DNA from: Desulfobacula sp.
GTDB taxonomy: Bacteria; Desulfobacterota; Desulfobacteria; Desulfobacterales; Desulfobacteraceae
Length of the DNA: 62,275 bases
Reading direction: 5' to 3'
NCBI GenBank assembly: GCA_018645325.1
Contig: JABGOU010000021.1
Span: forward strand, 1-62,275
The notes under the pieces were generated by a model. That model was not told the origin of the DNA, did no database searches, and saw only the letters and a list, made by a program, of their open reading frames with translations. The position numbers and the translations under genes are program-made. Positions 1 through 62,275 of this stretch are shown here, piece by piece. Positions within the stretch are counted from its first letter, which is position 1; each line of letters begins with the position of its first letter.

Positions 1-631
1 TCAAGGGCTACTCGACTCTGTTCTTTTGATATTTGATAATTGGAAATGATATCACCTCAATATATGATTGATTATATATTAACCTTGTCATAGTTTCGGC
101 ACCTTGCTTTCAGATCTAACAAACCAGAACAAGTGCGTCAATAGGTAAAAACCCCTATTTTTGAAGACAAGAATATATGAAAAATGACAGTTGTTTTGCA
201 AAAAAAATACAATTCTCATATACGGGAAAACGCCACTATCAAAAGAATAAGCCTGAAATTATTTTTAAAATTTCATAAAAAACACAGTGCAGAAAATATA
301 GTGCAAAAAAATAATTATACTATATAGGAAAGGGAGCAATCTAATCTTTCAAAATGGCGTTCAAGTTAATTGGAGATAGAGGAGATTTTGGTCCGACTTC
401 GGAAATTATTTTCCCTAAATCTGAGAAAGTGGGATGTATATATTATTAACTGGGATATGAAAGAACGGCTCTTGACAATGGTTTTGGTTCATATGGTGGA
501 ATGCCGGAGGACAAAATATTATTTTTACCAAACACAAGATATTGAGTCAGGTTTTAATTAAAAAATCAAACTGATGCTCCTGCTATTCTGCAATTTCTGT
601 AAGCCTTGAAAAGCGAGATATGTAATAATTA
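1..631. other. 631-bp region with no confident gene
   Basis: AT-rich stretch downstream of the leftward haem-sensor gene. On the minus strand a frame is open from about position 50 to the window edge, but it has no ATG, GTG or TTG start after its upstream stop. On the plus strand, ATG at 354 opens a frame of about 31 codons that stops at a TAA near 447; the same frame then stays open for about 30 more codons. This could be a broken small gene, but I do not recognise it. No terminator, tRNA or IS end is evident. Confidence 0.4.
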
Positions 632-1642
632 TTATTTTTGGCTCTCCTCTTTTTTCATTTCTATATACCAGTCTTCTTTGCTATAAAGTTCATCTGAACA
701 TTCAGGACACATACCATGACTAAATTGCGCATCTGAGTGTTTTTGGATATAACCTTCTAACTGGTTCCAATATCCTTTATCATCTCGGATTTTCTTGCAT
801 TTGGCACATATGGGGAGCAGTCCGCCGAGCTGTTTAACTTCTCTCAAAGCTTGCTGGAGTTCTTTGATATAACGGTCACGTTCCTGTTCTGCATTTTCTC
901 TTTCCCTGATTCTATCCCGAATATAACCCATTCCTGCCCATAGTGTTCCAAACCCTATGATCCAAAGGACTCCCATACCTTGTGCAATTTGGATAATATG
1001 ACGTTGTGCTGATGCCTGGTAAGGCTCCATGGGTACTGCCAAACTTATCCCACCTCGAATATCACCGACCTTATACCCTTGATGATCGTGACATTTAAGA
1101 CAACCCTCTTCCACAAGAAATGGCCGAATCACTCGAAAGTATGGTTTGCCCTTAATTATCTCAATAGATGTACCCTCAATTTTTCCGTTTTCAAAAGATT
1201 TCAGAGCCTTGGTTTCCCAAGGGTCGGGAGCATTTCCGGGATTAAGAGGTTTCAAACTTGTGATATGCCCTTGAAGTCCGTATTGTTTCCTGCCCAACTC
1301 GTGAACCTGCCGGGTCATATAAGCTGGATTAACAAGGGTCAACTGTTTCCCTGAAGGGGTTGAGATATCACGTTCTTGAACATTCAGGTAGGGATTGGGT
1401 GGTGTATATTCCGAAATTGGTACATAAACGCCCCCATGCATAGTTGCCCATCGACGATAGACGGTATCCTTATTATAACTGGCAATCGCTTCCAGGCGAG
1501 CCAGGGAAGAAAACTCTTTTTTGGTGCTCATAAAATTAAATAGAAATAATGCTCCGACAATCACAGTCCACAATGCAACCATGCCCCAGGTATAGTGACT
1601 GATCCGATATGACTCTCGTATAGCAGGCTTTGATTTGTTCAT
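632..1642 (-). CDS. Membrane haem-binding sensor protein, DUF3365/Tll0287-like, with Cys-rich C-terminal module
   Basis: About 336 residues from the ATG at 1642, which has a GAGG ribosome site and avoids overlap with the upstream kinase; an in-frame start at 1708 would overlap it. A membrane segment at about residues 17-38 is followed by an extracytoplasmic Tll0287-like (DUF3365) domain with one c-type haem site, CLKCH at 181-185. A second membrane segment lies at about 219-240. A short coiled coil then leads to the LPICAKCKKIRDDKGYW motif (from about 276) and a CPEC pair (312-315), a module common at the C-terminus of deltaproteobacterial signalling proteins. The family is thought to sense redox state or small ligands through the haem. 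The gene lies 22 bp after the hybrid kinase, so the two are probably co-transcribed and may act together; that link is inference. There is no catalytic output domain of its own. Confidence 0.8.
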   Translation of the reverse strand: MNKSKPAIRESYRISHYTWGMVALWTVIVGALFLFNFMSTKKEFSSLARLEAIASYNKDTVYRRWATMHGGVYVPISEYTPPNPYLNVQERDISTPSGKQLTLVNPAYMTRQVHELGRKQYGLQGHITSLKPLNPGNAPDPWETKALKSFENGKIEGTSIEIIKGKPYFRVIRPFLVEEGCLKCHDHQGYKVGDIRGGISLAVPMEPYQASAQRHIIQIAQGMGVLWIIGFGTLWAGMGYIRDRIRERENAEQERDRYIKELQQALREVKQLGGLLPICAKCKKIRDDKGYWNQLEGYIQKHSDAQFSHGMCPECSDELYSKEDWYIEMKKEESQK

Positions 1643-1664
1643 AAAAAACCTCGATCCTTTTGGA

Positions 1665-4028
1665 TCAAATTTTACACGCATCCAGCACTTCACGTATCTT
1701 TTGAGCAAGATCCTTCATTATAATCGGTTTCAATAGGAAACCCTTAATGCCCAGAGATGCCGCCTTTTCTACAGACATGGCTTCGCTGAATCCTGTGCAA
1801 AGCAATACAGGAATATCAGGACGTATTTTAATCAATTCAACCGATAGTTTATCTCCAGGCATATTTGGCATTGCCATATCAGTGATAATCATATCAAATT
1901 TATCAGGATTTGAGCGAAAAGCTTCAAGTGCTTCAAGGCTGCTGGTACGTGAAGTGACCTGATACCCCAAACGCTCCAGCATCCGTTTTTCCATTGAAAG
2001 GATCGCTTCTTCATCATCCACAAGAAGGAGATGTTCAGTGCCGCCCTGGATTGGAACTTGAGTCTGGATCTTCGGTTTCTCAGCAGCGCTTTTTATCACA
2101 GGCAGATAGACATGAAATTGTGTTCCTTTTCCAGGTTCACTGTATACATGGATAGTTCCACCCATGCTTATAACAATGCCGTGCACAACTGAAAGCCCCA
2201 TTCCAGTGCCTTTACCTACCTCCTTGGTGGTGAAAAATGGGTCAAAGATTTTATTTGTTAAAATTTTATCCATGCCCACCCCTGTATCAGCAACTATCAG
2301 ACAAGCATAAACTCCAGGTGTCATATCCGGAGTTATTATGTCGTACTCACCTAATTCCACTTCTTTCAGGCTTACTTTCAGTTCTCCGCCCGTTTCTTCC
2401 ATGGCATGATAAGCATTGGTTGCAAGGTTCATTACAATCTGATGGATTTGTGTGGGATCAGCTTTGACTACACCACAGTCAGGATTGATATCCTGTATGA
2501 TTTCAATTGTTGTGGAAATTGTAGACCTGATAAGTTTTAATGCTTCCTTGACAATAGGCTGCATCTTCATCAGCATCAATTCACTGCTGTCTTGTCGTGA
2601 AAATGTAAGGATCTGGTTTACCAAATCTTTGGCTCTCAAGGCACTGGTATAGACCTGGTTAAGACTATCTCGGACTGGACTGTCTTCAGGGGTATCCAAT
2701 AAAACCATCTCAGTATACCCTACAATTGGGGAAAGAATATTGTTGAAATCATGGGCAATGCCACCGGCAAGGGTGCCGATGGATTCCATCCTTTGAGATT
2801 GCTGGAGTTGTGATTCGAGTTTTCGTTGCTCAGTGACGTTTCGGGTAATAGCAAAAATGATATTTTTATTTTCGATATTCAATAGGTGTGCAGACATGAT
2901 ACCAGATTTGATTTGTCCATTTTTCCCTTTGAAATCTGCTTCCAGGTCATCAACGAGTCCATACTTTTTAAGCCCAGAAGCTAAAAGTTCTCTATCTTTG
3001 AAATCATTCCAGATGTTAAGTTCAGCCGAAGTTTTTCCAATAACGTCTTCCTTGGAGTATCCCAGCATTTTTGTAAAGCCGTCATTGACGTCAATGTACA
3101 CACCATTCTCAGCACTGGTGAGGGTAATTGCATTAGGACTTGTATGGAATAATGTTCTAAATTTTTCTTCGCTTTTACGTAAGCCTTCATTTGCCTGTAC
3201 CCGTTCGGTGATATCAGATACAAATGACGCTATGCCGATTACTTTGCCATCGGCATCTTTCAGGGCTGTGTTGTACCAATCACATATAATTCGCCTGCCG
3301 CCTTTAGTTATGTTCTCGTTTGTGCTGCGAGTACCTCCTTTTTCAGATATCAGATCCTGGAAAATAACATCAACCAATTCCTTCATGTCTTCAGGAAGAA
3401 TAAGTTCGGCGGCATGTTTGCTTAATGCCTCATCTTTAGTGTAACCGAAAATAGTTTCAGCCGCAGGGTTCCACTCAACTGTCTTAAAATTCAAATCCCA
3501 GGAAATTGCTCCAATCGGTGTATTTAAAAGATGGGTCGAAAGTAGCTGTTCACTCTTTCTCAATGTCTCCTCGATCTTCTTACGTTCGTTGATAACCTCA
3601 TTGTATATAACGATACCACCGATTGAACCATCATATTCATACCAGGGACGGCATTCCCAGCGCGTCCAATCTATGGAGCCGTCTTCTCTATAATAGAGAT
3701 CTTCCTCTGCTCTTAATACCTCACCGGCTAATGATCTTTGATGCACATCTTTCCATTTTTGAGGAATGTCAGGAAAAACTTCATAGTGGTGTTTACCAAT
3801 TACATGCTGTTCTTTAACCTTGTAATCAGTGAGATATCGCTTGCTTACATATATATATTTAAAATCCCTGTCAAATACGGCAATTGCACTTCGGGCATGG
3901 GAAATAATATAATCCATCAAATCATAGGAGTGAATAAGTTTTCCTTTGCTGCGGTTGAAATTAGATTCTACCCGCTCTAATTCCTGAATTCTTTTCTCTA
4001 ACTCTTCATAACTGGGTTTCTCAATCAT
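1665..4028 (-). CDS. PAS-domain hybrid sensor histidine kinase with C-terminal receiver
   Basis: 787 residues, with no clear membrane segment, so probably cytoplasmic. After a short N-terminal coiled coil there are about three PAS/PAC domains (roughly residues 40-150, 165-280 and 288-405). A HisKA domain carries the phospho-acceptor motif GGIAHDFNNIL. The HATPase domain shows the N box (NLATNAYHAM), the G1 box (VADTGVGMD) and a G2 box (GKGTGMGLSVV). A receiver domain fills the last 125 residues, with the phospho-Asp in MIITDMAMPN and the conserved Lys in FLLKP. The HDFNN type of H box is typical of hybrid kinases of this class. The neighbouring haem-binding membrane protein downstream could be its sensory partner. 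The ligand of the PAS domains cannot be told from sequence. Confidence 0.93.
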   Translation of the reverse strand: MIEKPSYEELEKRIQELERVESNFNRSKGKLIHSYDLMDYIISHARSAIAVFDRDFKYIYVSKRYLTDYKVKEQHVIGKHHYEVFPDIPQKWKDVHQRSLAGEVLRAEEDLYYREDGSIDWTRWECRPWYEYDGSIGGIVIYNEVINERKKIEETLRKSEQLLSTHLLNTPIGAISWDLNFKTVEWNPAAETIFGYTKDEALSKHAAELILPEDMKELVDVIFQDLISEKGGTRSTNENITKGGRRIICDWYNTALKDADGKVIGIASFVSDITERVQANEGLRKSEEKFRTLFHTSPNAITLTSAENGVYIDVNDGFTKMLGYSKEDVIGKTSAELNIWNDFKDRELLASGLKKYGLVDDLEADFKGKNGQIKSGIMSAHLLNIENKNIIFAITRNVTEQRKLESQLQQSQRMESIGTLAGGIAHDFNNILSPIVGYTEMVLLDTPEDSPVRDSLNQVYTSALRAKDLVNQILTFSRQDSSELMLMKMQPIVKEALKLIRSTISTTIEIIQDINPDCGVVKADPTQIHQIVMNLATNAYHAMEETGGELKVSLKEVELGEYDIITPDMTPGVYACLIVADTGVGMDKILTNKIFDPFFTTKEVGKGTGMGLSVVHGIVISMGGTIHVYSEPGKGTQFHVYLPVIKSAAEKPKIQTQVPIQGGTEHLLLVDDEEAILSMEKRMLERLGYQVTSRTSSLEALEAFRSNPDKFDMIITDMAMPNMPGDKLSVELIKIRPDIPVLLCTGFSEAMSVEKAASLGIKGFLLKPIIMKDLAQKIREVLDACKI

Positions 4029-4520
4029 ATGAAACCTTTTTTAATGTCAAAATAAATTTTGGGATCAGAGCAGCTGAAATACCTGTCATAGTCTGCACAC
4101 TCCTAAACTATAAAATTACCAGGATGCGTTTAATATTCTGGTCAATCTGCTTAAAAATTATAGTAATATATCTTGTGGAGCAAAGTAAATGAATTTTCAA
4201 AAGGATATTCCATTATATAGCCGAAAGCAAAAGCAAATCAATCAAGATCCCATGAACCTATATTGGAGATACACTTGAATCTGAAAACTCATGATTTCTT
4301 GTAAGATTATGGCTTCAATTTATAACGGATATCAGTCTTGATTTGTAATGATATCTTTAAAATTTCCCACTGCAGACTTTGTCTATCATCAGCCTCTCAA
4401 AGGCTTGCCAGTGAAGACGATCACTACTTCTGCCAGTCCTTCCTCTCTGGTCTTCATAACTTGTTATCAAGCAAGGCCTCCAGGCATTTATAAATCAAGT
4501 ACTCCGGCTCTGTTAAAAGC
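4029..4520. other. 490-bp region with no confident gene
   Basis: Leader region of the hybrid kinase plus sequence downstream of the YkgJ-like gene. From 4348 to 4520 base composition is less AT-rich and frames stay open on both strands for 40 to 85 codons, which could be the remains of a gene, but no frame looks like a known protein. No strong hairpin terminator was seen. Confidence 0.35.
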
Positions 4521-5234
4521 TTATTCTGCGGAAAATCCTTTGCAGTCATTATCTATAGCATGTCTTTTAGATTTCGGAAAATTTCGACAATGGTCGGGCT
4601 TGGTTTCATGAATCTTACAGATATATTTATCTTTTTTAGGGAGTTTTCTTAACCAAGGGCAGCGATCTACTGGTTCGCCGGTCTTCGGATTGACCCAAAT
4701 ATCATTCAATCCTGCAAATGAAACCACCCAATCCAAAATGTCATATCGATTTTCCCGTTCCCAACGTAGCACATCAGAATCAGGAACAGACGTCTCAATG
4801 GCATCTGATAAATCAATACAGCAATGACCGCATTGGATGCATTCGAATTTTTCCATTTCAGTTTCAACCAAAATTCCGATGTCATCAGTTTTAGGGTGCC
4901 TTGCGACTTTTACACTTAACCTCTCAATCTTTGAATATACCTCTGCAATTATCTCTGGCGGCTTGGGATTCAACATATCTATAAAATTTTCCACCAGGTC
5001 AACACCGTAATAGAATTGTTCACTGCTATCTGATTTTATCCACAACCCATTACGGTCGACAAAATCTAATGGGTGCACCTTTATTTCGTCTTTTCTGGTA
5101 TCAAAATTCCCATAATTTTCTATTAGCGGTTTGATCTCTTCTTGTTTTTTTAGTTCAGATTGCATCATAAGAGTGTTTTTAAACTCTTTCACGGCTTCAG
5201 AAATAGAAACAAATTTTAGATATTTTTTGCCCAT
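4521..5234 (-). CDS. YkgJ-family cysteine cluster protein
   Basis: 237 residues starting at an ATG with an AAGGA ribosome site about 8 nt upstream. The C-terminal half carries the Cys-cluster signature CIQCGHCC (around residue 135), a CPWL motif and CKIHETKPDHCRNFP, the pattern of the YkgJ / UPF0153 family, probably a zinc- or iron-sulfur-binding fold. The N-terminal 110 residues are soluble, without recognisable features. The biochemical role of the family is not established. It stands alone: the kinase is about 490 bp downstream and decayed DNA lies upstream. Confidence 0.8.
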   Translation of the reverse strand: MGKKYLKFVSISEAVKEFKNTLMMQSELKKQEEIKPLIENYGNFDTRKDEIKVHPLDFVDRNGLWIKSDSSEQFYYGVDLVENFIDMLNPKPPEIIAEVYSKIERLSVKVARHPKTDDIGILVETEMEKFECIQCGHCCIDLSDAIETSVPDSDVLRWERENRYDILDWVVSFAGLNDIWVNPKTGEPVDRCPWLRKLPKKDKYICKIHETKPDHCRNFPKSKRHAIDNDCKGFSAE

Positions 5235-6354
5235 GGCAAATTAGTCCTTAAAAAAGTGGTAATTTTCATAACTCCGGGCCGTTCACTGTCAAAGAAGATA
5301 CATGATTCAAACGTAGATATCAAATGATCGATTTTTAAGGATTTGATTTTGTTTGAGTGATACTGGCAAAAAATACAAAAATAAAGAACATATCTGCCGG
5401 TAAAAAAAATGGGATATGAGATGATTCCATTATGGATCGAAGACATTATAAGAGGTCAGTTCCGATTTATATCGGCACTTTAAATATTTTACACTGTGGA
5501 CTACTCCAAATCCAGAAGGATCAAAATGCAGAATTTCAGAGGGCAGACTATTATTAAATAATCTTGGATTTTCTGTATTGTTGTCCGATACGATATCATG
5601 TGGTTTTTTTGAAATTTTATAGATCGCTCGGATAATTAAATTTAATTTCAAAAATTCATTTTTGATCTGTTTTTAAAAAATCTTACGGTGAGCCATAACT
5701 GGCTATAATCTAAGCTTTTCAGAATTTAAGAAAGAACCCGGACTATCCCCTGTGAAGGGCATCTTGCTTCCCAATGATCAAGATTCTTCTGACAATACCC
5801 AGGGTTCTTTTATCATGCATTCTGTTTACCATATTTCCGGTAAATCTTTGGTTTGAAAAAAGCTTAAATATTGGGATCGGGTAAAGTCTGAAATACTGCC
5901 TTTCATATAATGGGCTGCCATCTTTTTAAAATAGGGGAGATCAAAAAAGATCATATCTTGTTTTTTCCGGCATATTTTGAAATAGTTTCGCAGTGGATTT
6001 TTAAGCGCTTGGCAATGCGAATTAGCGGGATGGAACCTTTTTGGGTGACATCGTGAAAAGCACTGTCAGATAATTTTTCAAGTCTTGCAAGCGCTTTGGT
6101 TCAGATATGTTTTTTATACCTTTGCTTTGTTCAGGTCGAATTTGACAGATGCTTTTTGAACATTTGAGGGAATGTCGATTAATAAAATCAAGTCATTCAT
6201 CAAAAAAGACCGCCATTTCAATGGTAGCTTCAAAGGATTCTATGGCTGATAAATCCTGTCTTAAAAGGTTTTCTGCATCATAATCAAACACAAAATCTTG
6301 TGCTTGAGGGGAATTTATTCATCACGCAGATAATTGAACCTGGAATTCAATTCT
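5235..6354. other. 1.1-kb low-coding, apparently decayed region
   Basis: The largest gap in the window. Several minus-strand frames are open for 50-75 codons without consistent starts, and at 5951-6320 three protein-like fragments follow one another in different frames (described separately). The arms AAGAACCC and GGGTTCTT flank roughly 75 bp near 5729-5810. A second imperfect dyad, AGCCATAACTGGCT, lies near 5690. I see no intact transposase, terminal repeat pair or RNA gene. A small gene or IS that has lost its reading frames is the simplest reading. Confidence 0.5.
5951..6320 (-). pseudogene. Broken small gene(s), unidentified, three fragments in shifting frames
   Basis: Reading leftward, a frame of about 40 codons ending in ...SFEATIEMAVFFDE stops at 6193. 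An overlapping ATG at 6200 opens a 28-codon frame (MNDLILLIDIPSNVQKASVK...) ending at 6114. A third frame then gives ALARLEKLSDSAFHDVTQKG and continues to a stop at 5951. Each fragment has protein-like composition but none is a whole gene, which suggests one or two small genes decayed by frameshifts. I do not recognise the family. Chance open frames remain possible. Confidence 0.3.
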
Positions 6355-7974
6355 TTAAAACCTTTTTTTAAGAATAGTCGGTTTCAACCAGTTTTGGTCA
6401 TCTTTTTCAGGATATTCAATATTATAATGAAGCCCCCGGCTTTCCTTTCTCATTAAAGCTGATTCTATTATCAATTCAGCTACTGAGGCAAGATTTCGAA
6501 GTTCAATTAAATCTGCAGTTACCTTAAAATTCCAATAATACTCATTGATTTCCTTCTGGATATTCTGGATTCTTCTCTGGGCTCTTTGCAGGCGTTTGTC
6601 CGACCTTACAATACCTACATAATTCCACATCAAACGCCTGATTTCATCCCAGTTATGGGTTACAACAATTGCTTCATCACTGTCTGTAGTATCTGTTTCG
6701 TCCCATTGATCAAGGGTGACACTTATTTTATTTTCAATGGCTCCAAACTCTTCAATAGATGCCTGATATGCCCTGTGGGAATAAACCAGTGCTTCCAGAA
6801 GAGAATTTGATGCCAGCCTGTTGGCGCCATGAAAGCCTGTACATGCGGTTTCTCCTACAGCATAAAGGCGTTGAATATCGGTTCTTCCGTTCAAATCAGT
6901 GGCCACTCCGCCGCACATATAATGGGCAGCCGGAACAACGGGGATCGGCTCTTTTGTAATGTCGATCCCATACTCAAGGCATTTAGAATAAATATTTGGA
7001 AATCGTTTCCTGATTGCATCCGAATCTTTATGTGTGATATCCAGGAAAACTGACTCAGCGCCTGTTTTCTTCAATTCAGTGTCAATGGCCCTTGCAACTA
7101 TATCTCTACAGGCAAGATCCTTGTCCGGGGAATATTTCCCCATAAACCTTTGGCCTTCAGAGTCTATTAAAACCGCCCCCTCTCCTCTTACTGCCTCTGA
7201 AATAAGGAAATTCTTTGCTTCAGGATGATAAAGGCAGGTGGGATGAAATTGTACAAATTCAAGATTTGCAACGGAGGCGCCTGCCCGATAGGCCATGGCA
7301 ATACCATCACCCGTTGCTATATCCGGGTTGGAGGTATAAAGATACACTTTGCTTGCACCACCCGTTGCAAGTAGAGTAATTCCAGCATAAAAAGTTTCGA
7401 TTTTTCCGGAATTATTATTCAAAACATAGGCCCCGCAGCATATATTTTCTTGCTGGGTAGCTATAAGCCCGCTTCTAATACTGCTGGAAAACGTAATTAA
7501 ATTTACTGCGATATGATCTTCTAAAATAGTGATATTTTTATTTTGTTCAACGTTTTTTACCAGGGTATCTTCAATCTCTTTACCTGTCAAATCATGTGCA
7601 TATACAATTCTTTTGGCCGAATGTCCTCCTTCCTGTCCCAGGGAAAAATTATACTCACCTTTTCCTTCTTTATTAAAAATTGCCCCCTGTTTTACAAGTT
7701 CTTTAATTCTTTGGGGACCATTTTCCACTATCATTTTCGCAACTTGTTTGTCGCACAGTCCATCCCCTGCAGAAAGCGTATCCTTGATATGAAGGTCGAA
7801 TGAATCTATTTTACTGAATACTGCGGCTATCCCTCCCTGTGCCAGGGCTGTATTCGTTTTCTGTATTTGCTTTTTGGTAATAATGGTGACTTTACCAAAC
7901 CCGGCCACTTTCAGAGCATAACTTAGCCCTGCAATACCGCTTCCAATAACTAAAAAATCAGTTCTTTTAATCAT
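6355..7974 (-). CDS. nadB: L-aspartate oxidase
   Basis: 539 residues, full family length. It oxidises L-aspartate to iminoaspartate, the first step of de novo NAD synthesis, in the cytoplasm; in anaerobes fumarate or another acceptor replaces oxygen. The FAD-binding Rossmann motif GSGIAGL is at about residues 11-17. The succinate dehydrogenase/aspartate oxidase signatures follow: [20 protein letters not shown], the capping motif [10 protein letters not shown], and the FAD-contact region [19 protein letters not shown]. The C-terminal helical domain is present. Its start overlaps the stop of the upstream SH3 protein gene by 4 bp, so the two are translationally coupled. nadA and nadC are not in the window. 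Confidence 0.96.
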
Positions 7975-8585
7975 AATAGTCTGGTTCTTTTCTTTTTGCG
8001 GGTACTTAAACCTAAAAACAAACCAAGAATAAAAACTCCTGCACCGCTTAGAAACAAAAGTTTTTGCTCTTTGTTGAAATTGTTTTCCAATGTCTTGATC
8101 TGCCCTTTCTGGGATGCAAGTAGTCCTGCCATTTTATTGTATTCTGCATCAAGTTTTAAAAAACCACTGGATTCCTGTTTCAATTTATTGTATTTTTCTT
8201 TGATTTGAACCAATGCTGCATTTTCATCTGTAAGTATATTATTCTTATCTTCAATTAGTTCTATTTTAGAAATAAGTTCCTGATTCTCTTTTTTCAAATT
8301 TTCAATCAGAAAAATATCTGGAATTTCCCGGGTTAAAAACCTTGTCAAGACCCATCCGGTTTTTCCCTGGTCTTTCTTTAAAAGGCTCCAGTCATTTTTA
8401 TATTCAACCAAGTCAAGTTTGTCACCGGTCTTCAATATGTCAACAATTTTGTGTTCAATTCCCGGGCCCGTCCTCATTGTAGCTTTTGTGATCCCTGCCA
8501 CATATATGTCTTCAGCGGATGATGGAGAAATAAAAACCACTATACATAAAAACATGGTCAACATGTATTGATATTTTTTTACCAT
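7971..8585 (-). CDS. SH3-domain membrane-anchored protein (YgiM/TIGR04211-like)
   Basis: 204 residues. A cleavable-looking signal peptide ends near residue 24 ([10 protein letters not shown]). A bacterial SH3 domain follows, with [17 protein letters not shown] and GWVLTRFL at about residues 30-90. A long coiled coil covers about 95-170, and a C-terminal membrane anchor ([20 protein letters not shown]) ends in basic residues. This is the layout of the YgiM-like family, predicted to hold an SH3 domain in the periplasm, perhaps contacting peptidoglycan. It is translationally coupled to nadB by a 4-bp overlap, which probably reflects operon position rather than shared function. Confidence 0.82.
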
Positions 8586-8950
8586 ACTATTGTCATCTCC
8601 TCTTAATTCTGAGATTATTTTTTGAATATTTTTTATCCCATCCCTTTATCATTGCGCACAGCCTTTATCAATATGAAAAATTATTTGGATTTAGAAAATA
8701 GTTTTGATATAGACAAAATGCAAACATCTCTTTTATGGGCTGAAAGGTTTATAAGAAAGGTGGAATACAAAAAACAATATTTTAAATATTTTTTTAAAAA
8801 AACCAGACTTGAGAAAAAGAGAAAAAACCTTTCCTTTATAGTAAAGACTTATGTATAAACAAATAAACACTGTTTAATTTATGAAGTAACGAATTTGGAT
8901 TAAAAGCTTTTATCACTGAAAAGGCACCCTAAATATAAGGAGAAATAAAA
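8586..8950. other. 365-bp divergent intergenic region
   Basis: Lies between the leftward SH3/nadB operon and the rightward acyl-CoA ligase, so it should contain promoters for both. It is very AT-rich, with long A and T runs. A plus-strand frame from 8622 encodes a Lys/Phe-rich 78-residue product without a ribosome site and is probably not a gene. No dyad operator or terminator stands out. Confidence 0.4.
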
Positions 8951-10690
8951 ATGATTGACCAAGCATGGAAAACACCTTTCTGGCCTGAAGGAGTAGCACA
9001 CGATGTAACCAATTATCACTACCCTCTGCCCCAAATCCTTGATGACACTGCTAAAAAGTACCCTGATAATGTTTATACCATTTTTAATGGTGCCACCAGG
9101 ACTTATACCCAGGTCAAGGATACTGCAGACAGAGTAGCCACCTTTCTTGCGAACAAAGGGATTAAAAAAGGAGACAAGGTTGCAATTTTTCTTCCCAACA
9201 TACCCCATTTTCCTGAAGTTCTTTTTGGTATCCTTAAATCCGGTGCAACAGCTGTGAATTGTAATCCCGCATATACGCCTTCAGAACTCAATTATCAGCT
9301 CAAGGATTCAGAATCAAAAATAGTTTTTTGCATGGACCACCCCCTTTTATATCCCAACACGGTTAAGGCCATTAAAGACACCCAAATTGAAACGGTTATT
9401 GTCTGCAATATCAAATCTTATCTTCCAAAAATAAAGGCTTTTCTGGGTGGGCTTTTAGGTAAAATACCCAAAGCAGACAAACATGAATCCGGCCATCTCA
9501 TGTTTGATGACATTGTTGCCTCATCCAGCCCGAATCCGCCTACCCTTGATATCAATCCTGATGAGGATACTGCTGTAATGCTCTATACGGGCGGCACAAC
9601 AGGTGTCCCCAAGGGAGCGGAACTGACCCATTCCAATTTCACCTATGATTTGGAAGCTTGTGAAGAATATTTCAGGCTGGTCCATGAAGAGGGGGGAAAG
9701 CCGGAAAAATTGAGGCATGGAGGATATCATACATTTCTTGGCGTTTTACCCTGGTATCACAGTTTCGGTATCACAAGCGCTCTGCTTTTAGGCGCAAAGA
9801 TAGGAAGCAGACTGATCTGCGTACCTGATCCCAGAGCCGGTAATCCGCCTTTTACCGTGGTCCTGGAGGCGGTGCAAAAATACAAGCCTACTTTTATTAC
9901 TGCCGTTCCAACCATATTTGTTGCCTTTACAAACCATGCACTCCTGGACAAATTTGATATTTCATCCATAATGGGATGCCTTTCAGGCGGTGCTCCCCTG
10001 CCTCCGGAAGTGTGCAGACAATTTGAAGAAAAAACCGGTTCTATTATTTTCGAGGCCTATGGACTTACTGAAACCGCGCCTGCTGCCTCTATCAATCCCT
10101 CATTTAAGGAAACCAGAAAAATCGGCACCATTGGTTTCCCTCTTCCGGGAACGGACATGAAAATTGTTGATTTGAATGACAGCACAAAAGAACTTGCCCA
10201 GGGAGAGGACGGAGAGATTGCCATTTGCGGTCCCCAGGTCATGAAGGGATACTGGAAAAGACCGGATGCAAATGAAGAAGTTTTTAGACAAATTAACGGC
10301 AAGCGGTATTTTCTGACAGGGGATATAGGAAACATTGATGAAGAAGGATATATAACCATCACAGACCGTAAAAAGGACATGATCATTGTTGGCGGTTTTA
10401 ACGTGTATCCAAGGGAAGTAGAAGATATCCTTTATTCACACCCAAAGGTTGAATTAGTTGCAGTAGTTGGCGTGCCCGATGAAAAAAGTGGAGAAAAAGT
10501 AAAGGCCTTTATTAAGCTCAAAGAAGGAGAAACAGAAACACAAGAGGGAATTACCGCATTTTGCAAAGAAAATATGGCCGGGTATAAACGGCCAAAATTT
10601 ATTGAATTCAGGGATGAGATTCCTTTGTCAAATATTGGAAAAGTTTTGCGGCGCGTTTTAAGGGATGAAGAGCTTAACAAGTCTGAGTAA
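8951..10690 (+). CDS. Long-chain fatty-acid-CoA ligase (AMP-forming acyl-CoA synthetase)
   Basis: 579 residues starting at an ATG preceded by AAGGAG. It is an ANL-superfamily enzyme that activates a carboxylic acid to acyl-AMP and then acyl-CoA. Motifs: the phosphate-binding loop YTGGTTGVPKG (about residue 215), AYGLTETAP (about 370), the hinge region TGDIGNIDEEGYITITDRKKD, then GGFNVYPREVEDIL and the C-terminal catalytic lysine motif GKVLRRVLR. Length and motifs fit FadD-type ligases, but aromatic or medium-chain acids cannot be excluded. Its last 17 bp overlap the convergent tcdA gene. It stands alone, without beta-oxidation genes beside it. Confidence 0.92.
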   Translation: MIDQAWKTPFWPEGVAHDVTNYHYPLPQILDDTAKKYPDNVYTIFNGATRTYTQVKDTADRVATFLANKGIKKGDKVAIFLPNIPHFPEVLFGILKSGATAVNCNPAYTPSELNYQLKDSESKIVFCMDHPLLYPNTVKAIKDTQIETVIVCNIKSYLPKIKAFLGGLLGKIPKADKHESGHLMFDDIVASSSPNPPTLDINPDEDTAVMLYTGGTTGVPKGAELTHSNFTYDLEACEEYFRLVHEEGGKPEKLRHGGYHTFLGVLPWYHSFGITSALLLGAKIGSRLICVPDPRAGNPPFTVVLEAVQKYKPTFITAVPTIFVAFTNHALLDKFDISSIMGCLSGGAPLPPEVCRQFEEKTGSIIFEAYGLTETAPAASINPSFKETRKIGTIGFPLPGTDMKIVDLNDSTKELAQGEDGEIAICGPQVMKGYWKRPDANEEVFRQINGKRYFLTGDIGNIDEEGYITITDRKKDMIIVGGFNVYPREVEDILYSHPKVELVAVVGVPDEKSGEKVKAFIKLKEGETETQEGITAFCKENMAGYKRPKFIEFRDEIPLSNIGKVLRRVLRDEELNKSE

Positions 10691-11411
10691 TAATGTTTAT
10701 CACCTCAGATGCGATGGAGAGACCGAAAATACCGGGAATCCAGGAAACGGTTCCAATGGGAGGCCTTGACCGGCCATGATCCGGCAGAGCCTCCTGGGTA
10801 TCTTCAGTTAAAAAGGGTTGTTTGTTTAAGGGCTTTTCAATGGAATAAACTGCTTTTACTCCTTTGTAAAGCCCTCGTCTGTGAAGCCTCTGCCTGACAG
10901 CCCTTGCCAGAGGACAAACGCAAGTCTCGCTGATATCTCCAGTTCTTATCATGGAGATATCAGTTCTGCCTGCCGCACCCATGCTGGAAATCACAGAAAG
11001 ATTCATCTGTCTTGCACCAACAATTAGGTTTATCTTTGAATTAAGGCCATCTATGGCATCCACAACCACGTCAATATCTTCAAACAAAAGATCTTCAAGG
11101 CTCTGGGCATTAATAAATGTCTTGTGAATATCAACATTGCATTCCAGGTTAATGTCTTTTACCCTTTCATAGGCAAGAACTGCTTTTTCTTTTCCAATGG
11201 TAGAGTTTAATGCGTATAGCTGGCGATTAATATTTGAAGCATCCACTGTGTCGAAATCAATAAGGTGCAAATTTCCAACGCCTGTGCGGGCAATGGCTTC
11301 TGTTGCATATGACCCCACAGCCCCAAGGCCAAAAACAGCCACTGTTGCATTTTTTATCTTTTCCATGCTTTTTGTTCCGAGAAGCTGTCTTGTTCTTGCA
11401 AACTGATCCAT
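10674..11411 (-). CDS. tcdA: tRNA threonylcarbamoyladenosine dehydratase (E1-like)
   Basis: About 245 residues from the ATG at 11411, chosen because AAAGG lies 7 nt upstream; an ATG at 11429 lacks a ribosome site. It catalyses ATP-dependent cyclisation of t6A at position 37 of tRNAs to ct6A. The ThiF/E1-like nucleotide-binding motif is GLGAVGSYATEAIARTGVG. It continues into DFDTVDASNINRQLYAL (adenylation site residues) and DAIDGLNSK. The C-terminal region is conserved for TcdA/CsdL. It follows tatD by 14 bp and overlaps the convergent acyl-CoA ligase at its 3' end. Confidence 0.9.
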   Translation of the reverse strand: MDQFARTRQLLGTKSMEKIKNATVAVFGLGAVGSYATEAIARTGVGNLHLIDFDTVDASNINRQLYALNSTIGKEKAVLAYERVKDINLECNVDIHKTFINAQSLEDLLFEDIDVVVDAIDGLNSKINLIVGARQMNLSVISSMGAAGRTDISMIRTGDISETCVCPLARAVRQRLHRRGLYKGVKAVYSIEKPLNKQPFLTEDTQEALPDHGRSRPPIGTVSWIPGIFGLSIASEVINIITQTC

Positions 11412-11425
11412 TACCTTACCTTTCT

Positions 11426-12220
11426 TCATCCCAATATGGGATGAAATAGTTTCATACTATTATCATAGGCCTGGTTTGAAAATTTATCAAATTCCATGTC
11501 AACCCTGGCTGATGCAATCTGTGCAATGGCTGGTAAATTTTTGGGTTCATTGAGACGGGATGCTTTTTTCCCCAGTATATGTTCCGGCAAATAAGGATAG
11601 ATATCAGGTGTATCTGTTTCCAGGACAAACCTTTCTTTTGATACCCTTTTCAATGCCCGCACTACTTTTTTAGCATTGGGTTTGGTCACTGACCCTGAAA
11701 AAGAAATATACAGGCCATTTTTTTCAAATATCGGAATCATATCTGCAGATCCGGAATAAGAGTGGATTAACCCTGGAACTTTTAATTTTCCCATTTTTTT
11801 AAAAATATGGATAAACGTTTCCCAGGCGTTTCTTACATGGATATTAATGGGACGTTCAAGTTCTATGGCAAGGATTAGATGATGCTCAAACACCTTGATT
11901 TGGGTCTCCCGGTCACAGGTTTTATCGGTAAAGTCAAGTCCTGTCTCTCCAATGCCGGAAGGATAAGCCAAAAGATAATGCTCAAGATATTCTTTCCATT
12001 TATCAGATATGCTTGCCACAAACCATGGATGAATACCGAAACAGGGCAGAATAGAGTCAAAATCCTTTGACAACTGAGCAGTTAATTCAAAATTTGTTTC
12101 CATGGTGGCACAGGAAACCATGTACTCAACATTTGCTATCTTTGCACGATCCTCTATCCACGGGATATCTGAAATGATCCTTGAATCATGCAAATGACAA
12201 TGTGAATCAACAAATTTCAT
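11426..12220 (-). CDS. TatD-family metal-dependent hydrolase/DNase
   Basis: 264 residues of the TatD superfamily (metal-dependent TIM-barrel nuclease). Metal ligands are visible: HCH in DSHCHLHD at the N-terminus, the Glu in IGETGLDF (about 92), the His in NIHVRNAW, the His in LIHSYSGS and the Asp in LETDTPD. These are the normal positions for the two-metal site. The family shows 3'-5' exonuclease or deaminating-tRNA-related activity, and the exact substrate is unknown. It begins the pair with tcdA; its own upstream ribosome site is weak. Confidence 0.9.
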   Translation of the reverse strand: MKFVDSHCHLHDSRIISDIPWIEDRAKIANVEYMVSCATMETNFELTAQLSKDFDSILPCFGIHPWFVASISDKWKEYLEHYLLAYPSGIGETGLDFTDKTCDRETQIKVFEHHLILAIELERPINIHVRNAWETFIHIFKKMGKLKVPGLIHSYSGSADMIPIFEKNGLYISFSGSVTKPNAKKVVRALKRVSKERFVLETDTPDIYPYLPEHILGKKASRLNEPKNLPAIAQIASARVDMEFDKFSNQAYDNSMKLFHPILG

Positions 12221-12250
12221 TTTTTAGCATACTAATATTAAAACAAAAAA

Positions 12251-12970
12251 TTAAACACAGCCACATACCCATCCCAATTGTTTTGCAGCAAGATCAATAT
12301 CCCATTTAGATTTATCCCTTTCCCCAACATAATTTGAAGCTGACCTGACCTCAATTATGGGAATATCATAAAGCAATGCGATATGGGCACAAGCCGCTCC
12401 TTCCATGGCCTCCATCACAGGGGAAAAAGCTGAATAAATCCTGTCTGCATGTTTACCCGAAGATGTAATTGAAGATACTGTGATAAAAGCGCCCTTGGTA
12501 ATATTGATCTTATTTGATTGGCCTTTTCGGCACAAAATATCATGGTAATGATCCACTTGGTCTTGATCAAAAGAATAAATTCCTTTTCTAGTTTTAAGAT
12601 TTTGCTCAATCAAATCAAAAGGCAGAGGATCATTTTCTATAGAATCTGTTTGAATCCCTGTATGGATATATTGTTCCTGTGTGGCAATGGCCACATCCCC
12701 TATATTACACCCTGTTTGCTTAAAAACACCTGCAATACCCGTCTGTAATACCAAAGAAGGGAATGATTTCTCAAGATACACGGTTAATGCATGGGCAGCA
12801 TTGAACACTCCCGGACCCGTAATCAGAAGATCATATGTTTTAGGGCCGACTTTGCCGGAAATGATTGCCAGCCCGGTTTTGGTCAAATATTTTGAATCAC
12901 CCGGGTGCAGAGCTAAAAAATGAGATATCTCAAAATATGTTGCAGCTAAAATAAGAAGATCAGGATTCAT
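12251..12970 (-). CDS. mqnB: Futalosine hydrolase (menaquinone biosynthesis nucleosidase)
   Basis: 239 residues of the MTAN/phosphorylase-like nucleosidase fold. It is predicted to cleave hypoxanthine from futalosine in the futalosine route to menaquinone. Visible motifs: LITGPGVFNAAHAL (about 70), LQTGIAGVFKQTG, the substrate-binding MEAMEGAACAHIA, and the MqnB-type EVRSASNYVGERDKSKWDI. The last motif favours futalosine hydrolase over 5'-methylthioadenosine nucleosidase. It overlaps aroQ by 11 bp, so the two are coupled, which fits because chorismate feeds the futalosine pathway. A related nucleosidase with another substrate is the main alternative. Confidence 0.82.
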   Translation of the reverse strand: MNPDLLILAATYFEISHFLALHPGDSKYLTKTGLAIISGKVGPKTYDLLITGPGVFNAAHALTVYLEKSFPSLVLQTGIAGVFKQTGCNIGDVAIATQEQYIHTGIQTDSIENDPLPFDLIEQNLKTRKGIYSFDQDQVDHYHDILCRKGQSNKINITKGAFITVSSITSSGKHADRIYSAFSPVMEAMEGAACAHIALLYDIPIIEVRSASNYVGERDKSKWDIDLAAKQLGWVCGCV

Positions 12971-13403
12971 TGATCATATTAGCGATGGCATTTAATGCCA
13001 TTTCATAGCCATAATGGCCGAATCCTGTGATCCGGCCCGTGACAATATCCGCCAGCATTGACTTATGCCGAAAGGCTTCTCTTTTGTAGACATTAGACAA
13101 ATGGATCTCAACCATGGGGCAGGACATCATAGCCAAAGCATCTCTGAGTACAACACTGGTATGGGTTAAAGCTCCCGGGTTAATGATAATACCATCAAAA
13201 TTTTCATTAAAATCCTCGTGAACTTTATCCGCGATTGCGCCTTCATGGTTGGACTGGAAAAAAAATAGTTCCAAGTCCAATAATTCAGATCGTTCTACAA
13301 GTTTTGCGTTTATCTCATCAAGGGTAAGATACCCATATATTTCAGGCTCGCGTTTTCCCAGCATATTGAGGTTTGGGCCGTTAATGATTTGAACTTTTTT
13401 CAT
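12960..13403 (-). CDS. aroQ: Type II 3-dehydroquinate dehydratase
   Basis: 147 residues, the usual length. It catalyses dehydration of 3-dehydroquinate to 3-dehydroshikimate in the shikimate pathway. Typical motifs: IINGPNLNMLGKREPEIYG at the N-terminus (catalytic loop with Arg and Tyr), FFQSNHEGAIADKV, IINPGALTHTSVVLRDAL and VEIHLSNVYKREAFRHKS. The ATG has a GAGGT ribosome site. It lies upstream of and overlaps mqnB by 11 bp, together making a small chorismate/menaquinone operon. Confidence 0.95.
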   Translation of the reverse strand: MKKVQIINGPNLNMLGKREPEIYGYLTLDEINAKLVERSELLDLELFFFQSNHEGAIADKVHEDFNENFDGIIINPGALTHTSVVLRDALAMMSCPMVEIHLSNVYKREAFRHKSMLADIVTGRITGFGHYGYEMALNAIANMINES

Positions 13404-13473
13404 TTTTTACCTCATTTTTTGTAATTGTTTAGCCCATTAAAAGAAGTTATCTCAAAGCCCTGTCTGATGGATA

Positions 13474-14070
13474 TTAGCTATAATTTTGTGCAGCCACAAA
13501 ACCCAGTTCAAAAGCATTCAGATTCTTTTCCAGAAAAGCCTTTTTTGTCCTTCTTTTAATTGCTTCTATCACGTTTTCTTTTGTAAATCCAAGGCTTCCG
13601 GACTCAATTAAAGCGCCAAGAAGAACAATATTAACACTCATCGGGCTTCCGGCTTCTTTGGCAAGTGCCATTGCATCAATGGCCACAAGACTTGCACATT
13701 TGTCTTTAAGCAACTCTTTAATATTCTCAACATCAGGATAAACACCTTTGCCGATGGATACTGTAAAAGGTGGCAGGGTGGCTGTATTTGTGATAACTTT
13801 TGTATCCTTGCTGCATCTGTTTAAAGCTCTTAATGTTTCAGAAGGCTCAAATCCCAGAAGAATATCTGCCTCACCATCGGAAATTATAGAACTTGTTGCT
13901 TCGCCAAAAACAATTGCGGATTCAACAACACCGCCTCGTTGAGCCATTCCGTGTATTTCACTCATCCGAACCTGCACACCTGAAATCAGTGCAGCTTCAC
14001 CCAGAACCTTGGATGCCAGAAGATTGCCCTGGCCTCCCACAGCTACCATGATTAGTCTGGTTGTTTCCAT
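13474..14070 (-). CDS. iorB: Indolepyruvate:ferredoxin oxidoreductase, beta subunit
   Basis: 198 residues of the 2-oxoacid:acceptor oxidoreductase gamma-type fold. The signature VAVGGQGNLLASKVLGEAA is at the N-terminus, followed by VRMSEIHGMAQRGGVVES, typical of IorB. With IorA it oxidatively decarboxylates aryl-2-oxoacids (indolepyruvate, phenylpyruvate) to the aryl-acetyl-CoA, reducing ferredoxin, in aromatic amino-acid catabolism. It follows iorA by 25 bp in the same direction. Confidence 0.94.
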   Translation of the reverse strand: METTRLIMVAVGGQGNLLASKVLGEAALISGVQVRMSEIHGMAQRGGVVESAIVFGEATSSIISDGEADILLGFEPSETLRALNRCSKDTKVITNTATLPPFTVSIGKGVYPDVENIKELLKDKCASLVAIDAMALAKEAGSPMSVNIVLLGALIESGSLGFTKENVIEAIKRRTKKAFLEKNLNAFELGFVAAQNYS

Positions 14071-14095
14071 TCTTATATCATCCTCTTTTTAAAGG

Positions 14096-15946
14096 TTATT
14101 TTTTTACCGGCGTGATCGCATTTTCAGGGCATATCTGTGCACATACGGCACACCCTACACATGTATCTGCATCAATTTTAACCCTCCCGTCTTCAATATA
14201 GAAGGATGGACAGGCAATAGTGTTCACACAATCCTTGTGATCAACACACCTGTCAGATACTTTAAATGCTCTTGGCTTCAGCAGATTCAAGCTTTTTGCA
14301 TACAAGGCGCAAGGCTCCTGGGAAAGAATAACTGAAACACCTTTATACTCCAGTGCTTCCCGGATCGTTTCAATGCTCTTTTTTACCTTAAATGGTTTGA
14401 TTACTGAAACATGTTCCACACCCAGGGCTCTGACAAGTTTTTCAATATTCACACGGCCAAAACCATCCAGACCGAATCTTTCCATGTCCACACCCGGATG
14501 GGGCTGATGTCCGGTCATGGCAGTGGTACCATTCTCAAGTATGACCAAAGTAAAATTATGGTCATTAAATACTGCATTAACCAACCCTGTAATACCGGAA
14601 TGGAAAAAAGTTGAGTCCCCAATAAAAGAGACCACTTTCTGATCTGTGGCTTTCCCAAATCCGCAGGACGTACTCACCGAAGATCCCATGCAGATAACAA
14701 AATCGCCTGTATTTAACGGCGGTAGAAAACCCAGGGTATAACAACCAATATCAGTGGGGCAGATGATATCCATATCCCCTGCTGCCTGCTTCACCTCATA
14801 AAAAGTTGCCCTGTGAGAACACCCTGAACAAAGATTTGGCGGCCGCATTGGAATTGGAGGAACATTATCGGAAGACAATTTTTCTCTGGGTGTATACTCA
14901 ATACCAAAATAAGAGGCAATATTCTCTCTCACCATGGCAGGATCATATTCAGAAAGCCGAGAGAAAAGTGTTTCTGATTTGCCATTAATGGGAATCATTA
15001 ATCCTTCTTCCTGAGCAAAAGCTTTTACAGTTTCTTCCATAAAAGCTTCACCTTCTTCAATCACCAATACTTTTTTACAATCTTTTAAAAAATTCTTGAT
15101 CAATTTTTCCGGCATGGGATTTGAAAACCCCAATTGTAAAATTTTTGTATCCTCTTCAACACCAAGATCTTTTACTGCATCAAGGGCATAATGGAAACTT
15201 ACACCATTTGCAATGATGCCGAACTTTCCCGATCCTTTGATTGGATTAAAGTCGGATGATTCACAGATGTCTTTGGCTTTCTCCATTTTTTCAAGCAGTT
15301 TAACATGAAGCTGTCGTGAAACTGCCGGGACTGTCACACATCTTGAGGGTTCTCGAATAAATTCCCCTTTGGTTTGTCTTGGTTTCATGTCGCCAAAGGT
15401 CACAAAGGCATTGGAATGGTTGATCCTTGTGGTGGTTCTTAACAGAACAGGCTGATGCAGTTCTTCTGAAAGATCAAAGGCATATCTCATCATTTCTTTG
15501 GCTTCAGGCACAGAAGACGGTTCCAGCATGGGCAAATTCCCAAACTTGGCATAATATCTGTTATCCTGCTCATTCTGGCTTGAAAACATGGCCGGATCAT
15601 CTGCTGAAAGGATGACCATGCCGCCTGTCACACCGACATAGGCCAAGGTCATGAGAGGATCTGCTGCTACATTTAATCCCACATGTTTCATCATGCAGAA
15701 CGTACGAAGTCCTGAGTTGGCAGCCGCTGCCGCCACTTCCAGCGCCACTTTTTCGTTTGTGCTGTACTCAAAATAAAGGTCTGATTCCTGGGACATCTGG
15801 AAAAGATTCAGCGATATTTCAGAAGATGGGGTGCCAGGATAGGTAGTGGCAAAAGCTACACCAGCCTCAATCGCACCCCTTGCAATGGCTTCATTTCCTA
15901 GAAGCATAATTTTTTCACCTGGACTGTCATTTAATAATTTGTGCAT
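14096..15946 (-). CDS. iorA: Indolepyruvate:ferredoxin oxidoreductase, alpha subunit
   Basis: 616 residues, the family length, starting at an ATG with an AAGGAG site. Domains in order: a pyrimidine-binding 2-oxoacid oxidoreductase domain (GNEAIARGAIEAGVAFATTY near the N-terminus), a swivel domain, the thiamine-diphosphate domain with GDSTFFHSGITGLVNAV and ENGTTAMTGHQPHPG, and a C-terminal ferredoxin domain with CVGCAVCAQICPENA and a preceding CVDHKDCVNTIACP. CSGCSHRATFYE marks the join. It uses ThDP and iron-sulfur clusters to make aryl-acetyl-CoA. It is in an operon with iorB and a small His-rich protein gene upstream. Confidence 0.96.
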   Translation of the reverse strand: MHKLLNDSPGEKIMLLGNEAIARGAIEAGVAFATTYPGTPSSEISLNLFQMSQESDLYFEYSTNEKVALEVAAAAANSGLRTFCMMKHVGLNVAADPLMTLAYVGVTGGMVILSADDPAMFSSQNEQDNRYYAKFGNLPMLEPSSVPEAKEMMRYAFDLSEELHQPVLLRTTTRINHSNAFVTFGDMKPRQTKGEFIREPSRCVTVPAVSRQLHVKLLEKMEKAKDICESSDFNPIKGSGKFGIIANGVSFHYALDAVKDLGVEEDTKILQLGFSNPMPEKLIKNFLKDCKKVLVIEEGEAFMEETVKAFAQEEGLMIPINGKSETLFSRLSEYDPAMVRENIASYFGIEYTPREKLSSDNVPPIPMRPPNLCSGCSHRATFYEVKQAAGDMDIICPTDIGCYTLGFLPPLNTGDFVICMGSSVSTSCGFGKATDQKVVSFIGDSTFFHSGITGLVNAVFNDHNFTLVILENGTTAMTGHQPHPGVDMERFGLDGFGRVNIEKLVRALGVEHVSVIKPFKVKKSIETIREALEYKGVSVILSQEPCALYAKSLNLLKPRAFKVSDRCVDHKDCVNTIACPSFYIEDGRVKIDADTCVGCAVCAQICPENAITPVKK

Positions 15947-15980
15947 ATGATCTCCTTATCTTAAAGGCAGTTTACTATAA

Positions 15981-16286
15981 TTATGAATATAATTTTTCTG
16001 CATCCTCAAGGGATGCCGCATATCCTTTAAATCCATCAACGTCTTCGCATGAAAGAATTGAAGCAGATGCAAAAAATCCTTCCACCATAGTTTTCTCACC
16101 ATGCTTTATCAGGCCCATAAAAAGGACAGGAACAAGACTGATATTATCTTTTCCTTTTTTAACGGCAAAATCGCAGGGTTCTTTTGTATTGTAAACAGCA
16201 TATAAACTATTTTGCACGGGCATCAGCTGAACAATCTCGGGATAATGGTGGTGGTCATGGGTATGATCGCTGCAATGATTACACAT
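15981..16286 (-). CDS. Small His/Cys-rich-N-terminus protein of unknown function
   Basis: 101 residues from an ATG with an AAAGGTG ribosome site. The N-terminus is a metal-binding-like string, MCNHCSDHTHDHHHYPE, with two Cys and six His in the first 15 residues. The remainder looks like a compact alpha/beta domain (YAVYNTKEPCDFAVKK; LVPVLFMGLI; VEGFFASASIL) without recognised family features. It lies 34 bp upstream of iorA and reads the same way, so it may be co-transcribed. A metal-handling or accessory role is only a guess from the His-rich tail. Confidence 0.65.
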   Translation of the reverse strand: MCNHCSDHTHDHHHYPEIVQLMPVQNSLYAVYNTKEPCDFAVKKGKDNISLVPVLFMGLIKHGEKTMVEGFFASASILSCEDVDGFKGYAASLEDAEKLYS

Positions 16287-16373
16287 AAATTAACACCTTT
16301 CATTATAATCTTTGAATAATTATCAAATATCTGTATTTTAGCAAATTCCACATAAAATTATATGCTTAGCTTT

Positions 16374-16398
16374 ATTATAGCCATCATATGGCTATAAT
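16374..16398. promoter_or_regulatory. Perfect 11-bp inverted repeat with 3-nt centre (candidate operator)
   Basis: ATTATAGCCAT and ATGGCTATAAT flank a CAT centre, about 90 bp upstream of the His-rich protein/iorAB genes and downstream of hslO. Neither strand has a T-run after it, so it is not a standard terminator. The arms contain TATAAT in both orientations, so the dyad could overlap a -10 element of the leftward operon. The regulator is unknown. Confidence 0.4.
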
Positions 16399-16522
16399 AC
16401 ACTATGGGTATTTATAATATATATTTTAATTTTTGCAACAAAAACTATGAATTTTATTAATATTTTCTTTAATACCATTTTTATAAGAGTTAAAAATATC
16501 TATATTGGTAGACACAAATGGC

Positions 16523-17449
16523 TTATCTCCCAAGGCTCTTTAACTCCTCTTTATTGAAATGGTAGGCTGAATTGCAATGGTGACAGAGCACTTCTACAGG
16601 GAAAGGGCCGTTTTTTAACATATCTTTTTTTTCTTTCCCAGGTAGATTTTTTAAATACCCTTCCATTCTGTCTTTTGAACATCGGCAAAAAAATTCCACC
16701 CTGCTATTGTTCAAAAACTTCGGTTCAAGGCTTAAAAAAACCTCATTGATAATTTCTTGTGGTTTATGACCTTTGGCAAATAATTCACCCAATGAATCAA
16801 TGTTCTGAATCATTTTTTCAGCTTTAATAACCTTTTCAGGAGCAGCACCGGGAAGTGCCTGTAGAAAAATCCCACCTGCCCCTTTTACGGATTCTTCTCC
16901 ATCAAAAAAAACACTTAATTTAAACCCTGTGGGAATCTGTTCTGATATTAAAAAATAATTGGCCAGATCTTCCGCTATGGATCCATGCACAAGACTCACC
17001 TGTCCGGAATAAGGTGTGGGGGCATTATCCAGATATTTCGTCATAGTAAGAAACCCTGCACCATAAAGGGTTGACAGATATTTTATTTTTTCAATATTTT
17101 TTACTTGAATCTTCCTTGTTTTAAGACACCCTCTGACTTCTCCAAACACATTTGATTCAACTTCCAGTCCTTTGACAGGTCCTGAACATTGAATATTCAT
17201 AATAACCCTTTCATTTTTCCCTTTAAGAGTCGAACAAAGAAGGCCGGCTGCAATATAACCTTGTCCTAGTATGAGGGTTTCCAAAGGTCCTAAATCGTGG
17301 TTTGCCCTCATTTCATTCACCATCCGCGTGGAGTGAATGATTGCTCCGCGCATCTTCTTATCCGCCATTACAAATCTGAAAATTCTGTCCTTTGCAGATG
17401 CTTTAAATTGTTCTTTTAAATCTTTATTAAAAATATCTTTTTTAATCAT
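16523..17449 (-). CDS. hslO: Hsp33-family redox-regulated molecular chaperone
   Basis: 308 residues, the usual length. It is a cytoplasmic holdase that is activated by oxidation and unfolding of a C-terminal zinc centre. The N-terminal substrate-binding domain includes TRMVNEMRANHDLGPLETLI, with LSTLYGAGFLTMTKYLDN and PYSGQVSLVHGSIAEDLA in the middle. The four zinc-ligand cysteines are in FFCRC (about 267-269) and EVLCHHC (about 289-294), matching the CxC...CxxC pattern. It lies 22 bp downstream of the YifB/ComM gene in the same direction. Confidence 0.93.
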   Translation of the reverse strand: MIKKDIFNKDLKEQFKASAKDRIFRFVMADKKMRGAIIHSTRMVNEMRANHDLGPLETLILGQGYIAAGLLCSTLKGKNERVIMNIQCSGPVKGLEVESNVFGEVRGCLKTRKIQVKNIEKIKYLSTLYGAGFLTMTKYLDNAPTPYSGQVSLVHGSIAEDLANYFLISEQIPTGFKLSVFFDGEESVKGAGGIFLQALPGAAPEKVIKAEKMIQNIDSLGELFAKGHKPQEIINEVFLSLEPKFLNNSRVEFFCRCSKDRMEGYLKNLPGKEKKDMLKNGPFPVEVLCHHCNSAYHFNKEELKSLGR

Positions 17450-17471
17450 ATCTCATCTTCTTTCCATATTA

Positions 17472-19004
17472 TCATGTGACAGTCCTGTCAAAACTTCGAA
17501 GCCCGATGGCCTCGGCAAGATGATGCCGCTCAATTTGGGGGGCATTTTCAAGATCTGCTATGGTTCTTCCCACCCTGATGATCGAATGGCAGGCCCTGGC
17601 AGAAAATCCTAAAACATCAACCGCCTGTCCAAGGATTTTTTCACATTCAATTGTTAGGTGACAAAACTCTTTCAAGTGGCGGCTGTGCATCCTTGCATTA
17701 TTGAATATTAATTTTTTCTCTAGCCTTTTTTCCTGAATTTTTCTGGCTTTTTTTACCCTTTTTCTTATTTGGGAAGAACCTTCGCCTTTGTTTTGAGGAA
17801 CAAGGTCTTTATACTCAACTCTGGGAACCTCAATCTGAATATCAATTCTATCCAGAAGCGGACCTGAAATCTTTGATCTATATCTTTGAATCTGGGGTTG
17901 GGTACAGGTACACTTCCCCATTGGATCAGACATATATCCGCATGGGCATGGATTCATAGCGGCCACCAACATAAATTGTGCAGGAAAAGTTACTCTCATG
18001 CTGGCCCTTGCAATGGAAACTTTACCTTCTTCAATTGGTTGTCTTAAAACCTCCAGAACATTTTTTTTAAATTCCGGCAGCTCATCAAGAAAAAGAACGC
18101 CGTTGTGGGCCAAACTAATTTCTCCGGGGGCAGGTTTTGATCCACCACCTGCAAGGCCTGCCTCGGAAATAGTATGATGGGGGGATCGAAATGGCCTTAT
18201 TAAACTATTTACTATTTTATTGTCGATTAATCCCAAAACTGAATAAATTTTCATAACTTCGATCATTTCTTCAAAGTTAAGGTCAGGCAGTATAGTTGGC
18301 AGCCGTTTTGCCAGCATGCTTTTCCCTGATCCCGGCGGTCCCGTCATTAAAATGCTGTGGAACCCTGCTGCAGATATTTCAAGGGCTCTTTTCGCATGGT
18401 GCTGACCCCCCACTTCGGACAAGTCCATTCCATATACTTTATCGTGGAATCGTGTTCGAGATTTCAGATTCATATGAGCCTTTTTAATTTCAACAAAGCC
18501 TGAAAAAAAATCTACTATTTGGGACAGAGTTTTTACGGGCAATACATCAATACCCTCTACCAATGATGCTTCATCCGCATTTTCAAAGGGAAGAATAATT
18601 CCTTTGTATCCCTTTTCTTTTGCAGCTAAAGCATAGGGAAGGGCCGCTCTGACAGGTTTGATCGTTCCGTCCAGGGAAAGCTCGCCTGAAATAAGGTAGG
18701 TGTTTATCTTCTCTTGCGGAATAACTTCAGATGCGACCAGGATACCAATGGCCACGGGCAAATCAAAACCGGTTCCTTCCTTTTTGACATCAGCAGGAGC
18801 AAGGTTGACCACAATTCTTTCCATGGGAAATGTATACCCACAATTTTTGATAGCAGTCTTAACACGTTCTTTGCTCTCTCTGACAGAAATTTCCGGCAGC
18901 CCGACAATATTAAAAACAGGTAACCCATAGGAAATATCAACTTCAACTGCAATAATAAATCCATCAATCCCTTCCACTGAACAAGAGTTTACTTTTGCAA
19001 GCAA
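17472..19004 (-). CDS. YifB/ComM-family Mg-chelatase-like AAA+ ATPase
   Basis: 510 residues. The N-terminal ChlI/Lon-S5-like fold (about 1-170) contains GLPEISVRESKERVKTAI and NLAPADVKKEGTGFDL. The AAA+ domain carries Walker A GPPGSGKSMLAKRLP (about 215), Walker B LFLDELPEF, an arginine-finger region and a Cys-rich insert MNPCPCGYMSDPMGKCTC. A C-terminal helical domain with SARACHSIIRVGRTIADL closes the protein. ComM is a hexameric helicase that aids branch migration during natural transformation. The start is TTG, supported by AAAGGAG 4 nt upstream. hslO follows immediately. Competence in this organism is not shown by the window. Confidence 0.93.
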   Translation of the reverse strand: MLAKVNSCSVEGIDGFIIAVEVDISYGLPVFNIVGLPEISVRESKERVKTAIKNCGYTFPMERIVVNLAPADVKKEGTGFDLPVAIGILVASEVIPQEKINTYLISGELSLDGTIKPVRAALPYALAAKEKGYKGIILPFENADEASLVEGIDVLPVKTLSQIVDFFSGFVEIKKAHMNLKSRTRFHDKVYGMDLSEVGGQHHAKRALEISAAGFHSILMTGPPGSGKSMLAKRLPTILPDLNFEEMIEVMKIYSVLGLIDNKIVNSLIRPFRSPHHTISEAGLAGGGSKPAPGEISLAHNGVLFLDELPEFKKNVLEVLRQPIEEGKVSIARASMRVTFPAQFMLVAAMNPCPCGYMSDPMGKCTCTQPQIQRYRSKISGPLLDRIDIQIEVPRVEYKDLVPQNKGEGSSQIRKRVKKARKIQEKRLEKKLIFNNARMHSRHLKEFCHLTIECEKILGQAVDVLGFSARACHSIIRVGRTIADLENAPQIERHHLAEAIGLRSFDRTVT

Positions 19005-19193
19005 CTTAGCTCCTTTTCAAATTGTTTAATCTGATGGTATTATTACTCTTTACACTATTTGATCTTAATTTTCTCTATCAAAACAACAAAACCCTAAAGA
19101 AATTTTTCATTTGCTTTGCTTTGTGTATTAAAATCAGATATATATAGCAATCAAAATTAATAAGCATATAATGAATTATAATATAAAAAATTT

Positions 19194-20066
19194 ATGACCA
19201 AATATTTTTTGCAAAGAACACTCTCAAAAAGCGTCTCGGTTTCAGGTACCGGAGTTCATTCCGGGAAAAAAACCCATTTGACAATACACCCTGCACCGGA
19301 AAACCATGGCATAAAATTTCGTCGGATTGATTTGCCCGGTACCCAGGATATCCAGGCTATTTTCAAACTGGTAGTGGACACCAGCCTTGCAACAGTTCTG
19401 GGAAACAATGGTACCATTGTTTCAACCATAGAACATCTAATGGCCAGTTTTGCAGGCCTTGGCATTGATAATGCCCTGGTGGAGGTCAATGATCATGAAA
19501 TCCCGATTATGGATGGCAGTGCCAAAGTGTTCACGCAACTCTTAAAGAATGCCGGTATTATTAAACAAGCTGCTCCAAAACATTTTTTAATTGTTAAAAA
19601 ACCAATTAAAGTAGTTGATAAAGACAAATCCGTTATTGCCTATCCAGAGCCCTGTTTCAAAATAACCTGTAAAATTGATTTTCAACACCCTTTAATCGGA
19701 AAACAGGAAATAACTTTTGACAGGGCTAAAAACAATTTTGGAAAAGAGATCAGCCAGGCCAGAACATTTGGCTTTATCCAGGATCTGGAACTTTTAAAAA
19801 AATTCAGTCTTGGTAAGGGTGGAAGTCTTGACAATGCAATTATTATTGATAAAGATAGAATTTTGAATGAAGAAGGGTTAAGATACCCTGATGAATTTGT
19901 CAGGCATAAACTTCTAGACAGCCTTGGAGATTTTTCCCTGCTTGGCATGCCTATTAAGGGGCATATCATTACCCACAAATCAGGACATACCCTGAATCAT
20001 TTATTTATTAAAAATTTTTTAAAAAACAAAGACGCCTGGGAAACAGGGCCGGCAAAAATGGAATAA
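19194..20066 (+). CDS. lpxC: UDP-3-O-acyl-N-acetylglucosamine deacetylase
   Basis: 290 residues. It is the zinc-dependent deacetylase of the first committed step of lipid A synthesis and shows that the cell has an LPS outer membrane. Zinc ligands and catalytic residues are in the expected motifs: EHLMASFAGLGIDNAL (first His), NDHEIPIMDGSA, RHKLLDSLGDFSLLG (second His and Asp) and KSGHTLNHLF (catalytic His). The start ATG has only a weak ribosome site. It is the first gene of a rightward run: lpxC, DUF4390, ntrY, ntrX, rsmD, coaD. Confidence 0.95.
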   Translation: MTKYFLQRTLSKSVSVSGTGVHSGKKTHLTIHPAPENHGIKFRRIDLPGTQDIQAIFKLVVDTSLATVLGNNGTIVSTIEHLMASFAGLGIDNALVEVNDHEIPIMDGSAKVFTQLLKNAGIIKQAAPKHFLIVKKPIKVVDKDKSVIAYPEPCFKITCKIDFQHPLIGKQEITFDRAKNNFGKEISQARTFGFIQDLELLKKFSLGKGGSLDNAIIIDKDRILNEEGLRYPDEFVRHKLLDSLGDFSLLGMPIKGHIITHKSGHTLNHLFIKNFLKNKDAWETGPAKME

Positions 20067-20077
20067 TATTTTATACA

Positions 20078-20665
20078 ATGATACTCTCCTCTCTTTATAG
20101 AAAAACTATTACATTTATTTTGTCACTGGGTGTAATGTTTTACCTTTTCTTTCCTTTAGTCACTTTTGCTGAAGAAACCGCTGCCATAGAAAACATCAAA
20201 CTTGCGAATACTCGCGATGATCTTTTAACATATTTTGATGTGAAACAGGCATTTACTGATAAAATAAACCAGGCTGTACTCAATGGCGTTTCAACTACTT
20301 TTTCATTTTATATCACCTTATATAAAACTGACGATTCATGGTTTGACAAAAAAATATCTAATATTGAGATTAAATCTACTTTAAAATATAATTCCTTAAA
20401 AAAAGAATTCTCTATTTTAAAACCCTGGAAAAATGAAAAACCAATTGTCACACAATCCTTTGACGAAGCAAAATCTTTGATGACTGAAATTGACAATTTA
20501 AAAATCACAGCATTAAATCAACTTGTAAAAGGGGACAAATATCAACTTAGAATCAAGGCCAAGCTTGATAAAGTCACCTTACCATTATCACTTCACACTG
20601 TTTTATTTTTTCTCTCTTTTTGGGATTTTGAAACAAATTGGTACTTAATCAATTTTACCTATTAG
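20078..20665 (+). CDS. DUF4390 domain-containing exported protein
   Basis: 195 residues. An N-terminal signal sequence (about 8-30, FILSLGVMFYLFFPLVTFAEE) directs it out of the cytoplasm. The rest is the DUF4390 domain: a beta-rich region (YFDVKQAFTDKINQAVLNGV; TFSFYITLYKTDDSWF) and a final LPLSLHTVLFFLSFWDFETNWY. DUF4390 genes are usually found directly before NtrY-type kinases, as here, which suggests a link to that sensor in the periplasm. No biochemical function is established. Confidence 0.82.
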   Translation: MILSSLYRKTITFILSLGVMFYLFFPLVTFAEETAAIENIKLANTRDDLLTYFDVKQAFTDKINQAVLNGVSTTFSFYITLYKTDDSWFDKKISNIEIKSTLKYNSLKKEFSILKPWKNEKPIVTQSFDEAKSLMTEIDNLKITALNQLVKGDKYQLRIKAKLDKVTLPLSLHTVLFFLSFWDFETNWYLINFTY

Positions 20666-20702
20666 TGTTCACAATGTCTTAATCTTGCCCTAAATTATAC
20701 AT

Positions 20703-22913
20703 ATGGCTGAACCAAAACATATAAAAGACGAACAGGCCAGAAAAAAAAAAGAAGGTATTTTAATACTCATTATACTGATTGCAGTGGGGATTCTCACATT
20801 TATTGAAACCCGCATCACAAATTTCGGGAGTTCCTTTCCTTTATCAAGCACTGTATTGATGTTTATCCTGATAAATACTAATTTATTGCTGTTGCTGACT
20901 TTGCTTTTACTGGTCTTTAGAAATCTTGCAAAGCTTTACTATGAAAAAAAGAATAATATATTTGGTTCTAAACTCAAAACTCGACTGATCTCTGCATTTA
21001 TTGTTCTTGCCCTTTTACCTACTACTGTTCTGTTCTTTTTCTCCATTCAATTTATTTCCACCAGTGTTGCATTCTGGTTTAATGCTCCCGTTGAACAAAC
21101 CCTTGACAGCTCATTGGCTGTTGGTCAAAAGCTTTATGAATATATTGAGAAAAGCAATGAGTTCTATGCTAAAAGAGCCACGTTTCAAATAGACTCTCGA
21201 AAACTTTTGAACAAAAAAAACGAAAAAAAACTGGCCAGGCATTCCCAGGTCATACAACGCGCATTTAACCGGCATGCTGTTGAAATTTATACTTCTGATG
21301 GCAGGCGAGTAAGCCTTTCCCTGGCAAATGAAGTGCAAAATCTTCATTTTGGTCTTTTAACCAGTAATGAATTAACAGGCATCCCTGAGGGGCGAAATAC
21401 CCGCACGATTTCTCAGAACATCAAAGAAGGAGAATTTTTAAGAACTATTGCTGCCATACCTTTTGGTACAGATCCCAAAAAAGCCCAGGCATTCATTGTT
21501 ATCACCACCCTGATATCACCAGATCTGTCTCAAAACCTGCAAGCTATTTTAAAAGGAGTTGAGGAATATCATCAACTCAAGCTGGCCAAAAAACCCGCAC
21601 AGATATCCTATTATATTGCTCTTTCAATTGTTGCACTTTTGGTTATTTTCTGTGCGATCTGGTTCGGGTTTCAGCTGGCAAAGTCCATCACCATCCCCAT
21701 AATGAAGTTTGCCGAGGGAACGCAAAGGGTTACGGATGGAGATTTAAATTATCAGATAGATTTTCAAACTGACGATGAAATCGGAACCCTTATTAAATCC
21801 TTTAATATAATGACCAGGGAACTGGCTTCAGGAAGGGAGCAGATAGCACTTTCCGGTGAGATGCTGAAACAACAGAATGCCGAACTTAAAAAAAGTCGCC
21901 AATACATTGAAATTGTTTTAAAAAATATTTCTGCGGGGGTAATCTCCATTGATAATATGGGGACCATTACAACCATTAACAAGGCTGCGGAATCCATGCT
22001 GGATATTAACAGTCGTAATATTTTAAACCAGAATTTCAAAACTGTTTTAAGAACTGATTATTTAGAGATTGCCAATAAAATTTATGACCAAATGGCCCAG
22101 GGGCAGGAGACAATTGAAATACCCCTTTCCACAACTATTTCAGGAACCCCTAAGCACTTTTCAATCAATTTTAATACACTAAAAGATGATCTGAATCGAG
22201 ATATTGGAGCCGTGCTTGTTTTTGATGATGTCACCGAACTTGAAAAGGCCCAGCGAGTTGCTGCCTGGAGAGAGGTTGCCAGGAGAATTGCCCATGAAGT
22301 AAAAAACCCATTAACACCCATAAAATTATCTGCTCAACGGCTGAAGCGCAAATATGGTAAAAAAATAAATGATGAAATTTTCACGAACTGTGCAGATACC
22401 ATTGTGGAACATGTAGACCTGATTAAAAATCTTGTCAACCAGTTTGCCGCTTTTGCCAAATTCCCGGATGCAAACGTTGCCCAGTGCAGAATTGAAAATG
22501 TTGTTCTTGAAACGATCGCCCTGTACAGGGAGGGTCTAAAAAAAGTAGATATCAGATCCCAGTTTGCACAAAATATTCCAATACTGAAACTGGACCACCA
22601 GCATATGAAACAGGCATTTATCAACCTGGTTGACAATGCAGTGCATGCTGTAAATAAAGAGGGAATAATACTAATTGATGTTTCTTTTGATGAAATTTTA
22701 AAAATTGTAAGAATCGAAATTGCTGATACGGGCAAAGGTATATCTGATAAGGAAAAAACCAGATTGTTTGAGCCTTATTTTTCCACCAAAAAATCAGGCA
22801 TGGGACTTGGACTTGCCATTGTCAACTCTATTATTTCCGATCATAATGGTGTAATAAGGGTTCAGGATAATAAGCCCAGAGGTGCAAAATTTATTATTGA
22901 GCTTCCGGCTTAA
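20703..22913 (+). CDS. NtrY-like membrane sensor histidine kinase
   Basis: 736 residues. The N-terminal membrane region has three predicted helices (about 15-35, 45-75 and 95-125), then an extracytoplasmic domain of about 170 residues. A further helix (about 300-325) leads to HAMP (SITIPIMKFAEGTQRVTDGD), then PAS, HisKA with RRIAHEVKNPLTPIKLSAQR, and HATPase with N box NLVDNAVHAVN, G1 IADTGKGISD and G2 GMGLGLAIV. The HEVKNPLTPIKLSAQRLKRKY string is diagnostic of NtrY. The gene for its NtrX-like partner begins 29 bp downstream. In other bacteria NtrYX governs nitrogen use, respiration or envelope state; linkage to lpxC points to the envelope here (inference). Confidence 0.93.
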   Translation: MAEPKHIKDEQARKKKEGILILIILIAVGILTFIETRITNFGSSFPLSSTVLMFILINTNLLLLLTLLLLVFRNLAKLYYEKKNNIFGSKLKTRLISAFIVLALLPTTVLFFFSIQFISTSVAFWFNAPVEQTLDSSLAVGQKLYEYIEKSNEFYAKRATFQIDSRKLLNKKNEKKLARHSQVIQRAFNRHAVEIYTSDGRRVSLSLANEVQNLHFGLLTSNELTGIPEGRNTRTISQNIKEGEFLRTIAAIPFGTDPKKAQAFIVITTLISPDLSQNLQAILKGVEEYHQLKLAKKPAQISYYIALSIVALLVIFCAIWFGFQLAKSITIPIMKFAEGTQRVTDGDLNYQIDFQTDDEIGTLIKSFNIMTRELASGREQIALSGEMLKQQNAELKKSRQYIEIVLKNISAGVISIDNMGTITTINKAAESMLDINSRNILNQNFKTVLRTDYLEIANKIYDQMAQGQETIEIPLSTTISGTPKHFSINFNTLKDDLNRDIGAVLVFDDVTELEKAQRVAAWREVARRIAHEVKNPLTPIKLSAQRLKRKYGKKINDEIFTNCADTIVEHVDLIKNLVNQFAAFAKFPDANVAQCRIENVVLETIALYREGLKKVDIRSQFAQNIPILKLDHQHMKQAFINLVDNAVHAVNKEGIILIDVSFDEILKIVRIEIADTGKGISDKEKTRLFEPYFSTKKSGMGLGLAIVNSIISDHNGVIRVQDNKPRGAKFIIELPA

Positions 22914-22942
22914 TAATTAAACTTATTTCAGGAGAAAAAAGG

Positions 22943-24289
22943 ATGTATCCTGCTGTATTGATTGTTGATGATGAGGCAACCATTATAGAGTCCCTTGAAG
23001 GAATTCTTTCAGACGATGGTTTTGAAGTCATACATGCGTTTAACGGGTATGAAGCATTAAAAAAAATTGAATCTGAATCCCCGGATATTGTATTGTTAGA
23101 TATATGGATGCCGGGAATGGATGGAATTGAAACATTAAAAGAAATTAAAAAAATAGCCCCTAATCTTCCCGTTGTTATGATTACAGGCCACGGGACAATT
23201 GAATCTGCGGTTGATGCTACAAAATCAGGAGCTTATGATTTCCTTGAAAAGCCATTATCCATTGACAAGGTCATGGTAACCATCAATAATGCGCTGAATT
23301 TTAGAAAACGTGAAGAAGAAAATATATATCTGCGGAAAAAGAGTATTGAAAAAAATTCAATTACCGGAACCAGCCATGCTGTTCAAAAACTGTATGAAGA
23401 AATCATGAATGCTGCGCCTTCAGATGCTTCTATCCTGATTAGCGGTGAGAATGGTACAGGAAAAGAAATGGTTGCCAGGACCATCCATCAATTGAGTTTA
23501 AGGCCTGAACAGCCATTTATTATCATCAATTGTGCTGCTATTCCTGAAGAAAATCTTGACAGCGAACTCTTTGGCCATGAAAAAGGCGCTTTTAAAAAGG
23601 CAACGTCCAAAAACAAAGGCAAATTTGAACTTGCCTCGGGAGGAACTCTTTTCCTTGATGAAATCGGGGATATGAATATCAATACCCAGGCAAAAATATT
23701 AAGAGCCCTTGAATCAAAAACATTCCAGAGGATAGGCGGTGGAAGGACTCTTCACATGGATGCCCGGCTTATAGCTTCATCAAATAAAGATCTTGAAAAA
23801 GAAATTGAAGCCGGCAATTTCAGGAAAGATCTTTTTTTCAGACTTAATGTGATACCAATTATTGTTCCTCCTTTAAGGGATAGGAAAAAAGATATTCCTT
23901 TACTCGTGGATACATTTCTTGAAAACTTATCCAAACAATCTTCAGAAAAGAAAAAAAACATATCTGAAAATGCTCTGGGCCTTCTTCTTGATTATGAATG
24001 GCAGGGCAATGTCAGGGAATTGAAGAACCTTTTGGAACGGCTTTCAATTATGGTTGGAAAGGATCATATTAATGCGGCAGATATCCCCCAGCCATATAAC
24101 CCGATTCGTGAGCCGGTCAAATTGCCTGACAAAGAGCTCTTCATTTATGAAGATGATCTATCCAAGGCTAAAAAACAATTTGAAAAAGATTTTATAAAGA
24201 AAATGATTGATCTTGAAAGTGGTGATTTAAAATCTGCGGCAAAAAAACTTGGCACATCTGTAAAATATATAAAAAAAATAATTCATTAA
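22943..24289 (+). CDS. NtrX-like response regulator with altered sigma-54 contact loop
   Basis: 448 residues. The receiver domain (about 1-120) has the acidic pocket (VDDE) and phospho-Asp in VLLDIWMPGMDG, with Lys in FLEKP. The AAA+ domain shows Walker A GENGTGKE (about 170) and Walker B TLFLDEIGD. The loop that in sigma-54 activators reads GAFTGA is GAFKKA here, so productive contact with sigma-54 is doubtful. The C-terminus is a short Fis-like helix-turn-helix (GDLKSAAKKLGTSVKYIKKI). It has an AGGAG ribosome site. It pairs with the NtrY-like kinase immediately upstream, and may work with sigma-70 or as a repressor. Confidence 0.92.
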   Translation: MYPAVLIVDDEATIIESLEGILSDDGFEVIHAFNGYEALKKIESESPDIVLLDIWMPGMDGIETLKEIKKIAPNLPVVMITGHGTIESAVDATKSGAYDFLEKPLSIDKVMVTINNALNFRKREEENIYLRKKSIEKNSITGTSHAVQKLYEEIMNAAPSDASILISGENGTGKEMVARTIHQLSLRPEQPFIIINCAAIPEENLDSELFGHEKGAFKKATSKNKGKFELASGGTLFLDEIGDMNINTQAKILRALESKTFQRIGGGRTLHMDARLIASSNKDLEKEIEAGNFRKDLFFRLNVIPIIVPPLRDRKKDIPLLVDTFLENLSKQSSEKKKNISENALGLLLDYEWQGNVRELKNLLERLSIMVGKDHINAADIPQPYNPIREPVKLPDKELFIYEDDLSKAKKQFEKDFIKKMIDLESGDLKSAAKKLGTSVKYIKKIIH

Positions 24290-24293
24290 TTTC

Positions 24294-24836
24294 ATGAGAG
24301 TAATCAGCGGCCTTTGCAAAGGCAGAAAACTCGTCAAACTTTCGGGAAGTCAAATCCGCCCCACATCGGATCGAACCCGGGAGAGTATTTTTAATATACT
24401 GGGCCAAAAGGTCAAAAAGGCAAAGGTGCTTGATCTTTTTGCAGGCACAGGTGCTTTAGGGATAGAAGCCTTAAGCCGGGGGGCGTGCCATACCACATTC
24501 GTTGATATATCCTGCGGCATCATCCATCAGAACGTTAAACTTTGCAGTTTTGAAGAAAAAGCCATGGTTATATGTTGTGATATTATCAAAGAAAACATTC
24601 CTGTAGGACTCAATGAGCACAGATTTGACATTGTGTTCATTGATCCGCCTTATGGGAAGGGGTATATTGAAATCACCTTTCAAAAAGAATTATTTACTGA
24701 TCTGATTAACGATAATTGTATCATAATTGCAGAACAATCCTGCAAAGAAGACCTTCAAATCAAACTTCCAACCCTTGACATTTACAGACAAAAAAAATAC
24801 TCAAAAACAAATATTTATTTTATAAAAAAAATTTAA
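24294..24836 (+). CDS. rsmD: 16S rRNA (guanine(966)-N(2))-methyltransferase
   Basis: 180 residues. A SAM-dependent N2-guanine methyltransferase acting on 16S rRNA G966 in the assembling 30S subunit. It shows the N-terminal RVISGLCKGRKL, RPTSDRTRESIFNIL, the SAM motif VLDLFAGTGALGIEALSRGA and the catalytic DPPY in VFIDPPYGKGY. It begins 4 bp after the NtrX-like gene and is followed 7 bp later by coaD, the usual rsmD-coaD pair. Confidence 0.95.
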   Translation: MRVISGLCKGRKLVKLSGSQIRPTSDRTRESIFNILGQKVKKAKVLDLFAGTGALGIEALSRGACHTTFVDISCGIIHQNVKLCSFEEKAMVICCDIIKENIPVGLNEHRFDIVFIDPPYGKGYIEITFQKELFTDLINDNCIIIAEQSCKEDLQIKLPTLDIYRQKKYSKTNIYFIKKI

Positions 24837-24843
24837 AAAGGAT

Positions 24844-25353
24844 ATGATAACAATGCCGGATAAAAACAAAATTGCAATTTACCCTGGTTCTTTTGATCCC
24901 CTGACAAATGGCCATATTGATATTATTGAACGGGCTCTGGAAATTTTTGACAAAGTTATTATTGCCGTATTGAATAACCCTTCTAAAAAAGCATTGTTTA
25001 CCATGGATGAAAGGGTAAAAATGATCAAACAAAGCTTTAACGGTAAAAGCTGCATTCTGGTAGATTCTTTTGGCGGGCTTCTTGTGGATTATGCAAAAAT
25101 GAAAAATGCGGTAGCTATTATCCGAGGTATGAGAGCACTTTCAGATTTTGAAAGCGAATTCCAGATGGCTCTGATGAATAGAAAACTAAATAAAGATGTG
25201 CAGTCTGTTTTTTTGATGACCGGACTTAGATGGATATTTACCAGTTCGTCTATTATCAAGGAAGCAGCACAGTTTGGTGGAGATATCACTGATATGGTTC
25301 CGGAACCAGTCCTGCTGAAAATGCTGGAAAAATTCCCTAAAATACAGGGATAA
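24844..25353 (+). CDS. coaD: Phosphopantetheine adenylyltransferase
   Basis: About 169 residues (166 if the ATG at 24853 is used). Converts 4'-phosphopantetheine and ATP to dephospho-CoA, the penultimate step of CoA synthesis. The nucleotidyltransferase motif is YPGSFDPLTNGHIDIIERAL, then IIRGMRALSDFESEFQMALMN, and the SSSIIKE form of the ISSSxVR motif near the C-terminus. The AAAAAGG site sits only 2 nt before the first ATG, which makes the second ATG equally plausible. It is the last gene of the lpxC-coaD run. Confidence 0.94.
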   Translation: MITMPDKNKIAIYPGSFDPLTNGHIDIIERALEIFDKVIIAVLNNPSKKALFTMDERVKMIKQSFNGKSCILVDSFGGLLVDYAKMKNAVAIIRGMRALSDFESEFQMALMNRKLNKDVQSVFLMTGLRWIFTSSSIIKEAAQFGGDITDMVPEPVLLKMLEKFPKIQG

Positions 25354-25439
25354 AACAAAACTTTAAGCGCATCTGCCATACTGACTTTCACACGGGATAG
25401 GAAAAAACAATCGAAAAGAATTGAAAAAGTTGATATATT

Positions 25440-26687
25440 ATGAATTATCACGATGTTGCTCCTTGTCGGATGGAATCAAGCTATTACTATCGTTACATTA
25501 TCGTTGGCATCGCATTCCTAGTCATGATGATTGCCTGGGGAGCCAATTACAGCTTCGGTGTTTTTTTTACACCGCTTCTGGACGAATTTAAATGGACCCG
25601 TGCAATGACATCCGGGGCATTTTCTCTTGGAATTTTTCTTGAAGGTTTCGGTGGAATGTTTATGGGCCGAATTTGTGACAGGTTTGGCCCCCGGTTGGTT
25701 GTATCCATATGTGGAATAATGCTGGGTATGGGATATATGTTGATGTCACAGGTTTCATTTATCTGGCATCTTTATCTTTTTTACGGCGTTGTGACCGGTA
25801 TCGGGCTGAGCGGTACCTATGTCCCTATTATTTCCACAATATCCAAGTGGTTCAACAGGCGAAGAGGCCTTATGACCGGTATTGTTTCAAGCGGTATGGG
25901 TGCAGGTACCCTTCTTATGGCGCCCTTTGCATCCTGGTTGATTGCGATTAGGGGATGGCGCTTTTCCTATATGATAGTTGGTCTGGCAGCACTGATTATT
26001 ATCATGGTATCAGCCCGTTTTCTGAGGATGCCAGAGGGTGTTGCTACCCGCATGCCTGCCATACAGCCGGGAAAAACCCTTTTGATCCAAAACCCTCCCC
26101 CAGGAGGTGTTGCTGAAATTTTTAAAAATATTTCTTTCTGGCTGGTCTGTATAGTTTTCATATTCTGGGGAATGGTAACCTTTGCAGTCCTTGTTCACAT
26201 TATTCCGTTTGCCATTGATACTGGATTTTCAAGAACCGATGCTATCAATATCCTGACAATATTCGGAGCAAGCGTATTTTTTGCTAAAATCATTACCGGC
26301 ATTGCAGCCGATCGCCTGGGCAGCAAACCTGTCTTTGCTATGGGAATAGGAGTGTTTACAATAGGCCTGATTATGATTTTGACACTAAATGAACTCTGGG
26401 TATTTTATTTGTTTGCTGTTTTTTTTGCCTTTGGCTACGGTAGCGGATCAGTTATTATGCCTAATATTGTTGCCGAGATGTTCGGTCTTCGCCTGCATGG
26501 GGTTCTTTTAGGAATTGTGAACTTTTGCGCCTGCATCGGATGTGCTACAGGACCGGTTGCAGCCGGTTGGCTCTTTGATATAAACGGCAACTATTATGCG
26601 GCTTTTATAACAATTACCCTTCTTGGTGTGATGAGTTTTATAATGGTATTGTTTATCAAAACCAGGAGGAAAAATAATTTAATATAA
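25440..26687 (+). CDS. MFS transporter, oxalate/formate antiporter- or monocarboxylate-type
   Basis: 415 residues with about 12 hydrophobic segments. The first helix (YIIVGIAFLVMMIAWGANYS) and the signature GRICDRFGPRLV between helices 2 and 3 mark the major facilitator superfamily. GVVTGIGLSGTYVPIISTIS and NRRRGLMTGIVSSGMGAGTL resemble the OFA/monocarboxylate porter branch. It probably moves an organic acid across the inner membrane; the substrate cannot be read from sequence. It ends 35 bp before a convergent enoyl-CoA hydratase-like gene. Confidence 0.88.
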   Translation: MNYHDVAPCRMESSYYYRYIIVGIAFLVMMIAWGANYSFGVFFTPLLDEFKWTRAMTSGAFSLGIFLEGFGGMFMGRICDRFGPRLVVSICGIMLGMGYMLMSQVSFIWHLYLFYGVVTGIGLSGTYVPIISTISKWFNRRRGLMTGIVSSGMGAGTLLMAPFASWLIAIRGWRFSYMIVGLAALIIIMVSARFLRMPEGVATRMPAIQPGKTLLIQNPPPGGVAEIFKNISFWLVCIVFIFWGMVTFAVLVHIIPFAIDTGFSRTDAINILTIFGASVFFAKIITGIAADRLGSKPVFAMGIGVFTIGLIMILTLNELWVFYLFAVFFAFGYGSGSVIMPNIVAEMFGLRLHGVLLGIVNFCACIGCATGPVAAGWLFDINGNYYAAFITITLLGVMSFIMVLFIKTRRKNNLI

Positions 26688-26722
26688 TTGATCTTATGGC
26701 CGTCTGATTTCTATTTAGTTTC

Positions 26723-27445
26723 CTATCCTTCAATAAAGAGGTTCAAGGAATCGATTTGTTCTTTGTCGTCGGTTTCCATGACTCTGATAATATCCTTGTG
26801 CATTCTTTTTTTCAACTCGCCGAAAATCCCTCTTTTTTTCATAAAGGTTCTGGCAAATGCCAAAGAATCCTTGACAAGCTCTTCCTTGTTAGCACTTGCT
26901 TTAACGATCACATGGCTGTCTGCAAGTTCCTGGGCTCCAAGACGTTTTCCTGAAAGAATCATTTCATTAAATTTATATTCAGGGATGGATTTTCTAACAA
27001 AGGCAATCATACCGGGAAGAAAGGGGATACTGATATCCACTTCTGGAAAACAAAAGAACCCTTTGTCCTTTTTCATAAATCTAAAATCGCAGGCGCAGGC
27101 CAGCATGGCACCATTCCCAAAGGCATGCCCGTTAATGGCAGCGATTACCGGAACAGGCATGAATAAAATTTTTTTAAAAATTGTGTTCATCCCATACATA
27201 AATTCTTTTATGCTGTCAAAATCCTGCTCATTCATTTTCTGGCCCAGCCAATCAACATCAATCCCCTGGGAAAAATTTTTTTCATCTGTAGAGGTTAAAA
27301 CAATCGAATAAATATCTTTATTTTCAATTATTTCATCAAAGCATTTGTTCATCTGCTTCACAAAATAAAGATTCTGTTTGTTCGGGCCATTACACATATT
27401 GATGATTGCCACAGACTCATTTTGTTCCCATTCAATTATTGCCAT
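26723..27445 (-). CDS. Enoyl-CoA hydratase/isomerase family protein
   Basis: About 240 residues from the ATG at 27445, chosen because GAGGAGAG lies just upstream; an in-frame start at 27490 has none. It is a crotonase-fold protein with the oxyanion-hole region AINGHAFGNGAMLACACDFR (about 95-115) and FPEVDISIPFLPGM, the latter more like delta3-delta2-enoyl-CoA isomerases than hydratases. The C-terminus is helical. It is flanked by unrelated genes, so its pathway (fatty-acid or aromatic degradation) is unknown. Confidence 0.85.
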   Translation of the reverse strand: MAIIEWEQNESVAIINMCNGPNKQNLYFVKQMNKCFDEIIENKDIYSIVLTSTDEKNFSQGIDVDWLGQKMNEQDFDSIKEFMYGMNTIFKKILFMPVPVIAAINGHAFGNGAMLACACDFRFMKKDKGFFCFPEVDISIPFLPGMIAFVRKSIPEYKFNEMILSGKRLGAQELADSHVIVKASANKEELVKDSLAFARTFMKKRGIFGELKKRMHKDIIRVMETDDKEQIDSLNLFIEG

Positions 27446-27667
27446 AAAGCTCTCCTCGCAAAAATAGTTATCATTCTTAAAAATAAACAATGTTATTTGT
27501 AAATTAAATATCTTAATAATTCAAGTTTAAACCAGGCTTTCTTAAACAGATATCATATGGATCATGGGAAAGAAAATCTAATTGACAAGCCTTTCTTTTT
27601 CTGACAAGCTCCTCTATGGTAAAAATTAATAATTTTGAGCTGTAATATATTAAATCAGGAACATTCC

Positions 27668-29341
27668 ATGATTATTGGTATTGATGTTGGCGGTACACAC
27701 ACGGATGCTGTTCTTTTAAGCAGCAACGGCATTGAAAAAAAAGTTAAAGTGTCAACTGACTCTGCAGATCTTTTCAATACTATTCTCTCAGGCTTTAAGC
27801 AACTTTTGAAAGATATTGATCCAAAAAATATTAAACGGATTGTCATCTCAACAACCCTGACAACCAATGCAATTGTTCAGCAGAATATGAAGCCTGTCGG
27901 AATGATTGTTTCAGCAGGACCCGGTGTTGATCCTAAATCTTTTAGCACTGGTGAACACTACTATTGCGTAGCCGGCTCAATCAATCACAGGGGAAGAGAA
28001 AAAGCTTCGGTTAACACCATGGAGATTGAAGATATTGCTAAAAAGTTGAAAAAAGCCGGCATTGAATATGTTGGCGTTGTCAGTAAATTCTGTGTTCGAA
28101 ATCCCAGCCACGAAATTCTCATTAAACGAATTTTAAATAAATATTTCAAAAAAATATTTTTAGGACATCATGTTTCAGGAAATCTCAATTTCCCCAGAAG
28201 AATTGCTACAACCCATTTAAATGCCGCTGTGTTTTCACTTCATAAATCTTTTTTTGAGGCAGTGAAACTTTCCCTTGAACAAAAGGGTCTTATGGTTCCA
28301 ATTCAAATCCTGAAAGCAGACGGTGGCACCATGTCTCTTGAATCTTCAATGGCCTTTCCAGGTCAAACCGTTCTGTCAGGGCCTGCGGCAAGTATTATGG
28401 GAGCCATCCCCTATGCCCCTTCAAAGCAGGATGCAATTGTACTTGATATCGGCGGGACAACAACTGATATTGCCTTTCTTGTTGACAAGGCACCATTATT
28501 AGAGCCCATGGGCATACAAAGAGGGCAATATAAAAGTTTGATCAGATCTTTGCAGACCGATTCAAAAGGTATTGGTGGCGACAGCACTGTAAGAGTAATA
28601 GGGAAGGAACTGGTCATCGGTCCTGACCGCTTGGGGCCTGCAATGGCATTTGGCGGTCCTGAACCTACTCCAACAGATGCCCTTTTTGTTCTGGGGCTGA
28701 TGAAGGATGGAGATCGAAAAAATTCTGTGAAAGGGATTCACAAAATAGCCATGGAAATGGGACTGACAGATAATGAAACAGCTGATCAAATATTTAAAAA
28801 ATGCTGTTCCATCATTTTAAAAAAAACCTTTGAAATGATTGATAAACTAAATTCCAAACCTGTTTATACCGTACATGAATTTCTTGAGGGATATAAAATC
28901 AGCCCGAGAAAAATACTTGTACTGGGTGGGCCTGCCAAATATTTTGCTAAAAAGATAGAAGAACTATATCATATAAAAACCATTGCAGTGCCTGAATATT
29001 CAGTGGCAAATGCTATTGGCGCGGCTCTTGCCAGAACAACCTGCGAAGTTTCTTTAAATGCTGATACAGAGCAGGGTATTGTAACTGCCCACGAAGAAGG
29101 GTTTGCAGAGCCTATTTCCAAAACATATTCTGAAGATGACTTAATTGAGACCGCACACACACTTTTAAAAGAAAAAGCAATTAATTTTGGGGCAGATCCA
29201 GACAATATAGGTGAAGTGGAAGTAGTAGAATTTCAAAAATTTAATATTGTACGAAATTTTTCACCCAGGGGTAAGATATTCAGAACAAAAATGCAGCTTA
29301 AACCAGGTATAATAAAAGGTTTTGAAAATATTTTGCAATAA
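27668..29341 (+). CDS. Hydantoinase A/oxoprolinase-family protein
   Basis: About 557 residues from the ATG at 27668 with a CAGGA site upstream; a TTG at 27635 is also in frame. The ASKHA-type ATPase N-terminus IIGIDVGGTHTDAVLL and a second phosphate motif DIGGTTTDIAFL identify the HyuA/OplA family, which couples ATP use to opening of cyclic amides or to ketone carboxylation. It is shorter than a typical HyuA (about 690), and no HyuB-like subunit gene follows, so the substrate is uncertain. It begins a rightward trio with a deacetylase-like gene and epmA. Confidence 0.87.
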   Translation: MIIGIDVGGTHTDAVLLSSNGIEKKVKVSTDSADLFNTILSGFKQLLKDIDPKNIKRIVISTTLTTNAIVQQNMKPVGMIVSAGPGVDPKSFSTGEHYYCVAGSINHRGREKASVNTMEIEDIAKKLKKAGIEYVGVVSKFCVRNPSHEILIKRILNKYFKKIFLGHHVSGNLNFPRRIATTHLNAAVFSLHKSFFEAVKLSLEQKGLMVPIQILKADGGTMSLESSMAFPGQTVLSGPAASIMGAIPYAPSKQDAIVLDIGGTTTDIAFLVDKAPLLEPMGIQRGQYKSLIRSLQTDSKGIGGDSTVRVIGKELVIGPDRLGPAMAFGGPEPTPTDALFVLGLMKDGDRKNSVKGIHKIAMEMGLTDNETADQIFKKCCSIILKKTFEMIDKLNSKPVYTVHEFLEGYKISPRKILVLGGPAKYFAKKIEELYHIKTIAVPEYSVANAIGAALARTTCEVSLNADTEQGIVTAHEEGFAEPISKTYSEDDLIETAHTLLKEKAINFGADPDNIGEVEVVEFQKFNIVRNFSPRGKIFRTKMQLKPGIIKGFENILQ

Positions 29342-29356
29342 TTTATTGAGGTATAA

Positions 29357-30667
29357 ATGTTAAAGGCATTAAATAAAACAGGTCTTGTATTTTTCCCTGC
29401 GTTTGACTGGGCCATTGATCCGACTCATCCTGAGAGAGAAGAAAGGCTACTGTATACCCAGGATCAGGTTACAGAAGAAGGCATTTTTGATATCAATGGG
29501 ATTATTGAGTATAAACCCGATCTTGTTACTTACCAGGATATTCAGCGGGCACATTTTTGTGTTCCTGATGAAAAAACCATTACCACCCAATCCCACTTGA
29601 TCAGTGCAGGAGGTGCCAAAGCTATTGCAGATGCTGTTTTAAATAAAGAGGTAAAAAATGGATTTGCCCTGGTTCGTCCGCCCGGGCACCATTCCATGAG
29701 GATCTCCCATGGCGGTAGAGGCTTTTGTCACATCAATATTGAAGCCATAATGGTGGAGTATATCAGATCCCAATTCGGCATTAAAAAAATAGCTATTATT
29801 GATACGGATTGTCATCATGGAGATGGTACCAACGATATTTTCTGGCATGATCCTGATATATTGTTCATTTCCCTGCACCAGGATGGAAGAACCATGTATC
29901 CCGGCTCAGGCTTTCCAGAAGAATTAGGAGGCCCTAATGCCAAAGGATCAAACCTGAACATACCACTTCCACCAGGCACGTCAACTGAAGGATATCTTTA
30001 TGTTATCAGAAATTGTGTATTACCTGCCATAGAAGAATTCAAGCCTGATCTTATTGTCAATTCTGCCGGACAAGATAACCATTATACTGATCCATTAACC
30101 AACATGAATTTTTCAGCACAGGGGTATGCAAAACTCACCAGCCTGCTTAAGCCTGATATTGCTGTTCTTGAAGGGGGTTATTCCATTGAAGGAGCCCTTC
30201 CCTATGTCAATCTGGGTATTATTCTTGCATTGGCAGGCCTTGATTATTCAGGGGTTATTGAACCGGATTTTAATCTTGAGCGTCTGAAACAATCGGTTAG
30301 TATCACAGATAAAATTAAAAAAACTACTGATCTTGTTAATTCCTATTGGCGCCAGAAAAAAGAGTTAAGGCAAAAAGCAGGAACTCCCGGAGACATTGCA
30401 GTCAGACACAGAGAAATATTTTATGATACTGACAATATCTTTGAACGACAAAAAGAAAAAGTGCGAATCTGCCGAGACTGCGGTGGTTGCTTTGAAATAG
30501 ATTCCAATGCCCAGCCAGGGCATCATATTCTTGCTGTGCATATACCCATTAATGCCTGTAAAGCCTGTATTGAAGCAGGGTATAAATTTTTTGATCAGGC
30601 AGATAAAAGTAAATTTAATAAGGTTTTTTTACAGGACAGAACAAAAAACAATTATGAAATAAAGTGA
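29357..30667 (+). CDS. Histone-deacetylase-like hydrolase with C-terminal zinc-ribbon-like extension
   Basis: 436 residues. The arginase/deacetylase core (about 1-310) shows the catalytic His pair in RPPGHHSM, zinc ligands in DTDCHHGDGTND and SAGQDNH, and a Gly-Gly-Tyr motif in LEGGYS. Bacterial members remove acyl groups from lysines, polyamines or acetoin-related substrates. After about residue 370 comes an extra segment with CRDCGGCFEI and, 30 residues later, CKACIEAGY, which looks like a four-Cys metal site and is not part of the standard fold. The start of epmA overlaps its stop by 4 bp (GTGA), so the two are translationally coupled. Confidence 0.88.
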   Translation: MLKALNKTGLVFFPAFDWAIDPTHPEREERLLYTQDQVTEEGIFDINGIIEYKPDLVTYQDIQRAHFCVPDEKTITTQSHLISAGGAKAIADAVLNKEVKNGFALVRPPGHHSMRISHGGRGFCHINIEAIMVEYIRSQFGIKKIAIIDTDCHHGDGTNDIFWHDPDILFISLHQDGRTMYPGSGFPEELGGPNAKGSNLNIPLPPGTSTEGYLYVIRNCVLPAIEEFKPDLIVNSAGQDNHYTDPLTNMNFSAQGYAKLTSLLKPDIAVLEGGYSIEGALPYVNLGIILALAGLDYSGVIEPDFNLERLKQSVSITDKIKKTTDLVNSYWRQKKELRQKAGTPGDIAVRHREIFYDTDNIFERQKEKVRICRDCGGCFEIDSNAQPGHHILAVHIPINACKACIEAGYKFFDQADKSKFNKVFLQDRTKNNYEIK

Positions 30668-31578
30668 CACTGGATACGAAATCCTACAGATATCTTGAAA
30701 TAAGATCCCTTGTTATTCAGGCCGTAAGAGATTTTTTTACTAAAAACCTTTATCTTGAAGTAGAGACACCCATTCTTAGCCCTTGTATTATTCCAGAGGC
30801 TCAGATTGACCCTGTAACTTTTGAAGACATGTATTTACAGTCTTCTCCTGAACTTTGTATGAAAAGGCTCCTTTCAAAAGGCTTTAATAAAATTTTTCAA
30901 ATCTGTAAATGTTTCAGAAAAAACGAAAGGGGAGCACATCACCTGCCCGAATTGACCATGCTGGAATGGTATGCAAAAGATGATTCCTATCTTGATTTAA
31001 TGGATCAATGCGCAAGGCTCATAAAATTCATAGCTGATAGGCTCAACCTTAAAAATCAGATCAAATATCAGAACAAAATCATAAACTTAAGCCTGCCCTG
31101 GAAAAAGCTTACCGTTCAGCAGGCATTTGACATCTATGCAGACAAAGCCTTAAGTAATGCACTTGCTGATAACAGTTTTGACGAAATAATCAGCCTGCAG
31201 ATCGAGCCCCACCTTGGCAATAAAAGCCCTTGTTTTCTATATGATTATCCGGCAAGCCTTGCATCACTTGCAAAACTTTTACCGGACAATCCCCATTACG
31301 CCCAACGATTTGAATTTTACCTGGCCGGTATTGAGCTTGCAAATGGATTTACCGAACTTAATGATTCTATTGAACAAAAATCACGATTTGAAATTGAAAA
31401 CAAGATTCGAAAATCTCAAAACAAAACTATATTCCCCCTGCCGGAAAAATTTTTAACGGATATAGAAAAAATGCCGGATGCTGCAGGAATTGCATTAGGA
31501 GTTGACCGGCTTGTCATGATTTTCTGTAATGTCATGTCCTTAGATGATGTGGTAACCTTTACACCGGAAAATCTATAA
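30664..31578 (+). CDS. epmA: EF-P lysine aminoacylase (PoxA/GenX/YjeA family)
   Basis: 304 residues starting at GTG that overlaps the stop of the deacetylase-like gene. It is a class II LysRS-like catalytic core without the anticodon domain, which attaches (R)-beta-lysine to a lysine of elongation factor P. Class II motifs: VETPILSPCIIPEAQIDP, motif 2 FRKNERGAHHLPELTMLEWY, and motif 3 AAGIALGVDRLVMIFC. Length and content match EpmA rather than a truncated LysS. The partner aminomutase EpmB and EF-P itself are not in the window. Confidence 0.93.
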   Translation: MTLDTKSYRYLEIRSLVIQAVRDFFTKNLYLEVETPILSPCIIPEAQIDPVTFEDMYLQSSPELCMKRLLSKGFNKIFQICKCFRKNERGAHHLPELTMLEWYAKDDSYLDLMDQCARLIKFIADRLNLKNQIKYQNKIINLSLPWKKLTVQQAFDIYADKALSNALADNSFDEIISLQIEPHLGNKSPCFLYDYPASLASLAKLLPDNPHYAQRFEFYLAGIELANGFTELNDSIEQKSRFEIENKIRKSQNKTIFPLPEKFLTDIEKMPDAAGIALGVDRLVMIFCNVMSLDDVVTFTPENL

Positions 31579-31592
31579 ACCTTTTTCGTTCC

Positions 31593-32705
31593 TTACTTTT
31601 GAAATTCTTTCCCGATAAAAAAAGACATGATAAGACACCCTATAATAAAAAATACCAGTGAAGCATATAATTGGCTGCCCACCTGTGGGAGCTCGTTTAT
31701 ATTGGTATAAATCTGCATATTCTGGGCAACACATATCACACCATCTTGTTTTATATATTGCTGAGCCATGATAATGCTTTTTTTAAATGGCCACAATGCA
31801 TATAAAGATCCGATCATTAATCCCATCAGAAATGCTATAGTTGCGTTATAATATTTTTTCAAAACAGCAGTTATAATTTTTGCAAATAAAAGACCGCCCA
31901 TAACGATACCGATTGCAAAGCATAGTAAAAAGGCCAGATTGTCCCAATTCAAATTTTTTAAACCTGATATGGCTGAAATAACTTCAAAATACTCTCCCAT
32001 AAGTATAAGGACCAGTGATCCGCTTATCCCGGGAAGAACCATTGCAGAAACTGCAACCGCCCCGCAAATCAATGCATAACCATATTCATCAAGCGTATAC
32101 CTTCCTGTAAATGAAAATGCTGTAAAGTCTTGTTTCTCTTCTTCAAAATCCTGATTTTTCAAATACTGATCTTCATAAATTTCTGATTTCTTTTTTATTT
32201 TTTCGTAGGGATTAACTGCATAAGTCACATACATTGTACAGATAGCTCCCAGAATAATAAAAAAAAGCAGATAGGCTTGTTTATCTTTCAGCATTTTTAC
32301 AGGGATGATGATGGATACCAGGATCAGGCCAAAAAACAATGAGTATGTAAGGCTGAAATGATGAACAATCAGATATTTCATCAAACTTGAAAGAGAAAGA
32401 ATGGCAACAACAGCACCTGCTATTAGCTTAAAAAGAAAAACAAAATCATTCTTTCTTAAAAATTCAATAAAAATCTTTAAAGAATGTTCTTTACCTGCTT
32501 TAAAGACAAGGTTGATGATACAGAATGAACAATACAATATATTGGCTTTATTAATCTTGCTCAGGATAGAAAAAACACGTTCATAAATTTTAAAAATCAA
32601 AAGAAATGTACCACCGGAAACCCCTGGAATAATATTTGCTGTTCCCAGGCAGAATCCTATAAGAAGTTCTTTAATGAACAATGATCGTATGGTGTTTTTT
32701 CTCAT
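31593..32705 (-). CDS. DUF368/PopT-type polyprenyl-phosphate translocase
   Basis: 370 residues with about 9-10 hydrophobic segments. The family signature occurs twice in inverted-repeat fashion: IIPGVSGGTFLL near the N-terminus (about 25) and MVLPGISGSLVLILMGEYFE in the second half (about 225). DUF368 proteins such as PopT recycle undecaprenyl phosphate across the inner membrane for cell-wall and polysaccharide synthesis. A hydrophilic loop of about 35 residues (KIKKKSEIYEDQYLKNQDFE) separates the halves. It is convergent with epmA, 14 bp apart, and 16 bp downstream of pcm. Confidence 0.87.
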   Translation of the reverse strand: MRKNTIRSLFIKELLIGFCLGTANIIPGVSGGTFLLIFKIYERVFSILSKINKANILYCSFCIINLVFKAGKEHSLKIFIEFLRKNDFVFLFKLIAGAVVAILSLSSLMKYLIVHHFSLTYSLFFGLILVSIIIPVKMLKDKQAYLLFFIILGAICTMYVTYAVNPYEKIKKKSEIYEDQYLKNQDFEEEKQDFTAFSFTGRYTLDEYGYALICGAVAVSAMVLPGISGSLVLILMGEYFEVISAISGLKNLNWDNLAFLLCFAIGIVMGGLLFAKIITAVLKKYYNATIAFLMGLMIGSLYALWPFKKSIIMAQQYIKQDGVICVAQNMQIYTNINELPQVGSQLYASLVFFIIGCLIMSFFIGKEFQK

Positions 32706-32721
32706 CGGTTTTCTTTAAGAT

Positions 32722-33384
32722 CTATTCGTTCCAACCATGTTGACCAATCAATTTTACGAATCTACATGCACCGAGATTTGTTGTTTTTATATTGTCTTCG
32801 GTTTTTTCAAGCCGTATCAACTCCTGGGAAAAATTATCCCCGACCGGTATTACAAGACGTCCTCCGATTGAAAGTTGTTCTATCAGAGGAGAAGGGATTT
32901 GTTGTCCGCCTGCAGTAACAATGATGGCATCAAAAGGACCTTCCTGTTTCCATCCTTGTGTCCCGTCTGAATACCTAGTGACAATATTATGGAATTTAAG
33001 CTTATCAAAAAGCTTTCTTGTCTGTAAAAATAGAGCGTTATTCCTTTCTATGGTATATACTTTATATACTATCTGGGATAATACAGCTGCCTGATATCCT
33101 GACCCTGTTCCAATCTCGAGCACTCGCTCGTGACCTTTTAGCGCAAGGCTTTGGGTCATTTCTCCAATAATATAGGGCTGGGAAATGGTCTGACCTTCTC
33201 CAATGGGCAGGGGGAAATCTCCATAAGCACTGTCCACAAGTGCTTCACTGACAAATAAATGCCGGGGTACTTTATTCATTGCCGCAAGAACCAATGGATC
33301 GGTTACCCCCCTTGAAGCTATCTGTTTTTCTACCATTTCACGACGGCGGCTGGCATATTTTTTAGGTTCATTTTTCATGTCCAT
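32722..33384 (-). CDS. pcm: Protein-L-isoaspartate O-methyltransferase
   Basis: About 220 residues from the ATG at 33384; a TTG at 33414 would add ten residues and neither has a strong ribosome site. It methylates L-isoaspartyl residues in damaged proteins using SAM to start repair. Typical motifs: VPRHLFVSEALVDSAYGDFP, IGEGQTISQPYIIGEMTQ, SAM motif I VLEIGTGSGYQAAVLSQI and PFDAIIVTAGGQQIP. It is followed by the PopT-like gene and reads away from the divergent potassium-channel gene. Confidence 0.93.
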   Translation of the reverse strand: MDMKNEPKKYASRRREMVEKQIASRGVTDPLVLAAMNKVPRHLFVSEALVDSAYGDFPLPIGEGQTISQPYIIGEMTQSLALKGHERVLEIGTGSGYQAAVLSQIVYKVYTIERNNALFLQTRKLFDKLKFHNIVTRYSDGTQGWKQEGPFDAIIVTAGGQQIPSPLIEQLSIGGRLVIPVGDNFSQELIRLEKTEDNIKTTNLGACRFVKLIGQHGWNE

Positions 33385-33485
33385 CTTAATACCAGCAACC
33401 ACAGCGATCGTCAAGAAGATACAGTCCTTTTGCCTCTGGTAATCTTGCCTTGATTTTTATCTTTAATATCTATAGTAATATCCCT

Positions 33486-34493
33486 ATGAACAGACTTCAA
33501 CAAATCATCAGAGCGTTTATCATTTCCTGGATTATTTTTGGATTGGGTGTGATTGGATATATGGTTATTGAAAAATGGAGTTTCCTTGATGCCGTATATA
33601 TGACTGCCATTACAGTTACTACTGCAGGGTTTATGGAGGTGCATGAATTAAGCTCAGCCGGAAGAATATTTACCAGCATAGTCCTTGTTGCAGGTGTTGG
33701 CTACTTCTTTTATATAGCCGGGCTTATCGTACAATCCATAGTTGAAGGAGAAATAAAAGCAATTTTGGGGAGAAAAAGATTGGATAAAAAAATCCGTAAA
33801 TTGAAAAACCATTATATCATCTGTGGATATGGACGTATTGGAAGAGTATTGTCCCAGCTGATAAAAGAAGATACAAAGGATATTGTTGTAGTTGAAAAAG
33901 ATGAAAATCTTGTTGAGATATTAGAAAAAGATAAAATGCATTATCTTAATGGAGATTCGTCAGAAGAAGAAGTCCTTGAAAAAGCAGGTATTAAAAATGC
34001 CTCCTTTCTTATTGCAGCCCTGGGAACTGACACTGCAAATGTTTTTCTTGTCTTAACTGCAAGGCAGCTAAATCCTGATATTTATATTATGGCACGGGCC
34101 AGTAGCCCTGATGTTAAGAATAAACTTATCATTGCCGGGGCAAATTTTGTTGAATCCCCATATGATATCGGAGCCATATCCATGGGGTTAAAGCTGTTAA
34201 GACCCAGTGTCAGCCGCTTTCTTTCAATTGCATTATCCAGAAAAAAAGAAGGCATTCAGATTGATGAAATTTTTGTGCCGAAAAAATCCAAATATACCAA
34301 TATTGCACTTAAAGATTCCGGGATCCGGCAGGATTTCAATCTCATCATTATATCTATAAAAAAAGCTTCAGGGGAAATGCTTTTTAATCCCCATTTTGAG
34401 ACCTTGATTGAACCCGGGGATACCGTCATTGTCATGGGGAAAACCCCTGACTTGAAGAAATTTGCACAAGCCACCGACACTGACGGGAATTAA
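33486..34493 (+). CDS. Two-TM ion channel with RCK (TrkA-N/TrkA-C) domains, atypical filter
   Basis: About 335 residues from the ATG at 33486; an earlier in-frame start at 33450 is possible. Two membrane helices (about 8-28 and 65-92) flank a pore loop, followed by a TrkA-N Rossmann domain (IICGYGRIGRVLSQLI, VVVEKDE) and a TrkA-C domain. This is the architecture of ligand-gated potassium channels such as MthK and GsuK. The pore reads TVTTAGFMEV where the usual form is TTVGYGDV, so the second filter glycine is replaced by Met and Val by Ala. Selectivity may therefore be changed. Confidence 0.87.
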   Translation: MNRLQQIIRAFIISWIIFGLGVIGYMVIEKWSFLDAVYMTAITVTTAGFMEVHELSSAGRIFTSIVLVAGVGYFFYIAGLIVQSIVEGEIKAILGRKRLDKKIRKLKNHYIICGYGRIGRVLSQLIKEDTKDIVVVEKDENLVEILEKDKMHYLNGDSSEEEVLEKAGIKNASFLIAALGTDTANVFLVLTARQLNPDIYIMARASSPDVKNKLIIAGANFVESPYDIGAISMGLKLLRPSVSRFLSIALSRKKEGIQIDEIFVPKKSKYTNIALKDSGIRQDFNLIIISIKKASGEMLFNPHFETLIEPGDTVIVMGKTPDLKKFAQATDTDGN

Positions 34494-34558
34494 AAGATCC
34501 TTGTTTTATATTTTAGGAATTCTTGTTTTATTTAAATTATAATACCTTGTAACGGGGA

Positions 34559-35146
34559 CTATATTTTATAAATCACCCTTTTATCAGTAATAATAATATC
34601 AACTGTAAATTTTCTTGATTCCATCTGTATTTGATCGACAATCTGTTCCTCATAGGCAAGGGATACTTTTCTGCAAGTTTCAGGCAATTTTGTGATCAGC
34701 TTATTATAAAAATTATTACCAAAACCAATCCTTCCACCTTTATCATCAAATGCAAGGCCTGGAATAATTGCAATATCAACCTCTTCCAATGGTATTTTTT
34801 TACATTTTTCAATATCCGGCTCAAGAATATCATTGGCACTTTTTATAAGATCTTTATCGTAATTGTTAATTTTATAAAGGTTAATGGCATTTTTAGCATA
34901 AGTAAAGACGGGTAAGGCAATTCCCTTTTCTATCTGTAATGCTTTTTTAATAATTTTTTCTGTTGGAATTTCATTATTTGTTGGAGTATATAAAAAAGCA
35001 AGCTGAGCTTCCATGAAATTGGCAAACTCAAAAAGCTTATATTCAATTTTTTTATATTTCTCAAAAAGTTCTTCTTTTGCTAGGTTCTCCAAACGTTTTG
35101 CCACCAATGTTAAATTATTTATTTTACCATTTTTTAATTCATCCAT
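34559..35146 (-). CDS. 5-formyltetrahydrofolate cyclo-ligase family protein
   Basis: 195 residues. Converts 5-formyl-THF to 5,10-methenyl-THF with ATP in folate metabolism. The family motif GGRIGFGNNFYNKLITKLP (about 143-162) is close to the usual GRxGxGxGYYDR, and IIPGLAFDDKGGR precedes it. The N-terminal Lys/Arg-rich region and PxxNEIPTEKI are compatible with the fold. In many proteobacteria a 6S RNA gene lies beside this gene, but I could not recognise one in the upstream 177 bp. Confidence 0.85.
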   Translation of the reverse strand: MDELKNGKINNLTLVAKRLENLAKEELFEKYKKIEYKLFEFANFMEAQLAFLYTPTNNEIPTEKIIKKALQIEKGIALPVFTYAKNAINLYKINNYDKDLIKSANDILEPDIEKCKKIPLEEVDIAIIPGLAFDDKGGRIGFGNNFYNKLITKLPETCRKVSLAYEEQIVDQIQMESRKFTVDIIITDKRVIYKI

Positions 35147-35323
35147 CTATTTTACCCCTTTTCTTGCAAAAAAAGTTTTTAGCAAATATTATACACATGT
35201 CTCCAATTGTCAACCGCAATAATCATTGACTGTTAACAACCCTCATGGTATCAGGTGAACATTGTAGAAGAATCTTTTAAACTAAGAACTTAGAGAATAT
35301 GAAAAAGGTAAAATAATAAGCAA

Positions 35324-36613
35324 ATGTTGGATTTAAAATATATAAAAAACAATCTGGAAGCTGTTAAAAATGGCATGGGAAAAAGGAAGGCTAAAGTAGA
35401 CTTCACCTTGCTTTTAAACAATGAAGATAAAAGAAAAATTTTACTTTTGGAAATAGAGGCACTCAGGCATAAAAGGAATGTAGTTTCCAGCGATATCGCA
35501 AAAATGAAAAAGGCAGGAGAAAATGCCTCTTCTTTTATTGCGCAAATGAAAGAAGTTTCCGAAAGGATCAAGAAACTGGATAAAGAACTTTCAATAGTAG
35601 AAACCGCTATAAATGATTTTCTTATCTTACTGCCGAATATTCCCCATGAAGACGTCCCTGTTGGGAAAGATGATACTGAAAACAGACTTGAAAAGACCTA
35701 TGGAGAACTTAAAAAATTTAATTTTAAAATAAAGCCCCATTGGGAAATAGGTGAAGATTTAGGTATTCTTGATTTTACAAGGGCAGCAAAACTGACAGGG
35801 GCTAGATTTCCCCTATATCTTGGAAATGGTGCAAGGCTTGAAAGAGCCCTCATAAACTTTATGCTTGATATCCATATTACTCAGCATGGCTACACTGAAA
35901 CTCTGCCTCCATTTATTGTGAACAAAACCACAATGACCGGAACCGGCCAACTACCCAAATTTGAAGAAGATCTTTTTAAGCTTGAAGGTTGGGATTACTA
36001 CCTGATACCAACGTCTGAAGTCCCTATGACCAATATTTATGCCAAAGAAATTATTGATGAATCAATGCTTCCCTGCAAATTCACGGCATATACTCCATGT
36101 TTCAGGTCTGAAGCAGGCTCTTACGGCAGAGATACCAAAGGTTTAATTCGTCAACACCAGTTTAACAAAGTCGAGTTGGTTAAATTGACAACTCCTGAGA
36201 CCTCATTTGATGAACTTGAATCTCTGCTTTCCAATGCTGAAAAAATACTTCAAATTCTTGAACTGCCCTACCGTGTTGTCACGCTTTGCACAGGAGATTT
36301 AGGTTTTTCAGCAACAAAAACCTATGATATTGAAGTATGGATGCCGGGGCAGGATGATAAGGGTCTCTACAGAGAGATATCTTCCTGCAGTAATTGTCTG
36401 GATTTTCAGGCCAGACGTGCCAATATACGATTTCGAAGAAATAATACGAACAAACCTGAATTTGTGCATACATTAAATGGTTCCGGACTGGCCGTAGGAA
36501 GGACATTTGCTGCTATATTAGAAAACTATCAGCAGGCCGACGGGTCTGTTATTATTCCAGAAGCACTGGTATCCTACATGGGTGGCCAAAAGGTGATTCA
36601 TAATGATGCTTGA
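35324..36613 (+). CDS. serS: Seryl-tRNA synthetase
   Basis: 429 residues. Charges tRNA-Ser (and tRNA-Sec) with serine. The N-terminal long coiled-coil arm (about 30-105) precedes the class II catalytic domain, with motif 2 [20 protein letters not shown] (about 265) and motif 3 [17 protein letters not shown] (about 388). [10 protein letters not shown] and [13 protein letters not shown] are typical serine-site segments. It overlaps thrC by 11 bp, so the two genes are coupled. Confidence 0.97.
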
Positions 36614-38108
36614 TTATATACCAGAGGATATAAAACCTTATATCATACCAAAGATTCGAAGCGGTCAATATTATAAGTGCCTGGGTTGTTCTGCCGAATA
36701 TTCAATAGATAAACTTTTATATGTATGCCCTGAGTGCAATCAGGTCCTTTTAATCCAGGATAAAAATGCCAAGTTGCTGCAAAAGATTCCCGGGAAGGTC
36801 TGGCAAAAAATATTTGATTTCAGAAAAATGCTGAAAATACCTGCATTAAAAGGGATATACCGGTACCACGAATTTATTGGACCCGGTATTCCTTTGGAAT
36901 CCATCATTTATTTAGGTGAAGGTCACACACCTGTTATTGAAGCCTGCGAAAACCTTAAAGAAATAGTTGGTCTTTCATTCTTTTATAAAAATGATGGGCA
37001 AAACCCAAGCGCTTCTTTCAAAGATCGTGGTATGGCAAGTGCTGTCTCCAGTATTAAATATCTGATCGATAAACACCTTGTATCAGATGTGATTGCAATT
37101 TGTGCGTCCACGGGAGATACCTCGGCTGCTGCTGCACTCTATGCATCTTATCTGGGGCCCTCAATCAAATCTGCAGTTCTTTTGCCCCATAAAAAAGTTA
37201 CACCCCAACAATTGTCACAGCCTCTGGGAAGCGGTGCACAGGTTTTTGAAATTCCAGGTGTCTTTGACGATTGCATGAAAATCGTAGAGCATTTATCAAC
37301 AAAGTATTCAGTGGTCCTCTTAAATTCAAAAAATGCCTGGCGAATACTCGGTCAGGAATCATATTCCTATGAGGTTGCCCAGGATTTTGACTGGGATATG
37401 AAAAACAAAGTTCTTGTGGTCCCTATTGGAAATGCAGGGAATATTTCAGCCATTATGAACGGATTTATTAAGTTTTATAAAGCTAATATCATTGACTGCC
37501 TGCCAAAGGTTATTGGTGTTCAGTCAGAGCATGCCGACCCTGTCTATCAATACTATCTTGAACCTGACGAAGCCAAAAGAAAATTTATTCCCGTGGACAC
37601 AAAACCAAGTGTAGCCCAGGCTGCAATGATCGGAAACCCGGTTTCAATGCCCAGGGTCGTAGAGATTACAAAAACATACAACTCTCTGGCCGGTTGCCGG
37701 CAGGTATTTTTCGTAAAAGTAACAGAACAGTCCATTATGGATTCCCAACTTCTGGCCAATAGAAACGGCCATATTGCCTGTACACAGGGAGGAGAATGCC
37801 TTGCCGGACTTGTTAAAGCCTTGAAAAAAAATATTGTTACAAAAAAGGAAACTGCCATACTTGATGCAACTGCACATGCCATTAAATTTTCCGAATTTCA
37901 AGACCTTTATTTTAATTCAAAAATACCTGAAGACTATAAAATTGATTCTGACCTGAGCAACATCAATCAGCCCTTTCTGATACTACCGGATGATCCAACG
38001 ATAATTCCATCACAAAAAAAACGTCTGGGAGAAATAGATTTTCAGAAATTTATTAAAGACATCTCCGGAAAAATAGCCAAAAAATTGGATTTAACGACAC
38101 CTTTATGA
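36603..38108 (+). CDS. thrC: Threonine synthase
   Basis: 501 residues. PLP enzyme converting O-phosphohomoserine to threonine. An N-terminal four-Cys ribbon (CLGCSAEYS ... CPECNQVL, about 22-45) precedes the fold II PLP domain. The PLP lysine is in [14 protein letters not shown] (about 140), and the phosphate-binding loop in [17 protein letters not shown]. It is translationally coupled to serS and followed 3 bp later by an exported LysM-like protein. Confidence 0.93.
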
Positions 38109-38111
38109 TTC

Positions 38112-39590
38112 ATGAAAAAATTTATTTATTTTAAACTATTCATTTTCGCAGGTTTAATTCTCTTTATTTCAAGTGTATTACCATTTTCAGCCCTTTCTAA
38201 ATCCAGCAGTGTTAAAACCTCTTACAAACGATATTCAATTTTTAAATATAATAATGAGGATATCCTTTGTGAACCTTATATTGTCGAAGAAGGCGACTGG
38301 TTATACAATATTTTCCAGAAAAAAGGTGAACTCTCTATAAAAAATTTCTCCCAGTTCTTAAACATCTTTAAAGGAATCAATCCAAAAATAAAAAATATTG
38401 ATGCAATCAAGTCGGATATCCGTATTCTTATTCCGTTAAAAAAGGTAGGAAAAGGAGAATATGACCAAAGAACAACTGGTAATATTGATGTCCCTGTCAT
38501 CGAATTTTCAACCATGCCCAAAGGACTGAATCTGAGACAATTCACAAAAAAACACAAAATTGAAAAAGGAGAAACAGTTTCCAGCCTGGTGGATAAAGAT
38601 TTTTTTAAAAAAGGAGGGGGTATATCAAAGGCAGGGCTAAAGGCTTTACAACTGGTCAACCCTGATATAAATAATATCCATATTATTTATGAAGGCGATG
38701 ATATTTATCTGCCCGATCCTTCCATAAAATTAGAACCATGGTTTAAGCTTTTTGTCTCAGGAAAATCAGCAAAACAAAAAATGAAAACCAATAGCAAAAC
38801 AGCAAAACAATTCAAATTAGAAACAAGTAACCTTCTGGCATTAAAAAAATATGCTTCACTTGTGAACGGAACCCTGTTAAATAGCGGCAAAATGTATTTT
38901 CCTGATAAAAATAATTTAACCGGGGTTATTGATTTATCGTCAACTCCTGTTATTGATACCAAAGATGGTTCTAAAATACTTATTCTCTCAGACTATCATT
39001 TGAGTGACGAATTGTTAAAAATTATACAGGCCCATTGGAAGGGCATGAAAATTCAATTACTATCTGAAATTATAGATAAATCGAGAAATGCTGATGGAAA
39101 AAAAATATTGGAAAAAAATAATGGAATCATTGAATATAAAAAAATTATTGAGATAATCCTTTTACAAACAAAGTATACTTATATTCCAAATTCAAAATTA
39201 CAGTTTATGTTTAATAGTATTCCTCTTGAGGCAAACTTTGGAAGAGTTATCAGGAAAGATACAAAAGACTTGTTGATTAATTTCGGATTAGTTTATGGAT
39301 CTGGTTTAGAAATCCTTAAAAGACAAGAATTTAAAATTATTTCCATATCTCCTGAATTGACAATACCTGAACTTGCTGAAAAACTATTCTCAAATCTTGG
39401 TTATGCAACATGGAAGAACCCATCTTTTTATAGTGAAAAGGCCATTGAAAACATAAATGGTCTTTATGCTGCTAAAGGCCCGGATAAATTATTTATTCCT
39501 TTTAAACCATTAAACCTAAATGCTTTTGCATATCTTAAACAAGAGGGAGTAAAAATTTTATCCATGAAAAATAAAACCCAGGCTCAATAG
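38112..39590 (+). CDS. Exported protein with two LysM-like segments
   Basis: 492 residues. An N-terminal signal sequence (about 8-29, ending before SKSSSVKTSY) sends it across the inner membrane. Two segments resemble LysM repeats: IVEEGDWLYNIFQKKGE...IRILIPL (about 57-110) and HKIEKGETVSSLVDKDFF...DDIYLPD (about 148-205). A third weaker one may lie at the C-terminus (ISPELTIPELAEKLFSNLGY). LysM repeats bind peptidoglycan. The rest has no family I recognise. It sits between thrC and a TPR lipoprotein and reads toward pilQ, so a role in pilus passage through the wall is possible but unproven. Confidence 0.7.
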   Translation: MKKFIYFKLFIFAGLILFISSVLPFSALSKSSSVKTSYKRYSIFKYNNEDILCEPYIVEEGDWLYNIFQKKGELSIKNFSQFLNIFKGINPKIKNIDAIKSDIRILIPLKKVGKGEYDQRTTGNIDVPVIEFSTMPKGLNLRQFTKKHKIEKGETVSSLVDKDFFKKGGGISKAGLKALQLVNPDINNIHIIYEGDDIYLPDPSIKLEPWFKLFVSGKSAKQKMKTNSKTAKQFKLETSNLLALKKYASLVNGTLLNSGKMYFPDKNNLTGVIDLSSTPVIDTKDGSKILILSDYHLSDELLKIIQAHWKGMKIQLLSEIIDKSRNADGKKILEKNNGIIEYKKIIEIILLQTKYTYIPNSKLQFMFNSIPLEANFGRVIRKDTKDLLINFGLVYGSGLEILKRQEFKIISISPELTIPELAEKLFSNLGYATWKNPSFYSEKAIENINGLYAAKGPDKLFIPFKPLNLNAFAYLKQEGVKILSMKNKTQAQ

Positions 39591-39605
39591 AAGGGAAATA
39601 CCTTT

Positions 39606-40361
39606 ATGAAAAAACTTATTTTTGTATTTTTTGTCTTCCTTTTTCTGGTATCCTGCTCTTCTAAATATATGGATATGGAAAATAAAAAAGAAAATGCAGT
39701 TGCACTCCAGAGGATTGGGGAGGCACACTATAATTCCGGCAAATATACTGCCGCATTAAAGAGTCTTCTAGAAGCCCATCAAATACTGCCTGACGATCCT
39801 TATCTTAATAACAGCCTTGGACTAGTTTATCTGGCCAAGGAAAGATATGATCTTGCAGAAAACAGTTTTAAAAAAGCATTGGACTTTAAATCAGACTATA
39901 TTCACGCAAAAAATCATCTTGGGGCCGTATATCTTAAGAATAAACAATGGGATCTTGCAATTCAGTGTTTTAAAGAAGCTTCCGAGAATCTTTTATATGC
40001 CACTCCTGAGATATCTTTTTCAAATCTTGGATGGGCATATTTTCATAAAAAAATGTACAATACTGCTAAAAGTTATTTTATTAAATCCTTGGAAATCAGA
40101 CCAAATTTTTTAGTTGCTGTCCATGGACTTGCATCCATTTATATTGAGACCGGGTACCACATCCAAGCCATTGATGTTCTCCAGCATGCCCTGGAAAAGA
40201 ATCCTGGAGCTGGTATTATTCACTCTGATCTGGCAAAAGTTCATGAAGCTTTGAAAAATTTTGATAAAGCCAGAAAATCCTGGAATATTGTTATTAAATT
40301 AGAACCGGCCACATCACCCCTTGCCAGAGAAGCACAGAAAAGACTTTTTAATTTAAATTAA
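39606..40361 (+). CDS. TPR lipoprotein, PilF/PilW-like candidate
   Basis: 251 residues. The signal peptide ends in a lipobox (FLVSC, Cys at about 17), so it is predicted to be lipidated. About six tetratricopeptide repeats follow, for example AVALQRIGEAHYNSGKYTAA, YLNNSLGLVYLAKERYDLAE and HAKNHLGAVYLKNKQWDLAI. TPR lipoproteins of this size (PilF/PilW) help PilQ reach and assemble in the outer membrane. It is convergent with pilQ, 8 bp away, which supports that role, but general TPR proteins are common. Confidence 0.75.
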   Translation: MKKLIFVFFVFLFLVSCSSKYMDMENKKENAVALQRIGEAHYNSGKYTAALKSLLEAHQILPDDPYLNNSLGLVYLAKERYDLAENSFKKALDFKSDYIHAKNHLGAVYLKNKQWDLAIQCFKEASENLLYATPEISFSNLGWAYFHKKMYNTAKSYFIKSLEIRPNFLVAVHGLASIYIETGYHIQAIDVLQHALEKNPGAGIIHSDLAKVHEALKNFDKARKSWNIVIKLEPATSPLAREAQKRLFNLN

Positions 40362-40369
40362 TCCGTTGT

Positions 40370-42697
40370 TCACTGTGTAGTTCTTTTTTGCTCCAGCTGA
40401 ACAATTGACGGTGTTATAAAAATTAAGAGTTCATTCCTTTTATCCTTATCAATATCCGTCCTGAAAAGTTTTCCTAAAAAAGGAATCCCAGAGAGGAAAG
40501 GTGTCCCTGAACTGCTCCTATTATCCGTTGTTTTTACAATTCCGCCAATGACAATGGTATCGTTATTATTTATTAAAAGTTCAGTTTTTGCTTCATTTGT
40601 TGAAAGGGAGGGTATCCCATTTGTAACAGAGTCAATATCATTTTTAGTCAAAGAAACTATTATTCCAATTCTTTTATCCGGTGTCACATGTGGCGTGACT
40701 TCCAACAGCAAGTCAATATTTTTAAATTTAACAGAAGAGCCACCAGTATCATCACGCTCAAGATATGCATATTCAAGGCCTTGTTTTATTGTTGCAATTT
40801 TATTATCAAGGGTAAGGATTCGAGGTGAAGAAACAACTTTAATATCACCCTTTATTTCAGATGCTGCTATTTGTGCACTCATGCTTAAAAAATTGGAGCC
40901 TAAAATTCTATAAAAATTAAATGCGCCCGCATTGGCAGGTGATGCAATCGGGCTATTTAAAGCGACAGTGAAGTCATTTGATTTACCTGTGTATTCAGTT
41001 TGACTTTTTTCAAAGCCCAAACCAAGCCCAAGCTCCCTTGAAAAATCTTTGGTCACCTCAACTACTTTTGCCTCGATCATGATCTGGGGGGTAACTTTAT
41101 CTAACCTGAAAATAATTTCCCGGGCCTGATCAATTTTTGCCTGGGTATCAGTTATAATGACCATATTGGTTCGTTTATCAACGCTTATTTTGCCCCTGTT
41201 TTTTGTTAGTATTTGGTCTATATGTGGTTTGATATCAGTTGATACATCAGAATAATTTACCGGTATATACTCTGTGACCAATGGCTCTAAACTTTTTTTC
41301 TGCTCCAAGGATTTTTGCCTGGCAACAATAGTTTCCTGCATCAATTTTTCTTCTTTGTTCAATGTCTCTATTGTTGCAATCCGTATAACATTTCCTTCTT
41401 TTTTAATACCAAGGTTATTCATTTTTAAAACAAGGTCCAGGACCTGATCCCATGGAACCGGATTTTCAAGGGTTAAGGTCACTTTTCCTTGAACATTTCT
41501 GTCGATTGCAAAATTAAGTTTTCCGACACTTCTAAGTATCCTGAATACATTTTTAATATCAGTGTCATAAAAATCCAGCTTGATTTTTTCACCCGTATAT
41601 TTTTTTTCCGATCCAAAATTTACTTCTTGCCTGCTTTGTTTTTTATCTACAACTAACACGGGTTCTTCAGTCAGACCTTCATTGTGTCCATTGGTCTCAA
41701 TTATTTTAGACTGGTGTTCTTTGGATAATTTTTTATTTACTTTATTAAAAACAGGGGGGGCTACATCAGATGCCTCAAAAAACAATGAAAGCATATTTTG
41801 ATTCTGAACAATTCGATAGGGTACCTGATCCCTTATTTTTATCTTGATTTTAGAATTTGTTTCCACCCCTGGAACCTGAACCGGCATTAACTCTTCAACT
41901 GCTGATTGGAAATATTGAGTTAAAAGTGGACGTTTATGATACTCAGGGATTTTTGTATTATAAAGATTTAAAATTAGAATATTATTGTCATAGTCCTCAG
42001 TTATATCATATTTTACAGGATGATCTGTTTGAATTACTATGTCTGATTTCCCGTCTTGCACGGTATTAAATTCAATATGGGTCATAGTTGCGGTTCTATC
42101 TGGAATAACAATTGTCTTTTCATATACCGGCTTTTCCTGGGAATGCTTATCCTCCAACACACCCGAGGGCTCGACCACCTTATTGTCGCTGGTTTGATTT
42201 TCCATCTTATTGTCGAAAAGTGTTACCTTTAAAATATTATCATATTCATTCACTTCATAATAAAGGTCCTGCTTTAATAAAATTTCAACTTTTGCAGTTG
42301 CCATCTCTTCATCAACATAGCTAACAATTAAATCATCAATGCTGTCATTTTCAGGAACAACCATCTTAAAATCTTCGACAATTTTGGTTTCTGGAAAATA
42401 AATAGCAATTCCAAAAGGAAAGGATTGTTTTATGGATGTATAAACTAATTTTTGGTTCCCTTGAATAATAATCTCAACAGGCTGTTTTTCCAGTTCAACT
42501 TTGACAGCATTTATCTGTTTATCCCCTGGTAAAAAAGCAATTTTATCTGATTTTTCAGAATTTACCTGTCTTTGCTCAATTTTTTTAACGGCTTTAGTTT
42601 TGGGGATAACACATCCGGCAAAAAGGGAAGCCGCCAAAAAAATGCCTATTATTTTATTCATCGTATTCATTTTTTTTCTCATCTGGGGGAAAAGCAT
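40370..42697 (-). CDS. pilQ: Type IV pilus secretin PilQ
   Basis: About 775 residues from the ATG at 42697, chosen because AAGGA lies 5 nt upstream and it starts 1 nt after the pilP stop. It forms the outer-membrane ring through which the pilus passes. The signal sequence ends in SLFAGC, a lipobox-like site, unusual for PilQ. AMIN-type beta domains (about 60-330) are followed by the STN domain (IKLDFYDTDIKNVFRILRSV), a secretin N-domain (YIPVNYSDVSTDIKPHID) and the secretin barrel with VEVTKDFSRELGLGLGF and the C-terminal IPFLGKLFRTD. It is the last gene of pilMNOPQ. Confidence 0.95.
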   Translation of the reverse strand: MLFPQMRKKMNTMNKIIGIFLAASLFAGCVIPKTKAVKKIEQRQVNSEKSDKIAFLPGDKQINAVKVELEKQPVEIIIQGNQKLVYTSIKQSFPFGIAIYFPETKIVEDFKMVVPENDSIDDLIVSYVDEEMATAKVEILLKQDLYYEVNEYDNILKVTLFDNKMENQTSDNKVVEPSGVLEDKHSQEKPVYEKTIVIPDRTATMTHIEFNTVQDGKSDIVIQTDHPVKYDITEDYDNNILILNLYNTKIPEYHKRPLLTQYFQSAVEELMPVQVPGVETNSKIKIKIRDQVPYRIVQNQNMLSLFFEASDVAPPVFNKVNKKLSKEHQSKIIETNGHNEGLTEEPVLVVDKKQSRQEVNFGSEKKYTGEKIKLDFYDTDIKNVFRILRSVGKLNFAIDRNVQGKVTLTLENPVPWDQVLDLVLKMNNLGIKKEGNVIRIATIETLNKEEKLMQETIVARQKSLEQKKSLEPLVTEYIPVNYSDVSTDIKPHIDQILTKNRGKISVDKRTNMVIITDTQAKIDQAREIIFRLDKVTPQIMIEAKVVEVTKDFSRELGLGLGFEKSQTEYTGKSNDFTVALNSPIASPANAGAFNFYRILGSNFLSMSAQIAASEIKGDIKVVSSPRILTLDNKIATIKQGLEYAYLERDDTGGSSVKFKNIDLLLEVTPHVTPDKRIGIIVSLTKNDIDSVTNGIPSLSTNEAKTELLINNNDTIVIGGIVKTTDNRSSSGTPFLSGIPFLGKLFRTDIDKDKRNELLIFITPSIVQLEQKRTTQ

Positions 42698-42698
42698 A

Positions 42699-43292
42699 TT
42701 ATTCCTTATCCTCAATTTTATTAAGTTTTATTTCCAGAACATGCTCTTTGAGCCTTCCTTTATAATCCTTAACCAGTTCCTTTATCACAATGCTGCTATC
42801 TTTAATCTCAGATACTTTTCCCTGGTTTTTCCCTATATAAGTACCGATCCCCACCTCATAACCTTTACCATTAGCTTCTTCTACCATTGCAATACGTCTG
42901 TTTTTCATAATAATGACTGCTACCAGGCGAATTTGGTTTACACCGATCTTTTCAAGGGGGGTTAAAATTCTTTTTGGACGTTCAATTACTAAGGAACGGT
43001 TTTCTTCTGGTTTCTCCTGGATTAGTGACTCAAAAGGATCAATTTTGCCTTGGTAATCATACTTAACAACCTTTTGTTTATCTTTTTTTTGTTTTAAAAT
43101 CTGAATATTATTTTTTGGATTTAATGTATTTTTTTTAACTTTATTTTGAGATGAGGGCTGAGATGTTATTTTACCCGAAATTACACTTGGAGCCGGTTTC
43201 TTTTCTGCACGAGGCTTATCATCACATGCAAATATCAAAGAAATAAACCCGGATACAAGTGCTAATAAAATTATCTTTGATGCAGATGTCAT
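42699..43292 (-). CDS. pilP: Type IV pilus assembly lipoprotein PilP
   Basis: 197 residues. The signal peptide ends at a lipobox (SLIFAC, Cys at about 23). A charged low-complexity linker (about 25-95) leads to the PilP domain: GKIDPFESL, RILTPLEKIGVNQIRLVAVI, AMVEEANGKGYEVGIGTYIG and LKEHVLEIKL. PilP bridges the PilNO inner-membrane platform to PilQ. It starts 22 bp after pilO and its stop is 1 nt from the pilQ start. Confidence 0.93.
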   Translation of the reverse strand: MTSASKIILLALVSGFISLIFACDDKPRAEKKPAPSVISGKITSQPSSQNKVKKNTLNPKNNIQILKQKKDKQKVVKYDYQGKIDPFESLIQEKPEENRSLVIERPKRILTPLEKIGVNQIRLVAVIIMKNRRIAMVEEANGKGYEVGIGTYIGKNQGKVSEIKDSSIVIKELVKDYKGRLKEHVLEIKLNKIEDKE

Positions 43293-43314
43293 TGTAAATT
43301 CTTTTTTTTAATCC

Positions 43315-43959
43315 CTATTTCTTTTTTCTTTTTTTATTACTTTTATCAGTTGATTCTTCTTTTTCAACAAACATATAGGTAACAGCCTTGCAACTCATTT
43401 CTAATAAGTCGCCCTCTTTTTTACTTTTCACTTCAACATTATTTATATTCACAATTCTGTTAAGATTCTTAACTTGAAAGAAAAAATCCGTAATTTGATG
43501 ATACCTGCCCTGGACTTTTATAGAAAAAGGAATTTCTTTAAAAAACTCTTTATTAACTTCATTGGTAGGCTGGAACAGATGAAAGGCAAGGCCTGCATCG
43601 CTTCCTGCTTTGGAAATACTTGTCAACAATGATGGAATCTCACGTTTATCAGGAAGAGCTTTCATTGCCAGGTTAAATTCTTCAGTTTTTTGTGCCATTA
43701 TTGCTTCATATTTTTTAATCTTGGAAGCTCTTTTCTTATATACGGAAAGCTTTTTAAGCCGGGTTGCATAATTATTTTCTTCTTTTTTTAATTCAGTGTG
43801 TTTTGGCATAAAAACAAAATATGAATAAGCACCTCCGATAGCAGTGAATATTATAAAATATATAAGCACCCATTGCATTTTTGTAAGCGCACCGAGTTTT
43901 TCAAAAAACTGGTTCAATCTTTTTCTTACTTCATTAGTTTTACTTTTTCCTTTGGTCAT
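43315..43959 (-). CDS. pilO: Type IV pilus inner-membrane protein PilO
   Basis: About 214 residues from the ATG at 43959, chosen for its AAGGG site and because it follows the pilN stop; the longer frame from 44025 would overlap pilN. One membrane helix (about 27-47, WVLIYFIIFTAIGGAYSYF), then a coiled coil and the ferredoxin-like periplasmic fold (PDKREIPSLLTSISKAGSDA; FHLFQPTNEV; PFSIKVQGRYHQITDFF). It forms heterodimers with PilN. The C-terminus ends in a Lys-rich tail. Confidence 0.92.
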   Translation of the reverse strand: MTKGKSKTNEVRKRLNQFFEKLGALTKMQWVLIYFIIFTAIGGAYSYFVFMPKHTELKKEENNYATRLKKLSVYKKRASKIKKYEAIMAQKTEEFNLAMKALPDKREIPSLLTSISKAGSDAGLAFHLFQPTNEVNKEFFKEIPFSIKVQGRYHQITDFFFQVKNLNRIVNINNVEVKSKKEGDLLEMSCKAVTYMFVEKEESTDKSNKKRKKK

Positions 43960-43966
43960 TCTGCCC

Positions 43967-44542
43967 TTACTTTGATTTAACCTGTTTCTCTTCTTTTGGT
44001 TGTTCTTTAGTACAAAGCAATTCAAATGATTTTAACATAATACCATCTTTATATTTTTTTATTTTTGCTGCTTTTAAATCAACTTTGCCAAATATTGAAG
44101 AATTTTCAAGTTTTTCCATAAAATCAGCAATGGTAGGATTATCAAATGCAATCCCTTTTATGGTAACTTTATCTTCATTTGTTTCAAAACTCTCAAGCCA
44201 CATTCGCTCGGGAACAATAAGATTTGTCATACCATCAAATAAAATCAGCTGTTTTCCTGTCTGTTTCTTCAACGAAGAGACTATTTCAAGCTTTTCTTCG
44301 AGGATTTTCAGATCTTTTTTTATTTTACCTACCCGATCAGCCTTTTTTTTATATTTTAAAATTTGATGGTTGACTTGTTTTGTTTTTTCTTTGATTGACA
44401 AAATTTGTTTATTCATAACCATTGTGTACCAGACTAATGTCACAATGGTTAAAAAAAATAACAAAAACAAAATGGATATCTGCTTCCTGATATTCTCTTT
44501 TTTTCTGGCAACTCTAAATGGTAAAAGATTAATTCTTATCAT
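43967..44542 (-). CDS. pilN: Type IV pilus inner-membrane protein PilN
   Basis: 191 residues. It begins with MIRINLLPFR, the conserved PilN N-terminus that binds PilM in the cytoplasm. One membrane helix follows (about 24-44), then a coiled coil and a periplasmic ferredoxin-like domain (MTNLIVPERMWLESFETNED; NPTIADFMEKLENSSIFG). It overlaps pilM by 4 bp, so translation is coupled. Confidence 0.94.
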   Translation of the reverse strand: MIRINLLPFRVARKKENIRKQISILFLLFFLTIVTLVWYTMVMNKQILSIKEKTKQVNHQILKYKKKADRVGKIKKDLKILEEKLEIVSSLKKQTGKQLILFDGMTNLIVPERMWLESFETNEDKVTIKGIAFDNPTIADFMEKLENSSIFGKVDLKAAKIKKYKDGIMLKSFELLCTKEQPKEEKQVKSK

Positions 44543-45600
44543 TTATCATCCACTCGTCTTAGTGCAAGCCCTATAGCTATAGGTGCCAGGGGGCCTATCC
44601 GGGTTATAAAAGAGTCAGAAAATTTTTTTTCATTTACCAAAATGGCTTCAAACGGATTAATAATTGATACCTCGGCATCCAGTTCAGATAAAAGGAGATC
44701 TTTAAATCCTTTAATAAAAACGCCTCCACCACTCAAAACAATTTTTCCAATTGTATCATAATCGCCAGATGCCTGATAAGTATTCACCACCTCACAAATT
44801 TCAGCACACCAATCCTGTGAGATGCTATTGCATATCTCCTGAATTTTATCCTGGTCCACAATATCATTTGTGCCACCACCATTCACTATTTGTTCTGCTT
44901 CATCCTCGCTTATATCAAATTGACTGGAAATCTCTTCAATAATCTGATTTGTTCCAGATACAGTATCCCTCATCATTAAAGATGTTTTTTCCTTCAATAT
45001 GTTTAAAGAAGTTTTTGATGCTCCTATATCAACCAGCAAGATAGTTTCCTCCTGGCTTTCAGATGGCAGTATATCGTAAGCATTTTGAAGAGCAAAAGTA
45101 TCAACATCAATTATTTTTGGGTAAAGTCCTGCCATATGAATCAAATCAATATATTCTTCCACCAGATCTTTTTTAACAGCAACCACTAATACACTCATCT
45201 GATCATTAGAAAATCCGCTTTTATCCAGAACTTGATAATCGATATTGACATCATCAATATCATAGGGAATATATTGTTCCGATTCAGAATATATTGTATC
45301 ATGGAGCTTTTTTTCAGGTCTGGTGGATATATTAATTGTTTTAATTACGACCGAATGGCCGCCAGTTGATATGGCAACATTTTTCTCATGGATTTTTTCA
45401 GATTTAAAAAGTGCTCGAATTTCTCCTGCAAGGCCATCCATATCAATAATGCGGCCTTCAACAATGGTACCAGGTGCAATCCGGGTCATCCCAAATTTAT
45501 GCAGGGAAACACCTTTCCCGCTTATTTTGAGTTCAGCCGCCTTAATACACGAAGAGCCGATATCCAAACCGACAAGATGATCTTTTTTCCCAAATATCAT
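44539..45600 (-). CDS. pilM: Type IV pilus actin-like protein PilM
   Basis: 353 residues, cytoplasmic FtsA/actin-like ATPase. Motifs: VGLDIGSSCIKAAEL at the N-terminus, STGGHSVVIKTI, ESEQYIPYDIDDVNIDYQVL, the second phosphate loop LVDIGASKTSLNI and the adenosine motif IVLSGGGVFIKGFKDLL. It binds the PilN N-terminus and links the pilus platform to the motor. It is the first gene of pilMNOPQ; a sensor kinase gene lies divergently 200 bp away. Confidence 0.95.
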   Translation of the reverse strand: MIFGKKDHLVGLDIGSSCIKAAELKISGKGVSLHKFGMTRIAPGTIVEGRIIDMDGLAGEIRALFKSEKIHEKNVAISTGGHSVVIKTINISTRPEKKLHDTIYSESEQYIPYDIDDVNIDYQVLDKSGFSNDQMSVLVVAVKKDLVEEYIDLIHMAGLYPKIIDVDTFALQNAYDILPSESQEETILLVDIGASKTSLNILKEKTSLMMRDTVSGTNQIIEEISSQFDISEDEAEQIVNGGGTNDIVDQDKIQEICNSISQDWCAEICEVVNTYQASGDYDTIGKIVLSGGGVFIKGFKDLLLSELDAEVSIINPFEAILVNEKKFSDSFITRIGPLAPIAIGLALRRVDDK

Positions 45601-45666
45601 ATACTTTCACAATAATTAAGGTAAAGCCAATGTTACTTAGGTTATTGTATTTTGCAATTTTTTATA

Positions 45667-45695
45667 TTGATTACTCCCGTCAATATGACTATACT
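45667..45695 (+). promoter_or_regulatory. Sigma-70-type promoter with overlapping inverted repeat
   Basis: TTGATT (45667-45672) and TATACT (45690-45695) are separated by 17 bp and point to the sensor kinase gene, with a leader of about 100 nt. A perfect 7-bp dyad, ATATTGA and TCAATAT, 9 bp apart (45664-45686), overlaps the -35 and spacer. It lies in the divergent pilM/kinase gap, where a bound regulator could affect both directions. Predicted only. Confidence 0.45.
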
Positions 45696-45802
45696 TTGAT
45701 CCGAAATTGCTGTAAAGTCAAGTCCTATAGTACCTTGTGCCAAACTAATAGCAAGAAATGGATAGATTTGTCAAACTCAAATACTAAGTGATTGTGAAAT
45801 AA

Positions 45803-47218
45803 ATGTTACAAAAATTAAATGACTTACAGGGCTTAAAATCTTTCAGGCTGGTCAAATTTTTCACATTCACCTCCCTTGTGATAATGTTCACTGCGACCAT
45901 TACTATCTCAGCTTTAAATGCCCACTGGGTAAGAAATATTCTTCTGGAAAAAAGTAAGGAATATGATTCACTCCTTGTTGAAAATCTCAACCATCAGATC
46001 ATTTCCAGATTTATGCTCCCTGTATTATTACGATACAAAGAGATCAGGCTGCGAGAAGAAAATCAATTCCTTCTGATGGACAAAGTTGTTCGATCAACCC
46101 TGCATAGTTTTAATGTTGAAATGGTTACCCTTTATGATAATAACAATATCATTTCCTATAGCTTTGATCCTGATAGAATAGGACAGGAAAACGCCGGTGG
46201 TGTCCATTACGATAAAGCAATGAAAAAAGAAACAAGTTCCAGACTCATTCAACAGGGCAGTTTTTTGGAGCTGTTTTTCTCCTTTCCCCAGGAAACAAAA
46301 ATTATTACTTTTGCACCCTTAAGGGCTGAAAAACAGACACCATCTGACCTGGCCGACCGGGTTCTAGGGGTTGTTGAAATTGTCCGGGATGTTTCAAATG
46401 ATTATAAAAAAGTATTTAAGCTTCAAGGGCTCATTGTTGGCTCCTGCTTCATTATTATGGGAGGACTTTTCATAGTACTTCGTTTTGTTGTTAAGCATGG
46501 AGAAAAAATTATAGAGCGAAGGGCTGAAGAAAGGCTTAAGCTTGAAGAAAAACTTCGCCAGGCGGAACACTTGTCAGCTATTGGTGAAATGACTGCAGGA
46601 GTATCGCATGAAATCAGAAATCCCCTGGGGATTATAAAAAGCAGTGCCCAATTATTAAAGAAGCAAATGGAAAAATTAGGAACCACAAGCAGTATCCCCG
46701 ATATTATTGTAGAAGAATCTGCCAGGCTGGATAATATTATTACGGACTTTCTGGATTTTGCCAAGCCTAAAATACCGGATCTTCATCCCTGCCGGATTGA
46801 AGAAATCATAGAAAAAAACATTGTCTATCTTTCTCCAAGGATAGAAGATTATAATTTGAATATCATCAAAGAAATATCAAAAAATTTGCCTGAAATAATG
46901 GCTGACAGTGCCATGCTTCACCAAGCATTCTTAAATATTTTTATTAATGCATTCCAATCATTAAAGCGCAATGGCTGTCTTACCATAAGAATCAAATATG
47001 ATTCCGGCAATATTGTTATCAATTTTCTTGATAACGGGGATGGGATTCCTGAAGAGATCTTAAAAAAAATATGGACTCCCTTTTTTACGACAAAAGATAC
47101 TGGAACCGGCCTGGGCCTTGGAATTGTAAAAAATATGATCGAAGCCCACAAAGGAATAATCAGCATCACTAATACTAATCCAAAGGGTGCGAATGTGGAA
47201 ATTAGGCTTCCGGTTTAG
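45803..47218 (+). CDS. Membrane sensor histidine kinase (ZraS/AtoS-like) next to pilMNOPQ
   Basis: 471 residues. Two membrane helices (about 18-40 and 208-230) enclose an extracytoplasmic sensor domain of about 165 residues ([20 protein letters not shown]). There is no clear HAMP or PAS; a coiled coil links directly to HisKA with [19 protein letters not shown]. The HATPase domain has N box [10 protein letters not shown]1 [10 protein letters not shown] and G2 GTGLGLGIV. The gene for its likely partner, a sigma-54 response regulator, begins 12 bp downstream. It is divergent from pilM but does not have the six-helix layout of PilS, so a role in pilus control is a guess from position. Confidence 0.92.
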
Positions 47219-47230
47219 GAGAATAATAGC

Positions 47231-48601
47231 ATGGAAAATATTCTGATTGTTGATGATGAAAAAAACTACCCCACAATAATTGGAGAAATTCTTCAGGAAG
47301 AGGGTTATACATCCTTAACAGCTTCAAGCGGAATGGAAGCTCTGGACATTTTAAACAATGATCTCATAGACCTGGTTTTAACCGATGTTAAAATGCCGGG
47401 GATGAGCGGCATTCAATTACTTGAAAAAATCAAAGAAATCAACCCGGATATCCCTGTAATAATAATGACAGCATACGGCAGTGTGGAAAAAGCTGTGGAC
47501 GCCATGCACAAGGGTGCATACACATTTATCCTCAAACCATTTGAGAACCAGGCATTAATTGCGCATATTGCCAAAGCAATCTCAGTCTATAGGATTGTTC
47601 AGGAAAACAATATCCTCAGGGATGCTATCCAATCAAGGTACAAGTTTGATAATATTATCGGAAAAAGCAAACCCATGCAGGAGATTTATGAACTTATTAA
47701 AAAGGTTGCACCTTCAAATGCCAGTGTTCTTATTGAAGGGGAGAGCGGTACTGGAAAAGAACTGGTCGCAAAATCAATCCATTATAACAGCTTGAGAAGA
47801 AACAAGCCTTTAATTGCAGTAAACTGCTCGGCATTTGCTGAAACACTTTTAGAAAGTGAATTGTTTGGTCATGAAAAAGGTGCTTTCACAGGGGCATCCG
47901 CCTTAAAAAAAGGCCGGTTTGAAATGTCTGACAAAGGCAGTTTATTTCTTGATGAGGTGGGTGAACTGCCCATTTCTCTACAGGTAAAATTACTCAGAGT
48001 CATTCAGGAGAGAACAATTGAACGGGTTGGTGGCACAATATCTATCCCCGTTGATTTCCGTCTTATTGCCGCCACCAATAAAAATCTTGAAAACGAAGTA
48101 AAAGAAGGCCGCTTCAGAGAAGATCTTTACTATAGACTCAATGTTGTAAAGGCGGTTATACCTCCCCTTAGAGATCGATCAGAAGACATACCTTTGTTAA
48201 TCAGACATTTTATTGATAAATATACCAAAGGAAATCTCTCAAGCGGGAATGTATCAGAGATCCATCCCGAAGCTGTCAAAATTTTATGCGACTATCAATG
48301 GAAAGGCAATGTAAGAGAGCTTGAAAATATCATAGAACGTTGCGTTATCCTCTGTAACAGTGACATAATTACCCCATCCGACTTTCCTTTACAGGTCAGA
48401 CAAAACATGTCTATCACAATTGAACTGGAAGGGATTCCTGAGAGTGCAGGCCTTTCGGAAACTCTGGCAGCCGTTGAAAAAAGAATGATACAAAGGGCTA
48501 TGAAACTTTCAGGAGATGTACAGACAAAAGCTGCCCAATTACTTGGAATCGGAAAAAGCGGTTTAAATCAAAAGTTAAAAAAATTTAATCTGGACAAGTA
48601 A
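47231..48601 (+). CDS. Sigma-54-dependent NtrC-family response regulator
   Basis: 456 residues. The receiver (about 1-120) has phospho-Asp in [13 protein letters not shown] and Lys in FILKP. The AAA+ domain has Walker A GESGTGKE (about 170), an intact GAFTGA loop ([14 protein letters not shown]), Walker [12 protein letters not shown] and the arginine region [14 protein letters not shown] Fis-type helix-turn-helix ([20 protein letters not shown]) ends the protein. It should activate sigma-54 promoters by binding upstream sites. A strong sigma-54 promoter with dyads upstream lies directly downstream of this gene, a likely target. It has an AGGAG ribosome site and follows the kinase gene by 12 bp. 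Confidence 0.95.
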
Positions 48602-48702
48602 ATTTTAAGAATGCCAGGCAGTTCAAAATCTTAAACTATTTTAAAATTCATGATTTTCAGTTGTGTTTTCAAATAGTTAAAATAAAATTTATAAAAAAAA
48701 TA

Positions 48703-48727
48703 TTGAAATATGTTCAAAATATTGAAC
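48703..48727 (+). promoter_or_regulatory. Overlapping TTGAA/TTCAA dyads, candidate enhancer (UAS) sites
   Basis: TTGAA-N5-TTCAA at 48703-48717 overlaps GTTCAA-N4-TTGAAC at 48712-48727. The sites lie 130-155 bp before the -24 element, the usual distance for NtrC-family activators. The response regulator encoded immediately upstream is the obvious candidate to bind them. Predicted, not shown. Confidence 0.45.
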
Positions 48728-48856
48728 TTATTTGTCATTGTTTTTAAATTTGACTGTGTTAAACAAAATATCTTAAATTTTATCCAGTGATAAAAAGGGT
48801 TGTTATTTAAAGAGATTAAAATAAATTTTTAGGAATAAGGGTTAATTTTCAAATTA

Positions 48857-48872
48857 TGGCAGGAAAATTGCA
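48857..48872 (+). promoter_or_regulatory. Sigma-54 (-24/-12) promoter
   Basis: TGGCAGGAAAATTGCA matches the sigma-54 consensus TGGCACGNNNNTTGCW at every specified base except the sixth, with the exact GG-to-GC spacing. Initiation is expected near 48883. No coding sequence lies downstream on this strand before the terminator, so the product would be a short RNA. Confidence 0.7.
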
Positions 48873-48882
48873 ATATTAATTT

Positions 48883-48962
48883 AATACTAATAAAATATTA
48901 GTTTTTTCATCTTTTTTTCCTTCTCTTAAAAAGGCTGCTGTATATACAGCGGCCTTTTTAAG
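48883..48962 (+). ncRNA. Candidate sigma-54-dependent small RNA, about 80 nt
   Basis: Predicted transcript from the -24/-12 promoter to the terminator. It would have a 5' hairpin (ACTAATA/TATTAGT with an AAA loop, 48886-48902), a single-stranded U/C-rich linker (48903-48924, with TTTTCCTTCTCT) complementary to purine-rich ribosome sites, and a 17-bp terminator stem. That layout is typical of trans-acting regulatory RNAs. The alternative is that the terminator only ends the two convergent genes and the promoter match is fortuitous. No expression evidence is available. Confidence 0.5.
48925..48962. terminator. Strong, apparently bidirectional rho-independent terminator
   Basis: Arms CTTAAAAAGGC-T-GCTGT and ACAGC-G-GCCTTTTTAAG pair over 17 bp (one T-G wobble on the plus-strand RNA) around an ATAT loop, with T5 runs on either strand. 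It would end the predicted small RNA and response-regulator transcripts rightward and the YfgM-like transcript leftward. Confidence 0.85.
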
Positions 48963-49045
48963 TTTATCTCTTTGGGAAACCGTAATTTTTTTGATTATAG
49001 CATCATTCTCAATAAAAATTTAAAATTTTCATTACAAAACAAAGA

Positions 49046-49735
49046 TCACTTTATTTCATCCATCTTGCTCTCTGCGATTGGCCTGTACATTGAAGTTTCA
49101 TATTCAGTAACAATTTTTTCGTACATTTTTTTGCTTTCACCCATATTGTCATTAGCTTCATACAGCATAGCCAAAGCAAATTTTGCTTCATCCTTTAATA
49201 GATTTGTTTTGCCTTTCTCAATTTGAAGAAAATATTTCTCAGCCTCTTTAAATTCTTTTCTGGCAAGGCATACATGCCCTAAAGAAGCCAGAAGAAAATT
49301 TTCCATCTGGGCCTCATTTTTCAAAATTTCAAAAGATTCTTTATAATACTGATAGCTTTGATCAAATTTTGAAGCATCATAACATATTTTGGCAAATTTA
49401 ACCTTTGCAAGATTACCGGCTATGGTATTGGCATACTCTGAAAAAATATTTTGAAAAGCTTCTTTGGTTTCCAGATAACCTTTTTCAGGATCATTGATTG
49501 TCACATATTGTGTTAACGCATGTCTTACAAGCAGGGCAGCAGTATTCTCAGCTTTTTTAAAGCTGTACATAACCCCTGAAAATACAACCACTACCAAAAT
49601 GATAGCACCTGCAATCAAAATCAATTGTTTTTTATACTCTTTTGTATAAGCCACTATCTTTAAAAGACTTTCTTGAAAAGGATCTATTTGTTCCAGTTCC
49701 TTTTTCCTTTCATTTGACACTCTTTGTTCTGCCAT
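49046..49735 (-). CDS. YfgM-like membrane-anchored TPR protein
   Basis: 229 residues. One membrane helix (about 36-58, QLILIAGAIILVVVVFSGVM) near the N-terminus, then a predicted periplasmic TPR domain: AKVKFAKICYDASKFDQSYQ, LASLGHVCLARKEFKEAEKY and FALAMLYEANDNMGESKKMY. The size and layout resemble YfgM/TPR_21 proteins that work near the SecYEG translocon and periplasmic chaperones. The gene is the last of a leftward group with the SH3 protein and feoB, and is followed by the strong terminator 83 bp away. Confidence 0.78.
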   Translation of the reverse strand: MAEQRVSNERKKELEQIDPFQESLLKIVAYTKEYKKQLILIAGAIILVVVVFSGVMYSFKKAENTAALLVRHALTQYVTINDPEKGYLETKEAFQNIFSEYANTIAGNLAKVKFAKICYDASKFDQSYQYYKESFEILKNEAQMENFLLASLGHVCLARKEFKEAEKYFLQIEKGKTNLLKDEAKFALAMLYEANDNMGESKKMYEKIVTEYETSMYRPIAESKMDEIK

Positions 49736-49774
49736 TCTTTCATTCCGCCTTCAAAATTTATTAATAATTAAAAA

Positions 49775-50236
49775 TCACCAAACAAGTGTTTTATAAATCC
49801 AACCTATATCACCATCAGCATGTTCAATTTTTATCCAATTTTTTTTTCTTTCAAGGACCTTAAAAGGTACTCCTTTTTCAACTGTAAACATAATTTGACT
49901 TTTGGTATCCGGCTTGGATCTTATATTGCATTGTTCTTTTTTTGTAATCACACCTTCTGTCTTGTCTAAAAGGGATTTATGAAGCCACGCCACATCATTT
50001 TCAAAATCCTTAATTTTATACCAATCCTCTTGCTTTTCAATAATTGTGAAGGGATGATATTGTTCAACCTGCCACAACACATCGTATTTAGTTCCAGGGC
50101 CTGATCTAATATTTGCAATACCGGCCGACACAGAAAGTCTTTCCTGGGCAAAAACAAAACCGGGTAAAATAAATAAAACAGCCGTAATGGCCAACATAGC
50201 TTTAACAATTTTAACATCTATATTTAACTGCTTCAT
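49775..50236 (-). CDS. Exported protein with two bacterial SH3 domains
   Basis: About 153 residues from the ATG at 50236, chosen for the GGAGG site; a frame from 50266 would overlap feoB. The signal peptide ends at about residue 31 (VFAQERLSV). Two SH3b domains follow: SAGIANIRSGPGTKYDVLWQ...WLHKSLL and KEQCNIRSKPDTKSQIMFTV...GWIYKTLVW. Such domains usually bind peptidoglycan or act as periplasmic modules. It starts 22 bp after feoB, probably co-transcribed, but no link to iron is apparent. Confidence 0.8.
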   Translation of the reverse strand: MKQLNIDVKIVKAMLAITAVLFILPGFVFAQERLSVSAGIANIRSGPGTKYDVLWQVEQYHPFTIIEKQEDWYKIKDFENDVAWLHKSLLDKTEGVITKKEQCNIRSKPDTKSQIMFTVEKGVPFKVLERKKNWIKIEHADGDIGWIYKTLVW

Positions 50237-50258
50237 AAAGAGCCTCCATAGTATTTTT

Positions 50259-52439
50259 TTAACCAAAACCTAAAACCATTCCTGACTGGTATACCAAAAA
50301 AGACATGACCCATGCAACCATAGTTGTATATATCAAGTTAAAACCTGCCCACTTTGCAGAAGTTTCCTTGTAAATAATTAGAATAGTTGCAAAACAAGGG
50401 ACATATAATAAAACAAAAATCATCATTGAGAGTGCTGAAAGAGCTGTCATACCGGATTGTTTAAGCGCTTTTTCCAGTGCAGCACCCTCGTCATTGCCAA
50501 CACCATATAGCACACCCATCGTACTGACAACAACCTCTTTGGCAACAAAACCTGTGACAAGTGCTACACTTTCCTGCCATCCTATTCCTATCGGCTCAAA
50601 TAATACCTCTAAGGCTTTCCCAATCTTACCGATATATGATTTCGATACCCTTTCCTGCTCTTTTTGATTTTCAATATTCTTTAGTTTTAAATTTAATTGA
50701 TAGTTTAATGCCTCTGTCGTCTCCCGGCCATCAGTTGCTGCAATCCTCTGGGAATAATCAGATTTTACCCCATTGATTTTTTCATCATAATCAACAGAGT
50801 ATAAAATTGTTTTTGGAAAACTTGAAAGTGCCCAGATAATTATTGAACCGATAAAAATAACCCCGCTCATTTTTCTTAAAAACATCTTGCTTCTATCCCA
50901 CATGTGGATCAAAAGGCTTTTTAACATAGGCATTCTATAGGGCGGCAATTCCATAATAAAAGGAGCATCTTCTCCTTTAAACAAAACAGCCCTTAAAAAC
51001 CTGCCGGATAAAATTGCGATGACAATACCTGTGAAATACAGGGTAAAAATAATGGTGCCTGCTTTTTCGGCAAAAAAACTGCCGGCCAGTACAATATAAA
51101 CAGGAAGCCTTGCTGAACAAGACATGAACGGTGTCATCAGAATGGTTAAAATCCTATCTTTATCGCTCTCTAAAGTCCTTGCTGCCATAATCGCAGGCAC
51201 ACTGCAGCCAAATCCCATTAGCATTGGAATAAAGGATTTTCCATGAAGCCCTGATGTGTGCATCACCCGATCCATAATAAAAGCAGCTCTCGCCATATAC
51301 CCGGTATCCTCAAAAAGTGCAATACAGAAAAACAAGATGAGAATATTGGGAAGAAAAATTATCACACTGCCTATGCCGGCGATTATACCATTTAACAAAA
51401 GATCTTTTACCATAGATTGTGGCATGACTTTATCAAGATAGTTAGACAGCAATCCAACTCCTGCATCTAACCACTCCATGGGATATGCACCAAGGGAAAA
51501 CGTCAATTGAAACATGGCCCATATAAAAAAAATAAACACTGGAATTCCAAAAAATCTATCAGTCAGTACAAGATCAATATTTCGTGAGATATCGATCCTT
51601 TTACGGGCAAGATTGGTTATTGTCTCTTTAACAATCCCTGCTATAACCCCATACCGGTCGTCGGTCAGCACAATCTCAAAATCATCCTCAAATAAATCAT
51701 GAATTCTTTTCCGGCACGCCTCTGCTACCTTAAAAATATTGATTGAGGTATCAGGTAAAATATTTTTGAATTTGTCTTTAACTATCTTATCATCTTCAAG
51801 AATTTTAATTGCATTCCATCTAAGCAGACCATCTATACCCTCTCCCTCTGCGTTTTGACTAATTTGGTCTTCCACCTTTAAAATACACGTCTCAATCTCC
51901 TGGCTGTATCGAATATCTCTGCTTTTTTTACCTTCATTAAACCGCAAAATTTCTTTAATTGCTTCCTCAACAAGAGTATCAATTCCTTTATTCTTATTTC
52001 CGATTGTAAAGACAACAGGCAATCCCAGCAATAGTGATAATTTTTTCTCATTAATTTTAATCCCATTTGCTTCTGCGACATCAGACATATTCAACACAAA
52101 TAAAGCAGGTCGACCGAGCTCCATGATCTGAATGGCGAGGAAAAGGCTTCTCTCAAGATTAGAGGCATCAATAATATTAATAACTATATCTGGTTTTTCA
52201 TTTAAAATAAAATCTCTTGCTGTGATTTCTTCGATTGAAAATGGAGTAAGACTATAAGTACCTGGAAGATCAATAACCCTCAAATCATATTTTTTATGCT
52301 GTAACTTTCCTTCTTTTTTCTCCACAGTTACGCCCGGCCAGTTACCCACTTTCTGTCTTGCGCCTGTGAGATTGTTAAATATAGTTGTCTTGCCGCAATT
52401 GGGATTTCCTGCAAGGGCAATAGTCAATTTTTTGTTCAT
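50259..52439 (-). CDS. feoB: Ferrous iron transport protein B
   Basis: 726 residues. The N-terminal G domain has G1 GNPNCGKTTIFNNLTG, the G2 region GNWPGVTVEKKEG, G3 DLPGTYSL and G4 NMSD. A helical GDI-like domain follows, then a polytopic membrane region from about residue 285 with two Gate motifs, including GYMARAAFIMDRVM and GFGCSVPAIMAART. It imports Fe(II) across the inner membrane. It starts 1 bp after the stop of the Fur-FeoA-FeoA fusion gene, so the FeoA partner is supplied by that fusion rather than a free small protein. Confidence 0.96.
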   Translation of the reverse strand: MNKKLTIALAGNPNCGKTTIFNNLTGARQKVGNWPGVTVEKKEGKLQHKKYDLRVIDLPGTYSLTPFSIEEITARDFILNEKPDIVINIIDASNLERSLFLAIQIMELGRPALFVLNMSDVAEANGIKINEKKLSLLLGLPVVFTIGNKNKGIDTLVEEAIKEILRFNEGKKSRDIRYSQEIETCILKVEDQISQNAEGEGIDGLLRWNAIKILEDDKIVKDKFKNILPDTSINIFKVAEACRKRIHDLFEDDFEIVLTDDRYGVIAGIVKETITNLARKRIDISRNIDLVLTDRFFGIPVFIFFIWAMFQLTFSLGAYPMEWLDAGVGLLSNYLDKVMPQSMVKDLLLNGIIAGIGSVIIFLPNILILFFCIALFEDTGYMARAAFIMDRVMHTSGLHGKSFIPMLMGFGCSVPAIMAARTLESDKDRILTILMTPFMSCSARLPVYIVLAGSFFAEKAGTIIFTLYFTGIVIAILSGRFLRAVLFKGEDAPFIMELPPYRMPMLKSLLIHMWDRSKMFLRKMSGVIFIGSIIIWALSSFPKTILYSVDYDEKINGVKSDYSQRIAATDGRETTEALNYQLNLKLKNIENQKEQERVSKSYIGKIGKALEVLFEPIGIGWQESVALVTGFVAKEVVVSTMGVLYGVGNDEGAALEKALKQSGMTALSALSMMIFVLLYVPCFATILIIYKETSAKWAGFNLIYTTMVAWVMSFLVYQSGMVLGFG

Positions 52440-52440
52440 A

Positions 52441-53424
52441 TTATTTTTTTATAAATCTAACCTTTTCAACAAAAATATTTGCAGCTTCTTCAACCCGAAG
52501 CGATATATGGTATCCTTTAATAACAAGTTCAATTGGATCTTTCAGCGGTGCGTATTTTTCTACATATATGACCGAGCCTCTGTTGATTCCCATTTCAAGC
52601 AATCTGCGCCTTAAAGCGCTTTCTCCTGCTACCTTTCGAATAATTCCCTCCTGTCCGGTTTTCATCTGGCTGAGTAATAGAGGGGATTCTATAATATCCT
52701 TTGATTCTTTGTTTTTATCCTGGTTTGAAGTTTTTATCTTTGATAGGACTTGAACCTTTATTTTTTCTGTCATTCCCTTCCCTAAAACCAAACGGTTTTC
52801 CCGGGTTGCGATTACCATCTGGCCTCCAAAACCAGCAGAAACAATTTCAACCGAATCTCCAATTTTGAGCCCCATTGAAGAAACTCGCAATTGCATATTT
52901 TTTCCGGCTTCAAAACCTTTTACAATCAGTTTTTCACCTTGCCTTGCCTTGTGAAGCGATACAATGGTGTTACGTTCTTCCATACACTTGGAGCAAATAC
53001 CATATATTTCCATTTTATGCTGAAGCATGAGGAACCCATAAACATCTGCCACCTTGAGCTGTTGCCTTTCTATCTCCTCATCTTTAAACTCAAGTATGCT
53101 ATCGCATTTTGTACAGACCATATGGTCATGATGTAATCCAAGATGTCTGTGCTCATATTGAGTTTCTTTGTCATCGAATTCTATTTTGCTAGCAAATCCG
53201 AATCTGCACAGAAGCTCCATACTGCTTAATACAAGGCCTTGGTCAAGCTTAATCTTATCTTGCCCAAGCTGCACCAGGATATCTTTTATGGTTACATGGT
53301 GCTCAAGTTTTAAAAAAGCTTCTAAAACCTGAAACCGTGAACTAAACTTGTCAATACCCTGTTGTTGGAACAATCTTTTAAATTGTTTTTTTTCTTGCTC
53401 ATGCTTATTGATCATTGTTTCCAT
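52441..53424 (-). CDS. Fur-family regulator fused to two FeoA domains
   Basis: 327 residues. The N-terminal 150 residues are Fur-like: a winged-helix region, then HHDHMVCTKCDSILEF with a second CSKC, the usual zinc sites. The recognition-helix segment reads LDQGLVLSSMELLCRFG where Fur normally has a TVYRTL motif, so DNA specificity may differ. FeoA domain 1 spans about 157-228 (GKNMQLRVSSMGLKIGDSVE) and FeoA domain 2 about 247-325 (LRRRLLEMGINRGSVIYVEK; KDPIELVIKGYHISLR). FeoA is an SH3-like partner of FeoB. The feoB gene follows 1 bp later. The fusion suggests one protein both senses metal and contacts the transporter. Confidence 0.92.
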   Translation of the reverse strand: METMINKHEQEKKQFKRLFQQQGIDKFSSRFQVLEAFLKLEHHVTIKDILVQLGQDKIKLDQGLVLSSMELLCRFGFASKIEFDDKETQYEHRHLGLHHDHMVCTKCDSILEFKDEEIERQQLKVADVYGFLMLQHKMEIYGICSKCMEERNTIVSLHKARQGEKLIVKGFEAGKNMQLRVSSMGLKIGDSVEIVSAGFGGQMVIATRENRLVLGKGMTEKIKVQVLSKIKTSNQDKNKESKDIIESPLLLSQMKTGQEGIIRKVAGESALRRRLLEMGINRGSVIYVEKYAPLKDPIELVIKGYHISLRVEEAANIFVEKVRFIKK

Positions 53425-53444
53425 CTCTTCTAAAATAACGCTTT

Positions 53445-53473
53445 AAGATATTATAGAAGGGGTTTTATGTCAA
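53445..53473 (-). promoter_or_regulatory. Candidate sigma-70 promoter of the Fur-FeoA/feoB operon
   Basis: On the minus strand TTGACA (53468-53473) and TATCTT (53445-53450) are 17 bp apart, with the start expected about 15 nt before the ATG at 53424. The -35 is perfect, the -10 has two mismatches. A shorter leader or an alternative start at the second ATG (53415) is possible. Confidence 0.35.
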
Positions 53474-53711
53474 GCAAATGACAACCTAAAACAAGGGCTA
53501 AAGCATGTAAATTGAAAAATAAATCTTTTGTTACAATTCTATTCTGATCAGTCTTTTCTTCTAATCTTAAAGCCCAGACAAGTGCAAGGTCCACGTGGTA
53601 ATGTCTGGTGATGTATTCCATGTCATGGCCCCGGAAAATTAAATTACCAATATTGCCAAAACTGGCATTATTGGTAATTTGAAAAATTCTTTGTTGATTT
53701 ATCCCCTTTAT
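53451..53711 (-). pseudogene. Unidentified open frame, probably a gene remnant
   Basis: An 86-codon open frame with protein-like composition, for example GNLIFRGHDMEYITRHYHVD and LALVWALRLEEKTDQ. The only ATG is at 53621, giving 56 residues with no ribosome site. The 3' end overlaps the candidate fur promoter. I do not recognise the family; it may be the 3' part of a lost gene, left behind next to the decayed kinase. Confidence 0.3.
53641..53680. repeat. Long inverted repeat, 18-bp arms, 4-nt loop
   Basis: AAATTACCAATATTGCCA, AAAC, then TGGCATTATTGGTAATTT: 17 of 18 positions pair. It is not followed by a T-run on either strand, so it is not a simple terminator. It could be a regulatory dyad or a mobile-element end; no partner copy was noticed in the window. 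Confidence 0.7.
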
Positions 53712-53841
53712 TTAGGAAAAGGATCAATCTTTTGAATGCTATCATTCTGAGCTGTTATAGACACAGTACTCGCCAAAAGCATACGTTTATCAGGGTCGAA
53801 TCAGTTCAGATTTTTTGTGGTATTCTTAACAATTCCAAAAA

Positions 53842-55111
53842 TCAACCTCTGGTGCTTTTTTCCTGGATCTTTACTGGCAGGAATACAAAAAACCGGCTGT
53901 TTTTATCTTTTCCTTCACTCTCCACCCAAATTTTGCCCTTATGCATTTGTACAAATTTTTTTGTCAAAGGAATGCCCAGACCAGTTCCAGGTGTTTTATC
54001 AGAATATCCCTGGCTTGCCTGAAAAAATTTTTCAAAAATATTCTGTGTCAATTCAAAAGGTACTCCAGACCCTGTACCTTTAACACAGATAACAACGGCA
54101 GGAAATGCATCCTGCTCATTGTTAACTAAGATTTTAAACGACTCTTTTAATTCCCCATAATTTAAAATATAGTGTGTGGAAAGGGATATTTTACCTCCAT
54201 CCCTTGTGAATTTTACAGCATTTGAGTTCAAGTTGTATAGAACCTGTTTTAGCTTTTGCTCATCCGCATAGATCTTTGCTGCCGTTAATTTTTCATCTCC
54301 CGTAAATTGAAGTTCAATCCCATGTTTCAAAGCTTTTTCCCGTATCATGAGCAAACTATTCTCAACTAGATCATTGATATTTAAAAATTCTGGTTTTAAT
54401 ACCATTTTTCCTGCCTCCACCTTTGAAAGATCCAGGATATCATTAATCAGAGATAACAGATGCTTCCCGCTTTCAAGGATATCATTGACATAGTTTATCT
54501 GTTTTTTATTCAGCTTTCCAAAATGCTGATTTTCAAGAATCCCGGGGAAACCAATAATCGCATTCAAGGGAGTTAGAAGTTCATGGGACATGCCTGCAAG
54601 GAAGTTGGATTTGGCATTGTTTGCCTTTGTTGCATCTTTTAACGCATTTTTTAAATCCAGAATACGCGTCTTCACTTTTTGTTCCAGATCCCGGTTCAGT
54701 TTAAGAATTTCTTTCTCGGCTTTTTTATGATCGGTGACATCGATCCAATTATTGATCACATTCGTCAACTCCCCTGCCGGGTTGTGAATCGGAAACATAG
54801 TGGCTTGAATACTGACATGATTGGAACCTTTCAAATTTATAGTTGGGATATCATTTCCATCCCAGTCGCAGGTGAAGTTAATCGTCTGTCCTTCTTCATA
54901 TACAGTGCGGATCAGTGGCAATAACCCTTGGCGTTCGATAAGTGGATCTTTAAGAACATTGTATTTGCCAATTAATTGATCGTCCGTAAAGATAAACAGC
55001 AACTCCATCGTACAGATTCTCAAACAAATCTCGATATCTTGATTCGTTTTCTTTCATGCGCAGTTCGATCTGATTTCGTTCGGTGATATCAATTAGGGTC
55101 CCCGTGACGGC
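53842..55111 (-). pseudogene. Decaying sensor histidine kinase, 5'-truncated and frameshifted
   Basis: A 393-residue frame (53842-55023, TTG start) begins inside a PAS domain. The start of that PAS and the end of a preceding domain lie upstream in another frame (LIDITERNQIELRMKENESR, RYRDLFENLYDGVAVY), back to a stop at 55112. A frameshift near 55000 is therefore likely and the 5' part is missing. The remaining HisKA and HATPase domains carry unusual changes: SHELLTPLNAI instead of SHELRTPLNAI, LYNLNSNAVKFT in the N box, and KGTGSGVP in the G1 box where the Asp of DTGIGIP is lost. It is very probably inactive. Confidence 0.75.
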
Positions 55112-55262
55112 CTAAGTCATACTCCGCAGGGAGGAACGACCGCAGTCAACGTAGCAGGTGGTACCTTGATGGTGGATCAGGGACAAAACAAGGCATTGAC
55201 AAGGGCTTAGGTTCCTGGTTAATTAGCACCATTTTACCTAAACACTTTTTGCTGAATAGAGA

Positions 55263-56288
55263 ATGAAAAACCATAAGCTTTCCCAATACCTTTTAAAAAA
55301 TTTAACCATAAAAGATAAAATCCTTCATAACAGGCTCGTGCTTGCTCCAATGGCAGGGCTTGGTCATATTGCATTAAGGCAGCTCATCTCTGAATTTGGC
55401 GGGTTTGGCCTTTTGTTCACAGGAATGTGCAGTGCAAAAGCTATTCCCAGTGAAAACAGCAATGTATCCCCCGTGTTTAGCTGGCGGCCAGAAGAACTTG
55501 AATATCTTGTCTGCCAGATCTTTGGATCTGAACCGGAAAGTATGGCAAAAGCCGCTATAAGAATAGAAAGAGAAGGCTTTTTTGGTGTTGATCTTAATTT
55601 CGGTTGTTCAGTGGCTGCAATCTGCAAACAAGGCTGTGGGGCTGCGCTGTTAAAGAACCCTGAACTTTCATCAAGTATTGTAAAATCGGTTCGAAAATCC
55701 GTTTCTATCCCTTTATTTGTTAAATTCAGGCTCGGATGGGACAACAATCCTCAATTTGCTGTGGATATGGCCAGGCGTTTTGAAGACGCTGGGGCTGATG
55801 CACTCACTTTTCATCCCAGAATAGCACCTGACAGGAGAACGAGACCTCCCCTGTGGGATGCCATAACCCTTGTCAGGCAGGCAGTTGAAATTCCCGTTTT
55901 TGGCAATGGAAATCTTTTTGTAAAGGAAGATGCAGAAAAAATGATGGAACTAACTTCCTGTCAGGGGCTTTCTGTGGGCCGAATGGCTGTTGCAAGGCCC
56001 TGGCTTTTTTCCCAGTGGGCAAAAGGATTTTCTCCTGGCAAAGATATTTTTTATACAACAGCCATGAGGATGGCCCAGATCCTTTTAGATCATTATACCG
56101 ATTACTTCAGCGTCAAACTATTTAAAAAATTTTCTCCTTATTTTTGTGCAAATTTTAAATTTGGGCATCATATTTTAAAAAAGCTTAATCACGCACAAAC
56201 AATGGATGATATCAAAAACAATCTTGATTTAATATTTGAATCTGATCCTGAAACTCTTTCAAGGCCGAACCTGAATTTATTCTTGTGA
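55263..56288 (+). CDS. tRNA-dihydrouridine synthase family protein
   Basis: 341 residues. Flavin-dependent reduction of uridines in tRNA D-loops. The FMN-barrel start is RLVLAPMAGLGHIALRQLI, with the catalytic Cys motif VDLNFGCSVAAICKQGCGAA (usually NxGCPxxK; Pro is Ser here), KFRLGWDN, ALTFHPR (usually HGR) and the FMN phosphate site GNGNLF / SVGRMAVARPWLF. Deviations at two conserved motifs put it in a divergent Dus branch; which uridine it targets is unknown. It is convergent with a small unknown gene 12 bp away. Confidence 0.85.
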   Translation: MKNHKLSQYLLKNLTIKDKILHNRLVLAPMAGLGHIALRQLISEFGGFGLLFTGMCSAKAIPSENSNVSPVFSWRPEELEYLVCQIFGSEPESMAKAAIRIEREGFFGVDLNFGCSVAAICKQGCGAALLKNPELSSSIVKSVRKSVSIPLFVKFRLGWDNNPQFAVDMARRFEDAGADALTFHPRIAPDRRTRPPLWDAITLVRQAVEIPVFGNGNLFVKEDAEKMMELTSCQGLSVGRMAVARPWLFSQWAKGFSPGKDIFYTTAMRMAQILLDHYTDYFSVKLFKKFSPYFCANFKFGHHILKKLNHAQTMDDIKNNLDLIFESDPETLSRPNLNLFL

Positions 56289-56300
56289 TATTTATGAAAA

Positions 56301-56597
56301 TTACAGTCCCAGTATTGACAGCCCCTCTTCAAGCTCAAAATATGGTTTAAGATCATATTTATATCCAGGCACACCAAAATATATTGCCAGGCTCTCGCCA
56401 ATGGATTTTAAGCCTTCTGCAAGCCTGTCATTATCCAATTCATAAAAAGTGATGGAATTCATTCCACCGGTTTTACTGGCAGAGACATAGGGTCCTTTTT
56501 TATTCAAAAAATCAGGCAGAACTGGTGCCTTAAGATATCGATTCGCAATTTCCCTTGTACTTTCAGGGGGATAAGTGACATTTGAGATGATTACCAT
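56301..56597 (-). CDS. Conserved-looking small protein of unknown function
   Basis: 98 residues from the ATG at 56597, which has an AAAGGAG site; the longer frame to 56675 has none. It is a soluble alpha/beta protein with SNVTYPPESTREIANRYLKA, TGGMNSITFYELDNDRLAEG and IYFGVPGYKYDLKPYFELEE. I do not recognise a family, though the size and YEL / FGVPGY pattern recall small ferredoxin-like-fold (dimeric alpha-beta) proteins. It follows the zinc-ribbon gene by 84 bp in the same direction. Confidence 0.6.
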   Translation of the reverse strand: MVIISNVTYPPESTREIANRYLKAPVLPDFLNKKGPYVSASKTGGMNSITFYELDNDRLAEGLKSIGESLAIYFGVPGYKYDLKPYFELEEGLSILGL

Positions 56598-56681
56598 GTA
56601 TTTCTCCTTTTGGCTTAGGATTGTATGCATTTCAATTCTAATGAAAGTATGGTCATATAAGGCCATGGCTGTCAAATCTTT

Positions 56682-57290
56682 TTAACCTTTTCCCGCCATT
56701 TTCATGGAGTCATTATAAATCGTATAAAAATGTTTATGTTCCAACAGGGTACGAGATAAAAATTGTTCAAGATGGGAGATATCACTCGGATTAAGAATAG
56801 CATTCACACTAAAATGCAAAGACGTCAAATTATCATTGGTTTTGAATTTATTGCTGAGCCAAACAAGACAGATCCTACGTCGCAGCGACATATCCATTGT
56901 GTTCATTCTGTCAAGAATACCCGCAGTTCCTTTATTCTGATCAAAAATATCATCCATTATCACCAAATGATAAAGATGATATTCAAGTTTTTTCAGTGCT
57001 GCTTTAAAATTTGTCACAACCTCTATATTCAACCCCATATGTTTAACTGCTGAAACGGTATTGTTTTTTAAATCCGGACTTCCTATACAAATCAGGGCGC
57101 TCAACTTCTCATCAAAGGAAAGATGAAAGGGTTGCCTTTGATGAGAACTGGCTTTTTTTTGCTGCTTCACAGCAGGGACCTCTATTTTTTCTTTGCATTT
57201 GGGGCATTTAAATATTGAAATTTTGTCAATGGGGATCATTTGATCCGGAATCTTAAATTTTGTATTACAATTATGGCATGTCACATTCAT
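56682..57290 (-). CDS. Zinc-ribbon protein with degenerate receiver-like domain
   Basis: 202 residues. The N-terminus is an MJ0042-type zinc ribbon, CHNCNTKFKIPDQ ... FKCPKCKEKIEVP (about 5-38), then a linker and a domain that resembles a response-regulator receiver (SALICIGSPDLKNNTVSAVK; LVIMDDIFDQNKG). A single Asp pair in VIMDD is at the usual strand-3 position but the acidic N-terminal pocket and the Lys are missing, so it is probably a pseudo-receiver. It sits 3 bp after the pilU-like ATPase gene, so it may help control retraction. No output domain was seen. Confidence 0.7.
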   Translation of the reverse strand: MNVTCHNCNTKFKIPDQMIPIDKISIFKCPKCKEKIEVPAVKQQKKASSHQRQPFHLSFDEKLSALICIGSPDLKNNTVSAVKHMGLNIEVVTNFKAALKKLEYHLYHLVIMDDIFDQNKGTAGILDRMNTMDMSLRRRICLVWLSNKFKTNDNLTSLHFSVNAILNPSDISHLEQFLSRTLLEHKHFYTIYNDSMKMAGKG

Positions 57291-57293
57291 GGT

Positions 57294-58460
57294 TTATTCT
57301 TTTCCTTTATATCCATGATCGATTTCCAATGAATTAATATTTGTAGTTATCTCACCCCTGGCGCTTTTTATCGAATCAAGGCCTCGGCCCACAATATCCT
57401 TGCGTGACGCATAAGAGGATGCAGTATCTTCAGTGATATCCCCTTTCTCAAATAGAGAAATGATATATTCATCAAAAGTAATCATGCCCTGGGACTTGCC
57501 CGCAGAAATGATAGAATTATAGGTTTTACCCTCTGATTCACCATTAAGAATACAATCTTTTACCCTCAAGTTTGTGCCCATAATTTCAAAAGCCGCCACC
57601 CTTCCACCGCCGATTTTAGGCAGTAATCTCTGGGCAATCACCCATTTGACAGTATCTGCCAGACGAATTCTGATCTGTTTTTCTTCTTCTGTATGAAACA
57701 TTCCCAAAATACGATTAATTGTTTGACCCGCATCTATGGTATGCAATGTTGACAGAACTAAATGCCCTGTTTCAGCTGCAGCAAGGCCGATTTCCACTGT
57801 TTCCCTGTCTCTCATCTCACCCACCAGGATCACTTTTGGCGCCTGTCTCAAGGCTGCTCTCAAGCCCGTTGGAAAAGTATCAAAATCAGCTCCCAGCTCC
57901 CGCTGGTTAAAAGTGGATTTTTTCTGGGGATGTTGATATTCAATTGGATCTTCAAGTGTTATAACATGAACCGATTTTGTTTCATTTATCTTATCCAGCA
58001 ATGCAGCAAGAGAAGTTGATTTTCCTGAGCCCGTAGATCCGGTAACAAAAATAATACCATTTTTCTCTTCTGCCATGTTGTGAAACGGCCTGGGCAGATT
58101 CAGTTTTTCCATGGTTGGAATTTTTGTCTCAAGTTTTCTTAAGACAATGGAGTACTTGCCTGACCTTGAAAAAATATTCACCCTGAAACGCGCTTTTCCC
58201 CCGAGTTGATAAGAAAGATCACAAGATCCTTCTCTGACAAGCGTTTCTGTAAGCTTGCGATTATTATTAATCAGATTCAATGCAAATATTTCAGTTTGAA
58301 ACGGAGTCAACACTTTTAACTCAGGCTCCATTTCCACCCCAACCAACTCACCTGAGGATTCAACCTGTAATGGTTTGCCCGGTGTAATATTCAGGTCTGA
58401 AACATTGCCACGAAAGTCCAGCATTTTTGAAAGGATATAGTCAATCTGCTGTTTCTTCAC
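57294..58460 (-). CDS. PilT/PilU-family twitching-motility ATPase
   Basis: 388 residues. Hexameric secretion-type ATPase with an N-terminal PAS-like domain and a C-terminal RecA-like domain: Walker A GSTGSGKSTSLAALLDKI (about 145), the Asp box ITLEDPIEY, Walker B KVILVGEMRDRETV and the His box STLHTIDAGQ. The family retracts type IV pili. A longer C-terminal tail and its place after pilT make it the PilU-like paralog. It lies between pilT and the zinc-ribbon gene. Confidence 0.9.
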   Translation of the reverse strand: MKKQQIDYILSKMLDFRGNVSDLNITPGKPLQVESSGELVGVEMEPELKVLTPFQTEIFALNLINNNRKLTETLVREGSCDLSYQLGGKARFRVNIFSRSGKYSIVLRKLETKIPTMEKLNLPRPFHNMAEEKNGIIFVTGSTGSGKSTSLAALLDKINETKSVHVITLEDPIEYQHPQKKSTFNQRELGADFDTFPTGLRAALRQAPKVILVGEMRDRETVEIGLAAAETGHLVLSTLHTIDAGQTINRILGMFHTEEEKQIRIRLADTVKWVIAQRLLPKIGGGRVAAFEIMGTNLRVKDCILNGESEGKTYNSIISAGKSQGMITFDEYIISLFEKGDITEDTASSYASRKDIVGRGLDSIKSARGEITTNINSLEIDHGYKGKE

Positions 58461-58555
58461 GCCGTTTTCCTCTTAGTTTTAATTTTTCAAAACAGAAAAT
58501 CTTTCTACAAAATCAAGAATCTTCCTAAAATAAAAACTGACCAATTATAAAAACT

Positions 58556-59638
58556 TTACGCTTCTGTAAAATCAGACGGTGGTTTCTTTAGGAATGGCCG
58601 GAACAAAGATTTATTATTTGCCTTGCCATAGGCATCATCAGGGCTGATCCATCCTTTTTTGTACAATTGCATGATAGCATCGTCCAGCAATTGCATCCCA
58701 TATTGTTTGCCGGTCTGGATCATTGAAGGGACCTGGTGCGTTTTGGCTTCCCTGATCAGATTTCTCACAGCAGGCGTTGCCACAAGGACTTCCATGGCAG
58801 CACACCTGCCTTTTTTATCTATTCTTTTAAACAGGGTCTGGGCCACAATAGCCCTTAATCCATCGGACAGGGTTGATCGTATCTGGGCCTGTTCAGTAGA
58901 AGGAAACACTTCAACAATTCTATCCACGGTTTTAGCGGCACTGGAGGTATGCAGGGTACCAAATACCAGGTGCCCTGTAGATGCAGCCTCTATGGCAAGA
59001 GAAATGGTTTCAAGATCTCTTAACTCCCCCACAAGTATAATATCAGGGTCTTCACGCAAAGCTCCTCTCAGAGCTGAGGAAAATGTCTGAGTATGAAGTC
59101 CCACTTCCCTGTGGCTCACAATACATCTCTGACTTTTGTGCACAAACTCTATAGGATCTTCAACAGTGATGATATGATCTTTTCTGATTCGATTTGCCTG
59201 GTCTATAATTGCTGCTAAAGTAGTTGATTTACCGGAACCTGTTGGCCCTGTGACAAGCACAAGTCCTCTTGGAAGTTCGGCCAACTTTGAAATAACAGGT
59301 GGAAGCCCTAATTGGTCTACAGTAAGTATCTCGGACGGGATCTCTCGAAAAACAGCTGAGACACCGTTTTTTTGCATAAAATAATTTGCCCTGTATCTGG
59401 CCATTCCTGGAATTTCATAGCCAAAATCCACATCCCCCGTTTCTTCAAAAACTTTAATTTTCTCCTGCGAGGTAATTTCATATAATAATCCCCGCAGTTT
59501 ATCGCTGTTCAGAGTTTCGTATTTTATACGCTCAATATCTCCATTAAGCCTTAATGCAGGTTGCTGGCCTGAGGATAAATGGAGGTCGGAAGCGCCCTGT
59601 TCGTGCATTAGCTTAAAAAAAGCATCAATTTCTGCCAT
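58556..59638 (-). CDS. pilT: Type IV pilus retraction ATPase PilT
   Basis: 360 residues. Walker A GPTGSGKSTTLAAIID (about 130), Asp box ITVEDPIEFVH, Walker B DIILVGELRDLETI, His box GTLHTSSAAKTVDRIVEVFP, and the AIRNLIRE-like retraction motif seen as AVRNLIREAKTHQ. The N-terminus (ASDLHLSSGQQPALRLNGDI) is the usual PilT domain. It follows a DivIVA-like gene and precedes a second ATPase gene, and together with the pilMNOPQ cluster implies retractable pili. Confidence 0.96.
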   Translation of the reverse strand: MAEIDAFFKLMHEQGASDLHLSSGQQPALRLNGDIERIKYETLNSDKLRGLLYEITSQEKIKVFEETGDVDFGYEIPGMARYRANYFMQKNGVSAVFREIPSEILTVDQLGLPPVISKLAELPRGLVLVTGPTGSGKSTTLAAIIDQANRIRKDHIITVEDPIEFVHKSQRCIVSHREVGLHTQTFSSALRGALREDPDIILVGELRDLETISLAIEAASTGHLVFGTLHTSSAAKTVDRIVEVFPSTEQAQIRSTLSDGLRAIVAQTLFKRIDKKGRCAAMEVLVATPAVRNLIREAKTHQVPSMIQTGKQYGMQLLDDAIMQLYKKGWISPDDAYGKANNKSLFRPFLKKPPSDFTEA

Positions 59639-59659
59639 CTGTAGTCCTTAATTGAAAAT

Positions 59660-60160
59660 TTATGCCTGCTTGATAAACCTTAAGGTAGAATCGGTCTCAT
59701 CGGCAGCCTTATTTTCTTCTTTTGTCATTTCAAGCATTTTTGAATGGGATTCAATTACAGCACTGATTTGCATTTCAAGCTGGATTCGTTGGCGTTTCAG
59801 CTCAATTATATCACTATGAAGTTGTGAAAGCCTCTTATGGGTTCTATTTAAGATTTTTTCCGCCTCAACTTCAGCTTTGGCAATAATCAGCTGTGAAGAT
59901 TTTTTAGCATTCTCTTTCATTTGATCCAGGGCTTTCTGGGATTGAATCATGGCATTTTTCATAGTATTTTCTCTTTTTCTATAGCCCTGATTCTCCAGGT
60001 TTATCCGGTGATTTTCTTCTTGAAGACTTTGAATGGAATAATTCAGATGATCAAGTTCTCTTCCAACATCTTCAAGAAAATAATCTACCTCCTGAACGTC
60101 AAAACCCCTGAATCTAGTCGTGAACTCTTTTTGTTTAACAACCAATGGTGTTATGCCCAT
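59660..60160 (-). CDS. DivIVA-domain coiled-coil protein
   Basis: 166 residues. The N-terminal DivIVA-like lipid-binding domain (ITPLVVKQKEFTTRFRGFDV...EVDYFLEDVGREL) is followed by a long coiled coil to the C-terminus (VEAEKILNRTHKRLSQL). DivIVA proteins sit at curved membranes such as poles and septa and recruit partners. In Gram-negatives small DivIVA-domain proteins are less studied. The position directly before pilT suggests a role in localising pilus motors, but this is inference. Confidence 0.87.
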   Translation of the reverse strand: MGITPLVVKQKEFTTRFRGFDVQEVDYFLEDVGRELDHLNYSIQSLQEENHRINLENQGYRKRENTMKNAMIQSQKALDQMKENAKKSSQLIIAKAEVEAEKILNRTHKRLSQLHSDIIELKRQRIQLEMQISAVIESHSKMLEMTKEENKAADETDSTLRFIKQA

Positions 60161-60176
60161 TAGAATACCCCTCTTT

Positions 60177-60479
60177 TCATTGTGCTATTGTGCGAGCCAG
60201 CCCGTGAAGACTGTTCACAACAAAGGTCTGAAGAAAAATAATAGCTAAAATCACTATAATAGGAGATATATCAAGCCCCCCAAAACTCACAGGAAGCCTT
60301 TTTCTGATTTGATAAAAAACCGGCTCGGTTGCAGTGTTGATAAATCTGACAATTGGGTTGTAGGGATCAGGGCTTACCCAAGATAGAACCGCACCTGCAA
60401 TAACAATCCACATATAAAATGTAAGCGCATAATTCAAGACGACGGCTATGGCTTCAAAAAAATTTGCTAATATCAGCAT
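60177..60479 (-). CDS. YggT-family membrane protein
   Basis: 100 residues with two membrane helices (about 10-35 and 72-95), the loop SPDPYNPIVRFINTATEPVF, the conserved family motif, and LPVSFGGLDISPIIVILAI. YggT proteins are often next to DivIVA-like or cell-division genes, as here (17 bp upstream). Function is not established; osmotic or division-related roles have been proposed. Confidence 0.9.
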   Translation of the reverse strand: MLILANFFEAIAVVLNYALTFYMWIVIAGAVLSWVSPDPYNPIVRFINTATEPVFYQIRKRLPVSFGGLDISPIIVILAIIFLQTFVVNSLHGLARTIAQ

Positions 60480-60592
60480 TTATACACCTTTATCAATAAT
60501 TACGAGCCTTTCACTGCTTTGATTAACTATGGATGGTATGAAAAGTCAAGTTTTTTTACATATTTATCAGTTTAAATATTTGCTTGCATTTA

Positions 60593-60621
60593 TTGACATC
60601 TCATAGTGGTTATACTAAAAA
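60593..60621 (+). promoter_or_regulatory. Candidate sigma-70 promoter before the aldehyde oxidoreductase gene
   Basis: A perfect -35 TTGACA (60593-60598) is followed 17 bp later by TAAAAA (60616-60621), a weak -10. The leader to the ATG at 60761 would be about 130 nt. Low certainty. Confidence 0.3.
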
Positions 60622-60760
60622 CGGTTTAACCATTTTAAAATTTAATTAACTGCATGTAATTTTATATGCCTATTCTTTGTCTAAAGAAAAAAGTATGATA
60701 TATATTAATGTACCCAAAAACAGACACAAATAAAGACATTATAGTTGAAGGAGTAATAAA

Positions 60761-62275
60761 ATGGTTCAAATCGATCTAAAAGAAATCAAGTCCATCTCGT
60801 ATGAACGCGCAGAAATAAAAAAAGGCTATACAGATAAGTCGCTGCGTATAAACCTTGATACAACTGATATAATAATCAACCCCATCCAAGAAAAAATAAA
60901 ACAAAAATTCATCGGAGGAAAAGGATATGATCTCTGGTTGATGTGGAATGCTGTTTCAGGGAGTACCAAGTGGAATGACCCTGAAAATGCAATATGCATA
61001 TCTTCGGGTCCCCTTGGCGGAACTCCGGGATATCCTGGTGGAGGGAAAAGTATTGTGACTGCCATTTCTCCTTTAACCGGTTCCCCCATTGATTCAAACG
61101 TTGGAGGATATTTTGGGCCTTATAAAAAGTTTTCAGGGTTTGATGTAATCCAGGTTGATGGGAAAGCAAAAAAAGATACCATTATTTTCATTGACGGAAT
61201 TGAAAATAAAATTAAAATTTTAGAAACCAACGATCTTCCAACAGATTCCTATGAGCTTTCAGATGTTTTAACCAGGCATTTTGATGTGGACAAACCTGTA
61301 AACGTTTCAGTTGTCACAGCAGGTCCCGGGGCCGTGCACACAAATTTTGGCTGTCTTAATTTTTCCTGGTGGGATGCCGGACGTAAAAGAGTCAGATACA
61401 AACAAGCCGGGCGCGGTGGTATAGGCACTGTTTTTGCCGACAAAAAAATCAAAGCCATTGTGGCAAGATTTGGTGCCATTTCTATGAAATCCAATAACCC
61501 TGCTGATCTTGATGCCCTTAAACTGGTCACCAAATCACACTCAAAAGAGATAAGAGAACTTGACCCCAAACAAAACAGGATGTCCCTGGTGGGGACCACC
61601 CACCTTGTACCTATTATGAATGATCATGACTGCCTGCCCGTTCATAACTTCAAGTTTGGTTCACATCCGGAAAGTCGTGTCATTGGAGAAGAAGTATACG
61701 AACATATTTTTGACAAGGGTTTTGATGGTTGCTGGAAAGGCTGTACCGTTGCCTGCTCACATGGAGTAAAGGACTTTTCACCATTTACAGGCCCCTATAG
61801 TGGTAAAAAAGTATTTGTGGACGGACCTGAGTATGAAACAGTGGCAGGTTGCGGTTCCAGTCTGGGTATTTTTGATGCCCATACCATTATAGAAATTAAT
61901 TTTTATTGTGATGCCTATGGCCTTGATACTATTTCTGTGGGAACTTCCCTGGCATTTGTCATGGAATGTTTTGAAAACAACCAGATTACAATCGACCATA
62001 CCGGAGGATTGGATTTGAGCTTCGGCAACCGCTTTAATGCCCTTGAAATCATACACCAGATGGCAAGAGGCAAAGGGTTTGGTGCTATTGTCGGCAAAGG
62101 CATACGTCAAATGAAAAAAATATTTGCAAAAGACTTTGGTGCTGACATAGCCTTTATGCAGGATATTGGAATGGAATCCAAGGGCCTTGAATTTTCCGAA
62201 TACATGACCAAAGAATCTCTTGCCCAGCAGGGAGGATATGGGCTTGCTTTGAAAGGACCTCAACATGATGAAGCC
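60761..62275 (+). CDS. Tungsten/molybdenum aldehyde:ferredoxin oxidoreductase family protein, cut by the window end
   Basis: The first 505 codons of an incomplete gene, starting at an ATG with a GAAGGAG ribosome site; it runs off the right edge. The AOR N-terminal domain shows FIGGKGYDLWLMWNAV, SSGPLGGTPGYPGG and SPIDSNVGGYFGPY. Three cysteines of the [4Fe-4S] site are in CWKGCTVACSHG, and DGPEYETVAGCGSSLGIFDA is the pterin-binding region. AOR-type enzymes oxidise aldehydes with ferredoxin; related proteins include the benzoyl-CoA reductase subunit BamB. The N-terminus differs from typical AOR by about 30 extra residues (VQIDLKEIKSISYERAEI). The missing 3' end limits the call. Confidence 0.9.
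   Translation, partial: MVQIDLKEIKSISYERAEIKKGYTDKSLRINLDTTDIIINPIQEKIKQKFIGGKGYDLWLMWNAVSGSTKWNDPENAICISSGPLGGTPGYPGGGKSIVTAISPLTGSPIDSNVGGYFGPYKKFSGFDVIQVDGKAKKDTIIFIDGIENKIKILETNDLPTDSYELSDVLTRHFDVDKPVNVSVVTAGPGAVHTNFGCLNFSWWDAGRKRVRYKQAGRGGIGTVFADKKIKAIVARFGAISMKSNNPADLDALKLVTKSHSKEIRELDPKQNRMSLVGTTHLVPIMNDHDCLPVHNFKFGSHPESRVIGEEVYEHIFDKGFDGCWKGCTVACSHGVKDFSPFTGPYSGKKVFVDGPEYETVAGCGSSLGIFDAHTIIEINFYCDAYGLDTISVGTSLAFVMECFENNQITIDHTGGLDLSFGNRFNALEIIHQMARGKGFGAIVGKGIRQMKKIFAKDFGADIAFMQDIGMESKGLEFSEYMTKESLAQQGGYGLALKGPQHDEA

Follow-up and report, generated by a model that had tools for sequence, protein, structure and literature searches.

A putative sigma-54-driven small RNA of the Desulfobacterales with an antisense match to porin start sites

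Downstream of the gene of an NtrC-type response regulator in Desulfobacula sp., an earlier note had proposed a small RNA under the control of sigma-54 and of the two-component pair encoded next to it. Is there such an RNA, which regulator would switch it on, and what would it act upon? In the following, the window is the whole stretch of DNA that was analysed (62,275 nucleotides). The features that matter here are, in its coordinates:

45803-47218, plus strand: sensor histidine kinase gene, 471 aa (HisKA, HATPase_c), syntenic in other genera
47231-48601, plus strand: NtrC-type response regulator gene, 456 aa (Response_reg, Sigma54_activat, HTH_8), predicted activator
48621-48636, no strand assigned: distal upstream palindrome GTTCAAAATCTTAAAC, predicted activator site
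48712-48727, no strand assigned: proximal upstream palindrome GTTCAAAATATTGAAC, predicted activator site
48857-48872, plus strand: sigma-54 -24/-12 promoter TGGCAGGAAAATTGCA, start expected near 48883
48883-48966, plus strand: predicted small RNA of about 80-85 nt
48886-48902, plus strand: 5' hairpin of 7 pairs, lacking in some copies
48903-48924, plus strand: unpaired U/C linker UUUUUUCAUCUUUUUUUCCUU, 22 nt, antisense to the Shine-Dalgarno sequence, AUG and MKK codons of porin mRNAs
48925-48962, plus strand: intrinsic terminator, 17 pairs with a 4-nt loop
49046-49735, minus strand: convergent gene of a TPR-type membrane protein behind the terminator (TPR_21 below cut-off)

The elements on which the earlier note was built are all there. 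The -24/-12 element, described as having one mismatch and exact spacing, matches 11/12 fixed bases of TGGCACGNNNNTTGCW and keeps the GG-GC spacing; the 17-bp-stem terminator ending an RNA of about 80 nt was found at its place; and the activator gene upstream has the expected domains, with GAFTGA visible in its translation. The note had also seen no open reading frame behind the promoter and, indeed, no ATG, GTG or TTG occurs anywhere in the window transcript. This bears on the possibility that the transcript encodes a short peptide, in a MLVFSSFFPFLKKAA-like frame. An ATG frame of at least 8 codons does occur in 17/78 promoter-bearing transcripts, but 57/78 have no closed frame of that length from ATG, GTG or TTG, and the frames seen run through hairpin, linker and terminator. 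With the window copy devoid of any of these start codons, a peptide gene is extremely improbable.

To follow the locus through related genomes, we used a covariance model of the RNA (R1, 17 sequences) built without the promoter, so that the GG..GC signature is not imposed by the search. It precedes 61 of the 63 RNA copies examined, with at least 11/12 promoter bases in 56/63; these copies (62 sources) were picked from the R1 matches and include the R1 training sequences. The signature is missing from L098, which has GT in place of GC, and from L100, whose contig stops inside the element. In random 110-nt windows of the same loci, promoter matches of at least 11/12 were met in only 5/10,560 cases, which makes a chance promoter unlikely. 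A further set of 20 RNA matches has GG..GC in 19, and the exception, L221, looks like a false match. By the earlier note's own criterion, its proposal would have fallen if relatives lacked the promoter or the linker; both are conserved. They also contradict another explanation, a bidirectional terminator between convergent genes accompanied by a promoter-like sequence arisen by chance. While the terminator of copy 1 does separate convergent genes, the surroundings of a second copy differ, with no converging gene in about half of the loci of that copy, so that this explanation has next to no probability left.

The predicted RNA folds with an energy of -28.4 kcal/mol (z = -8.8 versus shuffles). 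Across the 17 sequences of the genus, 95.0% of the cells of hairpin and terminator are paired, and four pairs are changed on both sides, a number equalled in 4/500 shuffles. Two pairs of the 5' hairpin covary in this set; RNAalifold predicted the terminator and not the 5' hairpin. Altogether, we consider it almost certain, from conservation and folding, that the RNA is real and sigma-54-driven.

The RNA belongs to a family. In the source genome, a DNA search revealed a second copy on contig C107, 79% identical to the first and with a perfect promoter, TGGCACGCCAATTGCT. R1 matches 25/26 genomes of the genus and 83/86 genomes of the taxonomic family at E<=0.01, including 42/42 of those of good quality; at least two matches were found in 52/86 of the family genomes, a few third matches being weak. 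At the level of the order, R1 matches 76/389 genomes at E<=0.001, of which four lie beyond the family. A broader model including the promoter (R2, 39 sequences, four from outside the family) matches 233/379 genomes and 98/149 genera of the order at the same threshold. An exact core pattern, searched in a collection with one genome per species (84,980 species), matched 54 contigs, which belong to Desulfobacula, Desulfobacter, Desulfotignum, Desulfospira, Desulfobacteraceae or Desulfobacterales bacteria, or unresolved Proteobacteria or Deltaproteobacteria; the core is present in the cultured species Desulfobacter latus, Desulfobacter vibrioformis and Desulfospira joergensenii. The model matches read individually comprise the 63 copies, the 20 further matches and 23 matches from outside the family. 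Outside the family, most linkers read UUCAUCUGUUUUCCUCC, UUCAUCUUUUUCCUCC or similar and are complementary to a Shine-Dalgarno sequence and AUG; a few differ more. No Rfam 15 family matched at its gathering score in the window and eight further loci (six with RNA copies), and all matches of a permissive search lay far below gathering scores. No such RNA was found described in the open-access literature on small RNAs of Desulfobacteraceae, Desulfobacterium autotrophicum and Desulfobacterales, nor in the accessible parts of PMC11109978, PMC3162934 and PMC11887813. Regulation by small RNAs seems to have received little attention in these sulfate reducers.

The copies occupy two main settings. In the first, that of the window, the TPR gene lies downstream (32/63 copies), and the gene order is kept in several genera. 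In the second, genes named by eye as ahcY (20 of 63) or metK (17 loci) lie upstream. The remaining copies have other surroundings or are cut by contig ends. Copy 1 is absent between the regulator and TPR genes in G025 (L305), a one-contig genome that retains copy 2, whose palindromes lie 133 and 221 nt ahead of the -24 element, and likewise in G012 (L014) and G017 (L023), the latter with an apparent half terminator remaining. These appear to be losses of copy 1, or assembly faults in the drafts, the other copies being kept. Outside the family, tandem copies about 290-440 bases apart were seen at L377 (G287:C18) and L385 (G198:C1). In copy 2 of genus g4 (L094, L105, L224), five U instead of seven separate CAUC from CC, so that the target spacing of copy 2 may have been altered. 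Downstream of the second copy in the source genome (L002/L082, about 530-790, minus strand), a gene resembling those of SelW/Rdx-type selenoproteins, with an in-frame TGA, was recognised by eye. As to the convergent TPR-type protein (49046-49735), it has a hydrophobic stretch, its gene adjoins the RNA in several families, and it could be part of the same envelope theme.

Which regulator would act on the promoter? Relatives of the neighbouring regulator with at least 79% identity are present in the other genomes of the genus, except G015 (68% complete), whose best match is much weaker. Upstream of both copies lies a common palindrome, GTTCAAAATNTTGAAC, typically about 125-146 and 200-240 nt from the -24 element. 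In the 59 copies whose available upstream sequence reaches 240 nt or more, it is found within one mismatch in 49/59, within two in 56/59 and within three in 59/59; the control gave 8/4249 windows within one and likewise within two mismatches, the three-mismatch figure standing without a control. A relaxed form, GTTYAAAATNTTRAAC, occurs exactly in the source draft genome only at 48621 and 48712, that is, only upstream of the window RNA, which designates the neighbouring regulator as the likely activator. Weaker matches mean little, since at one mismatch the genome holds 15 (at nine places) compared with 28 for the reversed control, i.e. no enrichment. The fetched stretches around six other palindrome places of the source genome contain no sigma-54 site of 10/12. 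Copy 2 of this genome is preceded by degenerate palindromes only (3 and 4 mismatches). Outside the family, in a sample of 20 stretches taken from the better R2 matches and therefore not random, 18/23 RNA matches have the palindrome within three mismatches in 350 nt (16 within two) and five are without it; regulator homologues of at least 58% identity were found in 13/24 outside-family stretches, four of which came from a separate set and some of which are cut by contig ends.

Position and co-conservation therefore suggest binding of the regulator to the palindromes, and it is very probable that the neighbouring regulator drives the RNA. The central proposal of the earlier note, a sigma-54-dependent RNA most likely under the adjacent pair, is thus supported by the conserved promoter, linker, terminator and palindromes. 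A pilus role, at which its mention of the nearby pilMNOPQ hints, found no support, and we set pilus control aside: within one mismatch and on both strands, the window has the relaxed palindrome only at the two places upstream of the RNA, and the predicted targets are porins and some substrate-binding proteins. pilM adjoins the kinase gene in 5/17 stretches from relatives, not all of which are long enough to extend to pilM. Regarding the kinase itself, its AlphaFold model has a mean pLDDT of 67.4, and the best 50 structure matches consist for the most part of kinase cores or of longer sensors, with ZraS and WalK near the top; that its periplasmic part may be PAS- or Cache-like is only a reading of the strand order.

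What the RNA could act upon is suggested by its linker, whose complement, GGAAAAAAAGAUGAAAAAA, spells a Shine-Dalgarno sequence, AUG and Lys-Lys. Outside the RNA genes, the best match of the RNA region in the source genome is the start site of a porin (C147), with a predicted duplex of 27 pairs and -31.1 kcal/mol with either copy, the pairing reaching into the hairpin; the next match is a TRAP substrate-binding protein (C30). Low-complexity anti-Shine-Dalgarno sequences can match many ribosome-binding sites. A loose complement, with as many as 3 mismatches allowed, occurs 210 times in the source genome versus 106 for the reversed control, and among 28 such places that were fetched few are start sites of clear genes, so that only near-perfect complements carry weight. 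We then scanned 84 genomes of the family with the pattern AAGGAGAAAARGATGAARAA, demanding full pairing with G-U allowed. There are at least 39 full matches. Of the 39 listed, 37 mark the beginning of an outer-membrane protein and 2 that of a substrate-binding protein, and all of these proteins have signal-like N-termini as judged by eye. These outer-membrane proteins form at least two groups without detectable mutual similarity: WNFYG porins, of which one (L267) exceeds the cut-off of Porin_4, and a looser assemblage whose matches to DESULF_POR1 or Porin_2 stay below cut-off. Where a target matched no curated family, it was classed by eye and by mutual similarity.

The base preceding the AUG offered an internal control. 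When it was left free, rows with the G that pairs with the C of the RNA comprised 50 outer-membrane proteins and 2 others, compared with 6 and 22 for any other base (Fisher p = 3e-12); these are the rows listed and classified, with RNA genes excluded, and they leave aside one G row and 8 non-G rows, besides 2 further non-G rows that are not genes. As porin start sites are related by descent, the rows cannot be treated as independent; with a single count for each genome and class, the numbers become 43 and 2 versus 5 and 15 (p = 8e-9). Moreover, the median duplex energy, computed with one typed consensus linker, is -25.5 kcal/mol for 32 porin genes (selected by protein similarity) versus -9.0 kcal/mol for 787 background genes.

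These figures have to be weighed against the idea that the RNA, while real and sigma-54-driven, is a general translation damper: a mimic directed against Shine-Dalgarno sequence and start codon that strikes any strong MKK start, porins being prominent merely through their strong sites. The low complexity of the linker fits such a role, as do the matches to the starts of TRAP and ABC substrate-binding proteins. However, outer-membrane proteins make up 37/39 of the full matches listed, the -1 base splits them from other MKK starts, and the 11 background genes starting with MKK reach a median duplex of only -11.5 kcal/mol with the same consensus linker. We regard the damper as unlikely, and pairing of the RNA with porin leaders as quite probable on this comparative evidence.

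In one lineage, G021, both sides of the duplex are changed: the C is replaced by U in both copies of the RNA, and the G by A in the porin. Compared with the duplexes formed by three usual linkers, the cognate ones gain 3.7-6.6 kcal/mol in strength. Of the six outer-membrane rows without the -1 G, four come from genomes in which the linker core is the usual CAUC (one each from G042 and G062, two from G055), so that this co-change could be a coincidence, and a single case is suggestive only; the sixth such row, from G026, goes with a divergent RNA. A separate observation concerns AAGGAAAAAAAGATGAAAAA, which is found in some outer-membrane protein genes (L290, L291, L329, L330) and is the reverse complement of the core of the RNA. 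The identity may be a hint that the RNA descends from a porin start site that was copied in inverted orientation.

With respect to its partners, the RNA would differ from well-known regulators of the same kind. Hfq (Pfam) was above cut-off in 0/84 genomes of the family, with no match in the source genome (90% complete) and two sub-threshold matches in two genomes of the genus; in the control, 5/14 genomes were positive. The Qrr RNAs of Vibrio, under LuxO, are sigma-54-driven, multicopy and pair with mRNAs, and they use Hfq. In enterobacteria, MicA, RybB, OmrA/B and MicF block translation initiation of outer-membrane protein mRNAs under Sigma-E, OmpR or other control and in an Hfq-dependent manner; the job predicted for the Desulfobacula RNA is the same, but control and Hfq dependence differ. 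Like Qrr, GlmY (with GlrR) is a sigma-54-driven regulatory RNA (PMC3162934); the window RNA, for its part, has no Rfam match at gathering score. Closer in its independence from Hfq is ChvR of Caulobacter crescentus, described as driven by a two-component system and as repressing an outer-membrane receptor by pairing (PMC6237742). By the same description, ChvR has one target and two pairing sites, and its abstract does not name sigma-54.

In its layout, the locus recalls the CbrA/CbrB system of Pseudomonadaceae, described as directly activating both CrcZ and CrcY (PMC8871633): an NtrC-type pair whose regulator gene is followed by a sigma-54 RNA gene, with a further RNA encoded at another place. 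This likeness is what would favour an RNA that, as CrcZ does, titrates a protein and pairs with no mRNA. The Crc RNAs bind Crc/Hfq, whereas the Desulfobacula RNA has a long start-codon antisense in genomes with no Hfq detected; no repeated motif was seen by eye, and the conserved unpaired part is a single mRNA-complementary stretch. Titration is accordingly very unlikely; the sequence relation to CrcZ and CrcY was compared through Rfam only. Among sulfate reducers, the regulators DVU0653 and DVU0679 of Desulfovibrio vulgaris, which belongs to another order than the host of the window, are reported to target ncRNAs downstream of their own genes (PMC3333781, PMC4641369), and the RNA of DVU0679 is given there as of unknown function. 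Judged from these descriptions, they are likewise sigma-54-type regulators with an ncRNA target downstream, so that the arrangement has a precedent in sulfate reducers.

Starting from the gene family, its two loci, promoter, terminator, palindromes and antisense match, all brought out by sequence analysis, we infer transcription, regulator binding, a signal and a repressive direction as follows. The neighbouring kinase would sense a signal, probably periplasmic, and phosphorylate the NtrC-type regulator, which would bind the palindromes in front of the RNA genes and so activate the sigma-54 RNA polymerase. The single-stranded linker UUUUUUCAUCUUUUUUUCCUU would then pair over about 20-29 nt with the Shine-Dalgarno sequence, start codon and first codons of porin mRNAs, and with a few mRNAs of substrate-binding proteins. 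Such pairing would block ribosome entry and lower porin translation without a detectable Hfq. As a whole, this account of a trans-acting base-pairing RNA that represses porin translation independently of Hfq is, in our opinion, probable. We lean only slightly towards a broader reading, in which the undescribed, order-wide family would be a dedicated signalling line of Desulfobacterales: one kinase-regulator pair, with palindrome and sigma-54 promoter together in the source genome only at the two RNA genes, would silence the major porins without Hfq through a start-codon antisense of 20-29 bp, which is kept with the porin leaders and co-changed in one lineage.

The earlier note had seen neither the second copy nor the palindrome common to both, and neither how widely the RNA occurs in the order nor its complementarity to porin starts. 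These findings place a regulator, a promoter, two RNA copies, a pairing stretch and named targets in one putative circuit, in a lineage without detected Hfq. If true, the enterobacterial logic leading from a two-component system to a small RNA and on to a porin has a sigma-54 version elsewhere, and the circuit could serve as a model for pairing without the Hfq chaperone. Finally, the window holds one further gene of note, at 52441-53424 on the minus strand and adjoining feoB (50259-52439): it encodes a single protein with a Fur domain and two FeoA stretches, a predicted fusion of an iron-uptake regulator and a transporter accessory.
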